A DNA stretch of 55,755 bases, from positions 1 through 55,755 of the forward strand of contig JADZDJ010000006.1 of the NCBI GenBank assembly GCA_020851115.1. Direction: 5' to 3'. How positions within the stretch are numbered: the first letter of the stretch is position 1; every line of letters begins with the position of its first letter. Of the stretch, positions 1 through 55,755 are shown in pieces. A program made the translations under genes and the position numbers. Origin of the DNA: Pirellulales bacterium (lineage in GTDB: Bacteria > Planctomycetota > Planctomycetia > Pirellulales > JADZDJ01). Below the pieces are notes generated by a model. That model did no database searches. It worked only from the letters and a program-made list of their open reading frames with translations, and had not been told where the DNA came from.

Positions 1-483
1 CACGCCAGCAAGCCGCAAGCGCCCACCGAAGCGCCCGAGACAATCACTGTAGAGGAAGTGTGCGACCTCTACCTAAAGCACTTGGAGAAAACCGGCCGCG
101 AGAACACTTTCAAGCTACGGCGCGGCGTGCTCTTCGATTTCTGCTCTGGCTTCAGCAAGGATCAATACGGCAAGCCAAAGGATGAAAAGAAGCGCATTCA
201 CGATGGGCATTCAGATTTGCGAGTTAGCGAAGTCACCAAGCCTATGGTGACAACTTGGATCAACTCGCACTCGACTTATGCACCTGGCAGCAAGCGCATT
301 CTGATTCAAGGTTTGAAGCGATGCTTCAATTGGGCAGCCGCAGAAGAGAATGGGCTTATCAGCAAGAATCCCATTAAGGGCTGGAAATCGGCAGAAATCA
401 AATCAGAGACGCGCGTAGGGTGGGAACATTCCAGCGAAGCTTCAAGCGCTCGCCAAAGCAATTTTTATTGCTGCAATGCTTGA
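1..483 (+). pseudogene. Tyrosine recombinase (phage-type integrase), N-terminal fragment
   Basis: The reading frame is open from the left edge of the window, so the true start lies outside it. About 135 codons resemble the SAM-like core-binding domain of tyrosine recombinases: an N-terminal segment ending LYLKHLEKTGRENTF, a helical stretch with VTKPMVTTWINSH, and the typical closing 'GLKRCFNWAAAEENGLISKNPIKG' region. In this family the catalytic domain with its Arg-His-Arg-Tyr residues follows directly after such an 'NPIKG' segment. Here the frame runs into unrelated residues after about position 415 and stops at 481-483, so no catalytic residue is present and the enzyme must be inactive. The break coincides with the end of a convergent truncated gene, which suggests a deletion. 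It marks the window's left end as a decayed integrative element. Confidence 0.72.
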
Positions 484-652
484 TTAGCTTGCCGCCGTCA
501 ATCGTGACGCGAAAGTCTTGCGTGCCACAATCCGGGCTTAGCTCGCGGATGATTAGCTGATTCTCAATGCCGAATTCGCTTTCGGCTTCAATGTTAGTCG
601 CTTGGAAGAACTGCCTAGCGTTTTCGGGCGTCCAGATTTCCGGTTTGTCCAT
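398..652 (-). CDS. Hypothetical protein, probably truncated at its C-terminus
   Basis: An 84-residue frame beginning MDKPEIWTPENARQFFQ; a longer start at 724 is possible but its first residues look less protein-like. The product has two short Cys-containing stretches (SPDCGTQD and KHCSNKNCFGE) but no family I recognise. Its last few codons (LRASLI) are read from the antisense of the recombinase fragment, so the original C-terminus seems to have been lost at the same junction near position 417. Found inside the mobile-element remnant. Function unknown. Confidence 0.4.
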   Translation of the reverse strand: MDKPEIWTPENARQFFQATNIEAESEFGIENQLIIRELSPDCGTQDFRVTIDGGKLIKHCSNKNCFGERLKLRWNVPTLRASLI

Positions 653-780
653 TGGGGTGTTATCGGGGTGTTTGCTGCCAGAATGGCAAACGGAAAGAGA
701 GAGATAAGCCGCCCGGTGAAACACCCCGTCACACCGGGCGGCTGAGAGGCTTGCGGATCAAACAGGCCTGAACCAGATTG

Positions 781-990
781 TTACGCGAGCACTAGCCGGC
801 CGTTCTGCACTTGATATGCCTTTGGCGGATCAACAGAATAGACACGCGTCAGGGAAGAGTGCGGTAGGAACGCCAGATATTCCGCGGCGTGGAAACGATT
901 GAGTTCGCAGCCCTCGCGTTTGCAGCCTTGCGTTTGCAGCCCTCGACAGTGACCGCGGGCTTCGGATCGCAACTGCCGCTCATCGCTCAA
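781..990 (-). CDS. Small hypothetical protein of the mobile element
   Basis: A 69-residue frame starting MSDERQLRSEARGHC and ending VQNGRLVLA. It has an ATG start and a plausible C-terminal half (FHAAEYLAFLPHSSLTRVYS) but no recognisable domain. Its middle is encoded by a threefold imperfect tandem repeat, which is unusual for a conserved protein. It could equally be a chance frame in a decayed region. Confidence 0.28.
   Translation of the reverse strand: MSDERQLRSEARGHCRGLQTQGCKREGCELNRFHAAEYLAFLPHSSLTRVYSVDPPKAYQVQNGRLVLA
907..947. repeat. Three imperfect 14-15 bp tandem repeats
   Basis: Three copies of a unit like GCAGCCCTCGCGTTT lie head to tail; the second lacks one base and the third is partial. 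They fall within the small minus-strand frame at 781-990. No function is evident. Confidence 0.6.
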
Positions 991-1151
991 TACAGAGCGA
1001 ATGGCTGCCGGTAAACGCCCGTTTAGTCACCCGGAAGAGCTAGGCCAAGCCCTGTCCGAATTCGCGGTTGAAATATCCCGCGCGCGGTTGACCTGACCAC
1101 TACCTATTGTGGCAAGTCGCGCTAATAACCACTACAGATGGTATAACCGCT

Positions 1152-1211
1152 ACAACCCCTACAATCGTCACAACCCCTACAACCCTCCCTCGGCTGGCAC
1201 CATTTGGCACC
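1152..1211. repeat. Iteron-like direct repeats followed by a GGCACC pair
   Basis: ACAACCCCTACAA occurs perfectly at 1152-1164 and 1170-1182, 18 bp apart. Immediately after, GGCACC occurs at 1196-1201 and 1206-1211, exactly 10 bp apart. The same 10-bp-spaced GGCACC pair recurs at 4069 and 4218. Regularly spaced direct repeats in an element of this kind often bind a replication, excision or regulatory protein; that role is inference. Confidence 0.55.
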
Positions 1212-1726
1212 TCGTCAGGTGACAGCGGAGCAGAGAAAACCTCGTATTTTCTAGGCTTTTCTTGCGATTGCCTCTGTATTCCAGCAGATAGGATCGCGGC
1301 TTCTGTTTGATCCAAGCTATCCGACGATAGCTTGATGCTAACAGAACGTAAGTTATTGATAGATAAAGACTTAGCGTCATGTCGGGACCGGGGGTCAGAG
1401 TCTTACCACCCGGCGAGGGGGATGCGGCACACGGATCGCTAGCCCTGTTTGATGCCGCCAGGGTCGCGAGATTTGGCGCAACGCGGTGCGCAAGCATTTG
1501 GGTGAAAGCCTACTCGCGGTGTAGATTGGCGGCGTTCCGATACCCGTATCTAGGAGAACGCGCGATGGAACTGCTTACCGCGGTCGCAGGCTTCAGCAAG
1601 TCGGCTGCCGAAATTCATACCGATACTTTCGACATCGAACGCGAGCGAACGATTGCCTTTGTGGCGCTCGGCACCCGGCCGCTAACGCTATTGGAAGCCT
1701 TGCTGCTTGGTCCGGCATTGCTTGAA
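1212..1726. other. Stretch without a convincing gene inside the element
   Basis: A plus-strand frame at 1379-1744 could code for 121 residues, the last 59 starting at an ATG at 1565 (MELLTAVAGFSKSA). It shows no recognisable domain, no clear ribosome-binding site, and overlaps the end of the minus-strand gene at 1727. I do not call it a gene. Confidence 0.4.
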
Positions 1727-2080
1727 TCAATCAGCGTCAGGTAGTCGCCGGTGCTCGCCCCACTTGGCAACGGGCGTCAAGTCGCCTTCGATCGCGCATA
1801 GACGGCACTTCATCGAATGCACTGTGCAATCGTTGAAGTCTTCATCAGGTTCAAAAACCTGATCGTGTAATTCGACGTAGTCCTTGCGGTAGATCGCGCA
1901 GCGTTCTACGTCGTCAACTCCCACCCGCCAAGTGCGCTGAATGGTTCCGGCGTATTTCTGCTTGAACATCTCGCGTTCGCGCCAACCAGGAAAGTTGCGG
2001 TCAAGGAAGGCTTCAAAGCGCTTGGTTTCCTCGTCGCTAATTTCCATCGTTATGAATTCGGCAGGATTCAATGTTTTCAT
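1727..2080 (-). CDS. Hypothetical acidic protein
   Basis: A 117-residue protein rich in Asp/Glu and Arg, with a C-terminal CTVHSMKCRLC segment that could bind metal. It has no domain I recognise. The start at 2080 follows the stop of the upstream minus-strand gene (2088) by only a few bases, so the two are probably co-transcribed and perhaps translationally coupled. An alternative in-frame start is 12 codons in (MEISDEETKRF). Both lie in the mobile-element remnant. Function unknown. Confidence 0.55.
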   Translation of the reverse strand: MKTLNPAEFITMEISDEETKRFEAFLDRNFPGWREREMFKQKYAGTIQRTWRVGVDDVERCAIYRKDYVELHDQVFEPDEDFNDCTVHSMKCRLCAIEGDLTPVAKWGEHRRLPDAD

Positions 2081-2087
2081 TTGCGAG

Positions 2088-3125
2088 CTATGCCTTTTTC
2101 AAGTTGGTTGATCGAATCCAACCGTGGTGCGTCTGGCCGTCGATTGTGTATTCGATGATGCGCCAGCCTTTGAACTGCTCTTTGATTTCTACGCAAGCAC
2201 CGGCATTCAACGTGCCCAGTGTGCGTCTATTCTTTTTGTGACTACTGAAAACTTTGGCCTCGCGGGTAACAATTCGCGTCTGCCGAGTCTTCGGATACCA
2301 AGCATTGATAAGGTTGCGCGAATGACGCACAATGTCGCGCGGTCGAAAGCAATTGAAGAACACTATCAAGCAGGCGAGTATCACCGAAAGCCAAGCATTG
2401 TGCTGGTATAGATGCGCGGCAATCACGCTGTACGACATATTGACCAAGGCTTGCTGAGCCGGCCCAGGTTGCGCGGCCTCGCGAAGTCGGTTCAATTCGT
2501 CAAGCTGCTCATTGACGTTAAGCTCTTCAAAATTCTCTGGTAACTGCTGCTCAATTTCATCGCTAATACTTTCATCAATCTCCAGATCGGCCGTTGCCGG
2601 ACCTAGCGCCCGCAATCGCTCCAATCGGTCAGCGGACGGTAACAGCTTTGAAATATCTGGAATTGACTGAACAAACGCAGCCGATGAAGATTGAATGATT
2701 CGCGCAGAATCAATGGCTTGCGTCAGAATTGCTTGATGCTGCTTTCTGATTTCGGCAAACTTGTCAAAGATAGTCGTATCAATTGTTTGCGTCGCATTTA
2801 GCAACTTTGAAAAGTCAGCAATTGATTGTTTGAATTGGTTAGCAGCGGCCATCCTTTCAGCAAAATCAGGTATTACGTCTGAAATTTTGAATCCGCTTAT
2901 TGGACCAAGCGAACCTGCAATTTGCGATGTGATTTGCTGACGGATTCGCGTCATTTCCGCGAAAGTGCAAGAGAGAACTTTTATTCTCGCCCGGTACGCC
3001 TCTTCCATTTCAAGTAATGGCTTGGCGATTCCTGCTAAATGCGATTGGACAGACATCAATTTGGCCGCCGTGCTGGCCAATTGATTGTTGGTCGAACTTA
3101 GCGGTAGTTTTTCGGGATTGAGCAT
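2088..3125 (-). CDS. Membrane-anchored protein with C-terminal SH3b domain
   Basis: A 345-residue protein. Residues 1-225 are largely helical and polar (many Gln, Ala, Ser, Glu) and look like a long coiled-coil or helical bundle. A single hydrophobic segment, WLSVILACLIVFFNCF, follows at about residues 240-260. The last roughly 65 residues (VTREAKVFSSHKKNRRTLG ... GWIRSTNLKKA) have the pattern of a bacterial SH3 (SH3b) domain, including the closing 'G-W-I-R-S-x-x-L' strand. SH3b domains usually bind peptidoglycan or peptides. The order soluble helices, one membrane span, SH3b suggests a protein sensing or tethering at the envelope. Its codon use is visibly more A+T-rich than the flanking chromosome, consistent with transfer. 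It is divergent from the gene at 3172 across 46 bp. Precise role unknown. Confidence 0.62.
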   Translation of the reverse strand: MLNPEKLPLSSTNNQLASTAAKLMSVQSHLAGIAKPLLEMEEAYRARIKVLSCTFAEMTRIRQQITSQIAGSLGPISGFKISDVIPDFAERMAAANQFKQSIADFSKLLNATQTIDTTIFDKFAEIRKQHQAILTQAIDSARIIQSSSAAFVQSIPDISKLLPSADRLERLRALGPATADLEIDESISDEIEQQLPENFEELNVNEQLDELNRLREAAQPGPAQQALVNMSYSVIAAHLYQHNAWLSVILACLIVFFNCFRPRDIVRHSRNLINAWYPKTRQTRIVTREAKVFSSHKKNRRTLGTLNAGACVEIKEQFKGWRIIEYTIDGQTHHGWIRSTNLKKA

Positions 3126-3171
3126 TGGCGAATTCTACCAATTTGCAGCTAATGGGGGTATACTTGCCTCT

Positions 3172-3498
3172 ATGTTTGCCAAGCTCTTCCGCGCCTTACT
3201 CGGCACAATACTAATCGTCGCTGGTCTGCTGCTTGCCTTGATTGGCGTAGCAGGACTATTCAGCGACAAGGAAAACAAAAATCTCGCCTATGGCTTAATT
3301 GCCGTTGGTTCTTTGATCGCTTTATACGGCTATAGCCGCGGCTACAAAGCGCGGGCGCAGCGGCGCTCAACCTCTTGGCGGCTTGACCCAGCATCGGAAA
3401 AGCAAAAAGAATTCGCCCGCGATTTGGGTATCAAGTTCCCAAAGGGAATCACTAAGGGCGAACTCAGCGACAAGATTAGCGAAGTGACTGGGGAATAA
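3172..3498 (+). CDS. Small membrane protein with C-terminal TEKQK-type module
   Basis: I choose the ATG at 3172 because an earlier one would overlap the divergent gene. The 108-residue product begins with two membrane spans (about residues 5-27 and 36-54: LLGTILIVAGLLLALIGVAG and LAYGLIAVGSLIALYGYS). It ends in a short module, SEKQKEFARDLGIKFPKGIT, followed by KGELSDKISEVTGE. The same module occurs in the next gene, 3 bp downstream, which has a zinc ribbon in place of the membrane spans. The two form an operon. The module looks like a small helical, SAP-like interaction unit, but I cannot name its family with confidence. Confidence 0.6.
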   Translation: MFAKLFRALLGTILIVAGLLLALIGVAGLFSDKENKNLAYGLIAVGSLIALYGYSRGYKARAQRRSTSWRLDPASEKQKEFARDLGIKFPKGITKGELSDKISEVTGE

Positions 3499-3501
3499 CC
3501 G

Positions 3502-4065
3502 ATGCCTCTTCAAGTTCAATGCCCATCGTGCGATTCAACGCTGAATGCGCCCGATGGTCTGATTGGCAAAACTGCTGCTTGTCCGAAGTGCAAACAACCG
3601 GTGAATATCGCTGCGCCGGACCCAGTAGCAGCCCCCGCGCCGGAACCAAAGCGCCGCAGCCGGCCGGCAACCGAAAAGCAAAAGGCTTTCGCTACCGAAC
3701 TCGGCATTATCTTCGACGAGGGAATCAGCGCTAAAGATATTAGCGCGATGATCGACGCTGCCTTAGATCGGGAAGAGCGGATGGAAGAGGGCGCGATTGA
3801 ACCGCACTTGAAAACACTACGGAAATGCACCGAATCAGAATTGATCGACGAAATGGGAAAGCGCGGCTATCAAGCCTTTATGGTTTTCTGGGAGGAAGAG
3901 ATAACCGGAACTCGCATTATGTCCACTGACGGGCTTGCAAGTGAGCAGATAAGGCAAGCCTTGGTAATCATTCTTTACGAATATGCTCGGCAAGCTGGCG
4001 TTGAATTTGAGGATGCTGGCCAGCAGTTGCTTGCGTTCTTAGCGAAGTGCGCTCGCGGTCGATAA
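3502..4065 (+). CDS. Zinc-ribbon protein with TEKQK-type module
   Basis: A 187-residue protein. Residues 1-35 form an N-terminal zinc ribbon with two CxxC knuckles (CPSC and CPKC) of the kind common in planctomycetes ('C-P-x-C ... GK-x-x-x-CPKC'). A Pro/Ala-rich linker follows. At about residues 56-90 is TEKQKAFATELGIIFDEGIS plus SAKDISAMIDAALDREE, clearly the same module as in the membrane protein upstream. The C-terminal 95 residues are helical and unrecognised. It starts 3 bp after the upstream stop. Inference: the pair carry one binding module to the membrane and one to a zinc-ribbon partner or nucleic acid. Confidence 0.6.
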   Translation: MPLQVQCPSCDSTLNAPDGLIGKTAACPKCKQPVNIAAPDPVAAPAPEPKRRSRPATEKQKAFATELGIIFDEGISAKDISAMIDAALDREERMEEGAIEPHLKTLRKCTESELIDEMGKRGYQAFMVFWEEEITGTRIMSTDGLASEQIRQALVIILYEYARQAGVEFEDAGQQLLAFLAKCARGR

Positions 4066-4068
4066 GCT

Positions 4069-4233
4069 GGCACCAAATGGCACCAACTGACCAGCAATTT
4101 CGGCGCTCGCGGCACCGGATCGGTGCCAAGCTGATTTGCAGCTAGTAGGTTGACCTACGAAAGTAGAAATCGAGCGGCGCTGGCGCGGCGCTAGAAGGCT
4201 GAAATCGTCCGGCGCTTGGCACCGACTGGCACC
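4069..4233. repeat. Cluster of GGCACC boxes with 10-bp spacing and a palindrome
   Basis: GGCACC occurs at 4069 and 4079, again at 4218 and 4228, in each case with starts 10 bp apart, one helical turn. Between them, at 4111-4127, is the perfect palindrome GGCACCG-GAT-CGGTGCC. The first pair matches the pair at 1195-1211 at 15 of 17 bases. The layout looks like a multi-site protein-binding region (operator, recombination-accessory or replication site) bounding the element's cargo genes; the function is inferred. Confidence 0.6.
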
Positions 4234-5819
4234 AAAACCCTGCTATTTCTGACCAATTTCGGACATTTTTCCGAAACTTCTTTTCGTAGCTAAGTCGTTG
4301 CTAGATAACGGCTTAAGATAGTGAACAAATGTCACCAATGAGCTACGAGTGCTAAGTTGTTTCTTGCACAAACTGGCGACGACACAGGCAACCTGCTTGT
4401 CCGCAGGGATGCATGCGGTCCATCTGTTATCTCGATCTGGTGACGCGGGTCCATGGTAACAGGACTACCGCCGGCTGCAACGAGGCGCTGCCGGGGAACA
4501 TGGTCCTTGCCTTGGCCGCGACGGAGCCACGCCAGATTCTAGCCGCCGAGCGATCCGTAATCCACCCGTCATATTCGGTCAGATCCGTCGCTAGGGCCGC
4601 AAATCTGGCAGTCGGTGGGGCGCGCAGGTGAATGGCAAGTTCTACGGCTGCGACAAGCTCGCCGATGGTTTGACCGGGCAGACCAGACGAAGCCAACGGC
4701 GAGAAGCATCGAAGGGCCTGGGAATTGGGCCGAAAGAAGTTCCCGATTTTGATGGTGCGTTGGCCTCCCTGCCCATTGCCTGCCGCCATCGCCAAAAAAT
4801 CTTCCCCTCAGGCCCCTTGACCCGATCTGGGACGCCTGTATACTATACTTTTCAAGCGTACAACTAAGCATACATTCACAGGATCCACCGAACGCAGCGT
4901 CGAATATGGAGCCATGAGCGTTTGCTCCTGAACCCCGAACCTTCTCCACGGACCAATCCCTTATTTTCCATCGACCCTCGCCACGCCTCAAACTGCAAAA
5001 ACACCCGTAAATTCCCGATCCATTTCGCTTCCGCCCGCCGATTTATTGCGCACCCCCCGGAAATGAACCGGAAAAGAATTCCGCGAAAATCCGCACGGCG
5101 CTCGGGAAAAACCGCATTTCTCCCACTCCGTCATTTCCAGCACAAAATTTTTTTCCGAAATCACACGATGACGCCAATCGCAATTTCCCCGAGATAAACC
5201 CACAGGAGAATGAAAAACACCGATTCAGCCACTTATCCATCATCCATCGTTGCGCTCCGCAAGACTCCCAGCCTCGCACAGGGCATGTGGGCGAAAGCAG
5301 GCGGATGTTTGTGACCAAATCCTTGGCCATAGTCTGAACGCCCGACACGATCCTCGTTGCCTGCGAATCATCGCTGACGCGGCAGAATCGTGCGGCAACG
5401 GAAAGCCGCCGGCGATATTCGATTATCGCTCCATTGGCTTTGCGATATCCGTCCAAGCGTCGCAAGGACGGCCGCGGCAACATGGCTATCCGTTGAGCGA
5501 CGATTGCAGCGAAGATTTTCCGCACCCATTCCTGCCTCTCGAAAAAAGACCATCGCCAGCCTCCTGCGAGACCTTCGCCAAGAGATTTAGGCGAAAAAGC
5601 CTCAAAAAACCCCTGTCGGCCGAGTTTTATCGACTGCTGGGCAGGTGTGCCAGCCATCACAAGCTGTAGCGCTTATGCCGGTTGGAACGGTTGGTCCCAA
5701 TTTCTCTAATTTGCCAGTGGATTGCGACGAAGCAGATAGTGCGGTCGTCGAAAGCCGTCGGCTGGTGCCGAGTGTTGCAAGAATACTCATTTTTCGCCTG
5801 AATTCTGAGGTGAAGCTGT
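4234..5819. other. About 1.6 kb without a convincing gene
   Basis: Several frames of 60-205 codons exist on both strands (for example 4427-4795 and 5043-5660 on the minus strand). They overlap each other, are rich in Arg/Ser/Cys and Trp, and resemble no protein I know. The stretch CCTGAACCCCGAACC near 4930 resembles the short CTGAAC-type repeats seen inside mnmA. The mobile element probably ends somewhere between 4.2 and 4.9 kb, but I found no attachment-site repeat within the window. Confidence 0.5.
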
Positions 5820-7334
5820 ATGATGCGAAGCACTAAAACACTGAGACTGAGTGGACTTTTGGGCCTTTTGCTGATGGGGACGCAAATTGAGACGGCGGTG
5901 TCCGCCGAACGCGAACCGGGAAGGCTTCCCACCGTGTTGTCCGCGGACACGATCAAACCACTAGTGGCCAATGAGAACTCATTGGCGGACGAAGGCCCCT
6001 CGCTGGAAGAGTTAACCTCGAAGGCGGTCGTGCCGTGCGCCCTGACGCTAGCATCCGACGGCAGCATCGTTCCGTCGGCGACGCCGGCCGCGGCAGAAAA
6101 CGTTCCGACGGCGCAAGGGCCGTCAACGGCCAGTGTGGTTCAATCCGGAGCCGCCCCTGCTGGCAAATCGCCGCTAGCCAACGCGGTCGGGGGCTATCCA
6201 CCAGGTTGCTGCGACCAATGCTGCGATTGCTTCAAGTGTTGCAAATGCGGCCCGCCGGGAGAATTTTGGGTTCGTCAAGAATATGTCGGTTGGTGGGCGC
6301 AAGGCGGTCAAGTGCCGGTGCTGGTGACAACCAGCCAGGACGGCTCATTGCCAGCCACCACGCCGCTGTACCGCGGCGATACTTACAACGGTGGATTTCG
6401 CTCTGGCACGTGGACCGAAGGCGGCATGTGGTTCGATTGCTGCCATACCCACGGTATTCAGGCCGATTACTTCTGGGTTGGGCAATTGTCATCGCCGTTT
6501 TTTGCCAGCTCCAATGGCGATCCGATTTTGACTCGTCCGTTCATCGACGCCAACACGGGTGAACCGGCCGAGCAGTTGATCGCCGTACCGGGAGTTGTGG
6601 TGGGAAATGTCGGCATCGACAATCACAACTTTCTGCAAGGCGCCGGAGCATTGATGCGCTGCAATCTTTGCTGCTGCGAAGGATGCTGCGACCCATGTGG
6701 CCGCGATTGGTGTCAAGCCGATTGCAGCCGAGTCGATTTCCTCTATGGATTCCGGTATTACAACTTTGCCGACAACCTGGGAATCCGCGAGCAGTTAACA
6801 TCGATCGACCCGACGAGCGGGGTGCCGATCGGCACGCAGATCGACGTTCGCGATAGCTTTGTCACGCAAAACCACTTCTACGGCGGCGAATTGGGGCTGA
6901 TCTATCAGCGATTTTATTCGCAATGGATGTTGGAAGGTGGCGCGCGCGTGGCGCTGGGCGACATGAACTCCATCGTCCGCATCAACGGCAGCACGGTGGT
7001 GAGCTACCCCGGCCAGCCGACTGCTTATAACGAAGGCGGATTGTTGGCGCTGTCGAGCAACATCGGCAAGTACAATCAGAACAACTTCGTAGCCATTCCG
7101 ATGTTCTCTCTGCGAATTGGCTACCGCGTAACCGAACGCCTAACATTCATGGCCGGCTACACGATGATGTTTTTCAGCCAACTGGCTCGCGCCGGAGATC
7201 AGATCGACACGACGGTCAACCCCAACCTGTTGCCGCCGGCGACCGGCGGCGGCCCCAACCGACCGGCGTATCAGTTCCACCCGTCCGATTTGGTGCTGCA
7301 AGGCATTACGCTTGGAGCCCAGTACAATTTCTAA
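5820..7334 (+). CDS. BBP7 family outer-membrane beta-barrel protein
   Basis: A 504-residue exported protein. It starts MMRSTKTLRLSGLLGLLLMG with a signal peptide ending near AVSA. After a 120-residue low-complexity linker comes a striking Cys cluster (CCDQCCDCFKCCKCGPPGE). Then comes the BBP7 core, which begins WVRQEYVGWWAQGGQVPVLV and contains the Gly/Tyr-rich barrel strands typical of this planctomycete family (FLYGFRYYNFADNLGIRE, IYQRFYSQWMLEGGARVALG, FMAGYTMMFF). It ends in a strand closing with an aromatic residue (LGAQYNF), as outer-membrane barrels do. A second Cys cluster (CNLCCCEGCCDPCGRDWC) lies in a loop. It likely sits in the outer membrane as a structural or pore protein; its substrate is unknown. 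It converges with the next gene, and a short GGCCG/CGGCC hairpin (7337-7351) lies between them. Confidence 0.85.
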   Translation: MMRSTKTLRLSGLLGLLLMGTQIETAVSAEREPGRLPTVLSADTIKPLVANENSLADEGPSLEELTSKAVVPCALTLASDGSIVPSATPAAAENVPTAQGPSTASVVQSGAAPAGKSPLANAVGGYPPGCCDQCCDCFKCCKCGPPGEFWVRQEYVGWWAQGGQVPVLVTTSQDGSLPATTPLYRGDTYNGGFRSGTWTEGGMWFDCCHTHGIQADYFWVGQLSSPFFASSNGDPILTRPFIDANTGEPAEQLIAVPGVVVGNVGIDNHNFLQGAGALMRCNLCCCEGCCDPCGRDWCQADCSRVDFLYGFRYYNFADNLGIREQLTSIDPTSGVPIGTQIDVRDSFVTQNHFYGGELGLIYQRFYSQWMLEGGARVALGDMNSIVRINGSTVVSYPGQPTAYNEGGLLALSSNIGKYNQNNFVAIPMFSLRIGYRVTERLTFMAGYTMMFFSQLARAGDQIDTTVNPNLLPPATGGGPNRPAYQFHPSDLVLQGITLGAQYNF

Positions 7335-7350
7335 GTGGCCGCCGAACGGC

Positions 7351-9858
7351 CTAGGCGACAAAGAAACCGTAGCCGAAATTCTCGTCTTGTAAGATTTCAT
7401 CAACCAGTGAGGCGTCGCTGTCGCGGAATCGCAATAAGTCGCTTCCGCCCGCGCCTCCCTGGCCGGTGATGACTTCATCCACGAGGTCGGCGTCGACGTT
7501 CTTCGCCGCTACGTGAACTGGTGCGTTACGGCCTTCGCTGTCGCCGTAGGCGGTGAAGCTATTGAACTGCGACCCATTCGCATCGAACAGCTCGACGCAT
7601 CCTCGCCCGTTGGCGCCATTGCCGACGATGATTTCCGGAGTCGCATCGCCGTGTAAATCGCCAACGGCCACGAACACGCCGCCACGATCGCTGGCCTTCA
7701 TCGGCAGTAGTTGATCGTTAAACGGCAGCACCTTGGGACTGCCCGACGAAGTCGGATGGGCGACCAAATCAAACAGCCGCACGCGCGGCCGCATTCCGGG
7801 ACCATTGCCGACGACGATTTCGGCCTTGCCGTCGCCGTTCAAATCTCCTGCCGCGACCGTCGCGCCCCCTTTGAAGGACTTGCCAAACGCTAGGAACGAA
7901 TGCAGCGGCTGATTGGCGAATGGATCGGGGTTGCTCGAAGAAAGGCCAATGCGGTTTCGGAATACGCGAATATTGGCGGCCATTCCCGAGCCAGGCGCGG
8001 TGATGATGTCGGTTCGTCCGTCGCCATTGACGTCGGCGGCAGCGACAAACACACCTCCTTTGAAACTGGAGGAGTACGCCTGGATGCGTGCATCCTGCAG
8101 TTCGTTGCCGAGCAAGTCGAAGACCTTCACCAAACCGCTTCCCCCTGCGCCAGGGGCGGTGATAATCTCGGCATAAGTATCACCGTCCAAGTCGGCCACT
8201 GCGACGCGCACTCCGCCGTGGAACGATCCGCCGTAGGGCGAAAACTCGACAATCGTATTTCCCGTGGCGACGTCGAGCACTTTGACGCGCGAACTGTGGC
8301 TGTCGTTCGCGTCACTGCCCAAAGCCAGCACCTGATCGGGAGTCTTCGCGGCCGACGTATACAGGCCCATTAATTCCACCGGCTGCGGTGGATTCAGCAG
8401 CGAACGCTTGGAGACATACGGCGGTTTCAGGCCGATTTCTCCAAAATTATAATTCACGCCGTTCGCGGCGGCCGGCACGATGATATTCGATATGATGAGC
8501 TTGGATTCCTTCATTCCACCAAGCGAGCCGATGGTCGGTTGGCCAATGATGAAATTCACCGGCGGCGTTTCAGTGATCGTATACGTGCCGGGGCGAAGGT
8601 TGCAAAACTTGTACGTGCCGTCCGCAAGCGTCTGCGTTTGCAGGTTGACCGGATTTCCCAAGTCGTCGGTGCCGGTCAGTGTAATGATGACTCCACCCAC
8701 CGGCGGCTCCCCCGGATCGTGCGAGGCATTTTTGTTCGAATCCACATACTTCAGGCCCGACAAGCTTGCGGGTAGTGGGAAGTTGCCAAAATCGAACCCG
8801 GTGTTTTTTTGCTGAAAACCGACAATCTGATCGATCTCAAAATCAACGTCGCGCACGCCCGTTTGATTGAATGCGAATTCCAAGCTCGTGACGTCGGTGA
8901 AGGTAAATGCCCCCACCGTTGAAAAACTGGCAAAGGGGACAAAGACGCTGAAGCCGCTTGGGTCTTGCGTGAGCAGGGTACTGAAGCTTGCCGAACCTCC
9001 CGGGCTGGTCGCGTCGATCGACATGGGCATTGTCGTGCCGCTGCCGACTTGCAGAAAGTTGAAATCGAGGCGAATGCCCTGATTGCCGTCCGCAGTCAAG
9101 TCGACCGACAAGCCCAACGCATTTGTCAGCGCTGCCGAATCGACATCGACGCCGTCGTACTGCAAGGTCAATTCCGAGCCGACGCCGCTGCTGGCGGTTC
9201 CCAGGTTCAACACACCGTGGTTCATGCTCACCATGCCGACGACGCCGTTGGCCGAGATTGGGTTTGGCGTCCCCAGCACATCGACTCGCATGTCGCGCTG
9301 TCCGCCAATGATGTCCAGCCCGCTGTCCTGGCGAAAATAGGGATCCGGATCCAGCGCCGTAATGAAGAACGATGCCGCCGGATCGGGGTTGCTGAATTGA
9401 TCGATGCTCAAGGGACTGGCCGGGTAAACGGCGCCACCGATGACATCGACCGTGTAATACGGCGGCCCGGCGCTCTGGACATAACCCGTCGGCACCACTT
9501 CGTTGATGAAATACCGGCCGTCGTTGACTCCCGAAAAGGAGTAAGCGCCAGTGCCGGGTGCGGTCACCTCTTGATCGACCAGGGTGTCGACCATGGGATT
9601 GAACGAGCCATCCCCGTCGTCGCTATAGAGGTTGATCGTGACCCCGCCCAGTGGTGCATCGCCCGGCGAAAAGCCGCTGTCGCTGACGGTGTTGTACTTG
9701 ATTCCCGCAAGCGTTGCGAACATTCGTCGCGGCTCGCAGGCTTCAAAGACAAACGCGCGCGAGCGACGCCAAGCGTCACTGTTTCTGCGGGAGGTTGCCC
9801 TGGATGAACTAACTCGATCAAGGATGGAAACAGCGCGCTGCAATACCTGTAGATTCAC
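7351..9858 (-). CDS. Exported FG-GAP/SdrD-like repeat protein with planctomycete N-terminal sorting motif
   Basis: An 835-residue protein starting at GTG, with GGAG about seven bases upstream. The N-terminus is Arg-rich and carries FEACEPRRMFA, the 'LEPR-like' motif of giant planctomycete surface proteins. Residues 48-115 form an SdrD B-like domain (GIKYNTVSDSGFSPGDAPLG). Residues about 165-345 form a beta-sandwich module starting IIGGQRDMRVDVLG that is also found in the neighbouring PEP-CTERM protein. A second SdrD B-like domain follows (LSGLKYVDSNKNASHDPGEP). The C-terminal 330 residues hold five FG-GAP/VCBS repeats with calcium-binding-like loops (DLDGDTYAE, DVNGDGRTD, DLNGDGKAE). Likely a surface adhesin or scaffold. 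It lies 53 bp downstream of the PEP-CTERM gene and is probably co-transcribed with it. Confidence 0.82.
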   Translation of the reverse strand: MNLQVLQRAVSILDRVSSSRATSRRNSDAWRRSRAFVFEACEPRRMFATLAGIKYNTVSDSGFSPGDAPLGGVTINLYSDDGDGSFNPMVDTLVDQEVTAPGTGAYSFSGVNDGRYFINEVVPTGYVQSAGPPYYTVDVIGGAVYPASPLSIDQFSNPDPAASFFITALDPDPYFRQDSGLDIIGGQRDMRVDVLGTPNPISANGVVGMVSMNHGVLNLGTASSGVGSELTLQYDGVDVDSAALTNALGLSVDLTADGNQGIRLDFNFLQVGSGTTMPMSIDATSPGGSASFSTLLTQDPSGFSVFVPFASFSTVGAFTFTDVTSLEFAFNQTGVRDVDFEIDQIVGFQQKNTGFDFGNFPLPASLSGLKYVDSNKNASHDPGEPPVGGVIITLTGTDDLGNPVNLQTQTLADGTYKFCNLRPGTYTITETPPVNFIIGQPTIGSLGGMKESKLIISNIIVPAAANGVNYNFGEIGLKPPYVSKRSLLNPPQPVELMGLYTSAAKTPDQVLALGSDANDSHSSRVKVLDVATGNTIVEFSPYGGSFHGGVRVAVADLDGDTYAEIITAPGAGGSGLVKVFDLLGNELQDARIQAYSSSFKGGVFVAAADVNGDGRTDIITAPGSGMAANIRVFRNRIGLSSSNPDPFANQPLHSFLAFGKSFKGGATVAAGDLNGDGKAEIVVGNGPGMRPRVRLFDLVAHPTSSGSPKVLPFNDQLLPMKASDRGGVFVAVGDLHGDATPEIIVGNGANGRGCVELFDANGSQFNSFTAYGDSEGRNAPVHVAAKNVDADLVDEVITGQGGAGGSDLLRFRDSDASLVDEILQDENFGYGFFVA

Positions 9859-9911
9859 GTCGTTGCTCCGCGAAAAGCGTCATGGGTGCCGTACAATCGA
9901 TCAAGCAATAT

Positions 9912-10679
9912 TTAGCGCGGGCGCAATTTTTGTCGTCCTGCAAACTGCAAGCCGGCCAGTGCCACGCCCAGTGACAGCAGAATGCCGCACCCCGGCTCTG
10001 GCACGATGGTAATACCGTTAAGTTCAAAATCGATGTTAGGAGTCTTATTAATCGTGTTGAAGGCAACGTCAATTTTGTCTGCCTGGTTTAGTGACCCCGA
10101 ACCTGTGAACAGGCTGAAAGACACCTGTACAACAAAGGCAGACTGAGAATTGGGCGCCGTTACGGTCGCTGCTAATGTTCCGCCAGGGCTGGTCACGGTT
10201 ACGACGATATCCAGACCAGTCGATGGCTGTGCATCGGAAGTGAGGAACTGCAATTCGAACCGGTTGTTGGAACCTCCGCTGGTCAGATCGATTCCGCCCA
10301 AGCCAGCATGTTCGATGCCGTCATAGGTCAGAGTTGCGACCGCCGGCGCCATCCCAAGTGTGGCAAATTGGAAGGCGTGTTCGCCGCTGTCGTTTCCGAG
10401 CAGGCCGTTGGCCGAGTTGACGGCTGAAGCGCCGATCACCTGAAAGTACGAATCCCGTTCTCCCCCTAAGACGCCCCCCACGGTTTGGGTGAGCATTTTC
10501 GACGCGTTCATCCCAACGGGAACCATGAAGAATTCCGCGGGATCGGGCAGAATGAACCGATCAAGATCGATCATCCCCGCTGATGCTGGCTGCGCACTGA
10601 GAAGCGCAAGAATCACCAAAAAGCAGATTCCAAAGCGCGCAATGTCCAAAACTCGCGAACTACTCGCAATGGCAAACAT
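9912..10679 (-). CDS. PEP-CTERM sorting domain protein
   Basis: A 255-residue exported protein. The N-terminal signal segment is FGICFLVILALLSAQPASAG. The C-terminus is a clear PEP-CTERM anchor: VPEPGCGILLSLGVALAGLQ followed by a basic tail (RQKLRPR), which in this system is cut and attached by an exosortase. The body, residues about 65-225 (starting LGGERDSYFQVIG), shares strand order and motifs (GG[EQ]RD, TLTYDGI, TSPGG, DFELNGI) with residues 165-345 of the downstream FG-GAP protein. It therefore shares a module with its operon partner. Function unknown; surface location likely. Confidence 0.8.
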   Translation of the reverse strand: MFAIASSSRVLDIARFGICFLVILALLSAQPASAGMIDLDRFILPDPAEFFMVPVGMNASKMLTQTVGGVLGGERDSYFQVIGASAVNSANGLLGNDSGEHAFQFATLGMAPAVATLTYDGIEHAGLGGIDLTSGGSNNRFELQFLTSDAQPSTGLDIVVTVTSPGGTLAATVTAPNSQSAFVVQVSFSLFTGSGSLNQADKIDVAFNTINKTPNIDFELNGITIVPEPGCGILLSLGVALAGLQFAGRQKLRPR

Positions 10680-10933
10680 GCTATCCGCCTATCTTCATGA
10701 GCGGTACTGCCTGGGGAAACCGTGATAAATTTGCAGGCATTCAGTATGCTCATCCGCTCCAAATTCGTCAAGGTTTGCGCAACCGCAATAGTCACAAATC
10801 GACGGATTTTTTCTACATCCGAATGGCGAGTGCCAAACTACCTGACAAGTGACGAGATTTGGCAATCCGGCCGCTGGCGTCGAAACACATTACGCCCATT
10901 AGAGTTACGGCCAATTTGTGATCGCCGAATCGG

Positions 10934-12967
10934 TCAGCCGATGTGGATTCGGGGCTGCCGTGCCCCCCTCGATGACGACCGGCGGACGAGTTCCTTCACC
11001 ATCCAGGGAATGTTCCCCTCGCCCAAAAGCAAAAAGTTCAGATTGGCCGCCAATGGCGATTCGTGCGACCAGCCGAAGATGACTTGCGGCGGCACTCCGC
11101 CTATGCGGCAGAGTTCCAAACAGGTGGCCGCCAATACGTGGGAAATACTGACGCAGCGCGAGAGGCGAATCACTTCCAAATCGCCTTCCCGTTCAATTTT
11201 CATCTGCGGCTTGTGATAGAAGTTGCTCGGATCGCCAAGCGTGGCCTCGATAAAGATTATTGAAACCATTGGATCGAGACAGTACTCTTGGCGCAGCGTT
11301 CGATATCGTTCGCTCAAGGAAGTAATGCCCGGACGGTGCGGCACAAGGACTATTGGTCCGTTGTAGCAGAGTTCATTCCAGCGCTGGCGCGACGCATCGT
11401 CCGTAAAATCGAACCCTTCAAAACGCAATTCCGTGCTGCGAAACCAGCGCGAGACCATCGAGCTAGCGATGATCGCCGCCACAAAGGCCGTGGCAATCGT
11501 CATTCCCGACATATTGATGAGCGCAGTCAATCCGGCCATTGTCAAGAAGAATGTCCCTGCGCCTGCAGTCTGAACAATTCGCAAGCGCCAAGCTTGTTTG
11601 CCGATTGCTGAGTGCAGCAGGTCTTTGGCTGCAGCGAATCCCGCTCCCGCCAACAGCATGAGCACACTGGTTGCGTAGGCCCATTGCTGCGCCGCCGGAC
11701 TGGCGTGAAAGACGACGGTGATGACAAGTACGACCGCGTTGAGCACATGGACCACCACTCCGACATTACCGGCCCAACTGATTTCCATCCCCAGCCGATG
11801 CAGATAGTGTGGTAGCAAGTTTCGCAATCCCAGTGTCACGCTCGCACCGGCGAGACAAAGGATGCACACCGTCGAAAAATCGTAGAGGTCACCAAACCAT
11901 TCGCCCACCAGTGGAAGTTTGATCGGATCGTCCAGATTGGCCGACAGCGGCGAGCCATGCGCTAAATAAGCCAATGCGCGATGTTCTGCCGCTCCATTGG
12001 GACCAAATTCGGAATTCGGCACTGCGAGCGTCGTCACGATCACCGCCCCCATGAGATAGACTGCCATAATGGGCGTCGCTACCAGCATAAGTTTGCGGGT
12101 ATTCCGCGCGCGAGATTCCGGAGCATCAGGTTCATTTCGATCGCCGCGAACCTTTGGCGCCACGGTCATAATCATCTCGAAGCCACTCAGCCCAAGGGCT
12201 ATCTGTGGAAACGACCAGAGTACCGTCTTCGCCGCGGTCCAAATCCAATGGCCGGAATTCGAAATCGCATTTTCACTTTCAGGGCGAACCATCGAGCCGA
12301 GCCAGTCGCTGAAAATTTCTGGATGCCGAAACAACTGCGCCACGACGATCAAAATCAAGACGGCCGTTAGCACCAGGTAACAACAGACGGCCACAGCAGT
12401 AATCACCAGCGTCTGCTTCATTGCGCGGCGCTTGAACAGTTGCCACACACCGAAGGAAGCCACCGACAGGCCGAGCGTGGTGAATATTTGCGGTTCGACC
12501 AACCGTCGGAGTAATCCGGCCAGAGGCGTCCACAATGGGATGTTTTCAAACCATTCGTCGGCGGGCTTGGGAATATGCTTGAGCAACTCCTGGCCGTGCG
12601 GATTATGGATGAGATGCACTGCCGCGTCGGCCAGCGACAAGCTGCGCGTGATGACAAAGTCGGTCGATGCAAATCCGAGCAATACCAACACGACGAATTT
12701 GCCGCGCCAGCCGGGAACCAAATCCTCTACCATCCCGATCGCTCCGCGGCCATCTTGCGACCGCCCCGCGATATACCAATAGACTGGTAGTGCCAGCAAG
12801 AAAGTCACCAGTACGACGAATCCAGCAACCAGCGGCGCCCACGCGCCAGCAGCCTCGACAGCAATCGACGGCAAATACGCAAGCGTACTGAAATAATCGA
12901 CGCCGACGAGACAGAGAACTAACAGCCAGTGATTTGGCAATGCGTCACTGTGGCGAGTATCGGACAT
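10934..12967 (-). CDS. APC-superfamily amino-acid permease-like transporter
   Basis: I place the start at the ATG at 12967 (MSDTRHSDALPNHWLLVL); a longer form from 13033 adds 22 residues that look unlike a transporter N-terminus. The 677-residue product has about 12 hydrophobic spans. The first carries the APC-like 'VGVDYFSTLAYLPSIA' pattern; a later one has ALGLSGFEMIMTVAP. A soluble C-terminal domain of roughly 125 residues begins near GFDFTDDASRQRW. Long 'amino acid transporter' proteins with such a cytosolic tail are common in planctomycetes. Inner-membrane uptake of amino acids or another small solute is the family role; the substrate cannot be read from sequence. Confidence 0.72.
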   Translation of the reverse strand: MSDTRHSDALPNHWLLVLCLVGVDYFSTLAYLPSIAVEAAGAWAPLVAGFVVLVTFLLALPVYWYIAGRSQDGRGAIGMVEDLVPGWRGKFVVLVLLGFASTDFVITRSLSLADAAVHLIHNPHGQELLKHIPKPADEWFENIPLWTPLAGLLRRLVEPQIFTTLGLSVASFGVWQLFKRRAMKQTLVITAVAVCCYLVLTAVLILIVVAQLFRHPEIFSDWLGSMVRPESENAISNSGHWIWTAAKTVLWSFPQIALGLSGFEMIMTVAPKVRGDRNEPDAPESRARNTRKLMLVATPIMAVYLMGAVIVTTLAVPNSEFGPNGAAEHRALAYLAHGSPLSANLDDPIKLPLVGEWFGDLYDFSTVCILCLAGASVTLGLRNLLPHYLHRLGMEISWAGNVGVVVHVLNAVVLVITVVFHASPAAQQWAYATSVLMLLAGAGFAAAKDLLHSAIGKQAWRLRIVQTAGAGTFFLTMAGLTALINMSGMTIATAFVAAIIASSMVSRWFRSTELRFEGFDFTDDASRQRWNELCYNGPIVLVPHRPGITSLSERYRTLRQEYCLDPMVSIIFIEATLGDPSNFYHKPQMKIEREGDLEVIRLSRCVSISHVLAATCLELCRIGGVPPQVIFGWSHESPLAANLNFLLLGEGNIPWMVKELVRRSSSRGARQPRIHIG

Positions 12968-13095
12968 CAAGTGCAAAAAAGATTTGGCCTTCCAACAGTA
13001 CGCCCTAAGGCCATGCGATAGACATGGTTGCACCGCGTTGCTCTGTGCCTTAAGTAAATTCAGGTCGTGCTACGCGAGCAAGGGCATTTTAGCCG

Positions 13096-13950
13096 TCACT
13101 CCACATTTTTTTCAGTAGCGTCCGCCGCCTCTCGCTCCACCACTGCTCGCTGATGCAATACGCGGTCAAGGTCTTTCCAGAAAAAGAACAAGCCGACGAT
13201 GTTATCCCAACGTTTGATGATGTTTTGATGGTTATCGACTGCGATCAGGTCACCGCCGCCAAACGTGAGAATCGTCTCCAACACGTCACGATACTTGGTG
13301 CGGAACCGCAGGCCCGAGCGATCGGTCAACTCGCTTCCCTCGGTAAAATGGAATTCGCCAATTTCATTCGGCGTGAACCGTTTGCGGCCATTGAGTGCCA
13401 TATGGAATAGCGAACCAATCCAAGGCAACAGCAATAGCCAGCTCAGCAGAGTGACCGTCCCAGGATCGAGCTTCGGCTGCAAGCTGCGCAGATACGAAAA
13501 CACGGGCGATAGCACGGCGACATTCTTGAGGTTTTCAAAATAGCTGGAAGCCAGCCAGATCAGCGCGAAAATCAACACCCATAGCAGCAGTTTGCGAATG
13601 CTGAAGTCGTACATCAGCGTGACAATGAAGTAGACCAGCATCCACACATACAGCCAGCCGAAAAAGCCAGCCCAATCGGGCCGCGGACGCACGAAAGCAG
13701 CCGAAATAAAACCCACCAATATCGGCAGCCACAGAAAAAAACTCGGATGGGCCGAATAGACCGTGACTTCATCGAAGTCTCCCTTCCGGCCTCGGATCAG
13801 CACAACCGGCAGTGTGAGCATGAACTTTGCAAACTGCCACACGGCTGAGATTGCCTGCCGAAACATCCCCCGCTTCGATTTCGCAGAGGTTTCCTTCTTG
13901 TCACCCCCATGCTGATTTTCGTCGTCGTCAACTGAATGAAAGTCGTTCAT
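13096..13950 (-). CDS. Conserved membrane protein of unknown function
   Basis: A 284-residue protein. A charged N-terminus (DDDENQHGGDKKETSAKSKR) precedes five or so membrane spans (FMLTLPVVLIRG, FFLWLPILVGFISAAFV, FGWLYVWMLVYFIVTLMY, LLLWVLIFALIWLAS, TLLSWLLLLPWIGSLFHMAL). The C-terminal 85 residues are soluble (FTPNEIGEFHFTEGSE ... KYRDVLETILTFGGGDLIA). I do not recognise a named family. It lies upstream of the permease gene on the same strand (about 130 bp apart) and could be co-transcribed with it. Confidence 0.6.
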   Translation of the reverse strand: MNDFHSVDDDENQHGGDKKETSAKSKRGMFRQAISAVWQFAKFMLTLPVVLIRGRKGDFDEVTVYSAHPSFFLWLPILVGFISAAFVRPRPDWAGFFGWLYVWMLVYFIVTLMYDFSIRKLLLWVLIFALIWLASSYFENLKNVAVLSPVFSYLRSLQPKLDPGTVTLLSWLLLLPWIGSLFHMALNGRKRFTPNEIGEFHFTEGSELTDRSGLRFRTKYRDVLETILTFGGGDLIAVDNHQNIIKRWDNIVGLFFFWKDLDRVLHQRAVVEREAADATEKNVE

Positions 13951-14261
13951 AAAAAATGCCCAATGGGCGCATGTAAAAAATCCACGGCCATTCTACCGAC
14001 CTCGACGGCAGATCGCCATTGCAGAGAGTGCAAGAACCGCGTCGGGACAATAACGAGAACGCGTCAACCGTTAAAATCCACTCAGCAACGGCTGCTGCAT
14101 TTCAGAAATACGTTTTCAGCAGCCTTGCACAGTAATTCGCCGCACAGGACGAAATATTGAGATTCAACGTTGAGAGCTGCCATGCTCGATATGCCCGAAA
14201 GATAGCGTTCTCCTCCACAGCGGCGCATTGTGGACGCTCGCTGGGTAGCCCGTCAATGCAG
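13951..14261. other. Intergenic region without a gene
   Basis: Between the membrane protein's start and the hairpin at 14262 no frame looks like a protein. It should contain the promoter of the minus-strand gene ending at 13096, but I see no clear -35/-10 pair. Confidence 0.4.
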
Positions 14262-14296
14262 AAAGGCGAAAGCGACTCGCGGCGCTTTCGCCTTTT
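14262..14296 (-). terminator. Rho-independent terminator hairpin, possibly bidirectional
   Basis: AAAGGCGAAAGCG (14262-14274) pairs perfectly with CGCTTTCGCCTTT (14283-14295) across an 8-base loop. A T run closes it on the plus strand, and a TTTCT run on the minus strand. It lies about 90 bp past the stop of the Cys-rich gene at 14386, so it most likely ends that transcript. Confidence 0.7.
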
Positions 14297-14385
14297 GCGT
14301 TCCCCCTCAGAGAAGCTTGATTTAGGCCAAGTTCAAGGTAGGCCTCTTGCTCGATCACAAGGCGAACCTAGCGGCGAGGTCCATA

Positions 14386-15009
14386 CTACGGGCCAATCCT
14401 CGGCGGATTGTTGCGTAGAAAATCACGCGGGCCGCGGGTGGTGTAGTAAGGATACGTCACTTGGCCGCACGGAGGTCCAGCAGGGCCACCGAGTTGATCG
14501 GCTACTGCCTGTTGGCCGTCGCGGCAGTTCGGCCAGGGCGAGCAGTTTCCGCAGGCACAGCCACACCGTCGGCAGTTGGGGCACGACGGGACGTAGTTGG
14601 CATGGGCGCATGAGCCGTCGTCACACGCAGCGCCGGCGTCGATGGTTTCTTCGTAGTCAACCGGTCTAACCCCACGACGGGTATGACTGGCAGGTCTCAT
14701 CTTCGCACGCGACATACGCGCTGGCGACGCTGCTGCGGGGACTTCCTCCGCATTGCCATCGACAGCCGGTGTACCATTGCAATTTGCGCATCCCCCTGGT
14801 CCACATTCGCCCGGCGGGCATGAGCAATTGCCACCGCAACAGCCGCAGGCGCCGCAGTGCGGGCCGCAATAGCTGCAAGCCTGGCCGCCACAATCGTCGC
14901 AGCCGCCGCCGTAGCCGCAATGATGTCCCAGGCAGTGGTCCACCAGACAACACCCGCTGCCGGCCGACAGAGTCAGCGCAGCCGCCAGCGCGAGAAATAA
15001 GCTCTTCAT
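14386..15009 (-). CDS. Cysteine/glycine-rich exported protein
   Basis: The start is set at the ATG at 15009 because AAAGGAA precedes it at good spacing and a signal peptide follows (MKSLFLALAAALTLSAGSG). The frame is open further upstream, but those residues look random. The 207-residue product has many CxxC and CC pairs in two blocks: residues 19-70 (CCLVDHCLGHHCGYGGG, CGACGCCGGNCSC) and about 127-160 (CPNCRRCGCACGNCSPWPNC). Cys20 could be a lipobox cysteine, although the preceding residues are not ideal. Cys-rich secreted proteins like this are recurrent in planctomycetes; a disulfide-linked wall or surface role is a guess. Confidence 0.65.
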   Translation of the reverse strand: MKSLFLALAAALTLSAGSGCCLVDHCLGHHCGYGGGCDDCGGQACSYCGPHCGACGCCGGNCSCPPGECGPGGCANCNGTPAVDGNAEEVPAAASPARMSRAKMRPASHTRRGVRPVDYEETIDAGAACDDGSCAHANYVPSCPNCRRCGCACGNCSPWPNCRDGQQAVADQLGGPAGPPCGQVTYPYYTTRGPRDFLRNNPPRIGP

Positions 15010-15402
15010 GTTTTCAAGATTCCTTTCCCCAGAACGGCACGCCAGCGCCACGGGCCAGATTGGATGTAGGAGGCGAAATCTGTTCCCCACGTCCGCGATA
15101 TCAACGATTGCGTCGGCATGTGGATTCGCCACCTGCAAAATCTCTGCGCCACGGGCGGGGGCTGAAAAGCAGCGGCGCGCATTCCCCCAAGGCACGTCTT
15201 GGCCTACGCCCTCCTACGTACAGACCGTGCCCTCTGTAGGTCGTATCGGCGATACAATCGGAGAAATCCAATAAATCGGCAAAAGTGCTATCAGCCGTAA
15301 AATCGATAGCGACGAAGGAGAACGTTCGTCTGGAAATCTGGTGGTGACATGGGTTTGGCCTGAAGACCACTTGCCAGATCGCCAAGCTGGAAATTCACCG
15401 CA
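15010..15402. other. Intergenic region without a gene
   Basis: This gap of about 390 bp separates rsmG from the Cys-rich gene, both on the minus strand. The only long frames are Arg-rich and overlap each other. No RNA gene or clear promoter was seen. Confidence 0.45.
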
Positions 15403-16071
15403 CTACTGTTCCTGCGGCTTGATTTCCAAGATCGCGCTTTCCGAATCGGTCCCCGCGAGCGGATAGGTCGCGGCTTTTCGCAATCGCAGCCCCGCCATCA
15501 GCCCCTGATGGCGTGCCGCGGCACGTTCGTCAAGCCAGCTTGGCCCCTTGATGACTAGCAGCCGGCCAAAGTTTTTCCAATGCGGCTTAAACCAGCGAAG
15601 CAGCTTCTCCAGTGGAGCGACGGCGCGGATCACCAGCGTGTCGAACCGATTCGCCTCCAGCAGTAATTCCGCGCGGCCATGATGCACTTTGGCCGTAATG
15701 CCCGACTCGCGGACAATCGCTTCGACGGCTTTTGCCTTCTTATTGACAGAATCGCAGAGGGCAACTTTCAAGTCGGGCCGTAAGATGGCGATGACGGCTC
15801 CGGGCACGCCGCCACCAGTGCCGACATCCAGCATTCGCTCGCCGGGCTGCAATAAATTGGCCAATTGCCAACTGTCAACGACATCGCGGACGACGAACTT
15901 TTCGTAGGTAGTGTGTCGCGTAAGATTCAACCGCTCGTTCCAATCCCACAGCCGCTGGCAGTAACGCTCTAGCGCGACAATTTGCGCGGCGGGCAATTGG
16001 ATGTCATGCCGCGCGAGCGCGGCTGACAAAGTGTCGAGGGGTGTTTGGCTGGATGATTCGCTCGATGTCAT
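15403..16071 (-). CDS. rsmG: 16S rRNA (guanine-527-N7)-methyltransferase RsmG
   Basis: A 222-residue protein from the ATG at 16071 (MTSSESSSQTPLDTL). It carries the RsmG signature: the N-terminal helical part with WDWNERLNLTRHTTYEKFVV and DVVDSWQLANLL; the S-adenosylmethionine loop MLDVGTGGGVPGAVIAIL; the second motif KVALCDSVNKKAKAVE; and the VIRAVAPLEKLLRW strand. It uses S-adenosylmethionine to methylate G527 of 16S rRNA in the small-subunit decoding region. Length and motif order match the family. The usual partners mnmG and parAB are not nearby. Thirteen extra codons upstream are possible but less likely. Confidence 0.93.
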   Translation of the reverse strand: MTSSESSSQTPLDTLSAALARHDIQLPAAQIVALERYCQRLWDWNERLNLTRHTTYEKFVVRDVVDSWQLANLLQPGERMLDVGTGGGVPGAVIAILRPDLKVALCDSVNKKAKAVEAIVRESGITAKVHHGRAELLLEANRFDTLVIRAVAPLEKLLRWFKPHWKNFGRLLVIKGPSWLDERAAARHQGLMAGLRLRKAATYPLAGTDSESAILEIKPQEQ

Positions 16072-16172
16072 TCGCTCGGAGCTTGCGTAACTTAAAAGTC
16101 GGAACACCATTCACAGGAGCATGGGCCGTTTCATCGACTCGAACGCCAGCCAATTATCGGCATTGCATTTTA

Positions 16173-16511
16173 ATGAAACAGCGCAATGATTTGGAGTGGA
16201 TGAGGTCGTTTTACGATTTTGTCTGGACAGATCCGATGGTTGCTCAACTGACTGAAAATGATGTCAGCACGGAGGGGTTCGAGGAGATCATCTCAGACCG
16301 GTTTCAGCAGGACAAGCGGCCAGCCCGTGAGCTTTTCGCGTGGCGACGGCTCGCTTTTGGAATTTGGCTTGGCGAGCGACTCTCTAAAATACAAGATTCG
16401 CCGACCTGCTGACGGATGGAGAACGTAGTCGAAGCCAACCCGAGCGTCAGCACGCTAAATCGCATCGCCGAAGCGCTGGGAAAGCGACTGTTCGTGAGAT
16501 TGGGGGATTAG
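16173..16511 (+). pseudogene. Remnant of a small XRE-type (antitoxin-like) HTH gene
   Basis: The frame from ATG 16173 gives 79 residues (MKQRNDLEWMRSFYDF ... LSKIQDSPTC) and stops with TGA at 16410-16412. In the same frame, directly after, comes a 31-residue piece containing NPSVSTLNRIAEALGKRL and ending FVRLGD. That piece is the typical C-terminal part of XRE-family HTH antitoxins ('NPTLKTLERIAKALG-x-x-L'). The upstream helices and recognition helix expected just before it are missing, so the gene is broken. Whether the 79-residue part was once the same protein is uncertain. Confidence 0.45.
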
Positions 16512-16620
16512 AACGGCGGAACTTCGCCTCGCTGAGCCTGCGGCGCGGCCGAGGTAGCGCTGATATTGCTAGCGCCATTTCAATGACCGTGATAATGCCG
16601 AGAGTTGTATGTACGTGACG

Positions 16621-17667
16621 TTACTTCCAGTCGGCGTCGCTGAGAATATACGCCTTCGGGCTGACTTTCGGATCGTTAGGATTACTCGAGTCGGAATACA
16701 TATCCGACAGACGACCGTTCGAGGTCATCAACTGTTGGTAAACCACGTAATTAATGTCCTCTCTAAGAAAGAGGGTTTCACCGCCACACATGGCGATGTT
16801 TACACCACTCGAGTGTGAGCTTGACGGACGGGCATAGAAATATGGCTGTATATCATCGAGCGAGCCGATTGTGCCAGAAGGTGGTGGAGCCGCCTTATCT
16901 CCGTTGATCTTTTGCGCTGGATTTCGCAGTGTATTATTTGTGATGCCTGGATCCCAAACAAAACCGGTGGAACGTTCGATTTCGAAAACTGTTGCCTGTG
17001 GCCACGGATTTTGTGCTGATGCGGTCGCTAGCCAGTTTGCATTCGCGTATCGGTCGGCTTGGATGTTCTCAGAAAACATCAGTGTGTTGCTGGCACCGTC
17101 GGGAATATGATCGAGCGACATGGCCAAGCGTTTTGCTTTTGGTCCATTCGACGGCAGTTCTCCGGTAAAGCGATCGAAGAACACGCCATTGGCCGTGGTT
17201 CGTTCGCGCCGGACGCCGCCAAACCGAAAGTTGTCTGGAATTCCACAATTCACGACATACGCTAGCCAAGGTTGATCGTTACTGTCGGGCGGATCACTGG
17301 AACAAGTCAGAATCTGCATGTACGGCGTGTAGACTGAATTGGCGACATTCACCGTCGGATCGCTCCACTTCCGCCAAACATCTTCGCGATCCAAATAGGG
17401 AAACAACATGATCGTCCATGATGCCAATCGGCTTGTCGTGCCGCTCTTGGCAATCTCATTCGCATATCCCGGCAATTCTTTCTTGCTTGCCTCGTAGCTG
17501 CGGGCTGCGACCATCAATTGCTTGATATTATTCAAGCACTCGGTGCGCCGGCCGCTTTCGCGGGCGTTTTGTACCGCTGGCAGCAGCAAACCCATTAACA
17601 TGGCGATGATCGTAATCACCACGAGCAACTCGACGAGCGTGAAGCCCGTGCGGCGACGGTTCTTCAT
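16621..17667 (-). CDS. DUF1559 protein with type IV prepilin-like N-terminus
   Basis: A 348-residue protein beginning MKNRRRTGFTLVELLVVITI, with a prepilin cleavage site after the Gly before FTLVELL and a hydrophobic helix ending LLLPAVQNARESGRR. The DUF1559 body follows (CLNNIKQLMVAARSYEASKK, DGASNTLMFSENI). The family's usual C-terminal 'H-x9-DG' motif is present only in altered form: HSSGVNIAMCGG has Gly in place of Asp. DUF1559 proteins occur in large numbers in planctomycetes and are thought to be exported pseudopilin-like surface proteins; their role is not established. It is 190 bp downstream of a glycosyltransferase gene on the same strand. Confidence 0.88.
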   Translation of the reverse strand: MKNRRRTGFTLVELLVVITIIAMLMGLLLPAVQNARESGRRTECLNNIKQLMVAARSYEASKKELPGYANEIAKSGTTSRLASWTIMLFPYLDREDVWRKWSDPTVNVANSVYTPYMQILTCSSDPPDSNDQPWLAYVVNCGIPDNFRFGGVRRERTTANGVFFDRFTGELPSNGPKAKRLAMSLDHIPDGASNTLMFSENIQADRYANANWLATASAQNPWPQATVFEIERSTGFVWDPGITNNTLRNPAQKINGDKAAPPPSGTIGSLDDIQPYFYARPSSSHSSGVNIAMCGGETLFLREDINYVVYQQLMTSNGRLSDMYSDSSNPNDPKVSPKAYILSDADWK

Positions 17668-17859
17668 ACACTGTTCCTCCGGAAGAGCAAAAGCAGCCCT
17701 GCGCCCAGTTCATCCATTGTGGCAGATTTTCTGAAAAAAGTCGATACTTGGCCGCCAATTGCCGTGAAATTACTTGCCGTCGGCAGCCATTCCTGCTTGA
17801 CCGGCTCAACGACAACTCGGCGAGTCGCTATTTGTCGGTGGATTTATCCATGATTGCTT

Positions 17860-18996
17860 TCAGCTTTCACTTGCCAGCCGCTTGAGTGCCGCGACATACA
17901 TTTCATATCGCTGGCGGGGGGTGGGAAGCTCCGAAACGATTTGCCTGCCGCGAGCCACCAGTTGTTGGCGCAATGCCGGATCGTGGATGAGCCGCTGAAT
18001 CTGCTCTGCGGCGGCCACGGCGTTGCGAGGCTGAAAATACAGGGCCGCATCGCGACAGGCATCGTGGGCAAAATTCAAATCGGTGGTCACAATCGGCAGC
18101 CCCATCGACATCGACTCGGCATAGGTGGCCGAGTATGTCTCAATGTGCGTCGGCAGCAAGCAAACGTGGCACGAACGATAGAGGTCAGGCCCTTCGACGA
18201 CGGGGATAGGGCCGCGATTGACCATTCGCCGCTCGACGCCAAGCCGGGCGGCACGGCGATTGATGCGCTCCAGCAGCGCGTCTTCAGGGGGCAAGGTAAC
18301 CACCATTTCGAAATCCAGCGCCGGCTCGATTCGTTGCAATTGGCTGGCGATATCAGGCAGAAGAATCAAGTTCTTGTGCGAATATGATGCGGAAAAGCTT
18401 AGCAGGCGGAGTTTTTCGGTTGGCCCTGGAAAGCGCGATGCCACCGTTGCCGCGCGATAGTGTTCGCCGCATGTGTTGGGCACAACGACAATCCGTTCCA
18501 GCGGAATGCGCGCCCGGCGGTGCAAGCCGCGGCGAGCAAGTTCCGTTTGAACAAACCACTGATTGGCCTTGCGATACCAATAGATTTTGTAGAGCGAGTT
18601 GAGCGCGAAGAACAGCCATTCGCGCGGAAAGCGCACCGATCGATAAGCGGTCCATGTCGAATGCGTAACCCAGCCGTCGGTTACGCCGACGGCATGCGGT
18701 GTCGGAAACTTCACATAGGCCGGCCCGCTAAACGTGAACACCAGATCGGGCCGCGACTGGGCGACCAATTCGGCCAATCGCCGCCGACTCGGCCGATGCC
18801 GGGCGGGAGAGCGATTGAAAACGTCGGTTTGTGGAGGCAGCGGCCGAAAGCGAGTAACTTGCCGCGCACTTTCGGCTGACAGGATAAACTGCCATTGAAT
18901 CCCGGCGGGGTCGGCCAGCGCTTGGAGGATAAAGGCGGTCGAGGTTTGGAGTGCTCCGCCCTTGAATAATGTCGAAGTGTTAAGGATGATGTGCAT
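17860..18996 (-). CDS. Glycosyltransferase, GT4-like (group 1)
   Basis: A 378-residue protein. The N-terminus MHIILNTSTLFKGGALQ has the Gly-rich acceptor loop of GT-B fold enzymes. The C-terminal half carries the nucleotide-sugar domain: LRLLSFSASYSHKNLILLPD, a PNTCGEHY turn, and the E-x7-E type segment ETYSATYAESMSMGLPIVTT followed by DLNFAHDACRDAALYF. It transfers a sugar from a nucleotide donor, probably in surface polysaccharide synthesis. It is divergent from asnB across about 255 bp; asparagine synthetase-like genes often accompany polysaccharide genes. Donor and acceptor are unknown. Confidence 0.85.
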   Translation of the reverse strand: MHIILNTSTLFKGGALQTSTAFILQALADPAGIQWQFILSAESARQVTRFRPLPPQTDVFNRSPARHRPSRRRLAELVAQSRPDLVFTFSGPAYVKFPTPHAVGVTDGWVTHSTWTAYRSVRFPREWLFFALNSLYKIYWYRKANQWFVQTELARRGLHRRARIPLERIVVVPNTCGEHYRAATVASRFPGPTEKLRLLSFSASYSHKNLILLPDIASQLQRIEPALDFEMVVTLPPEDALLERINRRAARLGVERRMVNRGPIPVVEGPDLYRSCHVCLLPTHIETYSATYAESMSMGLPIVTTDLNFAHDACRDAALYFQPRNAVAAAEQIQRLIHDPALRQQLVARGRQIVSELPTPRQRYEMYVAALKRLASES

Positions 18997-19251
18997 GGGG
19001 ATGCAGTATCATATCTACTGGGGCTTTGGTGGATAGCATCCTCGGGCCATGTGACGCGCAGTGTTGTTGCGGGGGATCGCAAGACGTGCGCACCACTCGC
19101 AAGTCTAGTACATTCGGAAATGCACGCTAGCGGACCCAATGTTGCGCAGTTGCAGAGCTTGCCGCAGTTCGGTAGCTCGGCAATGCATTGCACGTCAATG
19201 TGTTGAATTGCGGCCGCCCTTCCGCACAATTTCACTGAAAGAGGCGCGTTC

Positions 19252-21162
19252 GTGTGCGGCATCCTTGGTGCATGGCAACTCGACGGGGCGCCCGTCGATG
19301 AACGGATTGTCGTGGCGTGCCGCGACACGCTAACCGCTCGCGGTCCGAACGACGCCGGGGTATTCGTTTCCGGCCCTGTTGCCCTCGCTCACCGTCGGCT
19401 GTCGATTATCGATCTCAGCCCGTTGGGGCGAATGCCGATGTCAAACGAAGCCGGCGACATCTGGGCGACGTTCAACGGTGAGATCTACAACTTTCAAACG
19501 CTACGCGGCGAGTTGGAAGCTCATGGGCATCAATTTCGCAGCCACACCGACAGCGAAGTCATTTTGCACTCCTATGAGCAATGGGGGACCGACTGTTTCG
19601 CGAGGTTCGACGGAATGTTTGCGATTGGCCTTTGGGATGGCATCCAGCGACAAATGGTGCTGGCACGCAGCCCGCATGGCAAAAAGCCATTGTATTACTA
19701 CTACTCGCCGGGAAAGCTGCTGCTGTTCGGCTCGACGATGCGCCCGCTCGTGAATTGGCCTGGCTTTCCTCGCGAACTTGATCGACAGGCCATCTACGAT
19801 TACATGCAATGCGAGGCGGTCTATGCGCCGCGCAGCCTAATTCAGAATACTTACAAAGTGCGGCCTGGCAGCTATGTCGTTGTCGATGATGCCGGCAACG
19901 TCGGCGAATACGAATACTGGAACCTGGCGGAAATCGCACGGCGCGGACCACTTTCATTTGGCGATGAACAGGAGGCATATGAAGAATTTGAGCGATTGAT
20001 GCGTTCGGCCGTGAAGAAGCGTCTGGTCGCAGATGTGCCGCTGGGCGCGTTTTTGTCGGGCGGAATTGATTCCAGTTTAGTCGTTGCCTTGATGGCCGAG
20101 GGAAGTGGCGAACGGGTCCGCTCCTTCACGGCCGGATTTGTCCCGACCGCAACCGACGAAAGCCGTTATGCCCGCGAAGTGGCCCAGCGATTGGGCGTTT
20201 CCAATGAGGTGTTTTCCTTTACCGGCAACGACATCCTGCCGTATGTGGCCGATATATCTCGCCTATGCGATGAGCCGATCAAGCATTATTCGGCGCTGCC
20301 GCTCTTGGCGATTTCGCAAGCCGCTTCCAAAGAAGTGCGGGTGGTGCTGACGGGCGACGGTGGGGACGAATTGTTTGGCGGCTATCGCTACTTTGAATGG
20401 GTGCGACGATTCGACTACTATGCAAAACTCGTCGGTCCAAGACTTCGACGAATTCTCGCTGGTGCTGGGCGGTGGTTGCCGGGCCGAAAACTAAATTGGC
20501 TCGCAAAGCACTCCAGCGCCCCCGACGCCGCCGCATTCTTCGGCGAGCTAACAGGCCGAATGTATGACCTTCCGATCGAAAATCTGTTGCCAGACGGCTG
20601 GAAGCCGATCGACCAAGTTCAATTTGCTGCAGCATTCGTGCGTCAACAATGCAATTTGCAGGCGATCGAAGGAGCGATGCTTTACGATGTGCTCTATCCA
20701 ATGGTGGAAGCCATCCTGGTCAAGGCCGATCGAGCCACCATGGCATTTTCACTGGAAGCGCGTTCTCCACTGTTGGATCAGCCGCTGTCCGAGTTCGCGG
20801 TGCGGATGCCATTGAGCTTGCGGCATAATAAGCGGGCTTTACGTAGGATGTTGACTCGCTATTTGCCGCCGCAACTCGTGCAGCGCCCCAAAATGGGCTT
20901 TAACCCGCCCATGGGCGATTGGTTTCGCGGCGGGCTACGCGAGTTGCTGTGTGATGCGCTATCGACGGAATCGGTTCGCCGCCGCGATCTATTCCGGCCC
21001 GAGGTCGTACAGCGCCTGCTCAACGAGCATCTGAATCGAAGCCACAACCATGTGATCGTCCTCTGGGCGCTGCTCACGATGGAACTGTGGCTGAGAGAGT
21101 TTGTGGATGCACCAGCAGCTTCGAGTCGACAGCTAAGCCAAACCGAACCAACTGGAGCGTAA
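19252..21162 (+). CDS. asnB: Asparagine synthase (glutamine-hydrolysing)
   Basis: A 636-residue protein from a GTG start preceded by AAGAGG. Met is followed by Cys2, the catalytic nucleophile of the class II glutamine amidotransferase domain (MCGILGAW). The residues around RGPNDAG, HRRLSIIDLS and FNGEIYNF fit the same domain. The synthetase domain begins with the PP-loop LSGGIDSSLVVALMAEG at about residue 269. Later motifs include TGDGGDELFGGYRYF and LEARSPLLDQPLSEFA. It converts aspartate, glutamine and ATP to asparagine and glutamate. The form matches the long 'XrtA-associated or polysaccharide-linked' AsnB proteins in size, so an amidotransferase role in envelope polymer modification is also possible. 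Confidence 0.92.
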   Translation: MCGILGAWQLDGAPVDERIVVACRDTLTARGPNDAGVFVSGPVALAHRRLSIIDLSPLGRMPMSNEAGDIWATFNGEIYNFQTLRGELEAHGHQFRSHTDSEVILHSYEQWGTDCFARFDGMFAIGLWDGIQRQMVLARSPHGKKPLYYYYSPGKLLLFGSTMRPLVNWPGFPRELDRQAIYDYMQCEAVYAPRSLIQNTYKVRPGSYVVVDDAGNVGEYEYWNLAEIARRGPLSFGDEQEAYEEFERLMRSAVKKRLVADVPLGAFLSGGIDSSLVVALMAEGSGERVRSFTAGFVPTATDESRYAREVAQRLGVSNEVFSFTGNDILPYVADISRLCDEPIKHYSALPLLAISQAASKEVRVVLTGDGGDELFGGYRYFEWVRRFDYYAKLVGPRLRRILAGAGRWLPGRKLNWLAKHSSAPDAAAFFGELTGRMYDLPIENLLPDGWKPIDQVQFAAAFVRQQCNLQAIEGAMLYDVLYPMVEAILVKADRATMAFSLEARSPLLDQPLSEFAVRMPLSLRHNKRALRRMLTRYLPPQLVQRPKMGFNPPMGDWFRGGLRELLCDALSTESVRRRDLFRPEVVQRLLNEHLNRSHNHVIVLWALLTMELWLREFVDAPAASSRQLSQTEPTGA

Positions 21163-21185
21163 GCTGACATTCGCGAGCATGCCGG

Positions 21186-21989
21186 CTAGGCAGAGCCTGC
21201 TGGGCGTCTCACGAGCTTGATGCCGGCTAAGAAGCCAATGCAGCCGATGGCTAATAGCCAGGCGGCTGGCTCCGGCACCGATTGCAGCACGAGTTGATCG
21301 ATGGCGAAATACGCAGGCGTATTCATGCCGTAAACCGGATCGTTGTCGGTGGACGAGAGCATAAAGTGCAACGTCTTCGCGGGGCCAAGGGGCGACAGAT
21401 CGATGGTCTCCCATTGCGAGGCGAGAAAGCTGGCCCCGTTGCGATAGTCGGCCAGGTAAACGTCGATCGGCGAGCCGGTCGGTGCGCCGCCGCCATCGCG
21501 ACCGGTGATTTCCAGCTTGAAAAAATCGCCTGCGCCAAATTGCCGCACACTGCCGAAGCCGCCATCGTTGCCGTCGCGAATGGCCAGTGCCGCGTAAGTC
21601 GAATTGGTCACCATCATCGACTGGGCTTGATAGCCGTCGGGAAGCGTGATGACCGGTGCGGTCGAGAACCCGCCGGTAAAGCCGACGCCATAACCTGCCG
21701 ACTCTGCGCCACTGCCGGGGAATGCAGAATATTGATTGGTATAGCCGCCGGTTGTCGTATCGGTCTTGGTGGAGTAAGCCCATCCTTCCCAGTAGTCGCC
21801 AAACGTGTTGTCAAAATAGTTACTGAAGTAGACTTCCTGAAAATTGAATGGACCGGCGACTTGTTTGCCGTTTTCGTACGAATCAGCGGGAAGCAGATTG
21901 TCGAAATCGACGGTGATGCTGGTTGCCCGCGCAACGCTGCACAGCGAAGCGGCAGCCATCAGGCACACAAGTGGTAAACGAATTAGCAT
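21186..21989 (-). CDS. DUF4465 protein with PEP-CTERM anchor
   Basis: The start at ATG 21989 is chosen because AGGAG lies upstream and a signal peptide follows (MLIRLPLVCLMAAASLCSVA). The 267-residue product matches DUF4465 along its length: TVDFDNLLPADSYENGK, FSNYFDNTFGDYWEGWAYS, TDTTTGGYTNQYSAFPGSG, MMVTNSTYAALAIRDGNDGG, DVYLADYRNGASF, WETIDLSPLG, LSSTDNDPVYGMNTPAYFAI. It ends with a PEP-CTERM anchor (SVPEPAAWLLAIGCIGFLAG plus a basic tail). From memory, in Bacteroidetes a DUF4465-type lipoprotein in cobalamin-riboswitch loci (BtuH) has been reported to bind vitamin B12. Here the gene lies 59 bp downstream of a DUF1559 gene that itself follows a cobalamin riboswitch. Inference: a surface B12-binding protein. 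I have not verified the family assignment by search. Confidence 0.83.
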   Translation of the reverse strand: MLIRLPLVCLMAAASLCSVARATSITVDFDNLLPADSYENGKQVAGPFNFQEVYFSNYFDNTFGDYWEGWAYSTKTDTTTGGYTNQYSAFPGSGAESAGYGVGFTGGFSTAPVITLPDGYQAQSMMVTNSTYAALAIRDGNDGGFGSVRQFGAGDFFKLEITGRDGGGAPTGSPIDVYLADYRNGASFLASQWETIDLSPLGPAKTLHFMLSSTDNDPVYGMNTPAYFAIDQLVLQSVPEPAAWLLAIGCIGFLAGIKLVRRPAGSA

Positions 21990-22048
21990 GGGAGGAACTC
22001 CTGAGGAAGTGGTGAATGGGGATTCAATGGTATGGTATGTTCGAGAAC

Positions 22049-23020
22049 TCAATATTCTGAAATCGTCTCGCTGCCGGCGCGCGAACAGAGCGCAGCAAGG
22101 GTACGATCGTCGATCGAATCGCGCAAAAACCGAGCCGAACCGTCGGCAAACATCGCAAAAGCGCCGCCAGGGTGATAGCTGCTTAGTTCCTGGCCATAGT
22201 CGTAGAATACGTATTGCGGCGCGAACTCGGCGGGCGTGTTGATTGGCTTCGATTGATCGAACAGATTGCGAACGCTGATCCAAATGGCGTGGATTCCCTC
22301 GGGAGCTTCTGCAACCAGGATCGTGTGCGAAGCGCCGTCGGCGATTTCGCGCAGCGAGATATTCTTTTCGAAGATCATCGCACCCCGTTCCGGACTGTTC
22401 GACGCGCCAGGCGCGCGCAGCCCTCGCTCGCCATTCACCGCGCCGTAGCACGTGCGAGCATAAAGCTGCTTTGAAACCCTGGGCAAATCGGCCGACTGCT
22501 TTAGTTGCTGGTTCGACGGAGCAGTGGGGCAAAGCAGCACCGCCAGCGCGGCTTGGCCAGCGGCTAGGTTGGCGGCGTCGGTGTAGGGCACATCGCGATG
22601 GAGCCTTTCGTATAGCGGTTGTTCTTCGAGGTGCGGCAGCAGGCAAGCGGTCCAGCTAAAATTTGCACTGGTCGCCGGCCAACCGCCGCGGGGAAATGCC
22701 CCCTGTGTGCTGTGATAGGACTGCATCGCCAAGCCAATCTGCTTCAAGTTGTTTTCGCATTGGGCGCGACGTGCGGCTTCGCGGGCCGCTTGTACCGCGG
22801 GGAGCAGTAGGGCGATGAGAACGCCGATGATGGCGACGACCACAAGTAGCTCCACCAAGGTGAACCCGATCGACGAACGATGAGGGACCAGCGATGAACG
22901 AAACGCAAATAATGTAGGCGAATGGCGGAAGGCGGAAGACGACGGGCGAATGATGCACGGTGAAGGCGGCGCGATCCATGAAAGGCGAGCGGTTGAAGTT
23001 GCTGATCGACGAGCTGCCAT
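22049..23020 (-). CDS. DUF1559 protein under a cobalamin riboswitch
   Basis: The frame is open from 23116, and the start is uncertain: ATG 23020 is used here, but the residues before the prepilin motif are low-complexity (SSSAFRHSPTLFAFRSSLVP) and a nearer non-ATG start is possible. The core is clear: GFTLVELLVVVAIIGVLIAL, LLPAVQAAREAARRAQCENN, LKQIGLAMQSYHSTQGAFP, and a C-terminal H-x9-DG motif in HPGGAFAMFADGSARFL. It is the first gene after the riboswitch aptamer (23223-23418) and is followed by the DUF4465 gene, so the pair should respond to B12. Its role may be pseudopilin-like display or assembly; this is inference. Confidence 0.82.
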   Translation of the reverse strand: MAARRSATSTARLSWIAPPSPCIIRPSSSAFRHSPTLFAFRSSLVPHRSSIGFTLVELLVVVAIIGVLIALLLPAVQAAREAARRAQCENNLKQIGLAMQSYHSTQGAFPRGGWPATSANFSWTACLLPHLEEQPLYERLHRDVPYTDAANLAAGQAALAVLLCPTAPSNQQLKQSADLPRVSKQLYARTCYGAVNGERGLRAPGASNSPERGAMIFEKNISLREIADGASHTILVAEAPEGIHAIWISVRNLFDQSKPINTPAEFAPQYVFYDYGQELSSYHPGGAFAMFADGSARFLRDSIDDRTLAALCSRAGSETISEY

Positions 23021-23222
23021 TCGGTCGTGTCTGTTCCCACGCTTCGAGGGTGCAGACATCGACGGGCCGGGGCCAGCCTTGGCAGTTCGAGATGTCAATG
23101 AGATGAACATAGCCATGCGCTACGAAGTGCCGCGGGAGAAATCTCGACGCAATTCTTGCTAGCAGCGTAGACGAACTCACTTGGCCGGCACCGAACCCTC
23201 GCGGCGCAAACAGCAAAATTGC

Positions 23223-23418
23223 GGTGGTAGGTCTTCTGACTTCCGAGCTACACACTTGCCAGCCTTCTCGCCGAGCGGTTCGGAAATTCCGAAACCCTTC
23301 GGCAATGGCGATCAGATGGGCAAGGTGCGTTTCCGCTCGGTTACAGCGGCGGGGCCGTCCCGGGTTTACACCGGAGTTCCCTGTTTGTCGGCCGAAGCAA
23401 CTGCCGCGGCCGACCACC
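23223..23418 (-). promoter_or_regulatory. Cobalamin riboswitch aptamer
   Basis: Read on the minus strand, all conserved blocks of the cobalamin aptamer appear in order. P1 is closed by GGTGGT (23413-23418) and ACCACC (23223-23228). Then come AGGGAACTCCGGTGTAAAC, CCGGGACGGCCCCGCCGCTG followed by TAACC, the B12-box region GATCGCCATTG, the GAGAAGGC arm, and finally GCTCGGAAGTCAGAAGACC followed by TACC. These match the family's GGGAA-GGTG, CCCCGC-ACTGT, GCCACTG and AGTCAGGA-ACCT landmarks. Such elements normally turn expression off when adenosylcobalamin is abundant. The next genes on this strand are DUF1559 and DUF4465. The expression platform (roughly 23020-23222) was not resolved. Confidence 0.93.
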
Positions 23419-23437
23419 AACGCACGTATCGGGGGAT

Positions 23438-23466
23438 AGTTTAGTCATCGACTTGATCACTGTCAA
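23438..23466 (-). promoter_or_regulatory. Sigma-70-type promoter of the riboswitch transcript
   Basis: On the minus strand TTGACA (23461-23466) is a perfect -35 box. A 17-bp spacer separates it from TAAACT (23438-23443), a 4-of-6 -10 box. Transcription would begin near 23430, only about a dozen bases before the riboswitch P1 stem, which fits a dedicated leader. Confidence 0.7.
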
Positions 23467-23681
23467 TCGAGGGAGCAAAAAAGTGGCAATTGACTGCCAT
23501 GCAAAGGCTTACGTCGCCAGCTTGATGTCGGTCAATGAATCGAGGATGCTGAATATTCAATGCTGGATGCAGGTGGGATGCGAAGTTGTCGCTGTCAGTT
23601 GGATTGCCGCATGTGGCACGAAATGTGTGGATTGATTCGCTTTTCCATCCGGCCTTTTTCAAATTGGAGTCAAGAACAATC

Positions 23682-25808
23682 ATGTCCATCGCAACCACCA
23701 TGGTGGCCGTTTTGATATTAGCGGTCGGCGCACCTCCGTCGACGGCGCGACGCGCGGTTTCCGACACGCATCACGGAGTGACGATCGCCGATAATTACCG
23801 CTGGCTGGAGGATTCCTCATCCGATAAGGTCCGCCAGTGGAGTGATGCGCAAAACGCTTATGCGAGGAAGTATCTCGATGCACTTCCGGACATCGCGACG
23901 ATTCGCGCGCAAATTGCGAAGATCATGCGGGCCAAGACCTTTCGCTACGGCGAATTGAAGTACGTCGCCGGAAAATTGTTTGCCATCAAACAACAGCCGC
24001 CCAAGCAACAACCATTTTTGCTCGTCATGGATTGGCCAGAGGGCCTTTCTGACGCTAGGGTGCTTGTCGATCCCAATGAATTGGATTCCAAAGGGGGCCC
24101 GGCAATCGATTGGTACGTGCCCAGTCCCAGTGGTAAGCTGGTCGCAGTTTCTCTCTCCACTGGAGGCAGCGAAAGCGGCGACGTACATTTGTTTGATGTT
24201 GCCACCGGCAAACCCTTTGACGAGGTTGTGCCCCGGGTCAACGGAGGGACGGCCGGCGGCGACCTAAGCTGGGCGGCGGATGGCTCCGGCTTCTATTATT
24301 CGCGGTATCCACGAGCAGGAGAGCGGCCGAAAGCCGATCTCGACTTTGTCACGCAATTTTATTTTCATCAGCTTGGTACGCCCTCGGAGGCAGACCGCTA
24401 CGAACTCGGCAAAGATTTTCCGCGGATTGCGGAAATCAAGCTGACCACCGCCAAAACCGGACACGTACTGTGTACGATGCAGCACGGCGACGGGGGCGAG
24501 TTTGAACTATTCTGGCGTTCGCCGGGGGGTACATGGAAGCAAATTAGCAAGGTTTTCGATCAAATTGTCGCTGGCACATTCGGGGCGAAAGGCGATCTGT
24601 TTCTCATTTCCCGCAAGGACGCGCCGCGGGGAGTGATTTTGAAACTAGCTCCCGATACGCCGTTCTTGTCGGCCGCCAAGAAAATTGTGCCCGAAGGACA
24701 AGATTCGATCGTCAGCAATTTCTACGGTGGCGATTCAATCGTGCCGACCGACACGCGGCTGTATGTCGAGTATCAACTCGGCGGACCTTCGGAAATTCGC
24801 GTTTTCGATCACGATGGCAAGCTGCAGCCGATGCCGCAGCAACTGCCCGTATCGACCGTCGGCGGCATGACGGGCTTGTCCGAGGATCAGTTGCTTTTCA
24901 TCAATGAATCGTTCGTCGATCCGCCGGCGGTTTATCTCTATCAACCTACGACGGGAACGACTGAAAAAACCGTGCTGGCGACTCCCTCACCGGTCAGCTT
25001 CGACGGCATCCAGGTCGCACGAGAATTTGCCACTTCCCGAGACGGCACGAAGGTTCCGCTGAGCATCCTGATGCCGAAAGCGGCCAAGCTCGATGGCACG
25101 AATCCTTGCCTGGTAACCGGTTACGGTGGATATAGCCTCAGTCTCACCCCGCGGTATAGTCCAACCCGGCGCGTGTTGCTCGATCAAGGAGTGATCGTTG
25201 TCGTGGCAAATCTTCGCGGCGGCAGCGAATATGGCGAAGCCTGGCACTTGGCCGGCAATCTCACCAACAAGCAAAACGTCTTCGACGATTTTGCCGCCGT
25301 GCTGAAGTTTTTGATCGATCATCGCTATACATCACCGAAACATTTGGCGATCGAAGGTGGAAGCAACGGCGGCCTGTTGATGGGGGCGACCTTCACGCAG
25401 CATCCCGAACTGATGAAGGCCGTCGTCTCGCACGTGGGTATCTACGACATGCTGCGCTCGGAACTGTCGCCGAACGGCGCTTTCAACATTCCCGAATTCG
25501 GCACCGTGAAAAATCCTGAGCAATTCAAAGCGCTCTACGCCTATTCACCATACCATCGCGTAAAAGACGGCACAAAATATCCGGCAATTCTCATGCTCAC
25601 CGGCAGCAACGACCCGCGCGTTGATCCGATGCAATCGCGGAAGATGATCGCCCGCCTGCAGGCGGCCAGCGCCTCGCCTGCGCCAATTCTGCTGCGGACC
25701 AGCGAAAACACCGGGCACGGACTGGGTACGCCGCTCGATGAGAGGATCAACGAACTAGCCGACGTGGATGCGTTTATTTTCGCGCAGCTCGGAATCAAAT
25801 GGAAGTAG
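23682..25808 (+). CDS. Prolyl oligopeptidase (peptidase family S9A)
   Basis: A 708-residue protein from ATG 23682. The N-terminus MSIATTMVAVLILAVGAPPS is a signal peptide, so the enzyme is probably periplasmic or secreted. The N-terminal beta-propeller starts HGVTIADNYRWLEDSSSDKV and includes FYYSRYPRAGERP. The C-terminal alpha/beta-hydrolase domain has PCLVTGYGGYSLSLTPRYS, VVVANLRGGSEYGEAWH, the nucleophile motif IEGGSNGGLLMGA (Ser about 561), the acid region TGSNDPRVDP, and the His in TSENTGHGLG. It cleaves short peptides after proline. Length and order fit the family. It is divergent from the riboswitch transcript. Confidence 0.92.
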   Translation: MSIATTMVAVLILAVGAPPSTARRAVSDTHHGVTIADNYRWLEDSSSDKVRQWSDAQNAYARKYLDALPDIATIRAQIAKIMRAKTFRYGELKYVAGKLFAIKQQPPKQQPFLLVMDWPEGLSDARVLVDPNELDSKGGPAIDWYVPSPSGKLVAVSLSTGGSESGDVHLFDVATGKPFDEVVPRVNGGTAGGDLSWAADGSGFYYSRYPRAGERPKADLDFVTQFYFHQLGTPSEADRYELGKDFPRIAEIKLTTAKTGHVLCTMQHGDGGEFELFWRSPGGTWKQISKVFDQIVAGTFGAKGDLFLISRKDAPRGVILKLAPDTPFLSAAKKIVPEGQDSIVSNFYGGDSIVPTDTRLYVEYQLGGPSEIRVFDHDGKLQPMPQQLPVSTVGGMTGLSEDQLLFINESFVDPPAVYLYQPTTGTTEKTVLATPSPVSFDGIQVAREFATSRDGTKVPLSILMPKAAKLDGTNPCLVTGYGGYSLSLTPRYSPTRRVLLDQGVIVVVANLRGGSEYGEAWHLAGNLTNKQNVFDDFAAVLKFLIDHRYTSPKHLAIEGGSNGGLLMGATFTQHPELMKAVVSHVGIYDMLRSELSPNGAFNIPEFGTVKNPEQFKALYAYSPYHRVKDGTKYPAILMLTGSNDPRVDPMQSRKMIARLQAASASPAPILLRTSENTGHGLGTPLDERINELADVDAFIFAQLGIKWK

Positions 25809-25860
25809 ATCTCGCGAGGCGCATCGGAACATCGCTGGGAGTTCGTCAACTGCTCTCGCT

Positions 25861-27081
25861 TCAGTTGCTGCTCGCTTCGCAGCACCCACAAGCGCCTCGA
25901 TTGAGGCAGTCGATCAATTGCCGTAAGCGCCCCAGGCTGCGGCGGTTGAAATGGAACACCAGTCTCGGCAACGCGACGAGCGCCGGCTCGTCGCGCTCTT
26001 CGCGCAGCGGCCCGCTCAGCGTGAATTGGCCATCGACGATGATGTCGCCAAACCGCTCATTGATCTCCTTGAGCAACCGATCGGAGATTGGATCGTGTAA
26101 CCGAATCACCAGATTATTCTTCACATACCTCATGCTGTGATAGACGCGGAAAAAGCCCAGAATTTCTTCGACGGCCGCGTCGACCGAGTCGGTCAGCTTG
26201 TAGAGCGACAGGTCTTCCGGCGAGATCATCTTGTCCGCCAGCAAGCGATCTTCGATGAATTTCATAAAGGGTTGCCAGAATTGTCCGCCCGGCTCGTCGA
26301 GGAACACGACGGGGACCATGTCGCGCTTGCCGGTTTGCAAGAGCGTGAGCACTTCCAGCCCTTCGTCAAGCGTTCCAAAGCCGCCAGGGAACAGGCAAAC
26401 GGCATCACACTCCTTCACGAACATCAGCTTCCGCGTGAAGAAGTACTTCATGTGAACCAGCTTCGGGTCGCCGGCGATGATCGGGTTCGACGACTGCTCG
26501 AACGGGAGCATGATGTTCAGCCCCATCGAGTTTTCCCGCCCTGCGCCGACGTGCCCCGCTTCCATGATGCCGCTGGCCGCACCGGTAACGACCAGCCAGC
26601 CACGCTCGGCCATCGCACGGCCGAACTCAACGGCTTGCTGATAGGCACCTTTGTCCGGCCGCGTGCGGGCTGAGCCAAAAACCGTCACCTTGCGCCGCGA
26701 GCGATAGGGTGAAAAGACCTTGAACGCATATCGCAGTTCGCGCATCGTGCGGCTGAGGATCTTCAAATCGCCGCGCGATGGTTTGTCGGCCGCCAGCTTT
26801 TCTGCTGATTCTTTGATTTGTTCGATGAGGTCGGTGATGCGATCTCGAGCCAGTGCATGGACATTGCCATCGACAACGCTATCGAGTGCAGCAGGTATTG
26901 CTACTGGATCGATCGCGGCAGCCGCAATCAGCGCGCTAGCCAATTCACGCGAAGCGGAGTGCTTTTCGACGCTGGCCACCGGAACCTTGCCATTTGCCGC
27001 GGCGGCAGGCCCTGAAGGAACCTTTCCGGTCGGCGCTGGTGGTCGAGAATCGTTCACTTTTTGGTCTTCCTTGCGTACCAT
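25861..27081 (-). CDS. LOG family (lysine-decarboxylase-like Rossmann) protein with extensions
   Basis: A 406-residue protein. The central domain (about residues 130-310) is a LOG/TIGR00730 Rossmann fold: KVTVFGSARTRPDKGAYQQA, LVVTGAASGIMEAGHVGAG, and the signature PGGFGTLDEGLEVLTLLQTG with the 'PGGxGTxxE' core. Family enzymes act as phosphoribohydrolases on nucleotide 5'-monophosphates. Compared with LOG proteins of about 200 residues, this one has a roughly 125-residue N-terminal part (Ala-rich, then helical) and a 90-residue C-terminal part (NNLVIRLHDPISDRLLKEIN) of unknown role. Such long forms are known in planctomycetes and proteobacteria as 'TIGR00730 family' proteins. Cytoplasmic. Confidence 0.82.
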   Translation of the reverse strand: MVRKEDQKVNDSRPPAPTGKVPSGPAAAANGKVPVASVEKHSASRELASALIAAAAIDPVAIPAALDSVVDGNVHALARDRITDLIEQIKESAEKLAADKPSRGDLKILSRTMRELRYAFKVFSPYRSRRKVTVFGSARTRPDKGAYQQAVEFGRAMAERGWLVVTGAASGIMEAGHVGAGRENSMGLNIMLPFEQSSNPIIAGDPKLVHMKYFFTRKLMFVKECDAVCLFPGGFGTLDEGLEVLTLLQTGKRDMVPVVFLDEPGGQFWQPFMKFIEDRLLADKMISPEDLSLYKLTDSVDAAVEEILGFFRVYHSMRYVKNNLVIRLHDPISDRLLKEINERFGDIIVDGQFTLSGPLREERDEPALVALPRLVFHFNRRSLGRLRQLIDCLNRGACGCCEASSN

Positions 27082-27229
27082 GATTTACTGCCGACGTGTG
27101 GAATCGAGAAGGCAAACGGCATTGAAATTATACCCTAACGCGTCGAATTCACCACACAGATACTGCGACACGGAGCTGCCAAAATTACTGCACTTTTCTG
27201 CGCTACCACGCAACGACCGTGGAAATTCC

Positions 27230-29602
<2,373 letters not shown>

Positions 29603-29819
29603 CTAGGCGCGGAGATGCAACGGAATTTGAAATTCGCGTGTCTGTAGGCAGCGAACAAGTTAGGCTGCGGATATTTTGGCTCGACGCAGGGCAATGGAGG
29701 GTGAATAATCGGACAAAGGCTTTAGCTCAAATGGTCATGGGAGATTTCTCGACGACACCACTTTTTTGATCGGAGTAGCATCATCCCATATTCTATCCAG
29801 CGCCCCTCGAAGCAGGTAG

Positions 29820-30438
29820 ATCGAAACGGAGATCAAAGACCCGCGACTGCGCGGCACTATCCGCCGAGTGCAGCCGGCTTATGTACAACTCGACAACGGC
29901 AGCGGCGTGTTTATTACCGCTAAAGGTCGCATCCTGACGGCCGCACATGTCGTTCGCGGCTCGAACGAATCGATTTCGACCCGATTCTCCGATGGCCACA
30001 AATTCGCCGCCTGATGCACGGTCATCGACGAAAAGCACAACTTATCGATTTGCAGCATCCCCCAATCTGTTGATGTTCCGTTTGCAAGAGTCGCTAAATA
30101 TCCGCCTCGTGAAAGCACGCTGATCGTCTGCGTCGGCCAACCCCGCACGACAACTCTCAGCGGCAAACCGACCGGCTTCAAACCGCTTCATGTCTCAACC
30201 GAAAAATCCGGGACTTTTTCCCCAATCCGGTCTGACTCAACGCCTGGGTTGCACCAAGCGCGATGCTTGGACTTCGATGGGCCGCTCGGGAAGCCTACTT
30301 TTTGATGGTGCAGACAAAATCGTCGCGCTGCACAACAGTTGGGATTCAACCATCGCGATGCGCCTCGTGGTGACGCAGCAGGCGATTGTAAAGTTTCTCG
30401 CAGCGAACGGCATCGTTGCGACGATTGGCGGCGAATAG
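29820..30438 (+). pseudogene. Trypsin-like serine protease, inactivated
   Basis: The first frame reads TEIKDPRLRGTIRRVQPAYV, then GSGVFITAKGRILTAAHVVR with the catalytic-His motif TAAHV. It hits an in-frame TGA at 30012-30014 and continues as VIDEKHNLSICSI, where the Asp region lies. Somewhere between about 30190 and 30290 the frame shifts, and the catalytic-Ser region GRSGSLLFDGADKIVALHNS and the tail AIVKFLAANGIVATIGGE are read from another frame. With one stop, one frameshift and no signal peptide left, this is a decayed secreted protease. Confidence 0.72.
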
Positions 30439-30519
30439 CTTGATTCCGTCGAACGCGCGGCTAGACTGTAATTGGAAAATCCGTGCAGTCCATTGCGCAA
30501 TTGGCGCGAGCAACGACTA

Positions 30520-30762
30520 ATGACCATCGAGAAACTTCGTGCTGTTTACGAACAGGTGCCCTTTCGACCGTTCGTCATTCACTTGGCTGACGGTCGAGGA
30601 ATACCAGTGCTGAGTCGCGAATTCGTCATGGCAGTGCCAAGTGGACGAACCATAATTGTTTGCCAACCAGACGACACGGTAAACATGATCGACCTACTTC
30701 TCGTCACCGATCTCGAATTCCGCCCGACGACCAATGGCGCTCATCGGCGACGACGAAAGTAG
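30520..30762 (+). CDS. Small conserved planctomycete protein of unknown function
   Basis: An 80-residue protein from ATG 30520: MTIEKLRAVYEQVPFRPFVI, HLADGRGIPVLSREFVMAVP, SGRTIIVCQPDDTVNMIDLL. The pattern 'RPFRPFxIHLADGR ... PxGRTIxV ... IDLLLVT' recurs as a stand-alone small protein in planctomycetes and verrucomicrobia. It is probably a small beta fold. No function is known. Its stop lies about 35 bp before nadE and the two are co-directional. Confidence 0.62.
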   Translation: MTIEKLRAVYEQVPFRPFVIHLADGRGIPVLSREFVMAVPSGRTIIVCQPDDTVNMIDLLLVTDLEFRPTTNGAHRRRRK

Positions 30763-30798
30763 CAGTGCAGATCCGGTCGTCGAGCGTCTCACCCGCCT

Positions 30799-32790
30799 AT
30801 GCAACTCCTTCACGTCGGCGCAGCCGTCCTTAATCAGACGCCTCTGGCGTGGGACGAAAATCGCGCGAACATTGTGGCGGCCATTCGCGCTGGGCGCAAG
30901 CGCGGCGTCAGTGTTCTCTGCCTGCCGGAACTCTGCATCACCGGCTATGGTTGCGAAGATGCATTCCTATCGCCCGCCGTCCAGCAAATGGCCTGGCGTG
31001 TGCTCTGCGAGATTTTGCCCGAAACTCGGGGTATGATCGTTTCGCTTGGCCTGCCGCTGTTGTATCACAATGGACTTTACAACACGGCCTGCCTTGTGGT
31101 CGATGGCAAGATCGCAGGCTTTACGGGAAAGCGCTATTTGGCCGGCGACGGCCTACACTACGAGCCGCGGTGGTTTAAGCCTTGGCCGATCGATCGCCAG
31201 GCAATGGTTTCCATCGACGGTCAAGATTTTCCGCTTGGCGACATCTTCTTCGACTGCGGCGGAGTGAAGATCGGCTTCGAGATCTGCGAAGATGCTTGGG
31301 TTGCCAATCGTCCTGGCGGCGAACTCTCACTCCGCGGCGTCGATCTCATCCTCAACCCTAGCGCCAGTCACTTTGCTTTCGGCAAGTTCGATGTCCGGCA
31401 GCGATTCGTCCTGGAAGGCTCGCGGGCATTCGGCGTGCACTACGTCTATTCGAACTTGCTCGGCAATGAAGCGGGGCGAGCAATTTACGATGGCGGCGCG
31501 CTGATCGCCTCGGCCGGCCAATTGCTGGCTATGGGGCCGAGGTTTTCATTTGCCGAATGGGGCTTGACCACCGCGCGGGTCGATCTCGATTCAGCCAGAC
31601 TCAGCCGTTCGCGCACCAGCAGCTTCAAGCCAGAATTGATGGAGCAAGCCGACCATTGCATCCGTGTTCCTTTCTCGTTTCCTGGCTGCGAGCCGGCAAC
31701 GCAATCCATCGAGCACGCGGCCTGGGAACGCGGTCCACATGTGAAAGAGGAAGAGTTTGCCAGGGCGATCTCACTGGCGATGTTCGACTATATGCGCAAA
31801 AGCCGCTCGCGCGGATTCGTCGTTTCGATCAGCGGCGGGGCCGATTCGGCCGCGGTTTCCTGCCTGGTGGCGATGCTGGTGAAGCTTGGCGTTGCCGAGT
31901 TGGGATTGGCGAGTTTTTTGGCCAAAATCGCGTATTTTGGTGAGATCCAGTCGGCCATCAACGAGCGGGAAATCATCCGCCATTTGCTCGCCTGCGTGTA
32001 TCAATCGACCCGCAATAGTTCCAATACCACGCGTAGCGCCGCCCGCGGAGTGGTCGAAGCCATCGGCGCGGAGTTTATGGAGTTCGACGTCGATTCTCTG
32101 GTGCAAGAATATATTCGTATCGTTTCTCACGCGCTCGGTCGCGAATTATCGTGGACCACCGACGATCTGGCGCTGCAAAACATCCAAGCCCGCGCTCGGT
32201 CGCCAGGGGTGTGGATGTTGGCCAACGTCCGCGGAGCGCTGTTGGCTTCGACCAGCAACCGCTCGGAAGCGGCCGTCGGCTACGCTACGATGGACGGCGA
32301 CACCAGCGGCGGCATCAGTCCCGTGGCCGGCATCGACAAAAACTTCCTGCGCCGCTGGCTACGTTGGCTCGAAACAGACGGGCCGCATGAATTGGGGCCG
32401 ATACCAGCGTTGCACGCCGTCAATGTGCAAGCCCCGACGGCCGAGCTGCGCCCCGGCGCTGCCAAACAAACGGACGAAGACGATCTGATGCCGTACGATT
32501 TGCTCGACGCGATCGAGCGCGCCGCCATCCGCGATAAACGCAGCCCGGCGGAAATCTTTCAGTTGATGCAGGTTGAATTTCGTCAGTATTCCGCGAAGCA
32601 ATTGCTCATATGGGTTGAACGCTTCTTCCGCCTCTGGTGCCGCAATCAGTGGAAGCGCGAACGCTACGCACCGTCGTTTCATGTGGACGATGAGAATCTC
32701 GACCCCAAAACCTGGTGCCGCTTTCCCATTCTCTCCGGCGGATACGAACGAGAACTTGCCGAATTGCGAGCGTCCGCGCTAGTAAAGTGA
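30799..32790 (+). CDS. nadE: Glutamine-dependent NAD+ synthetase
   Basis: A 663-residue protein with an N-terminal nitrilase-type glutaminase. Its Glu-Lys-Cys triad is visible as Glu44 (CLPELCITGYG), Lys111 (GKRYLAGDG) and Cys163 (FEICEDAW). The C-terminal synthetase domain has the PP-loop SISGGADSAA at about 343-352, then STSNRSEAAVGYATMDGDTS. It converts nicotinate adenine dinucleotide, ATP and glutamine to NAD+. The long two-domain form matches the family. Context does not show other NAD genes, though the NAD-using ligA is nearby. Confidence 0.93.
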   Translation: MQLLHVGAAVLNQTPLAWDENRANIVAAIRAGRKRGVSVLCLPELCITGYGCEDAFLSPAVQQMAWRVLCEILPETRGMIVSLGLPLLYHNGLYNTACLVVDGKIAGFTGKRYLAGDGLHYEPRWFKPWPIDRQAMVSIDGQDFPLGDIFFDCGGVKIGFEICEDAWVANRPGGELSLRGVDLILNPSASHFAFGKFDVRQRFVLEGSRAFGVHYVYSNLLGNEAGRAIYDGGALIASAGQLLAMGPRFSFAEWGLTTARVDLDSARLSRSRTSSFKPELMEQADHCIRVPFSFPGCEPATQSIEHAAWERGPHVKEEEFARAISLAMFDYMRKSRSRGFVVSISGGADSAAVSCLVAMLVKLGVAELGLASFLAKIAYFGEIQSAINEREIIRHLLACVYQSTRNSSNTTRSAARGVVEAIGAEFMEFDVDSLVQEYIRIVSHALGRELSWTTDDLALQNIQARARSPGVWMLANVRGALLASTSNRSEAAVGYATMDGDTSGGISPVAGIDKNFLRRWLRWLETDGPHELGPIPALHAVNVQAPTAELRPGAAKQTDEDDLMPYDLLDAIERAAIRDKRSPAEIFQLMQVEFRQYSAKQLLIWVERFFRLWCRNQWKRERYAPSFHVDDENLDPKTWCRFPILSGGYERELAELRASALVK

Positions 32791-32826
32791 CGACGGGCGA
32801 CTGGCGAATGTGTCGGTAAGGGCAAA

Positions 32827-33552
32827 CTATTTGCGGCGCACCCGCTCGGTGAGTTTGGCAACCACCGCGGCAAATTCATTTCGCCGTTTCGTGAACTCGC
32901 CGATGATCTTCGGCCCAGGTCCACGGACATAGTCGATCATGATCTTCTCCGCCGCGACAAACTCCGCCGCCATGTCCGCCACCTCAGTCGCTATTTCCAG
33001 CGGAATCCGCACAACACCGTTTAAGTCGCCGTGCAGCAGGTCGCCTTGATTCAGCGTTAATCCGCCGACATGCACCGGCAGGCCCACGTGCAGAATGTGG
33101 CAATAGGCATGAGAGCAAATCGTCCCGCCGGTGAACACGGGAAACTTGAGGGCGCGAACTTGTTCGAGATCGCGGCCGGTGCCCGAGGTAATTAACCCGA
33201 CAGAACCGAACGCTTGATAGGTTGAGCACATCACTTCGCCAAACGTCGCGGCGACCGGCGGATCATCGAGGTCTTGAAAAACGACAATCGGCGGCCCCGG
33301 CAACTCCGCAAAGCGCGCTAACTGCCCTTCGATGCTGCTGTAAGCATCGCCGCCGGCCGGAGGCGCATCGCTTCGAAACGCCGCCGTCGCGGCAAAGCCG
33401 ACCATCGGCGGCAATTCTGGAAACGCCGCTCGGACGCGGCCATCCAAATACCCCCGATTGCGAGGCGTCACATTGAATAGTTCAACGACGTTGCTGATCG
33501 TGGGTGTATCAAACTTCGCAAGCGCCGCCAAAGTGCTGCTCGAAATCACCAT
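32827..33552 (-). CDS. RraA-like / class II aldolase-like family protein
   Basis: Set to start at ATG 33552 (MVISSSTLAALAKFDTPTIS), giving 241 residues; 20 extra codons upstream are open. The protein matches the RraA/HMG-aldolase family: DTPTISNVVELF near the N-terminus, GTFGEV-type core (AATFGEVMCSTYQAFGSVGL), the TSGTGRDLEQVRAL segment, and GDLLHGDLNGVVRIPLEIA, the metal-binding 'GD-x-x-x-x-D-x-x-GVV' loop. Members are aldolases of hydroxy-keto acids or regulators of RNase E; which applies cannot be read here. Divergent from the dehydroquinate-synthase-like gene. Confidence 0.78.
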   Translation of the reverse strand: MVISSSTLAALAKFDTPTISNVVELFNVTPRNRGYLDGRVRAAFPELPPMVGFAATAAFRSDAPPAGGDAYSSIEGQLARFAELPGPPIVVFQDLDDPPVAATFGEVMCSTYQAFGSVGLITSGTGRDLEQVRALKFPVFTGGTICSHAYCHILHVGLPVHVGGLTLNQGDLLHGDLNGVVRIPLEIATEVADMAAEFVAAEKIMIDYVRGPGPKIIGEFTKRRNEFAAVVAKLTERVRRK

Positions 33553-33697
33553 CGCAAATTGATCCTTGGTTTGAGCCGGATGCAGTGTAATCCGCGCCGA
33601 GGAGCCTTGCAATTCTGTCAGGCTAACCGCTATTTGGTTTTTGCCGTCTCACCGGTTAGAATCAAACTAGTCTGAAATCCGCCCGTACTCCCACCCG

Positions 33698-34960
33698 ATG
33701 GGCTTCATGTCTAAGCAGGCTTCCGATCCTGGCGCATTGCGACAATCAATAGACGTGCCCTTTGCCGTGCCGTTTGTGCATCGACTGCGAATAACGCGCG
33801 ACGTGCTCGGCGTTGATTCGCAAGTGCTGCTCGATCTGCTCGAAGCCGCGGAAGGCCAACCCGCACGCGTACAGTTTTGGGTTGATGCCAATGTGGCCGA
33901 GGGACAGCCCGAATTGCACCAGCGGATTCATGCCCTCTGCCGGCGAAATCGCGGCCGGATCAGTGTCGTAGGCAACATCCAACTTGTCCCCGGCGGCGAA
34001 GAGATCAAGAATGATGTTCACATCCTGGAACGGATGCTGAAAGTGTTTAACGCTCACGACTTGGACCGCCGCAGCTATGTCGTTGTTATTGGCGGCGGGG
34101 CAGTGCTTGATGCTGTGGGGTTTGCCGCGGCCGTCGCCCACCGCGGCTTGCGGCTAATCCGCCTGCCTACAACGACGCTCGGCCAAGCCGATTCAGGCGT
34201 TGGCGTAAAGAACGCCGTCAATTTATTCCAGAAGAAAAACTGGGTCGGCTCCTTCGCGGTGCCTTGGGCAGTCATCAACGACGCTTCCCTGCTCGCCACG
34301 CTCCCCGACCGCGATTTCCGCTGCGGTTTCGTCGAAGCTGTGAAAGTTTCGCTACTGAAAGATCCGCAATACTTCGCCGACATTTGCGCCTCGGCAGAAC
34401 AAATTCGCGCGCGCAACATGGAAGTTTGCCTTAGCGTCATTCGCCGCTCGGCCGAGTGGCATTTACAACACATCACCCGTGGCAGCGACCCTTTCGAAAT
34501 GCTCGAAGCTCGACCGCTGGATTTCGGCCACTGGCTCGCCCACAAGCTGGAAGCCATGACGAACTTTGAAGTCCGCCACGGCGAAGCGGTGGCCGTCGGC
34601 GTGGCTGTCGATACGATCTATTCGTCTCTCGCACTTGGCCTATCAACCGAACAGGCCGACCAAGTCATCCAGTGCCTGGTCGATCTCGGCTTTAAGTTCG
34701 ATTGCCTGCGACTGCAAAATTCTGCCCTCCTCTTCGACGGCCTCGAAGAATTCCGCCAACACCTCGGCGGCCGCCTTACCGTGACGATGCTCCAAGGCAT
34801 CGGCCAGCCCATCGATGTCCACGAGATCGACCTGGATGCGATGCACGAAGCGATTGAGCGGATAGCCCATGACCTGCCGCAGGGGCGTAGGCCATCAACG
34901 GTGCTCGATGAAAGCGGCCGCGATCGCAGTCTGGCTCGATTCTACGGGAGCAGAATGTAA
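33698..34960 (+). CDS. 3-dehydroquinate synthase family protein, EboD-like
   Basis: A 420-residue protein (an alternative start is MSKQASDP, three codons in). It has the sugar-phosphate cyclase core: [70 protein letters not shown], and the metal-ligand region [17 protein letters not shown] ... [13 protein letters not shown]. The GSDPFE and [11 protein letters not shown] patterns resemble EboD of the ebo cluster rather than the housekeeping AroB. Substrate is probably a sugar phosphate; no other ebo gene is seen in the window, so it may act alone or as the organism's AroB. Confidence 0.82.
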
Positions 34961-34961
34961 A

Positions 34962-35141
34962 TTAGTCCAACGGTTGGCCAGTTGCTTGGTAGTCGATCAA
35001 TCGAATGCGATGGTGTCTTTCGTCGACGACTATCTCCGCACCTTGAAGTGGTTCCAGCACCCAACAGAGAACTTCGTCGTAGTCGCTTCGCGCGAACCAA
35101 AGTATTAAATGGCGAATCTGCTGCCTGATAGGTGATGCCAA
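34962..35141 (-). CDS. Possible small protein with non-ATG start or gene remnant
   Basis: A minus-strand frame converging on the previous gene (stops 1 bp apart) reads SPIRQQIRHLILWFARSDYD, EVLCWVLEPLQGAEIVVDER, IRLIDYQATGQPLD. The composition is protein-like, but no ATG exists in frame before an upstream stop near 35190; the TTG at 35141 is one choice. Either a small gene with an unusual start or a truncated one. Function unknown. Confidence 0.3.
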   Translation of the reverse strand: MASPIRQQIRHLILWFARSDYDEVLCWVLEPLQGAEIVVDERHHRIRLIDYQATGQPLD

Positions 35142-35191
35142 CGCGGATTCGAGTGCATCAAAATGAAAAATCGATTCTTTGAGGTATAGCT

Positions 35192-35422
35192 ATGCCCACA
35201 TCCGTCGAAGATCTCTGTCGTACGCAGTCCGTCACCTTCGACCAACTCGTCGCGCGCGCTAGCCTCGATTCCGAGCGCGTCAAAGCAATTCTGCTTCGGC
35301 GCTGGACTCCCAGCCCCGCGGAGCGGCAAAAGATCGCTGCCGTGTTCGGCGTGGCCGTCGACGAAATTGCCTGGGGGCATGCTACCCCAATCCAGCATCT
35401 CTACGGCCACGGACCCGGCTAG
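35192..35422 (+). CDS. Small helix-turn-helix protein
   Basis: A 76-residue protein preceded by GAGGT at good spacing. The pattern VTFDQLVARASLDSERVKAI, RRWTPSPAERQKIAAVFGVA, VDEIAWGHATPIQHLYGHGP is that of a small XRE-like HTH domain whose tail 'WGHATP-QH-YGHGP' is conserved among planctomycetes as far as I recall. It may bind DNA or act as an adaptor. No partner gene is evident. Confidence 0.62.
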   Translation: MPTSVEDLCRTQSVTFDQLVARASLDSERVKAILLRRWTPSPAERQKIAAVFGVAVDEIAWGHATPIQHLYGHGPG

Positions 35423-35502
35423 CATCCGACGCTGAACCTCTCGCGCCGAATGAAAATCGCTGGGCGAACGCGAATCTCTCCACAACCATCAGTGGGGCTT
35501 TC

Positions 35503-36072
35503 TTACGGCAAAAACTGCTGGCACCAGAAAATCGTGCCATCCGGCGTCCGATAGGCCGCCACGCCGATGCGGCGGTGGCCGCTATTGAGGATGTTCGCGC
35601 GATGGCCGGAACTGCCCATCCACGAGCTGACCGCTTCGTCGCTCGACCGCTGGCCCATCGCAATATTTTCCGCCACGGGGAGACTAGTATGTTGCAGCGA
35701 GTGATTGTTCGTCATCCAAGCGGCATGGGTGCGAGCCGACTGAATCAAGTTGCGATCGATCATCAGCGGCGGCAGTCCGTAGCGAGCGCGCTCGACGTTC
35801 GTTTTTTCAATGACGTTTTTTTCAATTTCGTGCAATCCCTTGAGCTTCGGATCACCCGGCTTTGTTTCCGCCTGTTTTTCTTCAAAGTGTTGGACGTCCG
35901 CCGAGCTTTGCTTGGTGGCTTCGGCCGAAGTCGGCGCATTTGCCGCAGTCGCTTGCGGTTGAGCAGTCGCGTGCTTCACTGGCGACTGGCCAATTTTGGC
36001 ATCAGCGGCTTCGTTTCCTGGATCGGCTAGAAATGCGGCAATGGCCGCGGCAACAACAATCTTACAGAGCAT
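35503..36072 (-). CDS. CAP (SCP/PR-1) domain exported protein
   Basis: A 189-residue protein with a strong ribosome-binding site (AGGAGGAATT) before ATG 36072. The signal peptide is MLCKIVVAAAIAAFLADPGN; an Ala/Gln-rich linker runs to about residue 75. The CAP domain follows: IEKTNVERARYGLPPLMIDR, ARTHAAWMTNNHSLQHT, VAENIAMGQRSSDEAVSSWM, GSSGHRANILNSGHRRIGVA. The cavity His and Glu (HAAWM, AENIAMG) and the second His (GHRANIL) are present. Secreted CAP proteins bind lipids or act on envelopes; the role here is unknown. Confidence 0.86.
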   Translation of the reverse strand: MLCKIVVAAAIAAFLADPGNEAADAKIGQSPVKHATAQPQATAANAPTSAEATKQSSADVQHFEEKQAETKPGDPKLKGLHEIEKNVIEKTNVERARYGLPPLMIDRNLIQSARTHAAWMTNNHSLQHTSLPVAENIAMGQRSSDEAVSSWMGSSGHRANILNSGHRRIGVAAYRTPDGTIFWCQQFLP

Positions 36073-36487
36073 GGCACAATTCCTCCTGGTGCCTGAAAAA
36101 ATGAAAAAGCGACGCAGTGCCTTTCGAGGCTACTTCCTGTTCCGTGGCCTGGCGATCATCGCCCTGGTATGAGCGACACGCAATCAGCCAACGGTTGCCG
36201 CATCGGCTCGCATCGGTGGGGCCTTCGGTTCTCACGAAGGCTGCGAAACACGCGACAATCCATCCGGTGAGTTCAAGCCAAAATAGCGGCCCAACTGCGA
36301 CTGGCAAGGGGCCGCCGACAAGTTGCGCGTCGACGCAGCCAATTCGGACAATTCGACTGCCGCTAACTCCCGTGATCAAAGATACTTACTGCAATCAGCC
36401 TCGGCGCAAGTTTTTTTCCGAATTCGGTTGGCACCCCTTGCCCAGCCCCGCAAGAGACGGGCGCTGGTCGCCGTGATCACAGAAGAA
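36073..36487. other. Intergenic region without a convincing gene
   Basis: A minus-strand frame at 36062-36379 (105 codons, VDAQLVGGPLPVAVGPLFWL) overlaps the CAP gene's start and its Shine-Dalgarno. It has no recognised motif, so I leave it uncalled. The CAP promoter should lie here. Confidence 0.4.
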
Positions 36488-36558
36488 AGCGGGTGAAGGG
36501 AATCGAACCCTCGTATCTTGGTTGGGAACCAAGCGCTCTGCCATTGAGCTACACCCGC
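36488..36558 (-). tRNA. tRNA-Gly (anticodon CCC)
   Basis: Read on the minus strand the gene starts GCGGGTGTAGCTCAATGGCA and ends CACCCGC plus a T discriminator. It folds into a cloverleaf: 7-bp acceptor stem GCGGGTG/CACCCGC, D arm GCTC/GAGC, anticodon arm CTTGG/CCAAG with loop TTCCCAA, and T arm GAGGG/CCCTT with TTCGATT. The anticodon CCC reads GGG codons. No CCA is encoded. tRNA genes are common integration sites; the Argonaute remnant begins about 190 bp to its right. Confidence 0.95.
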
Positions 36559-36743
36559 GACCCGTTCGCCGCCAATTTCACGCCACGAGAACCGGACGAA
36601 TCACCCTCGATTCTAGCTGTCGGTCTTCCCGCTGCAAAGCTGCCACCCGCTCAATCCCGTTGGCCATTCTCAGCGGCGTTGATTCCTATTCCGCCGCCGT
36701 CGCGGAACTACATACTCCCGCAGGCATTGCACGACGTGTCGTA

Positions 36744-37223
36744 TTCGACTGTTGATTTGGCGTTCGAGAGTCGAATCAACAAACAATTCCGAACGAAAAC
36801 CAACGTCAGCGTTGAATCCAGGAAACTTTGGGAACAGGTTTGGCTGTCTGCTCTGCTTTGCCGGAATCTCGTTTTTGCATTTGTTCAGCCAGCCTTTGAG
36901 CCCCTCAATCGAGGAGGTACTGCCTGCAATCCCTACGCGAATACGTTTGGGAGCGTTGTCGCAATCAAAATCGAGTGGGTAATAGTTCATCAAGCCGAAA
37001 CGAATATCAATATGCTGACTCGTTCCGAATTGAAGCTCCGGCTCGTCGAACCGAATGATGTTTATGCGTCGAAGAGCCTCCCATGTAGCAAGTCGTTGTC
37101 GGACTCTGTTTCTCCGCCAGGCGGCAGCCACACTTTTTCCGGAATGCCCCAGTCCACGTTGAACTCAACCATCGGGCCGAAAGCGAGTTGTGGGTAAGGC
37201 TCAAGCTTTAACTTGCTCCTATT
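36744..37223 (-). pseudogene. Remnant of a short prokaryotic Argonaute operon
   Basis: Two overlapping pieces on the minus strand. The first (37223 to the stop at 37062-37064) reads KLKLEPYPQLAFGPMVEFNV, DWGIPEKVWLPPGGETESDN, DLLHGRLFDA and looks like the C-terminus of the APAZ-type partner. The second, in another frame overlapping that stop, reads FDEPELQFGTSQHIDIRFGL, PKRIRVGIAGSTSSIEGLKG, PAKQSRQPNLFPKFPGFNAD. This matches the N-terminus of short pAgo proteins, which begin 'EP-x-L-x-F-G ... D-x-R-x-GL ... FPGF'. Similarity fades after LERQINSR near 36744, and a random tail runs to 36670. No MID pocket residues, PIWI domain or effector domain remains. The gene order partner-then-Ago with overlapping ends is the usual one in these defence systems. 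The APAZ label is inference. Confidence 0.55.
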
Positions 37224-37226
37224 TCA

Positions 37227-37487
37227 ACGGAATTGCTCCTAGCCCATCCCAATGCCAAGTACTTTACAAACTTTTGTCGTTAGGCCAGGCAAACTGCGCA
37301 AGCGCGAGTGGCGCTAACCGCCCTCAATAGTAAGATTATGTCTAGATGGAATCGGTAATTATCGGCTTCCGCTGTGGATAACGTGTATCGAGCAATTGGT
37401 TACAACGACAGCGTGATAGAGATGCTAAGATGAGAAATATGGACTTAGCAGTTCACACCCATCGGCTCGTCCTTTCAACGTTCATCC
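37227..37487. other. Intergenic region with one DnaA-box-like 9-mer
   Basis: No gene is seen. TGTGGATAA at 37373-37381 equals a consensus DnaA box, but it is single and no origin-type cluster, AT-rich unwinding region or dnaA/dnaN gene is present. Confidence 0.4.
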
Positions 37488-38066
37488 TCATTCCCCTCTC
37501 AGTTCAATTCGCGCCAGCGCCTCGTATTTCGAGCCGCCGCGGCTGAGTGTGCTGGAAAATACGGTTACCTCATCGACGATCATGCTCCCCACGTCAAAAT
37601 CGCCGTGCTTGGCGATCAATTCGGTAAGTTGGTGCAGCCCCGTCGCTGGCCCTTCGCGCACCCGGCCCAAAGTCAAGTGTGGCGTAAATCGGCGGTGTTC
37701 GCGCGGGAAACCCAGCGGCTCCAACAGCTGCTCGATCGCTTGTACGAGCAACTCCATTGGTTCGGCTCCCTCGTCGGCTCCCAGCCAAACCGTTCGCGGC
37801 CGAGACGGCGACGGAAACGCTCCACAGCCTCTGACGATCAACTCGAACGGCATAATCGGAGAGGCCGCTGCATCGACCGCACGACAGACATCGTTGATCT
37901 TCTCCGCGGCCACGTCGCCGAGAAACTTGAGGGTGAAATGCAGGTTGTCCGTTTCAATCCACTTCACTTTGGCTTGCGACACGCGCAAGCGCTCAATCAG
38001 CCGGTGGGCTGACGAGCGTATCTCAGGTGATATTTCGACGGCAATAAAGGTGCGCAGTGGGTTCAT
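37488..38066 (-). CDS. thpR: RNA 2',3'-cyclic phosphodiesterase (2H family)
   Basis: A 192-residue protein with the two His-x-Thr-x motifs of 2H phosphoesterases: His43 in NLHFTLKFLGDV and His130 in RRFTPHLTLGRV. The opening MNPLRTFIAVEISPEI and the VWLGADEGAEP segment also fit ThpR/LigT. It opens 2',3'-cyclic phosphates on RNA ends. It starts 28 bp after mnmA on the same strand and is probably co-transcribed with it; both act on tRNA or RNA. Cytoplasmic. Confidence 0.92.
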   Translation of the reverse strand: MNPLRTFIAVEISPEIRSSAHRLIERLRVSQAKVKWIETDNLHFTLKFLGDVAAEKINDVCRAVDAAASPIMPFELIVRGCGAFPSPSRPRTVWLGADEGAEPMELLVQAIEQLLEPLGFPREHRRFTPHLTLGRVREGPATGLHQLTELIAKHGDFDVGSMIVDEVTVFSSTLSRGGSKYEALARIELRGE

Positions 38067-38094
38067 CGAGAAGATTATTCAGAAGCGAACTGCC

Positions 38095-39315
38095 CTATTC
38101 AATCCAGCCGCCTCCCAGCACGCGCTCGCCATCGTAGACCACGGCCGCTTGACCTGGCGCAACGCCGTGGCGAGGGATATCGAACTGCACGTGGAAACGA
38201 TCGTTGCTCAAAGGAGTCAGCAGCGCTGGTTTGGCTGCGCTATTATAGCGGATTTGCACTTCGCACCGCATTGGCGCGGCCAGTGCCTCGACAAGCCAAT
38301 TGGCCCGGTCAAACGTCAAGCCGCGACGGGCCAGTTCTTCATGCCGACCAATGACAACTCGCCGCGTTTCAGCCTCAATTCGAGTTACATAGTATGGCTC
38401 TCCCATTGCCACACCGAGACCCTTTCGCTGACCAATCGTAAACGATTCGATGCCGTCGTGTTCGCCGACAACCGTCCCATCGGTCAACACAATCTCGCCG
38501 CCAATATGGTGAGCCTGAAACTCTGAATCCTGAACTCTGACCCCTGAACTGTCCCTCCTTCCGCGCACAAACTCCCCATGATGCCCGCTGGTGACAAAGC
38601 AAATCTCCTGACTGTCCTTCTTGTCGGCGACGCGCAGTCCCAGCTCGCGCGCCAGCTCCCGTATTTGAGGCTTCCGAAAATTGCCAACTGGCAGCCTCAT
38701 TCGCGAAAGATATTTTCGAGCCACGCCAAACAGCACATAGGACTGATCCTTGTCCGCATCGAGGCCACGCAGCAACTGTGTCTCTGCCATTCCACCTTCC
38801 TGAGTCTCGAATCCCGAACTCTGAACCCTCGCGTAGTGCCCCGTCGCCACAAATTCCGCCCCGACGCTGTCGGCATATTCAAACAGCTTGCCGAACTTCA
38901 GCCAGTTGTTGCACATCACGCAAGGATTCGGCGTGCGTGCGGCGGTGTATTCGGCAACGAAGTAGTCGATGATGCGACCGAAGTCCTCGGTCATGTCGAG
39001 CGCATAGAACGGAATGTCGAATCGATCCGCCGCCCGCCGGGCATCCTCCGCATCCGACGCCGTGCAGCAGCCTTGTTTATGATCGGCCCGTTGCACAATC
39101 GGCAGTGTCGCTGTTGCTTGTGAGCCACTGGCAAGCGAAGTCTGCCCGTGCTGCACCGGAGTGGAAGTCGAATTCGCCGCAGTCGCACAAGCCGTCGGCT
39201 CGGTGATCCCATGCCGCATGAAGACGCCGACGACCTGATGTCCTTCGCGACGCAGTAGCCCAGCCGCCACGCTGCTATCAACCCCACCCGACATCGCCAG
39301 CACAATTCTCGCCAC
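38095..39315 (-). CDS. mnmA: tRNA-uridine 2-sulfurtransferase MnmA
   Basis: A 406-residue protein. The PP-loop is MARIVLAMSGGVDSSVA; the first catalytic Cys lies in RTPNPCVMCNNWLKFG and the second in KKDSQEICFVTSG. The KQGCCTASDAEDARRAAD segment is the usual planctomycete form, preceded here by a Ser/Thr/Ala-rich insertion of about 30 residues. GLDADKDQSYVLFGV and the C-terminal GVAPGQAAVVYDGERVLGGG complete the match. It places the 2-thio group on U34 of tRNA for Lys, Glu and Gln. Two loops (about residues 165-175 and 255-270) are encoded by short CTGAAC-type DNA repeats, an oddity described separately. Operon with thpR. Confidence 0.94.
   Translation of the reverse strand: MARIVLAMSGGVDSSVAAGLLRREGHQVVGVFMRHGITEPTACATAANSTSTPVQHGQTSLASGSQATATLPIVQRADHKQGCCTASDAEDARRAADRFDIPFYALDMTEDFGRIIDYFVAEYTAARTPNPCVMCNNWLKFGKLFEYADSVGAEFVATGHYARVQSSGFETQEGGMAETQLLRGLDADKDQSYVLFGVARKYLSRMRLPVGNFRKPQIRELARELGLRVADKKDSQEICFVTSGHHGEFVRGRRDSSGVRVQDSEFQAHHIGGEIVLTDGTVVGEHDGIESFTIGQRKGLGVAMGEPYYVTRIEAETRRVVIGRHEELARRGLTFDRANWLVEALAAPMRCEVQIRYNSAAKPALLTPLSNDRFHVQFDIPRHGVAPGQAAVVYDGERVLGGGWIE
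38513..38552. repeat. CTGAAC-type short repeats inside mnmA (loop 2)
   Basis: The plus strand reads CCTGAAACTCTGAATC, CTGAACTCTGACC, CCTGAACT in tandem, a degenerate 6-8 bp unit. It codes for about 13 residues of MnmA (RDSSGVRVQDSEFQA) absent from typical homologues, and the frame is kept. Confidence 0.6.
38798..38831. repeat. CTGAAC-type short repeats inside mnmA (loop 1)
   Basis: The plus strand reads CCTGAGTCTCGAATCC, CGAACTCTGAACCCT, close to the repeat at 38513-38552. It codes for the loop RVQSSGFETQEGGMAE between two conserved MnmA segments and keeps the frame. Confidence 0.55.
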
Positions 39316-39476
39316 GAAAAAGCCTCCATTGTCAGTCTATTTTGTGCGACTCAAGGGGGCAAGCCGACAAGAATAACTCGCTTGTGTGCGCCGCTGCATC
39401 GATTCGCAAGACGGTTTGTTCTTTCTTCGTAGCCGACATCGGCCTTGCTAATGTCGATGTTTATCAGCATATTGCG

Positions 39477-41402
39477 CTACTTCCCGCTGTTAGCCCGATT
39501 CACTCCTTGGCTATACGCCTTGTACTGCTCAGCATATTCCGCCGGGGGAGCAGTGCGGCGACCGCTGAAAAGGCCGCGCTGTTTGTCGCTGGTGAGATCG
39601 TTGTCGCGGCGGTCGGTGCGCGGCGGTCGGAGGCCAAGGCTACGCATGGCATCTTCGGCCTCGCGTCGCTGATCGTCGTTGGGATTGGGGCGCTTGACGT
39701 CCTGCAAGCGACGCTCCTGGCGTTCGATAAATTGCTGGGCTTCGTCGCGGGTCCAACCAAGTTGATCGAGGAGTTTGTCGGCGTCTTTGCCGCCTTTTTG
39801 AAGCGAGTTCTTCAAATGATCGAGCGCCAATTCGGTCGCCTTCTTGGCATAGTTCAAATTGGCCTCGTCGGGTTTGATGGGAGTTGGCGGCGTGGAACTT
39901 CCTGCGGCGGCTCCGTCACCCCCGGAACCGTCGGCCGCACCTTGCGAACGCCGCTGCTTTTGTTCCTCGGGCGAGGTGGTGTTTTTGCGAAGATCTTGGG
40001 CTTTGTTCTGATTGGGCTGTCCTTGTTGGTTTTGATTTTGCGAGTCCTGCTTTCTTGGATCCCCCTGGGATTGATCGGAATTGCCGCGATCGGGTTTGCC
40101 TTTCGACGGTTGCTGGCTTTGATGGCCTCCAGATTTGTCACTGCCATTGCTGTTTCGCATGGTTGAGCCACTGCCTTGCTCGTCGCCGGCTTGGCCGGTG
40201 GGTTGGTCGGACTTCTGATCGCCACCGAGTTGATCGGAGTTTTCGCCTTTGCCCGGCTCGTTCGCGCGACCGCTACCTTCATCCGCCGCCGTGTTCTTGC
40301 CAGCCGAGCCTTTGCCTTGCTTGCCGCCGTCCTGTCCGCCGCCTTTGGCGCCGTCGCCCGATTGGCTGCCGTCTTGTTGACCTTTGGAATTTGATTCGTG
40401 CTTGCTGACGCTGGGGGAATCGCCTTCGCCTTTGTCGCCGGAATTTGAATTGTCTTGCTGCTTTTTGTTGTTGGATTTGGCCTGCTGCTGTGGATCGGGC
40501 GGGTTGCCGTTTTGCTGGTCTTGCTTGCCGGCACCAAGATTGCCTTGCTTATTTTGCGAAGCGGCGTCAGGCTGTTGTTGCTGTTCTCGTTTGTTTTGCG
40601 GCTGCTGATGGCTCGCTTGCGATTGCTGCGATTGCTGCGATTGCTGCTGTTGCTGCTGTTGCTGCTGTTGCTGCTGTTGCTGCTGTTGCTGCTGTTGCTG
40701 CTGTTGCTGCTGTTGCTTTTCTTGGCCGGATTGCTGACCTTTTTTGTCCAGTCGATTTTTGCTCGATGGCTCCTGTCCAGCTGACTGATTTTCATCCGTG
40801 GGTTGCGCCTGGGAATTCATGTCGGGACGCTGCTGATCTTGTCCAAATTTGGGCTGATCTTGTGTTTGCTGCCCTGGCTGCGGCCGATCCGACTTTAATT
40901 GGTCGCCGGCCGCTGTCTGATCGGGCTGATTTTGGGCAGGTTGCTGACCGGTTGATTGCTGTTGATCGTCGTGTGAATTTTGACCGGAGGTCAGTTTGTC
41001 ATTTCGCAGATTGCCGGATGGCTTTTGAGCGTCGGAAGATTTGTCGCCAGCGGATGGTTGCCCCTCTCGATGATCGTCTCCGACTTGTTCCGACGGTTTG
41101 GGTTGATCGCCAGCTTGCGCGCTGCTGGGGTCTTTTTGGCCGCGTTGTTCTTGTCCGCGTTCGCCAGCCTGTGGATTTTGCGGCTGATCCTGACCGCGCT
41201 GTGTGTCTGAATTTTGATTTTGACTCGATTGTGGATTCTGTTCGCTCTGCTGATCGCGCTCTTGGCCATGGGGGTTTTGCCCTGCAGCAGACTGCTTTCC
41301 TTGATCGCGCTGCTGTGACGGGTCGCCGGACTGTTCACGATCGGCCGATTGCTGGTTTTCGGGATTTGATTTGGAATTCTGCTGCTGGTTGCGGTTTTTC
41401 AA
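39477..41402 (-). CDS. Gln/Asn-rich giant protein, C-terminal part after an in-frame stop
   Basis: This is the second part of a frame that runs unbroken from 44057 to 39477 except for one TAA at 41670-41672. The frame is already open from 41669; the coordinates here start at a TTG (41402) that could serve as a start codon. The region is almost wholly Gln, Asn, Ser, Asp, Lys and Gly, with a poly-Gln run of about 25. Its last 130 residues form a conserved-looking globular end: DEANLNYAKKATELALDHLK, DKLLDQLGWTRDEAQQFIER, DAMRSLGLRPPRTDRRDNDL. Planctomycete proteins of this type end the same way. Whether this half is made (readthrough, internal start) or dead is open. Confidence 0.6.
   Translation of the reverse strand: MKNRNQQQNSKSNPENQQSADREQSGDPSQQRDQGKQSAAGQNPHGQERDQQSEQNPQSSQNQNSDTQRGQDQPQNPQAGERGQEQRGQKDPSSAQAGDQPKPSEQVGDDHREGQPSAGDKSSDAQKPSGNLRNDKLTSGQNSHDDQQQSTGQQPAQNQPDQTAAGDQLKSDRPQPGQQTQDQPKFGQDQQRPDMNSQAQPTDENQSAGQEPSSKNRLDKKGQQSGQEKQQQQQQQQQQQQQQQQQQQQQQQQQSQQSQQSQASHQQPQNKREQQQQPDAASQNKQGNLGAGKQDQQNGNPPDPQQQAKSNNKKQQDNSNSGDKGEGDSPSVSKHESNSKGQQDGSQSGDGAKGGGQDGGKQGKGSAGKNTAADEGSGRANEPGKGENSDQLGGDQKSDQPTGQAGDEQGSGSTMRNSNGSDKSGGHQSQQPSKGKPDRGNSDQSQGDPRKQDSQNQNQQGQPNQNKAQDLRKNTTSPEEQKQRRSQGAADGSGGDGAAAGSSTPPTPIKPDEANLNYAKKATELALDHLKNSLQKGGKDADKLLDQLGWTRDEAQQFIERQERRLQDVKRPNPNDDQRREAEDAMRSLGLRPPRTDRRDNDLTSDKQRGLFSGRRTAPPAEYAEQYKAYSQGVNRANSGK
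40641..40712. repeat. Eight perfect 9-bp tandem repeats encoding poly-Gln
   Basis: TTGCTGCTG on the plus strand repeats eight times without error, with related GATTGCTGC units just before. On the coding strand this gives CAGCAGCAA, i.e. Gln only. Such pure tandem arrays change copy number easily; each 9-bp step keeps the reading frame. Confidence 0.9.
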
Positions 41403-41669
41403 GATTCGCTCGATGCCCTTGCCGTCGTCGGCGCCATCGGCGCGAACTGGAGAATTGTCCGGTTGCTGACTACTCGATGGGCCTTGTTGCTGCCCCTGCT
41501 GATTCCCAGTGTTGGGCTGGTGTTGGTCGTTTTTCGCAAACTGATCCTGACGGGTGCCGCTGGACTGACCGGCCTGCGGCCGCTGGTTGTTTGTGCCTTG
41601 ATCGCCGCGCTTACCATTGGACTGGTTGCGATCGGATTGGCCGGTCTGTTTGTTGTCACCTCCTTGGTT

Positions 41670-44057
41670 TTAATTGCCGGATTGCTTGTCACCTGCTTGC
41701 TTGCCTTGCTGAGGATTGTCGCTGGCATTTTGCTTGTCGCCTTGCTTCCCGTCGGCGCTCGGTTGTTGTTTTGGATCTTTGCCGTCGGCTGTATCTTGGT
41801 TTTTTGGTTGCGGATCACTTTTTTGCTGTCCGTTCTGTTTCTGATTGTTCTGATCCGATTTTTGCTGCTGGTTGTCGCCTTGCTGTCCATCGTCTTGATG
41901 TTGCTGGTTTTGCTTGTCGGGCGGCTGATTCATGGGGCGTTTTTGGTCGTGCTTGTCTTGATCGCCCTTGTTGTTCTGATTCGGCTGTTTCGGATTGGAA
42001 CCTTGATTGTCGTTGGGGATCGTGCGCGATTGGTTCTTGTTCGGCGGGACACCGTTGGCTTTATCGGGCTGTTGATTGGCGTTCTTGGCAGCGTTATCCG
42101 GTTGTTGCTTGTCTTGGGACGGTGGCTGGGTAGGATTACTGGGAAAATCGCCATCGCGCTGCGGATTGTTAAGCTCATCGCGGCTGCGATTCTCGTCGCC
42201 AGATTGCTGCGGATCGCCGGATTGTGGATTCTGCTCTTTGCGCGATCCGTCTTGTTGCTTCTGATTCTGAGAATCGGCTTTGTTCTGGCGGTCGCGATTT
42301 CCAGCATCGCGATTTTGTGGATTGGATTGCTGCGCGGCACCTTCGCTATCGCGATCATTTGGCCGGTTTTCGCTGGCCGGATCCGGCTGCGGATTGTCTG
42401 GCTGGCGCTGTTGGTCGCGACCAGTCGTATCAGACGCGACGATACGAATTCGCTTCTCGGTCGAAATTACCTCGTTCGCATCCGGCGACTTGTCGTCTCT
42501 TGCAATTGCTCGGTAATGAACGACATCGCCAACTTTTAGTTTCAACTGTGGCGGCAGAAATTTGTACTTGCCGACGAACGGTCCGCGATGCGGTGCGTCG
42601 GCAAGCAGCGGTTGGCTGAGGACTTTACCGTGCTCCGTGCTGGCTTCGAGTGTCACACTTCCCAAGGCAAAATCTGGGTCGCGGGCCTTGATTTCAAAAG
42701 TCGCTGCACCGTTGAGAGGTACTTCGATTTCTTCTTGTTCTGGCGCTAGGATTTGTACTTCCGGAGCTAGATCCGGAGTGACTTCAATGTTGTGGCGAAC
42801 CGGCTTGGGGTTTTCAACGCCCTGCGGAGTGACGAAGCGAAGCTGGTAGCAGTCGAACTCCGCTTTAGTGCGGTCACTGTTCATCGCCAGAGTCAAGGTG
42901 ATCTTGGCGGACTGCCCAGAAACCGTCAGCGAGCGGTCTTGCCTGCCGTCGCAGGAAAAATCGATCGAGGCCGATTTGATCGATTGATTGGCCGTGGCAT
43001 GAATCGTGACTTCGGTCCCCTCAATGGCCTTCAAGTCGCCGCGGTTTTTCACCGTCGAAGAGGGAATCTCGGTATAGGCAGGATATTTGTAGTCGATGCG
43101 ATCGACGACGATTAGCGGCGCAGCCGTTGCCTCGATGCGAAAGCTCTTGCTGCGAGCATCGCCAGCTTCGATGCGATACTCCATGTCTTGCTGCACTCCT
43201 AGTTCTCCTTCGGGAAGTGTCGCCGTGTGGCGGTAACCGCCGGTGGGCAGGTGCATCCTTACGGCGCGTTCGACCACTTGCCGATCGGCAGTCGAATAGA
43301 TCAGCGACACTTCGTCATCGCTCGAAAGTCCGTCGAGTTCGGCCGATATCTTAACCGGTTGGCCGCAAAAAGCGGATGTGCTGCCCGGCTGAATGTCTCG
43401 AATCGTCACGCGAGAAGGTGCCTGCAAATCGGCCCAGGGCAGAATCACTCTCGCTGCCGATGTAAATGGGTTTTTTGGCGAAACAATGAAGTACAGTGCA
43501 AACACGGCAACCAGCGCGATTAGCGCATAGCCAGAATGAATCAGCCGCGTCCGATCGACGGCCGTTTCCGCGGGTAAGTTGGAGATGCCCGTTGCCGCCT
43601 GCTCTTCAAGCGCCCGAAACACGTATGGCGAAAGCCGTTCGCGCCGCGGTCGAAGCAGCAGAAAATTGATGAGGCTGTTTTTCAGGGAAGGCTTGCTGTG
43701 TTCGATCGCTTGGGCCGCATAAATGGGATTCACCCGGCCAAACAGCGCCGGCAGAACCGTGGCTGCCAGCCAATAGCTTGTGCCGCCGACAAAAACAAGG
43801 CAAAACAGCAGGCGGCCCCACGTGCCTAGACCATGAGGGATAATCCAATGATCCAGCACCGCTGCAATGAGAAAGAATGCTACAGCCGCCAAACCGAGCG
43901 CCATCAGCCCAGCGGAGATTTCGACAATTTTTACTTGGCCGCGCGTTTTGCGAAGCTGCTTTTCGATGAGCTTATCGAAATCGACGGCTTTTGTCGTTTT
44001 CGATCGCGAACCCGGTGTCAATGGTTCCGCTTCGGATGGGGCTATTCCCGTTGCCAT
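41670..44057 (-). CDS. Large membrane protein with Gln/Asn-rich tail (N-terminal part)
   Basis: A 795-residue product up to the TAA at 41670. Residues 1-45 are charged. Three membrane spans follow at about 46-73 (ISAGLMALGLAAVAFFLIAA), 82-105 (LLFCLVFVGGTSYWLAATVL) and 176-195 (YALIALVAVFALYFIV). A DUF4175-like extracytoplasmic part (about 200-525) has Ig-like strands: VTIRDIQPGSTSAFCGQPVK, IDYKYPAYTEIPSSTVKNRG, APEVQILAPEQEEIEVPLNG, KVGDVVHYRAIARDDKSPDA. From about 540 it turns into a Gln/Asn/Asp/Lys-rich tail. After the stop the same frame continues in the same style for about 730 codons, so the ancestral protein had about 1,526 codons. Planctomycete homologues usually sit with MoxR ATPase/DUF58 genes, which are not seen here. 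Confidence 0.72.
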   Translation of the reverse strand: MATGIAPSEAEPLTPGSRSKTTKAVDFDKLIEKQLRKTRGQVKIVEISAGLMALGLAAVAFFLIAAVLDHWIIPHGLGTWGRLLFCLVFVGGTSYWLAATVLPALFGRVNPIYAAQAIEHSKPSLKNSLINFLLLRPRRERLSPYVFRALEEQAATGISNLPAETAVDRTRLIHSGYALIALVAVFALYFIVSPKNPFTSAARVILPWADLQAPSRVTIRDIQPGSTSAFCGQPVKISAELDGLSSDDEVSLIYSTADRQVVERAVRMHLPTGGYRHTATLPEGELGVQQDMEYRIEAGDARSKSFRIEATAAPLIVVDRIDYKYPAYTEIPSSTVKNRGDLKAIEGTEVTIHATANQSIKSASIDFSCDGRQDRSLTVSGQSAKITLTLAMNSDRTKAEFDCYQLRFVTPQGVENPKPVRHNIEVTPDLAPEVQILAPEQEEIEVPLNGAATFEIKARDPDFALGSVTLEASTEHGKVLSQPLLADAPHRGPFVGKYKFLPPQLKLKVGDVVHYRAIARDDKSPDANEVISTEKRIRIVASDTTGRDQQRQPDNPQPDPASENRPNDRDSEGAAQQSNPQNRDAGNRDRQNKADSQNQKQQDGSRKEQNPQSGDPQQSGDENRSRDELNNPQRDGDFPSNPTQPPSQDKQQPDNAAKNANQQPDKANGVPPNKNQSRTIPNDNQGSNPKQPNQNNKGDQDKHDQKRPMNQPPDKQNQQHQDDGQQGDNQQQKSDQNNQKQNGQQKSDPQPKNQDTADGKDPKQQPSADGKQGDKQNASDNPQQGKQAGDKQSGN

Positions 44058-44506
44058 GCGGTTTGCTTCCTCGATGCCTCAATTCCGATCCTCTGACGCC
44101 TCCAATAGATTATAGCCGGTTCTGGCGACGAATTTGACCTGGGAAGCAGAACGAATCTCTCAAATCTCGCGTGCTGGCCGCCAACGCTCAGGATTGCCGT
44201 CGATATCGCGCGGTTTGTGCGGATTTTCGCGGGCCGCAACGACGAGGATATATTCGGTTGTGGTCGGTTTATCGCACGCATATCCACACCATTCGCGTTG
44301 AAATTCTCGACAATCCAAGCGGGTGTAGTACATGTGGGCAACCTGCGATAGACTTCACCATCGACCGACACGACCAATCAAGCTGGCGGTGGGTTCGCAT
44401 TTCGCATCCTCCATGACGGATCGTCCGTTGTTCAGGAATGTAGGATGTAGTAGATGCACAATTTAACTCTGCCATTCTTCTCACAATCCCTTCCCCCTAT
44501 TTTACC
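44058..44506. other. Intergenic region between divergent genes
   Basis: This gap of about 450 bp should hold the promoters of the giant protein (minus) and the MFS gene (plus). Short frames on both strands lack motifs. No RNA gene or terminator was recognised. Confidence 0.4.
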
Positions 44507-45844
44507 TTGGCCTTGCCCTTGCCCGCCGACGCGACGGTCGCTGACGAAACCGAGCTTTTGCGGCAGGTTTCCGCGCGCGAGCCATGGAACACGTTGGTGT
44601 TGGAGTCTTATCAGATTGTCTTGCGAATTGGCTGGATTTTCAAAACTGAGAGCATCATTATTCCGGCGGTGCTCGATGTGATCTCGGACAACTCTGGATG
44701 GCTGCGCGGTTGCCTGCCGGTCATTAATCGCTTTGGCCAGAGCGTACCGCCGGTATTCTATTCTCGAAGGCTCAGCACAAAGTCGCGAAAAAAATGGGCG
44801 TTGTTCTCAACCACCATGGTGATGGCAGCGTGCTTTCTGGCCTTGGGATTCGCCTGGGGTGTCGTCGGAGACCACCAAACTCCTTGGATGGCTACGTTGT
44901 TCTTGGTGCTCTACGGAATTTTTTCGTCGGTCAATGGTCTGAATATGCTGGCGTTGGGAACACTGCAAGGCAAACTCGTTAGTGTCACTCGACGAGGGCG
45001 AGCGATGCTAATTTCAACGGCGGTCGGCGCTGCACTGGCAATCGCGTTTGCGTGGTGGCTGATGGGACGTTGGCTCGAATTGCCACACGGAGGGTTTGGG
45101 TACATTTTCAGCTTCACCGGAGTGTTATTTGTATTGGCAGCCCTTTGTGCGCCGTTGTTCGACGAACCGCACGACCAATACAATTTGTCGGTAGTGCATA
45201 TGGCAGGACATTTTCGCGGCGCATGGCAGATATTTCGCGAAGATGCCAACTTTCGGCGGCTAGCGGGAGTCGCTGTTTTGTTCGGTGTCGTGCTGATCTT
45301 GTTTCCACACTATCAAGCGCTGGGGCGCATTCGCCTTGGCTTGACTCGTGAAAATCTTATGCTATGGGTGATCGTGCAAAATGCCGGCGCCGGCGCGTTC
45401 AGCATTCTGGCCGGGCCACTGGCCGACCGCCGTGGCAATCGCTTGGTGCTCAGCGGATTGCTGCTGGCGACGGCAACGACCCCAGTATTGGCCGCGCTTC
45501 TGGGCAACGCCGAACCAACGTTTGGTAAATCTTGGTACTGGCTGGTGTTTCTACCGCTGGGGCTGACGCCGCTCACGATGAAAACGCTGTCGAACTACAC
45601 CCTAGAAATCTGTGGTCCAGCCGATCATCCTCGCTATCTGGCAGCACTCGGCCTCTCGTTGGGATTGCCGTTTGTGTTGTCACCACTGGTGGGCTGGCTG
45701 ATCGACGCGACGAGTTTTGAGGTCGTGTTCCTGGGCGGTGCCATCTTGATCGTCGCTGGCGGCGTGGTATCCTTCGGCCTGCACGAGCCGCGAGACTCCT
45801 GCGCAGGGGAGTTGACGGTGCTGCCGGGAGTGCCAGAGGATTAG
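44507..45844 (+). CDS. Major facilitator superfamily transporter
   Basis: A 445-residue frame with about 11-12 membrane spans. The start shown is a TTG and is uncertain; no in-frame ATG lies near the first span. Spans include WALFSTTMVMAACFLALGFA, TLFLVLYGIFSSVNGLNMLA, AMLISTAVGAALAIAFAWWL and the MFS loop AGPLADRRGNRLVLSGLLLA, which has the 'G-x-x-x-D-R-x-G-x-R' motif between spans. It lies in the inner membrane; the substrate is unknown. The N-terminal 60 residues (ADETELLRQVSAREPWNTL) are cytosolic. Confidence 0.78.
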   Translation: MALPLPADATVADETELLRQVSAREPWNTLVLESYQIVLRIGWIFKTESIIIPAVLDVISDNSGWLRGCLPVINRFGQSVPPVFYSRRLSTKSRKKWALFSTTMVMAACFLALGFAWGVVGDHQTPWMATLFLVLYGIFSSVNGLNMLALGTLQGKLVSVTRRGRAMLISTAVGAALAIAFAWWLMGRWLELPHGGFGYIFSFTGVLFVLAALCAPLFDEPHDQYNLSVVHMAGHFRGAWQIFREDANFRRLAGVAVLFGVVLILFPHYQALGRIRLGLTRENLMLWVIVQNAGAGAFSILAGPLADRRGNRLVLSGLLLATATTPVLAALLGNAEPTFGKSWYWLVFLPLGLTPLTMKTLSNYTLEICGPADHPRYLAALGLSLGLPFVLSPLVGWLIDATSFEVVFLGGAILIVAGGVVSFGLHEPRDSCAGELTVLPGVPED

Positions 45845-45918
45845 GAGCTGGAGAGAGTAGGAGACGATGAGAATTGGCACTTCACTCAACTCCATTTTTC
45901 CCTTTCTTGCATACTTGC

Positions 45919-46455
45919 TCACCAAGGGCCAAGTGGCGCGTCGGGCAACTCCTCCGGCTTTGTCTCGACTTTATAGATTTTTAATCCCCGTGCTTGATAA
46001 TTCGGCAATGCGCGAGGATCATCGAGGTTGCAGGTGTGAACCCACACTCGATTAGCCCCCCATTGCCAACAGCGATCGATGGCAAACGTGAGCAAATGTC
46101 CCCCGATGCCGCGGCCGGTCAATTGAGCCACGATGCCGACATAGGCAATTTGGACCGAGTCATCAGCTTGCTTTTCTAGCTCAACGTATCCTGCAGGTAG
46201 GCCGCCAGAGGAGATCATCCACGTTTCCAACTGTGGACGGTCGAGATATTCCATCCACTGGGCATACGTCCAAGACAAGCGGCTATACCAAACCCATTGC
46301 CCTCCCACGGCCGCATAGAAGAAACGGTTCAACTCCGGAAACGGCTTTGGCACTTGCACAATCGCTACATCGATTGTAGCAGCGGGCAATCGCTTCGGCC
46401 GTAACTCCTGGGTTGAATGCGATTCAAGAAAAGTGGTAATTACGTCGCATTGCAT
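45919..46455 (-). CDS. GNAT family N-acetyltransferase
   Basis: A 178-residue protein with a GNAT fold. The acetyl-CoA loop is VQIAYVGIVAQLTGRGIGGH, with the Q/R-x-x-G-x-G/A motif in LTGRGIGG. Upstream strands are TWMISSGGLPAGYVELEKQA, downstream RVWVHTCNLDDPRALPNYQA. It acetylates an amine on a small molecule or protein; the substrate is unknown. It converges with the MFS gene. Confidence 0.84.
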   Translation of the reverse strand: MQCDVITTFLESHSTQELRPKRLPAATIDVAIVQVPKPFPELNRFFYAAVGGQWVWYSRLSWTYAQWMEYLDRPQLETWMISSGGLPAGYVELEKQADDSVQIAYVGIVAQLTGRGIGGHLLTFAIDRCWQWGANRVWVHTCNLDDPRALPNYQARGLKIYKVETKPEELPDAPLGPW

Positions 46456-46582
46456 AAGGCAAGTATTGTGCGGGTGATCTGGTCAACCAATGGTAACCCA
46501 ACATTCCCTCATACTAGTGGTAACGCTGTCCTATCGGTGCCTACCCAAATTGGGATCGCCGTTGCGTTGAGCCAATTGGCTG

Positions 46583-47563
46583 CTAAGCGCGATCAATCGG
46601 GAATGCCATCACCTCAGAAATTGTTGCTGCTCCAGCGGCCAACATTACTAGGCGATCGAACCCGAGTGCCACGCCGCAACAAGGCGGCAACCCCGCCTCC
46701 ATTGCCGCTAGCAACCGGCTGTATTCCGGCAACGGTGGTTTTTCCTCCGCGATCCGCGCCGCATTATTCGCCGCATTGCGTCGTCGCAATTCGGTAGCAT
46801 CGAGCAATTCATGATAGCCGTTTGCTAATTCGATGCCACTGACATACAGTTCAAACCGCTCCGCCACCGGTGGATTGTCGTTGCGAACGATCGCCAGCGC
46901 CGCTTGAGATGCAGGGTAACCAAACAAGATCGTTGGCTGTCGCCGGCCGAGATGCGGTTCGACACACGTCGCCAGCAAAGCGTTCAGCCAGCCATCGCGG
47001 TCGTCGTTTAAGCCACTGGGGACATCCGCGCGCAATCGTTCCGCCGCCGCCGCCAACTCGTTGGTCGTTGCTAAATGCGGGTTCACGCCGACATGGCGCT
47101 CAAATGCAGTGGCATAACTCAACCTTTCCGCGGGACCACAATGCAAAAGCGACTCGCATAGATCGGACAATAGCTTCATACCTGCCGACATGTCGTCGCC
47201 GACTCGGTACCACTCGACCATCGTAAATTCTGGGTTGTGCAGAGGGCCGATTTCACCGCCGCGAAAGGCACGCGTTACTTGATAAATCTCCGTTGCGCCT
47301 GCCGCGAGTAACCGTTTCATTCCGAATTCCGGCGACGTTTGCAGCCACAGCCGTCGTCCGCCTTCGGGTCGCCGTGGAATGTCAGCCAGCATTGCACTTA
47401 ACGGCTCAAGATGTCGATCAACCACGACATCGGCGGAAAGAATCGGCGTCTCGACTTCCAAAAATCTACGCTCGGCAAAGAACGATCGCAACTTCGATAG
47501 CAACTCGGCGCGCAGTCGCAGCAGTTCGAGCGATGCCGCCGGCAGATAGTCCAAGCTGCTCAC
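46583..47563 (-). CDS. epmA: Elongation factor P--(R)-beta-lysine ligase EpmA (GenX/PoxA)
   Basis: A 326-residue protein from a GTG start. It is a class II lysyl-tRNA-synthetase core without the anticodon-binding domain. Motif 1 region FFAERRFLEVETPILSADVV; motif 2 YQVTRAFRGGEIGPLHNPEF and TMVEWYR; motif 3 PPCCGVALGFDRLVMLAAGA. The GIELANGYHELLDATELRRR segment is typical of EpmA. It attaches beta-lysine to EF-P, which helps ribosomes pass polyproline stretches. Neither efp nor epmB lies in the window. Cytoplasmic. Confidence 0.9.
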   Translation of the reverse strand: MSSLDYLPAASLELLRLRAELLSKLRSFFAERRFLEVETPILSADVVVDRHLEPLSAMLADIPRRPEGGRRLWLQTSPEFGMKRLLAAGATEIYQVTRAFRGGEIGPLHNPEFTMVEWYRVGDDMSAGMKLLSDLCESLLHCGPAERLSYATAFERHVGVNPHLATTNELAAAAERLRADVPSGLNDDRDGWLNALLATCVEPHLGRRQPTILFGYPASQAALAIVRNDNPPVAERFELYVSGIELANGYHELLDATELRRRNAANNAARIAEEKPPLPEYSRLLAAMEAGLPPCCGVALGFDRLVMLAAGAATISEVMAFPIDRA

Positions 47564-47699
47564 ATCCGTCGTTCCAGGTTACCCTTTTAAGCAGCGAATT
47601 TTCCTCATGGCAGCCAACGGGTCGCCTTTGAAGCGGAGCAGTTGGGTCGCCCGCTTCCGATCCGGGCGCGATTCGGAAATACGGAAATACATTGCCGCG

Positions 47700-50573
47700 C
47701 TAGGCAAATAGCGGATCAACTTTTTTAGGGTCGATCTTCAAGTCGTGAATTGCCTTTGCGACCAACTTGGGATCTAGCCCTCCCGTTTCGGCCAGCCGAT
47801 ACAGCGCAGCCACTGTAATGCATTCGGCATCGACTTCAAAGTGCCGTCGCAAGACCGCGCGCGTTTCGCTACGCCCGAAGCCATCGGTTCCCAGCGCGAA
47901 TAGGCCGCCAGGGGTCCAAGGTGCGATTTGCTCGGGGACCGCACGGACATGGTCAGAAGCGGCGATGACGGGGCCTTTGGAACCGGCAAGTTGTTGCTCG
48001 AAGTAGCTTTGCCTAGGCTGCTCGTCGGGGTGCAGCATGTTCCAGCGCCGGGCGGCGTGCGCATCTTTGCGGAGCGCCTTGTAGCTGGTCACGCTCCATA
48101 GCGTGCTGCCGACGTCAAATTTTTCGGCGAGGATTTGCTGAGCTACTTGCACGCAGCGCAAAATCGGCCCGCTGCCAAAAAGCTGCACGTGTTTGCCGCT
48201 TTTTGTCTCGACGTTTGACAGTTTGTAAATGCCACGGATGATGCCTTCCTCGATGCCGGCTGGCATTGGAGGCATTTCGTAGTTTTCGTTGTGAACGGTA
48301 ATGTAATAAATGGCGTCTTCGCCTTTTTCGTACATCCGCTTCATGCCATCGAGAATGATCACGGTCGATTCATAGACGAAAGCCGGGTCATACGCTCGCA
48401 CGGTGGGAAAAGCCGACGCGATCAAGTGACTGTGGCCGTCTTGATGTTGCAGGCCTTCACCGTTGAGCGTCGTACGGCCGGCGGTTCCACCCAGCATAAA
48501 ACCGCGGCAGCGGGCATCGCTGGCAGCCCAAATCAAATCGCCGATCCGCTGGAAGCCAAACATCGAGTAGTAAATGAACATCGGAATCATCGGTACGCCG
48601 TGGGCGGAATAGGCCGTGCCCGCGGCAATAAACGATGACATCGAACCGGCCTCGGTAATGCCTTCTTCCAAGATTTGGCCATCGACGGCCTCGTGATAGT
48701 AAAGCACCTGATCGGAATCGACCGGCTCATAAAGCTGGCCGGTATGCGCATAGATGCCGCATTGTCGAAACAGTGCATCCATCCCGAAGGTGCGAGATTC
48801 GTCCGGCACGATCGGCACGATATACTTGCCGATTTTTTTGTCTTTGAGCAGAGAAGACATCAGTGTGACGACACCAGTGGTCGTCGAAACTTCGCGTCCG
48901 ACGCTTTTCTCGATGAAGCCGCGGTATTCCTCCAACGATGGAATTTCGAGCGTAGGCGCATGACTCGTCCGGCTGGGGATAAATCCGCCCAATGATTCGC
49001 GTCGCTCGCGCAGATATTTCATTTCCGGTGTGTCGTCGGCCGGTTTATAGAACGGGGCTTTGGCCACGTCATCGTCCGAGATTGGAATGCCGAAGCGAGA
49101 GCGGAATTCCCGCAGCTCGCGCTCGTTGACTTGCTTCACCTGATGCGTGATGTTGCGGCCTTCGCCCGATTCGCCCAGGCCGTAACCTTTGATGGTCTTG
49201 GCGAGAATCACCGTTGGTTTGCCGACCGAGTCAACGGCTGCTTTATACGCGGCATAGACCTTTTCCGGATCGTGTCCGCCACGCTTGAGTTTGCTGAGCT
49301 TTTCATCGGAAAGATGATCGACCAATTCGAGCAGTTCGGGATACTTGCCAAAAAATTTCTCGCGGATGTAGCTGCCCGGGGCGACGACGTACTTTTGATA
49401 TTCACCGTCAACAATTTCTCCCATCCGCTTTACAAGCAGTCCGGTCTCATCTTTTTCGAGAAGCGAATCCCAGTCTTCGCCCCAAATCACTTTGATCACG
49501 TTCCAGCCTGCGCCGCGGAAAATTGCTTCAAGTTCTTGGATAATCTTACCGTTGCCACGCACGGGCCCATCGAGGCGCTGCAAATTGCAGTTGACGACGA
49601 AGATGAGGTTATCGAGGTTTTCGCGCGCGGCTAGTGTGATTGCGCCGAGTGTTTCCGGTTCGTCCGTCTCGCCGTCGCCGATAAAACACCAGACCTTTTG
49701 CCGGCTGGTATCTTTGATGCCGCGGTCTTCGAGGTACTTGTTGAAGCGGGCTTGATAGATCGCCATCAGCGGGCCAAGTCCCATGGAAACGGTCGGGTAT
49801 TCCCAAAAATCGGGCATCAGCCACGGATGCGGATAGCTCGACAATCCGCCACCCGGTTGCAACTCTTCACGGAAATTGTTGAGTTGTTCCTCGCTGAGCC
49901 GGCCCTCTAAAAACGCACGGGCATAGATTCCCGGCGATGCGTGGCCCTGAATATAAACCTGGTCGCCGCTGAAATCGTTGCCGCGGCCGCGAAGGAAATG
50001 ATTAAACGCCACTTCATAGAGCGTAGCGGCGGAGGCGAAAGTAGAAATATGCCCACCAATGCCATGGCTTTCGCGATTGGCCCGCGTGACCATCGCCATG
50101 GCATTCCAGCGGATAATGCTCTTAATGCGGCGCTCGATCTCGCGGTTTCCGGGATATGGTGGCTGCCGGTCGACAGCGATGGTATTGATATAGGGGGTTG
50201 TGGCGCTGAACGGCAACTGCACACCCGCTTGATGGGCCGTTTCGTTGAGTTTGGCCAGTAGGAATGTCGCTCGTTCGGGGCCTTTGCTTTGGACCACGTA
50301 CCGGAGCGATTCGAGCCATTCCTCGGTCTCCTCAGGATCAGCGTCTTCGACGGAATATGTGGTAGCCAATTCGCCGGTTAGCTCCGGCTGGGCAACTTCC
50401 GACTCAGTCCCTTCAGGAACGACGAAACCCTCCGTTTCGTCGATCGTTTGGTTGGCAGCGTAGGCTTCCCCCTCGCTTTGTGCTACGTCGTCGGCCGAAT
50501 GATCGCCGTTGGTTGTGCCGTTGCAGGCCGTGTTGGAACGAGACTTTGTGCTGCGAATATCAGTATGAGCCAT
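47700..50573 (-). CDS. aceE: Pyruvate dehydrogenase E1 component (homodimeric)
   Basis: A 957-residue protein closely following E. coli AceE: YINTIAVDRQPPYPGNREIE, GHISTFASAATLYEVAFNHF, the thiamine-diphosphate motif GDGETDEPETLGAITLAARE with NCNLQRLDGPVRGN, and KGYGLGESGEGRNITHQVK. Later come the RTFGMDALFRQCGIYAHTGQ and GTAGRTTLNGEGLQHQDGHS segments and VLGTDGFGRSETR-like region (ALGTDGFGRSETRAVLRRHF). It decarboxylates pyruvate and passes the acetyl group to E2. An acidic N-terminal extension of about 75 residues precedes the DADPEETEEWLESL start of homology. No aceF or lpd follows in the window. Confidence 0.95.
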   Translation of the reverse strand: MAHTDIRSTKSRSNTACNGTTNGDHSADDVAQSEGEAYAANQTIDETEGFVVPEGTESEVAQPELTGELATTYSVEDADPEETEEWLESLRYVVQSKGPERATFLLAKLNETAHQAGVQLPFSATTPYINTIAVDRQPPYPGNREIERRIKSIIRWNAMAMVTRANRESHGIGGHISTFASAATLYEVAFNHFLRGRGNDFSGDQVYIQGHASPGIYARAFLEGRLSEEQLNNFREELQPGGGLSSYPHPWLMPDFWEYPTVSMGLGPLMAIYQARFNKYLEDRGIKDTSRQKVWCFIGDGETDEPETLGAITLAARENLDNLIFVVNCNLQRLDGPVRGNGKIIQELEAIFRGAGWNVIKVIWGEDWDSLLEKDETGLLVKRMGEIVDGEYQKYVVAPGSYIREKFFGKYPELLELVDHLSDEKLSKLKRGGHDPEKVYAAYKAAVDSVGKPTVILAKTIKGYGLGESGEGRNITHQVKQVNERELREFRSRFGIPISDDDVAKAPFYKPADDTPEMKYLRERRESLGGFIPSRTSHAPTLEIPSLEEYRGFIEKSVGREVSTTTGVVTLMSSLLKDKKIGKYIVPIVPDESRTFGMDALFRQCGIYAHTGQLYEPVDSDQVLYYHEAVDGQILEEGITEAGSMSSFIAAGTAYSAHGVPMIPMFIYYSMFGFQRIGDLIWAASDARCRGFMLGGTAGRTTLNGEGLQHQDGHSHLIASAFPTVRAYDPAFVYESTVIILDGMKRMYEKGEDAIYYITVHNENYEMPPMPAGIEEGIIRGIYKLSNVETKSGKHVQLFGSGPILRCVQVAQQILAEKFDVGSTLWSVTSYKALRKDAHAARRWNMLHPDEQPRQSYFEQQLAGSKGPVIAASDHVRAVPEQIAPWTPGGLFALGTDGFGRSETRAVLRRHFEVDAECITVAALYRLAETGGLDPKLVAKAIHDLKIDPKKVDPLFA

Positions 50574-50632
50574 GAGCCAGGAATCTCTGGGTGACGATGT
50601 TGCTGTTTCTTGTGAACTGACGTAACTCCTGC

Positions 50633-50661
50633 ATTATCCAGAACTCAGGAAATAGGGTAAA
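50633..50661 (-). promoter_or_regulatory. Probable aceE promoter
   Basis: On the minus strand TTTACC (50656-50661) and GATAAT (50633-50638) are 17 bp apart, with TG directly before the -10 box. They match four and five of six consensus bases. Transcription would start near 50626, giving a leader of about 50 bases before the aceE ATG at 50573. Confidence 0.5.
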
Positions 50662-51034
50662 GGGGGACTGCGAGTAGCAAGCGATGCGCCAAAATGCGTT
50701 CTTGCGCTACCATTCCGGTTGCAACTCCTGCTGCATTCTATACGGCGGCCAGGGGTTTGTGGCGAGAATAATTCAGCGGCGAATTACTTATGGAGACGCT
50801 TGCCGAGATTGTTCAAAGTCGCCATCGTCCGGAATGAGCCACAATCGAATTGATGTTACCTCCCCATTCGTTCGCTCAACCGCTTTACTCGGTCTGTGTA
50901 GCTCCAATAAGTTGCTTTGCAAAAAAGATTGACGATAAAAAGATTGACGATAAATCGGACAGCCATATTCTTTCGCGGCTGTATCAATTACGGACTAGCT
51001 TTCGCGCGCGGCTGAATCGATAATACTCGGCACG
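50662..51034. other. Intergenic region between divergent aceE and yhaM-like genes
   Basis: No gene is seen. The region contains a perfect two-copy 15-bp tandem repeat, listed separately. Confidence 0.4.
50922..50951. repeat. Perfect 2 x 15 bp tandem repeat
   Basis: AAAAAGATTGACGAT occurs twice in direct succession, about 85 bp upstream of the YhaM-like gene. It contains a TTGACGA core that could act as part of a promoter or a regulator site; the role is unknown. Confidence 0.8.
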
Positions 51035-52039
51035 ATGGCTGCTTCACTATTTTCCAATCAAACGTTGTGCGAGCTTGCCCCTGGGCAAGAGGGAGATTTT
51101 TTTGCCCTCTTATCGGCGAAGGAGGAACTCACCACGCGTGAAGGAAAGCCCTATTTCAAAGTGGTGTTTCGCGATGCCGGTCGAGAGATAAGCACGCCGC
51201 TATGGCACGATTCGGCCTGGGCGGCGGAGTGCCGATCGGCTTGGACGGTCGGCGCGTTTTATAAGCTGCGGGCAGTCTATCGCGAGACAAATTTTGGACC
51301 GCAACTTGAAATCGAGAAAATCCGCCTGGTGACGGCAGCGGATGCTGCCGACGGGTTCGATCCACTCATGCTCCAGCCGCGGTCGCGATTCGATCCGGCC
51401 AAAATGTTCGAGGAGCTGGCCGGCATTGCCAAAGAGCGGATCGAAGATGAGTCGCTACGAGGCTTGGTCGTCGATATCTTGCAAAACCATCGCGTGGCTC
51501 TGCTGACGCTGCCGGCCGCAACGCGCAACCATCATGCATACGTTGCCGGTTGGCTCGAACATACGCTCAGCGTGACACGCAGCGTTCTGTATCTGGCCGA
51601 CAAGTATGACGAGTATTACCCAGACATGCAGCCGCGGCTGGATCGAGGAGTCGCAGTAGCCGGGGCGATTTTGCACGACGTCGGCAAGCTGCGTGAGTAC
51701 GAGCAGCAACCGACCGGCGCAATCTATACCGCCGAAGGAAATCTAATCGGCCACATGCTGCAAGGGCGCGACATTGTTCGCGAGGCGGCAGCCAGTCGCA
51801 ACATTTCCCCGGAAATGCTACTGCGGTTGGAGCACATCATAATCTCCCACCAAGGCAAGCCAGAATGGGGTGCGCCGAAAGTGCCTATGACGCCCGAGGC
51901 GCTCGTCGTTCACTATGCCGACGACTTGGATGCAAAATACAACATGCTGTTCCAGACGCTGCGGGACGACAAATCGTCGGGGCCGATGACTTCGAAAAAG
52001 AATCAACTTTATCAGCAGGTGTTTCGCGGCTTGCCTTGA
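51035..52039 (+). CDS. YhaM-like 3'-5' exoribonuclease (OB fold + HD domain)
   Basis: A 334-residue protein. The N-terminal OB-fold region (LLSAKEELTTREGKPYFKVV, FGPQLEIEKIRLVTA) is followed from about residue 125 by an HD domain with AGWLEHTLSVTRSVLYLAD, GAILHDVGKLREYEQQ, GNLIGHMLQGRDIV, LRLEHIIISHQGKPEWGAPK, and VHYADDLDAKYNM. The metal-binding His, His-Asp and Asp are all present. The order matches YhaM/CBF1 nucleases, which degrade RNA (and DNA) from the 3' end in firmicutes. A role in RNA turnover is likely. Cytoplasmic. Confidence 0.85.
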   Translation: MAASLFSNQTLCELAPGQEGDFFALLSAKEELTTREGKPYFKVVFRDAGREISTPLWHDSAWAAECRSAWTVGAFYKLRAVYRETNFGPQLEIEKIRLVTAADAADGFDPLMLQPRSRFDPAKMFEELAGIAKERIEDESLRGLVVDILQNHRVALLTLPAATRNHHAYVAGWLEHTLSVTRSVLYLADKYDEYYPDMQPRLDRGVAVAGAILHDVGKLREYEQQPTGAIYTAEGNLIGHMLQGRDIVREAAASRNISPEMLLRLEHIIISHQGKPEWGAPKVPMTPEALVVHYADDLDAKYNMLFQTLRDDKSSGPMTSKKNQLYQQVFRGLP

Positions 52040-52125
52040 CGAAAGCGTACATACCTCGGCGTCCAATTCCACGGAACCTTCCGACACGAACAGAATTGGA
52101 TGGCGTGTTTACGCATTCGGCGGAT

Positions 52126-52812
52126 TCAGCGAATCGGACGCTGAATCTTCAAACTGCGCACGTCGGGAATCGCCTCCATGCAGGTCAAGATCGTCGTCAG
52201 TGCATTTTCATCCGACAAGTGGAGATCCAAGAGCAGGCCGCTTTCGTTGGTCTTGAAGTCGCGCTGATATTCCACTTCCACGACGGAAACTCCAATCGCT
52301 TGCAGTTCGCCGATGATCTGGTCACGGACCGTGGGGTTGTCAAGTTTCAATTCGGCTCGCCGCAACAGTGGGGAGCCGTGATTATTCTCGACGCGGCGTA
52401 AAACGATCAAGACGATCAGTGACACGATAGTCGCGGCGGCTGTTTCCAAATACATTCCGCCACCTGCGGCCAATCCCAACGCCCCCACCAGCCACAGGCT
52501 GGCCGCAGTCGTCAACCCTTGGATACTCAGCCCGGTTCGCAAGATTGCTCCCGTTCCCAAGAAACCGATACCGGTGACAACGCTGGCCGCGATGCGCGAC
52601 GGATCGGTGGCGATCAGGTCGGTTTTCTCATAAAGCTGGAAGTAATAGAACTGGGTAGAGACGAGCATGAACAACGTCGAGGCCAATCCCACGAGCAAAT
52701 GGGTCCGCAATCCCGCAACATGGCCGCTGCGTTCTCGCTCGTAACCTATCGCGCCTCCCGCGATGATCCCTACCGCCATCCGCAGCAACATTTCCGACGG
52801 CGCAATGACCAT
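52126..52812 (-). CDS. MgtC/SapB family membrane protein
   Basis: The start at ATG 52812 (MVIAPSEMLLRMAVGIIAGG) has GGAG about nine bases upstream; 19 further codons are open but look non-coding. The 228-residue protein has the MgtC core: GIIAGGAIGYERERSGHVAG, LRTHLLVGLASTLFMLVS, SRIAASVVTGIGFLGTGAIL, IQGLTTAASLWLVGALGLAA. A soluble C-terminal ACT-like part (about 150-228) follows. Family members affect magnesium homeostasis and stress survival. Inner membrane. The gene lies about 70 bp downstream of the flavoprotein gene. Confidence 0.85.
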   Translation of the reverse strand: MVIAPSEMLLRMAVGIIAGGAIGYERERSGHVAGLRTHLLVGLASTLFMLVSTQFYYFQLYEKTDLIATDPSRIAASVVTGIGFLGTGAILRTGLSIQGLTTAASLWLVGALGLAAGGGMYLETAAATIVSLIVLIVLRRVENNHGSPLLRRAELKLDNPTVRDQIIGELQAIGVSVVEVEYQRDFKTNESGLLLDLHLSDENALTTILTCMEAIPDVRSLKIQRPIR

Positions 52813-52883
52813 GATGTACTCCGCTAAATAGTTTCTCCGGCGCATCCCGGCTCGTCTGTTTACATACATTTATCTCGCGATCA

Positions 52884-54077
52884 TCAGCCAGGCAATCGCC
52901 CTTTGAGCTTTTCGGGGCCGAACGGCCCCGGCTCGGCGATCAGCTTGCGGGCGGCGTCTACTTGCTCCCAGACGTTCCACAACAGCACTCCCCGCACCCG
53001 GCCGTCTCGCAGGTAGTAAACGACTCCCTCTCGGTACGGCTGCTTCCAATCGGCAAACGTCTCCAGCCGAGAGTCTACTTCACCGACAGCCTCGAAGCCC
53101 AATTCGAACAGGTCCGAATAGAATGACGGCAGGTAATCGTAAGCGACGGCTCGACCGGCCATCGATTGTCCCGCCAGCCGGCCCATCGTGTTGGCATTGT
53201 CTTCGTGCTCCACACGGAGCCGTTTGTCCAGGGACAGGTTGTAGAAGTTGGCCACGTCTCCGGCGGCATAAATATTCGGGTGACTGGTTCGCAGTGAGGC
53301 GTCCACCCGAATCCCATTCTCCACTTCCAGACCTGCCGCTTGGGCCAGTTCAACATTCGGTAAAATGCCGATTCCCGCCACCACGCCGTTCGCTTCGATC
53401 TCGCGCTCGGTCTGGTCAACGGCACTGCGAACTTTCAGCACCGGCCGACCGCCGTGCGTGTCCAGATCATGTACCAACTGTCCTGGCAGAACTTCGACTC
53501 CCTGCTGCCGGTAGTATTCATTGAGGTTCGTGGCCAGGTCGAGCGGAAAAATGCGGGAACCGATCCCCGCTTCGGGGAAAACCATGACGACTTTCTTGCC
53601 GTTCATCGCCAGGGCCGCTGCAACCTCAGAGCCGATGAAACCGCCGCCAATCACCGCAAAGTGCTCTTCGGCCTGCGACAAAGCGCGAAGTCGCTGGTAA
53701 TCGTCCACGGTGCGGAAGTAGATGATCTGTTTGCCGCCGAAAGGAAGTCGTCTCGGTGTGCCGCCCGTGGCCAAGAGCAGCTTATCGTAGCCGTAGGTAG
53801 TCCCCTCGTCGTCGGTAACGCACTTTTTCTCCGAATCCAATTGTCGGGCCGTCCGCCCCAGGTAGAGCGCCAATCCCTGACGGTCGACCTGACGCCAAAT
53901 ACTCTCGAAGGGTTTGCCCGTCCAAAGCTTCTTGGACAATGGAGGGCGGTCATAAGGCGGGTGCGTTTCGGCACAGAGCAGGCCAATCGAGCCGCCAGGA
54001 TCGACCTCACGGATGCCGTCAACCGCCGCCGCCGCTGTCATCCCGCCACCAACGATCAAGTACTTGTTGTTTGGCAT
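52884..54077 (-). CDS. FAD-dependent oxidoreductase (ferredoxin/rubredoxin reductase type)
   Basis: A 397-residue protein with GGGGAG before its ATG. The FAD-binding loop is KYLIVGGGMTAAAAVDGIRE; PPYDRPPLSKKLWTG is the classic loop of this family; the NAD(P)H loop is HFAVIGGGFIGSEVAAALAM; the second FAD motif is HPNIYAAGDVANFYN. The C-terminal reductase domain ends YLRDGRVRGVLLWNVWEQVD. It passes electrons from NAD(P)H to a small redox protein; the partner is unknown. Directly upstream (19 bp) is a truncated AhpD-like gene, suggesting a former redox operon. Confidence 0.88.
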   Translation of the reverse strand: MPNNKYLIVGGGMTAAAAVDGIREVDPGGSIGLLCAETHPPYDRPPLSKKLWTGKPFESIWRQVDRQGLALYLGRTARQLDSEKKCVTDDEGTTYGYDKLLLATGGTPRRLPFGGKQIIYFRTVDDYQRLRALSQAEEHFAVIGGGFIGSEVAAALAMNGKKVVMVFPEAGIGSRIFPLDLATNLNEYYRQQGVEVLPGQLVHDLDTHGGRPVLKVRSAVDQTEREIEANGVVAGIGILPNVELAQAAGLEVENGIRVDASLRTSHPNIYAAGDVANFYNLSLDKRLRVEHEDNANTMGRLAGQSMAGRAVAYDYLPSFYSDLFELGFEAVGEVDSRLETFADWKQPYREGVVYYLRDGRVRGVLLWNVWEQVDAARKLIAEPGPFGPEKLKGRLPG

Positions 54078-54095
54078 GATTCACTCCCCTTTGTT

Positions 54096-54230
54096 CTAAG
54101 GTAATGTTCCGTCGGCAAAGACACTTCGGCTGAATGCGTTGAAGGCACCGGCAGCGTTTGGGGCCAACGACTTGCGCTGCTGGGCCAGTTCCTTGTTCAT
54201 CCGTAATAAAAGTGGTTCTTGTTCAGTCAT
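54096..54230 (-). pseudogene. N-terminal fragment of a carboxymuconolactone decarboxylase (AhpD-like) protein
   Basis: From ATG 54230 the frame reads MTEQEPLLLRMNKELAQQRK, SLAPNAAGAFNAFSRSVFAD, GTLP and stops. In AhpD/CMD proteins the 'AF-x-x-F-x-x-x-V-x-x-DG-x-L' segment is followed by the catalytic helices with Glu and CxxC. All of that is missing, so 44 residues remain of a domain of roughly 100. The stop lies just before the flavoprotein's Shine-Dalgarno, consistent with an internal deletion that spared the next gene. Confidence 0.6.
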
Positions 54231-54585
54231 CAGAGCGAATGAACGAAAGGTGGAATTTGATTGACTGGGAAATGGATGGCAGCCATTGCTGGACGCTCGC
54301 ACTGCCCATTGCCCTCACACAATCATACGGCGTCGGCCAAGATCGGCCATCGCAGAGGAGAATTGACGAAAAAACTAGATGTAGATCGGCAGCGGCAAAC
54401 GCGGCAACCCAGGCGGCGGAAAGCGCGACGGCGGTAGACTACTCTCGCCGGCGGGGTAACCATGAGAATGGCGCGCAAGTTGCTTAACCACAATCGGTGC
54501 AATGCACGAAGCGGTGTTGTTCGGCCGTCTGTAGGTCCAAGTGAAAATGATTGATCGAATTCTCAATCGCGCGCGGCAGATGCCG
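54231..54585. other. Intergenic region without a recognised gene
   Basis: Frames here are short, overlapping and Arg-rich. It should contain the promoter of the flavoprotein operon, but no clear boxes were found. Confidence 0.4.
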
Positions 54586-54687
54586 TCACCGCAGTGCCGC
54601 GAGCAATCGCGACAACATCACATGGCCTGCAACCAGCAATCCAATGAGCACAAACACAACAATCGCGAACTGACGGCTCCAGGTCAT
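54586..54687 (-). CDS. Candidate 33-residue single-span membrane protein
   Basis: From ATG 54687 the frame reads MTWSRQFAIVVFVLIGLLVA then GHVMLSRLLAALR and stops. One hydrophobic span (residues 7-25) is flanked by Arg on both sides. GAGG lies about eight bases before the ATG. Its neighbourhood has no larger gene, so it is not a shadow of one. Role unknown. Confidence 0.42.
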   Translation of the reverse strand: MTWSRQFAIVVFVLIGLLVAGHVMLSRLLAALR

Positions 54688-54896
54688 CGTTGCCTCTCGC
54701 AGCGCAAGTACGGAAACCACGCAGTCGTTCAATCGAGCGTGGGCTGCGGTTCCGTCCGCGGCGAAATGTCGATGGCTCCGTCACTACCCCTTCAAGCGTG
54801 GTCGGTGGCCGCTTGTTTCATGCAAAACGAAAATATTACGGAAAATGTGCCAGAAATTCCAAAAAAAAGTTTTGTTAGAAATCCAATTAAAATTTC

Positions 54897-54925
54897 TTGA
54901 CGGCCAACAATGGGCTCCCTATATT
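54897..54925 (+). promoter_or_regulatory. Strong sigma-70-type promoter with A/T-rich upstream element
   Basis: TTGACG (54897-54902), a 17-bp spacer and TATATT (54920-54925) each match five of six consensus bases. An A/T-rich stretch with an eight-A run (54861-54868) precedes the -35 box and could act as an UP element. It drives the exported protein that starts at 54978. Confidence 0.72.
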
Positions 54926-54977
54926 GAGCGGGATTCTCGCCGTTTTGCCCACCGTCTTTTCTTATTGGAGGCACACC

Positions 54978-55755
54978 ATGAACGCGTTAGCCCCAGCAGG
55001 CGGAATTCGCGCTACTGCATCTGGCAGCATCTCTGCCAGCGATTTCGTCAGGAGCATGTTATTCGCAGCACTCTTACTGGCGACCTTGATGACAAGCGCT
55101 ACCACGGCCGCGCTCCAAACCGCAACGTACACTGGCCCCAATGATGGATTGTGGTCGGTTCCGGCCAACTGGTCTGGCGGCGTGGTGCCGAGCAACAACA
55201 TCACCGATACGTTCCAAGTCATCATTCCCACGAACGTAGCCGTCCGATTTGACATCGCCGGCGCGACCGACATCACGAAGTTAACCTTGAACTCTGGCGC
55301 GACATTAAAACCGCAAATCAACTCCGACCTGAATGTGCTCGACGAAGCGGGCATCTTCGGCATCCTCGACGCGGACAATGGCAATTTCAGCGCAGTGGCG
55401 GCCAATGCCGCGCTGCTCGGCACATCAGCCCGCGCGGCAGCCAAGAACGGCAGCCAGGTTTCGATCGGTGGAACGAGCTACAGCGCCACGGGAATCAACG
55501 CGTATACGGACATCCTTTCCGCAGACGGCGCCGGCAGTGCGCTGAACCTGTCGAGCTTGCAGAGCATCAACGACGGCATCGATCCGGGTTACTATCACAC
55601 GATCCGGGCCAGCAATACCGGCACGATCAACCTGTCGAACGTGGCCACCATCACCGGCCCGAACAACAGCCAATTGACGCTCGTCACCGAGACTGGCGGC
55701 AGCATCAATTTGAACGGCCTGCAAACCATCACGAACGCTCAGACCGACGCCGATG
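54978..55755 (+). CDS. Large exported repeat protein, 5' part (runs off the window)
   Basis: ATG 54978 follows GGAGG at good spacing, and the frame is open to the window's end (259 codons). A signal segment at residues 25-48 (RSMLFAALLLATLMTSATTA) follows an extended polar N-terminus. After it comes ATYTGPNDGLWSVPANWSGG, a typical opening of planctomycete autotransporter-like or PEP-CTERM surface proteins ('W-x-x-x-x-NW-x-G-G-V-x-P'). Next is a beta-helix-like repeat region with recurring 'NLSSLQSI', 'NLSNVATI' and 'NLNGLQTI' strands. The product is probably a secreted surface protein; the C-terminal anchor is not visible. Confidence 0.82.
   Translation, partial: MNALAPAGGIRATASGSISASDFVRSMLFAALLLATLMTSATTAALQTATYTGPNDGLWSVPANWSGGVVPSNNITDTFQVIIPTNVAVRFDIAGATDITKLTLNSGATLKPQINSDLNVLDEAGIFGILDADNGNFSAVAANAALLGTSARAAAKNGSQVSIGGTSYSATGINAYTDILSADGAGSALNLSSLQSINDGIDPGYYHTIRASNTGTINLSNVATITGPNNSQLTLVTETGGSINLNGLQTITNAQTDAD

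Follow-up and report, generated by a model that had tools for sequence, protein, structure and literature searches.

A single in-frame TAA interrupts the gene of a large planctomycete membrane protein: a probable recent nonsense change or consensus error

The window (the whole stretch of 55,755 nucleotides that was analysed) carries on its minus strand a frame of 1,526 codons (44057 to 39477), which is open save for a TAA at codon 796. A reading made from the sequence only had described one lone in-frame stop at 41670-41672 in this frame, and this has been confirmed by translation and by stop counts in six frames: in the gene stretch the gene frame has two stops, the TAA and the terminal one, and the other five frames have 18 to 65. 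The nucleotide context quoted there around the TAA and the position of the end domain downstream of it are also as described. The features of the gene are as follows.

39477..44057, minus strand: whole interrupted gene, with ATG at 44057 and terminal stop at 39477-39479; one frame in orthologues
42402..44057, minus strand: N-terminal region, codons 1-552, with long membrane helices and Ig-like beta-sandwiches (profile alignment, AlphaFold2 pLDDT 90.3, partial Pfam DUF4175 match)
42432..43418, minus strand: Ig-like beta-sandwich stretch, model residues 214-542 (AlphaFold2 model, fold comparison)
41673..42401, minus strand: linker before the stop, codons 553-795, of low complexity and weakly conserved
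41670..41672, minus strand: premature TAA, codon 796 (translation of the frame)
39831..41669, minus strand: linker after the stop, codons 797-1409
41373..41435, minus strand: conserved linker stretch GADDGKGIERIL..., codons 875-895 (above the 95% shuffled level in 29 of 64 relatives)
40164..40394, minus strand: conserved linker stretch, codons 1222-1298 (GDGAKGGGQ ... SAGKNTAADEGSG ... GGDQKSDQPTGQAG; three sliding windows, 51, 52 and 36 of 64 relatives)
39480..39830, minus strand: C-terminal helical domain, codons 1410-1526 (profile matches, model)

The gene is a member of an uncharacterised planctomycete family, in which N-terminal membrane helices and Ig-like beta-sandwiches are followed by a long linker rich in Gln, Gly, Ser and Asp and by a short helical C-terminal domain. 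The protein had been called Gln/Asn-rich, and this can now be given more precisely, the linker being 23% Gln, 11% Gly, 10% Asp, 10% Asn and 10% Ser. A tandem array of period 9 (TTGCTGCTG on the plus strand) at 40623-40717 of the window encodes a poly-Gln run of the linker. In an AlphaFold2 model of the N-terminal region (49 sequences, mean pLDDT 90.3), long helices extend to residue 205 and beta-sandwiches occupy residues 218 to 540, while the C-terminal domain has been modelled as short helices with modest confidence (pLDDT 68.9). The top ranks of Foldseek and VIA-align were Ig-like or fibronectin-like modules of a generic kind, with no specific relative. TM-scores by query length lay between 0.13 and 0.24, the highest VIA Z was 10.9, for an alignment of 184 residues with an rmsd of 9.8 A, and no function follows from such generic matches. 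A sequence search of PDB gave no match at E 0.1. Since the protein of the window and two relatives were without a match in NCBIfam at E up to 10, it was not possible to place it with an alphaproteobacterial low-complexity family.

The N-terminal half matches Pfam PF13779 (DUF4175) with 28.4 bits, just over the curated cut-off of 27.3, and 28 of 49 family members match this profile at E 0.01 or better. However, the match spans only positions 176-338 of the 825 of the profile, and three of the four full-length relatives tested had no match at E 0.01, the fourth being below the cut-off. AdvA of Acinetobacter baumannii is, in the passages of PMC7481262 that concern it, likewise a membrane protein with a DUF4175 label, but its DUF4175 domain is placed there before two TM helices near residues 203-238. 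The two are likened by description and not by sequence, so that a division role shared with AdvA might serve as a lead only.

Relatives of this protein have been collected from planctomycete genomes. A single-protein query of genome contigs found none, but an alignment query found 112, the best 80 of which are the named loci examined here. The named-genome loci are from Planctomycetota, and many are labelled Pirellulales, Thermoguttaceae, Bythopirellula, Blastopirellula, Aeoliella or Adhaeretor. The N-terminal 552 residues had a match in every one of the 57 genomes covered when relatives were searched for (the window's own included), some of the weaker matches probably being paralogues, and the C-terminal 117 residues had one in 56 of the 57. 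In a wider sample of the class, the C-terminal domain was found in 73 of 98 genomes, including all 23 of the same order (own genome counted).

Both ends of the protein lie in one uninterrupted frame in 62 of these best 80 of 112 loci; the remaining 18 of the 80 are cut by a contig end, and none of the 80 is split by a stop. The codon comparison with relatives that had been proposed from the sequence showed no TAA at this site in any of the 62 named loci that are fully covered (best 80 of 112), and orthologues are uninterrupted across it, as is expected for a gene interrupted by nonsense. No genome of the same genus was present among the relatives searched; the two relatives of the same family are both intact, with frames of 1,535 and 1,553 codons and N-terminal identities of 57% and 56%. 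Among 20 further loci, some of which are on the same contigs as loci among the 80, 13 are one frame, four run off the contig end, two consist of a C-terminal piece only, in both cases due to a contig end, and one is interrupted. The interrupted locus (L043 9378-13064, G039:C398) contains an assembly gap and, where its linker is briefly out of frame, two stops.

The sample of the class also contained ten C-terminal frames shorter than 1,000 codons, the window's own included. Five of the other nine were fetched: four stop at a contig end, and one (L215 4612-10086, G091:C2) has its N- and C-terminal domains in different frames owing to a linker frameshift on a contig of 5.3 Mb. The remaining four are at contig starts, as judged from their coordinates. 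Relatives with two separately started proteins, which the sequence-only reading had named as a finding that would speak against an interrupted gene, were therefore not found, the short C-terminal frames being contig ends and one frameshifted copy. Broken copies exist elsewhere, yet no orthologue has been seen with two separate starts. Since the loci L043 and L215 are also broken, the linker may be a region in which assembly often fails or true lesions often arise. An accumulation of contig ends in the linker was considered and dropped, because by eye contigs often end upstream of it too. Separately, two pieces of an N-terminal match at G032:C506:1967-3624 are in different frames, perhaps by a frameshift.

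The frame and composition of the gene had been said to be kept over 4.6 kb, and the codon statistics agree with this. The third-position GC of the linker is 0.564 upstream of the stop and 0.575 downstream, the CAA:CAG ratio of the linker is 29:22 before the TAA and 74:75 after it, and the codon-position composition and the mix of Gln, Asn and Asp codons are similar on both sides, so that a coding signature is present in the same frame before and after the stop. In blocks of 15 codons covering the 60 codons on either side of the TAA, linker-like residues were found in the gene frame only. A pair of compensating frameshifts around the TAA is ruled out by this confinement to one frame and is unnecessary, and one substitution is sufficient, as had been proposed for the origin of the stop.

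Conservation along the linker has been assessed by comparing sliding 21-residue windows with the linkers of 64 intact relatives and with shuffled linkers. The five best-separated windows start at codons 1251, 1222, 1389, 1278 and 875, all after the TAA, and pass the 95% shuffled level in 52, 51, 58, 36 and 29 of the 64 relatives, in that order. The window over the TAA itself passes this level in 16 of 64, and the best window wholly upstream of it in 11 of 64. Because the best-conserved windows are all downstream of the TAA, the part lost by termination there contains conserved linker stretches as well as the C-terminal domain.

If the two parts were now two genes, the second would have to be started internally, which we regard as very improbable. 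An exact AAGGAGGTGA, a Shine-Dalgarno-like word, does occur just past the stop at 41656-41665 (minus strand), but with up to one mismatch allowed the window contains this word three times, where chance alone would give 2.10, and no start codon lies at a suitable distance from it. There is no in-frame ATG, GTG or TTG until codon 886, 89 codons on, which is a TTG inside a conserved stretch; the first in-frame ATG after the TAA is at codon 1080. The second part would be without membrane helices, and two starts are seen in no relative that has both ends on its contig and no other lesion. Separate expression of the two parts is accordingly unlikely.

Downstream of the TAA, 730 codons have neither a further stop nor a second lesion. 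Since 312 of the 6,570 possible single changes in this part would create a stop, about 62 random substitutions would give at least one stop with a 95% chance. When the C-terminal domain is compared with 62 outgroups, the window's protein has a mean identity of 0.364 and its two relatives have 0.358 and 0.323, and thus there is no faster divergence after the stop; the corresponding values for the N-terminal domain and 80 outgroups are 0.416 against 0.421 and 0.414. No sign of relaxed selection has been found in the post-stop codons or in the domain identities. The lesion is taken to be recent, polymorphic or an error.

An intact frame which diverges no faster than that of its relatives would also be expected if an amino acid were inserted at the TAA, by programmed or basal readthrough, often enough for full-length protein to be made, and the TAA is in a weakly conserved part of the linker, which would probably accept an extra residue at this place. 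Nevertheless, the stop is not conserved: among the best 80 of 112 named loci, the 62 with full coverage are all without it. The 47 tRNA genes found are all given sense anticodons by ARAGORN, and there is no suppressor among them, but with a genome 98.76% complete a tRNA gene may be missing from this set. The TAA is an ordinary stop in this genome (76 TAA, 81 TAG and 78 TGA in 235 sampled long ORFs with a complete stop), and UAA is given as the least leaky stop in the relevant part of PMC5289835. Programmed readthrough is thus unlikely, and we give readthrough of either kind hardly any weight. A tolerated leaky allele is equally improbable in our judgement: basal misreading, e.g., by tRNA-Gln, would fill a disordered Gln-rich linker that is indifferent to the residue, and a short form would coexist with some full-length protein, the long form being under selection.

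The stop might also be present only in the sequence, the cells carrying a sense codon at codon 796. Such a consensus or assembly error is possible, though we think it doubtful, and the lack of visible decay past the stop is consistent with it. The genome is as fragmented as a MAG would be (5.2 Mb in 304 contigs, 98.76% complete, 3.54% contamination) and low-complexity repeats are present in the same gene. We take the source genome to be probably a MAG; no 16S gene was found in it, in a search which missed this gene in 5 of 14 control genomes too. On the other hand, the base concerned lies outside the only tandem array of the gene (40623-40717), and no second such split was found in the 456 kb sampled. 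This genome sample comprised 455,755 bases, window included, in which only splits with ORFs of at least 200 codons on both sides are visible. Among its 239 long ORFs there are 11 cases of neighbours that share a frame and are separated by one stop, and the window's pair is the only one with the first start more than 27 codons away and a positive near-stop coding score on both sides. (A coding-score scan with strict thresholds returned two natural gene neighbours and missed the window's stop, and the scan of ORF pairs was used instead.) The absence of a second split is a mild argument against a poor consensus.

Among the 54 intact named loci that extend far enough downstream, 31 have a FAD protein, which we take to be nadB, as the next gene, and in 23 this neighbour is missing. 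In the window the gene is followed by mnmA (38095-39315), and the FAD protein is on another contig (G000:C146:17165-18772), where it is 84% identical to that of one relative (G001). A contaminant contig was considered because of this displaced neighbour and is ruled out, since aceE, mnmA and the interrupted gene are all closest to the two genomes of the same family and 23 of 54 loci are also without the FAD neighbour. Upstream of the orthologue in G001 (L036 9516-15406) are a gene for a TPR-CHAT protein and a protein-kinase gene; the TPR-CHAT protein had no match in the window's genome in a search run without a positive control.

Our explanation, held with a probability of about 90%, is that this is a single gene broken by a single nonsense change that is recent, or by a consensus error, with nothing mechanistically special about it. 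The TAA at codon 796 would have arisen by substitution of one base, either in the cell itself or solely in the consensus of the assembly, in a gene otherwise encoding one long envelope protein. We lean towards a real nonsense allele, either fixed or carried by part of the population. If so, the product would be 795 residues long and would keep the membrane helices, the Ig-like domains and 243 residues at the start of the linker; it would be without the conserved stretches of the linker and without the C-terminal domain, and would presumably be defective. Four options had been left side by side at the outset; a recent nonsense change and a sequence error both fit, and programmed readthrough and separate expression are not supported by the intact relatives, the tRNAs and the start codons.

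This case resembles ordinary nonsense alleles and pseudogenes of assembled genomes in having one stop, intact orthologues and no surrounding decay, but differs from them in that an unusually large number of sites in the Gln-rich linker can turn into a stop by a transition. The linker contains 205 possible changes of this type (0.239 per codon), against 0.074 per codon for mnmA and 0.066 for aceE, both of which are also in the window, and the gene is a large target accordingly. Literature searches on nonsense mutation in Gln-rich or Pirellulales proteins, on in-frame stops of planctomycetes and on strain heterogeneity in MAGs gave nothing usable.

An annotation should list the two ORFs as a single interrupted gene and not as two proteins. 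The family is of more use than the stop itself: it is that of a large membrane protein without known function, which is widespread in the order and has conserved stretches within its linker.
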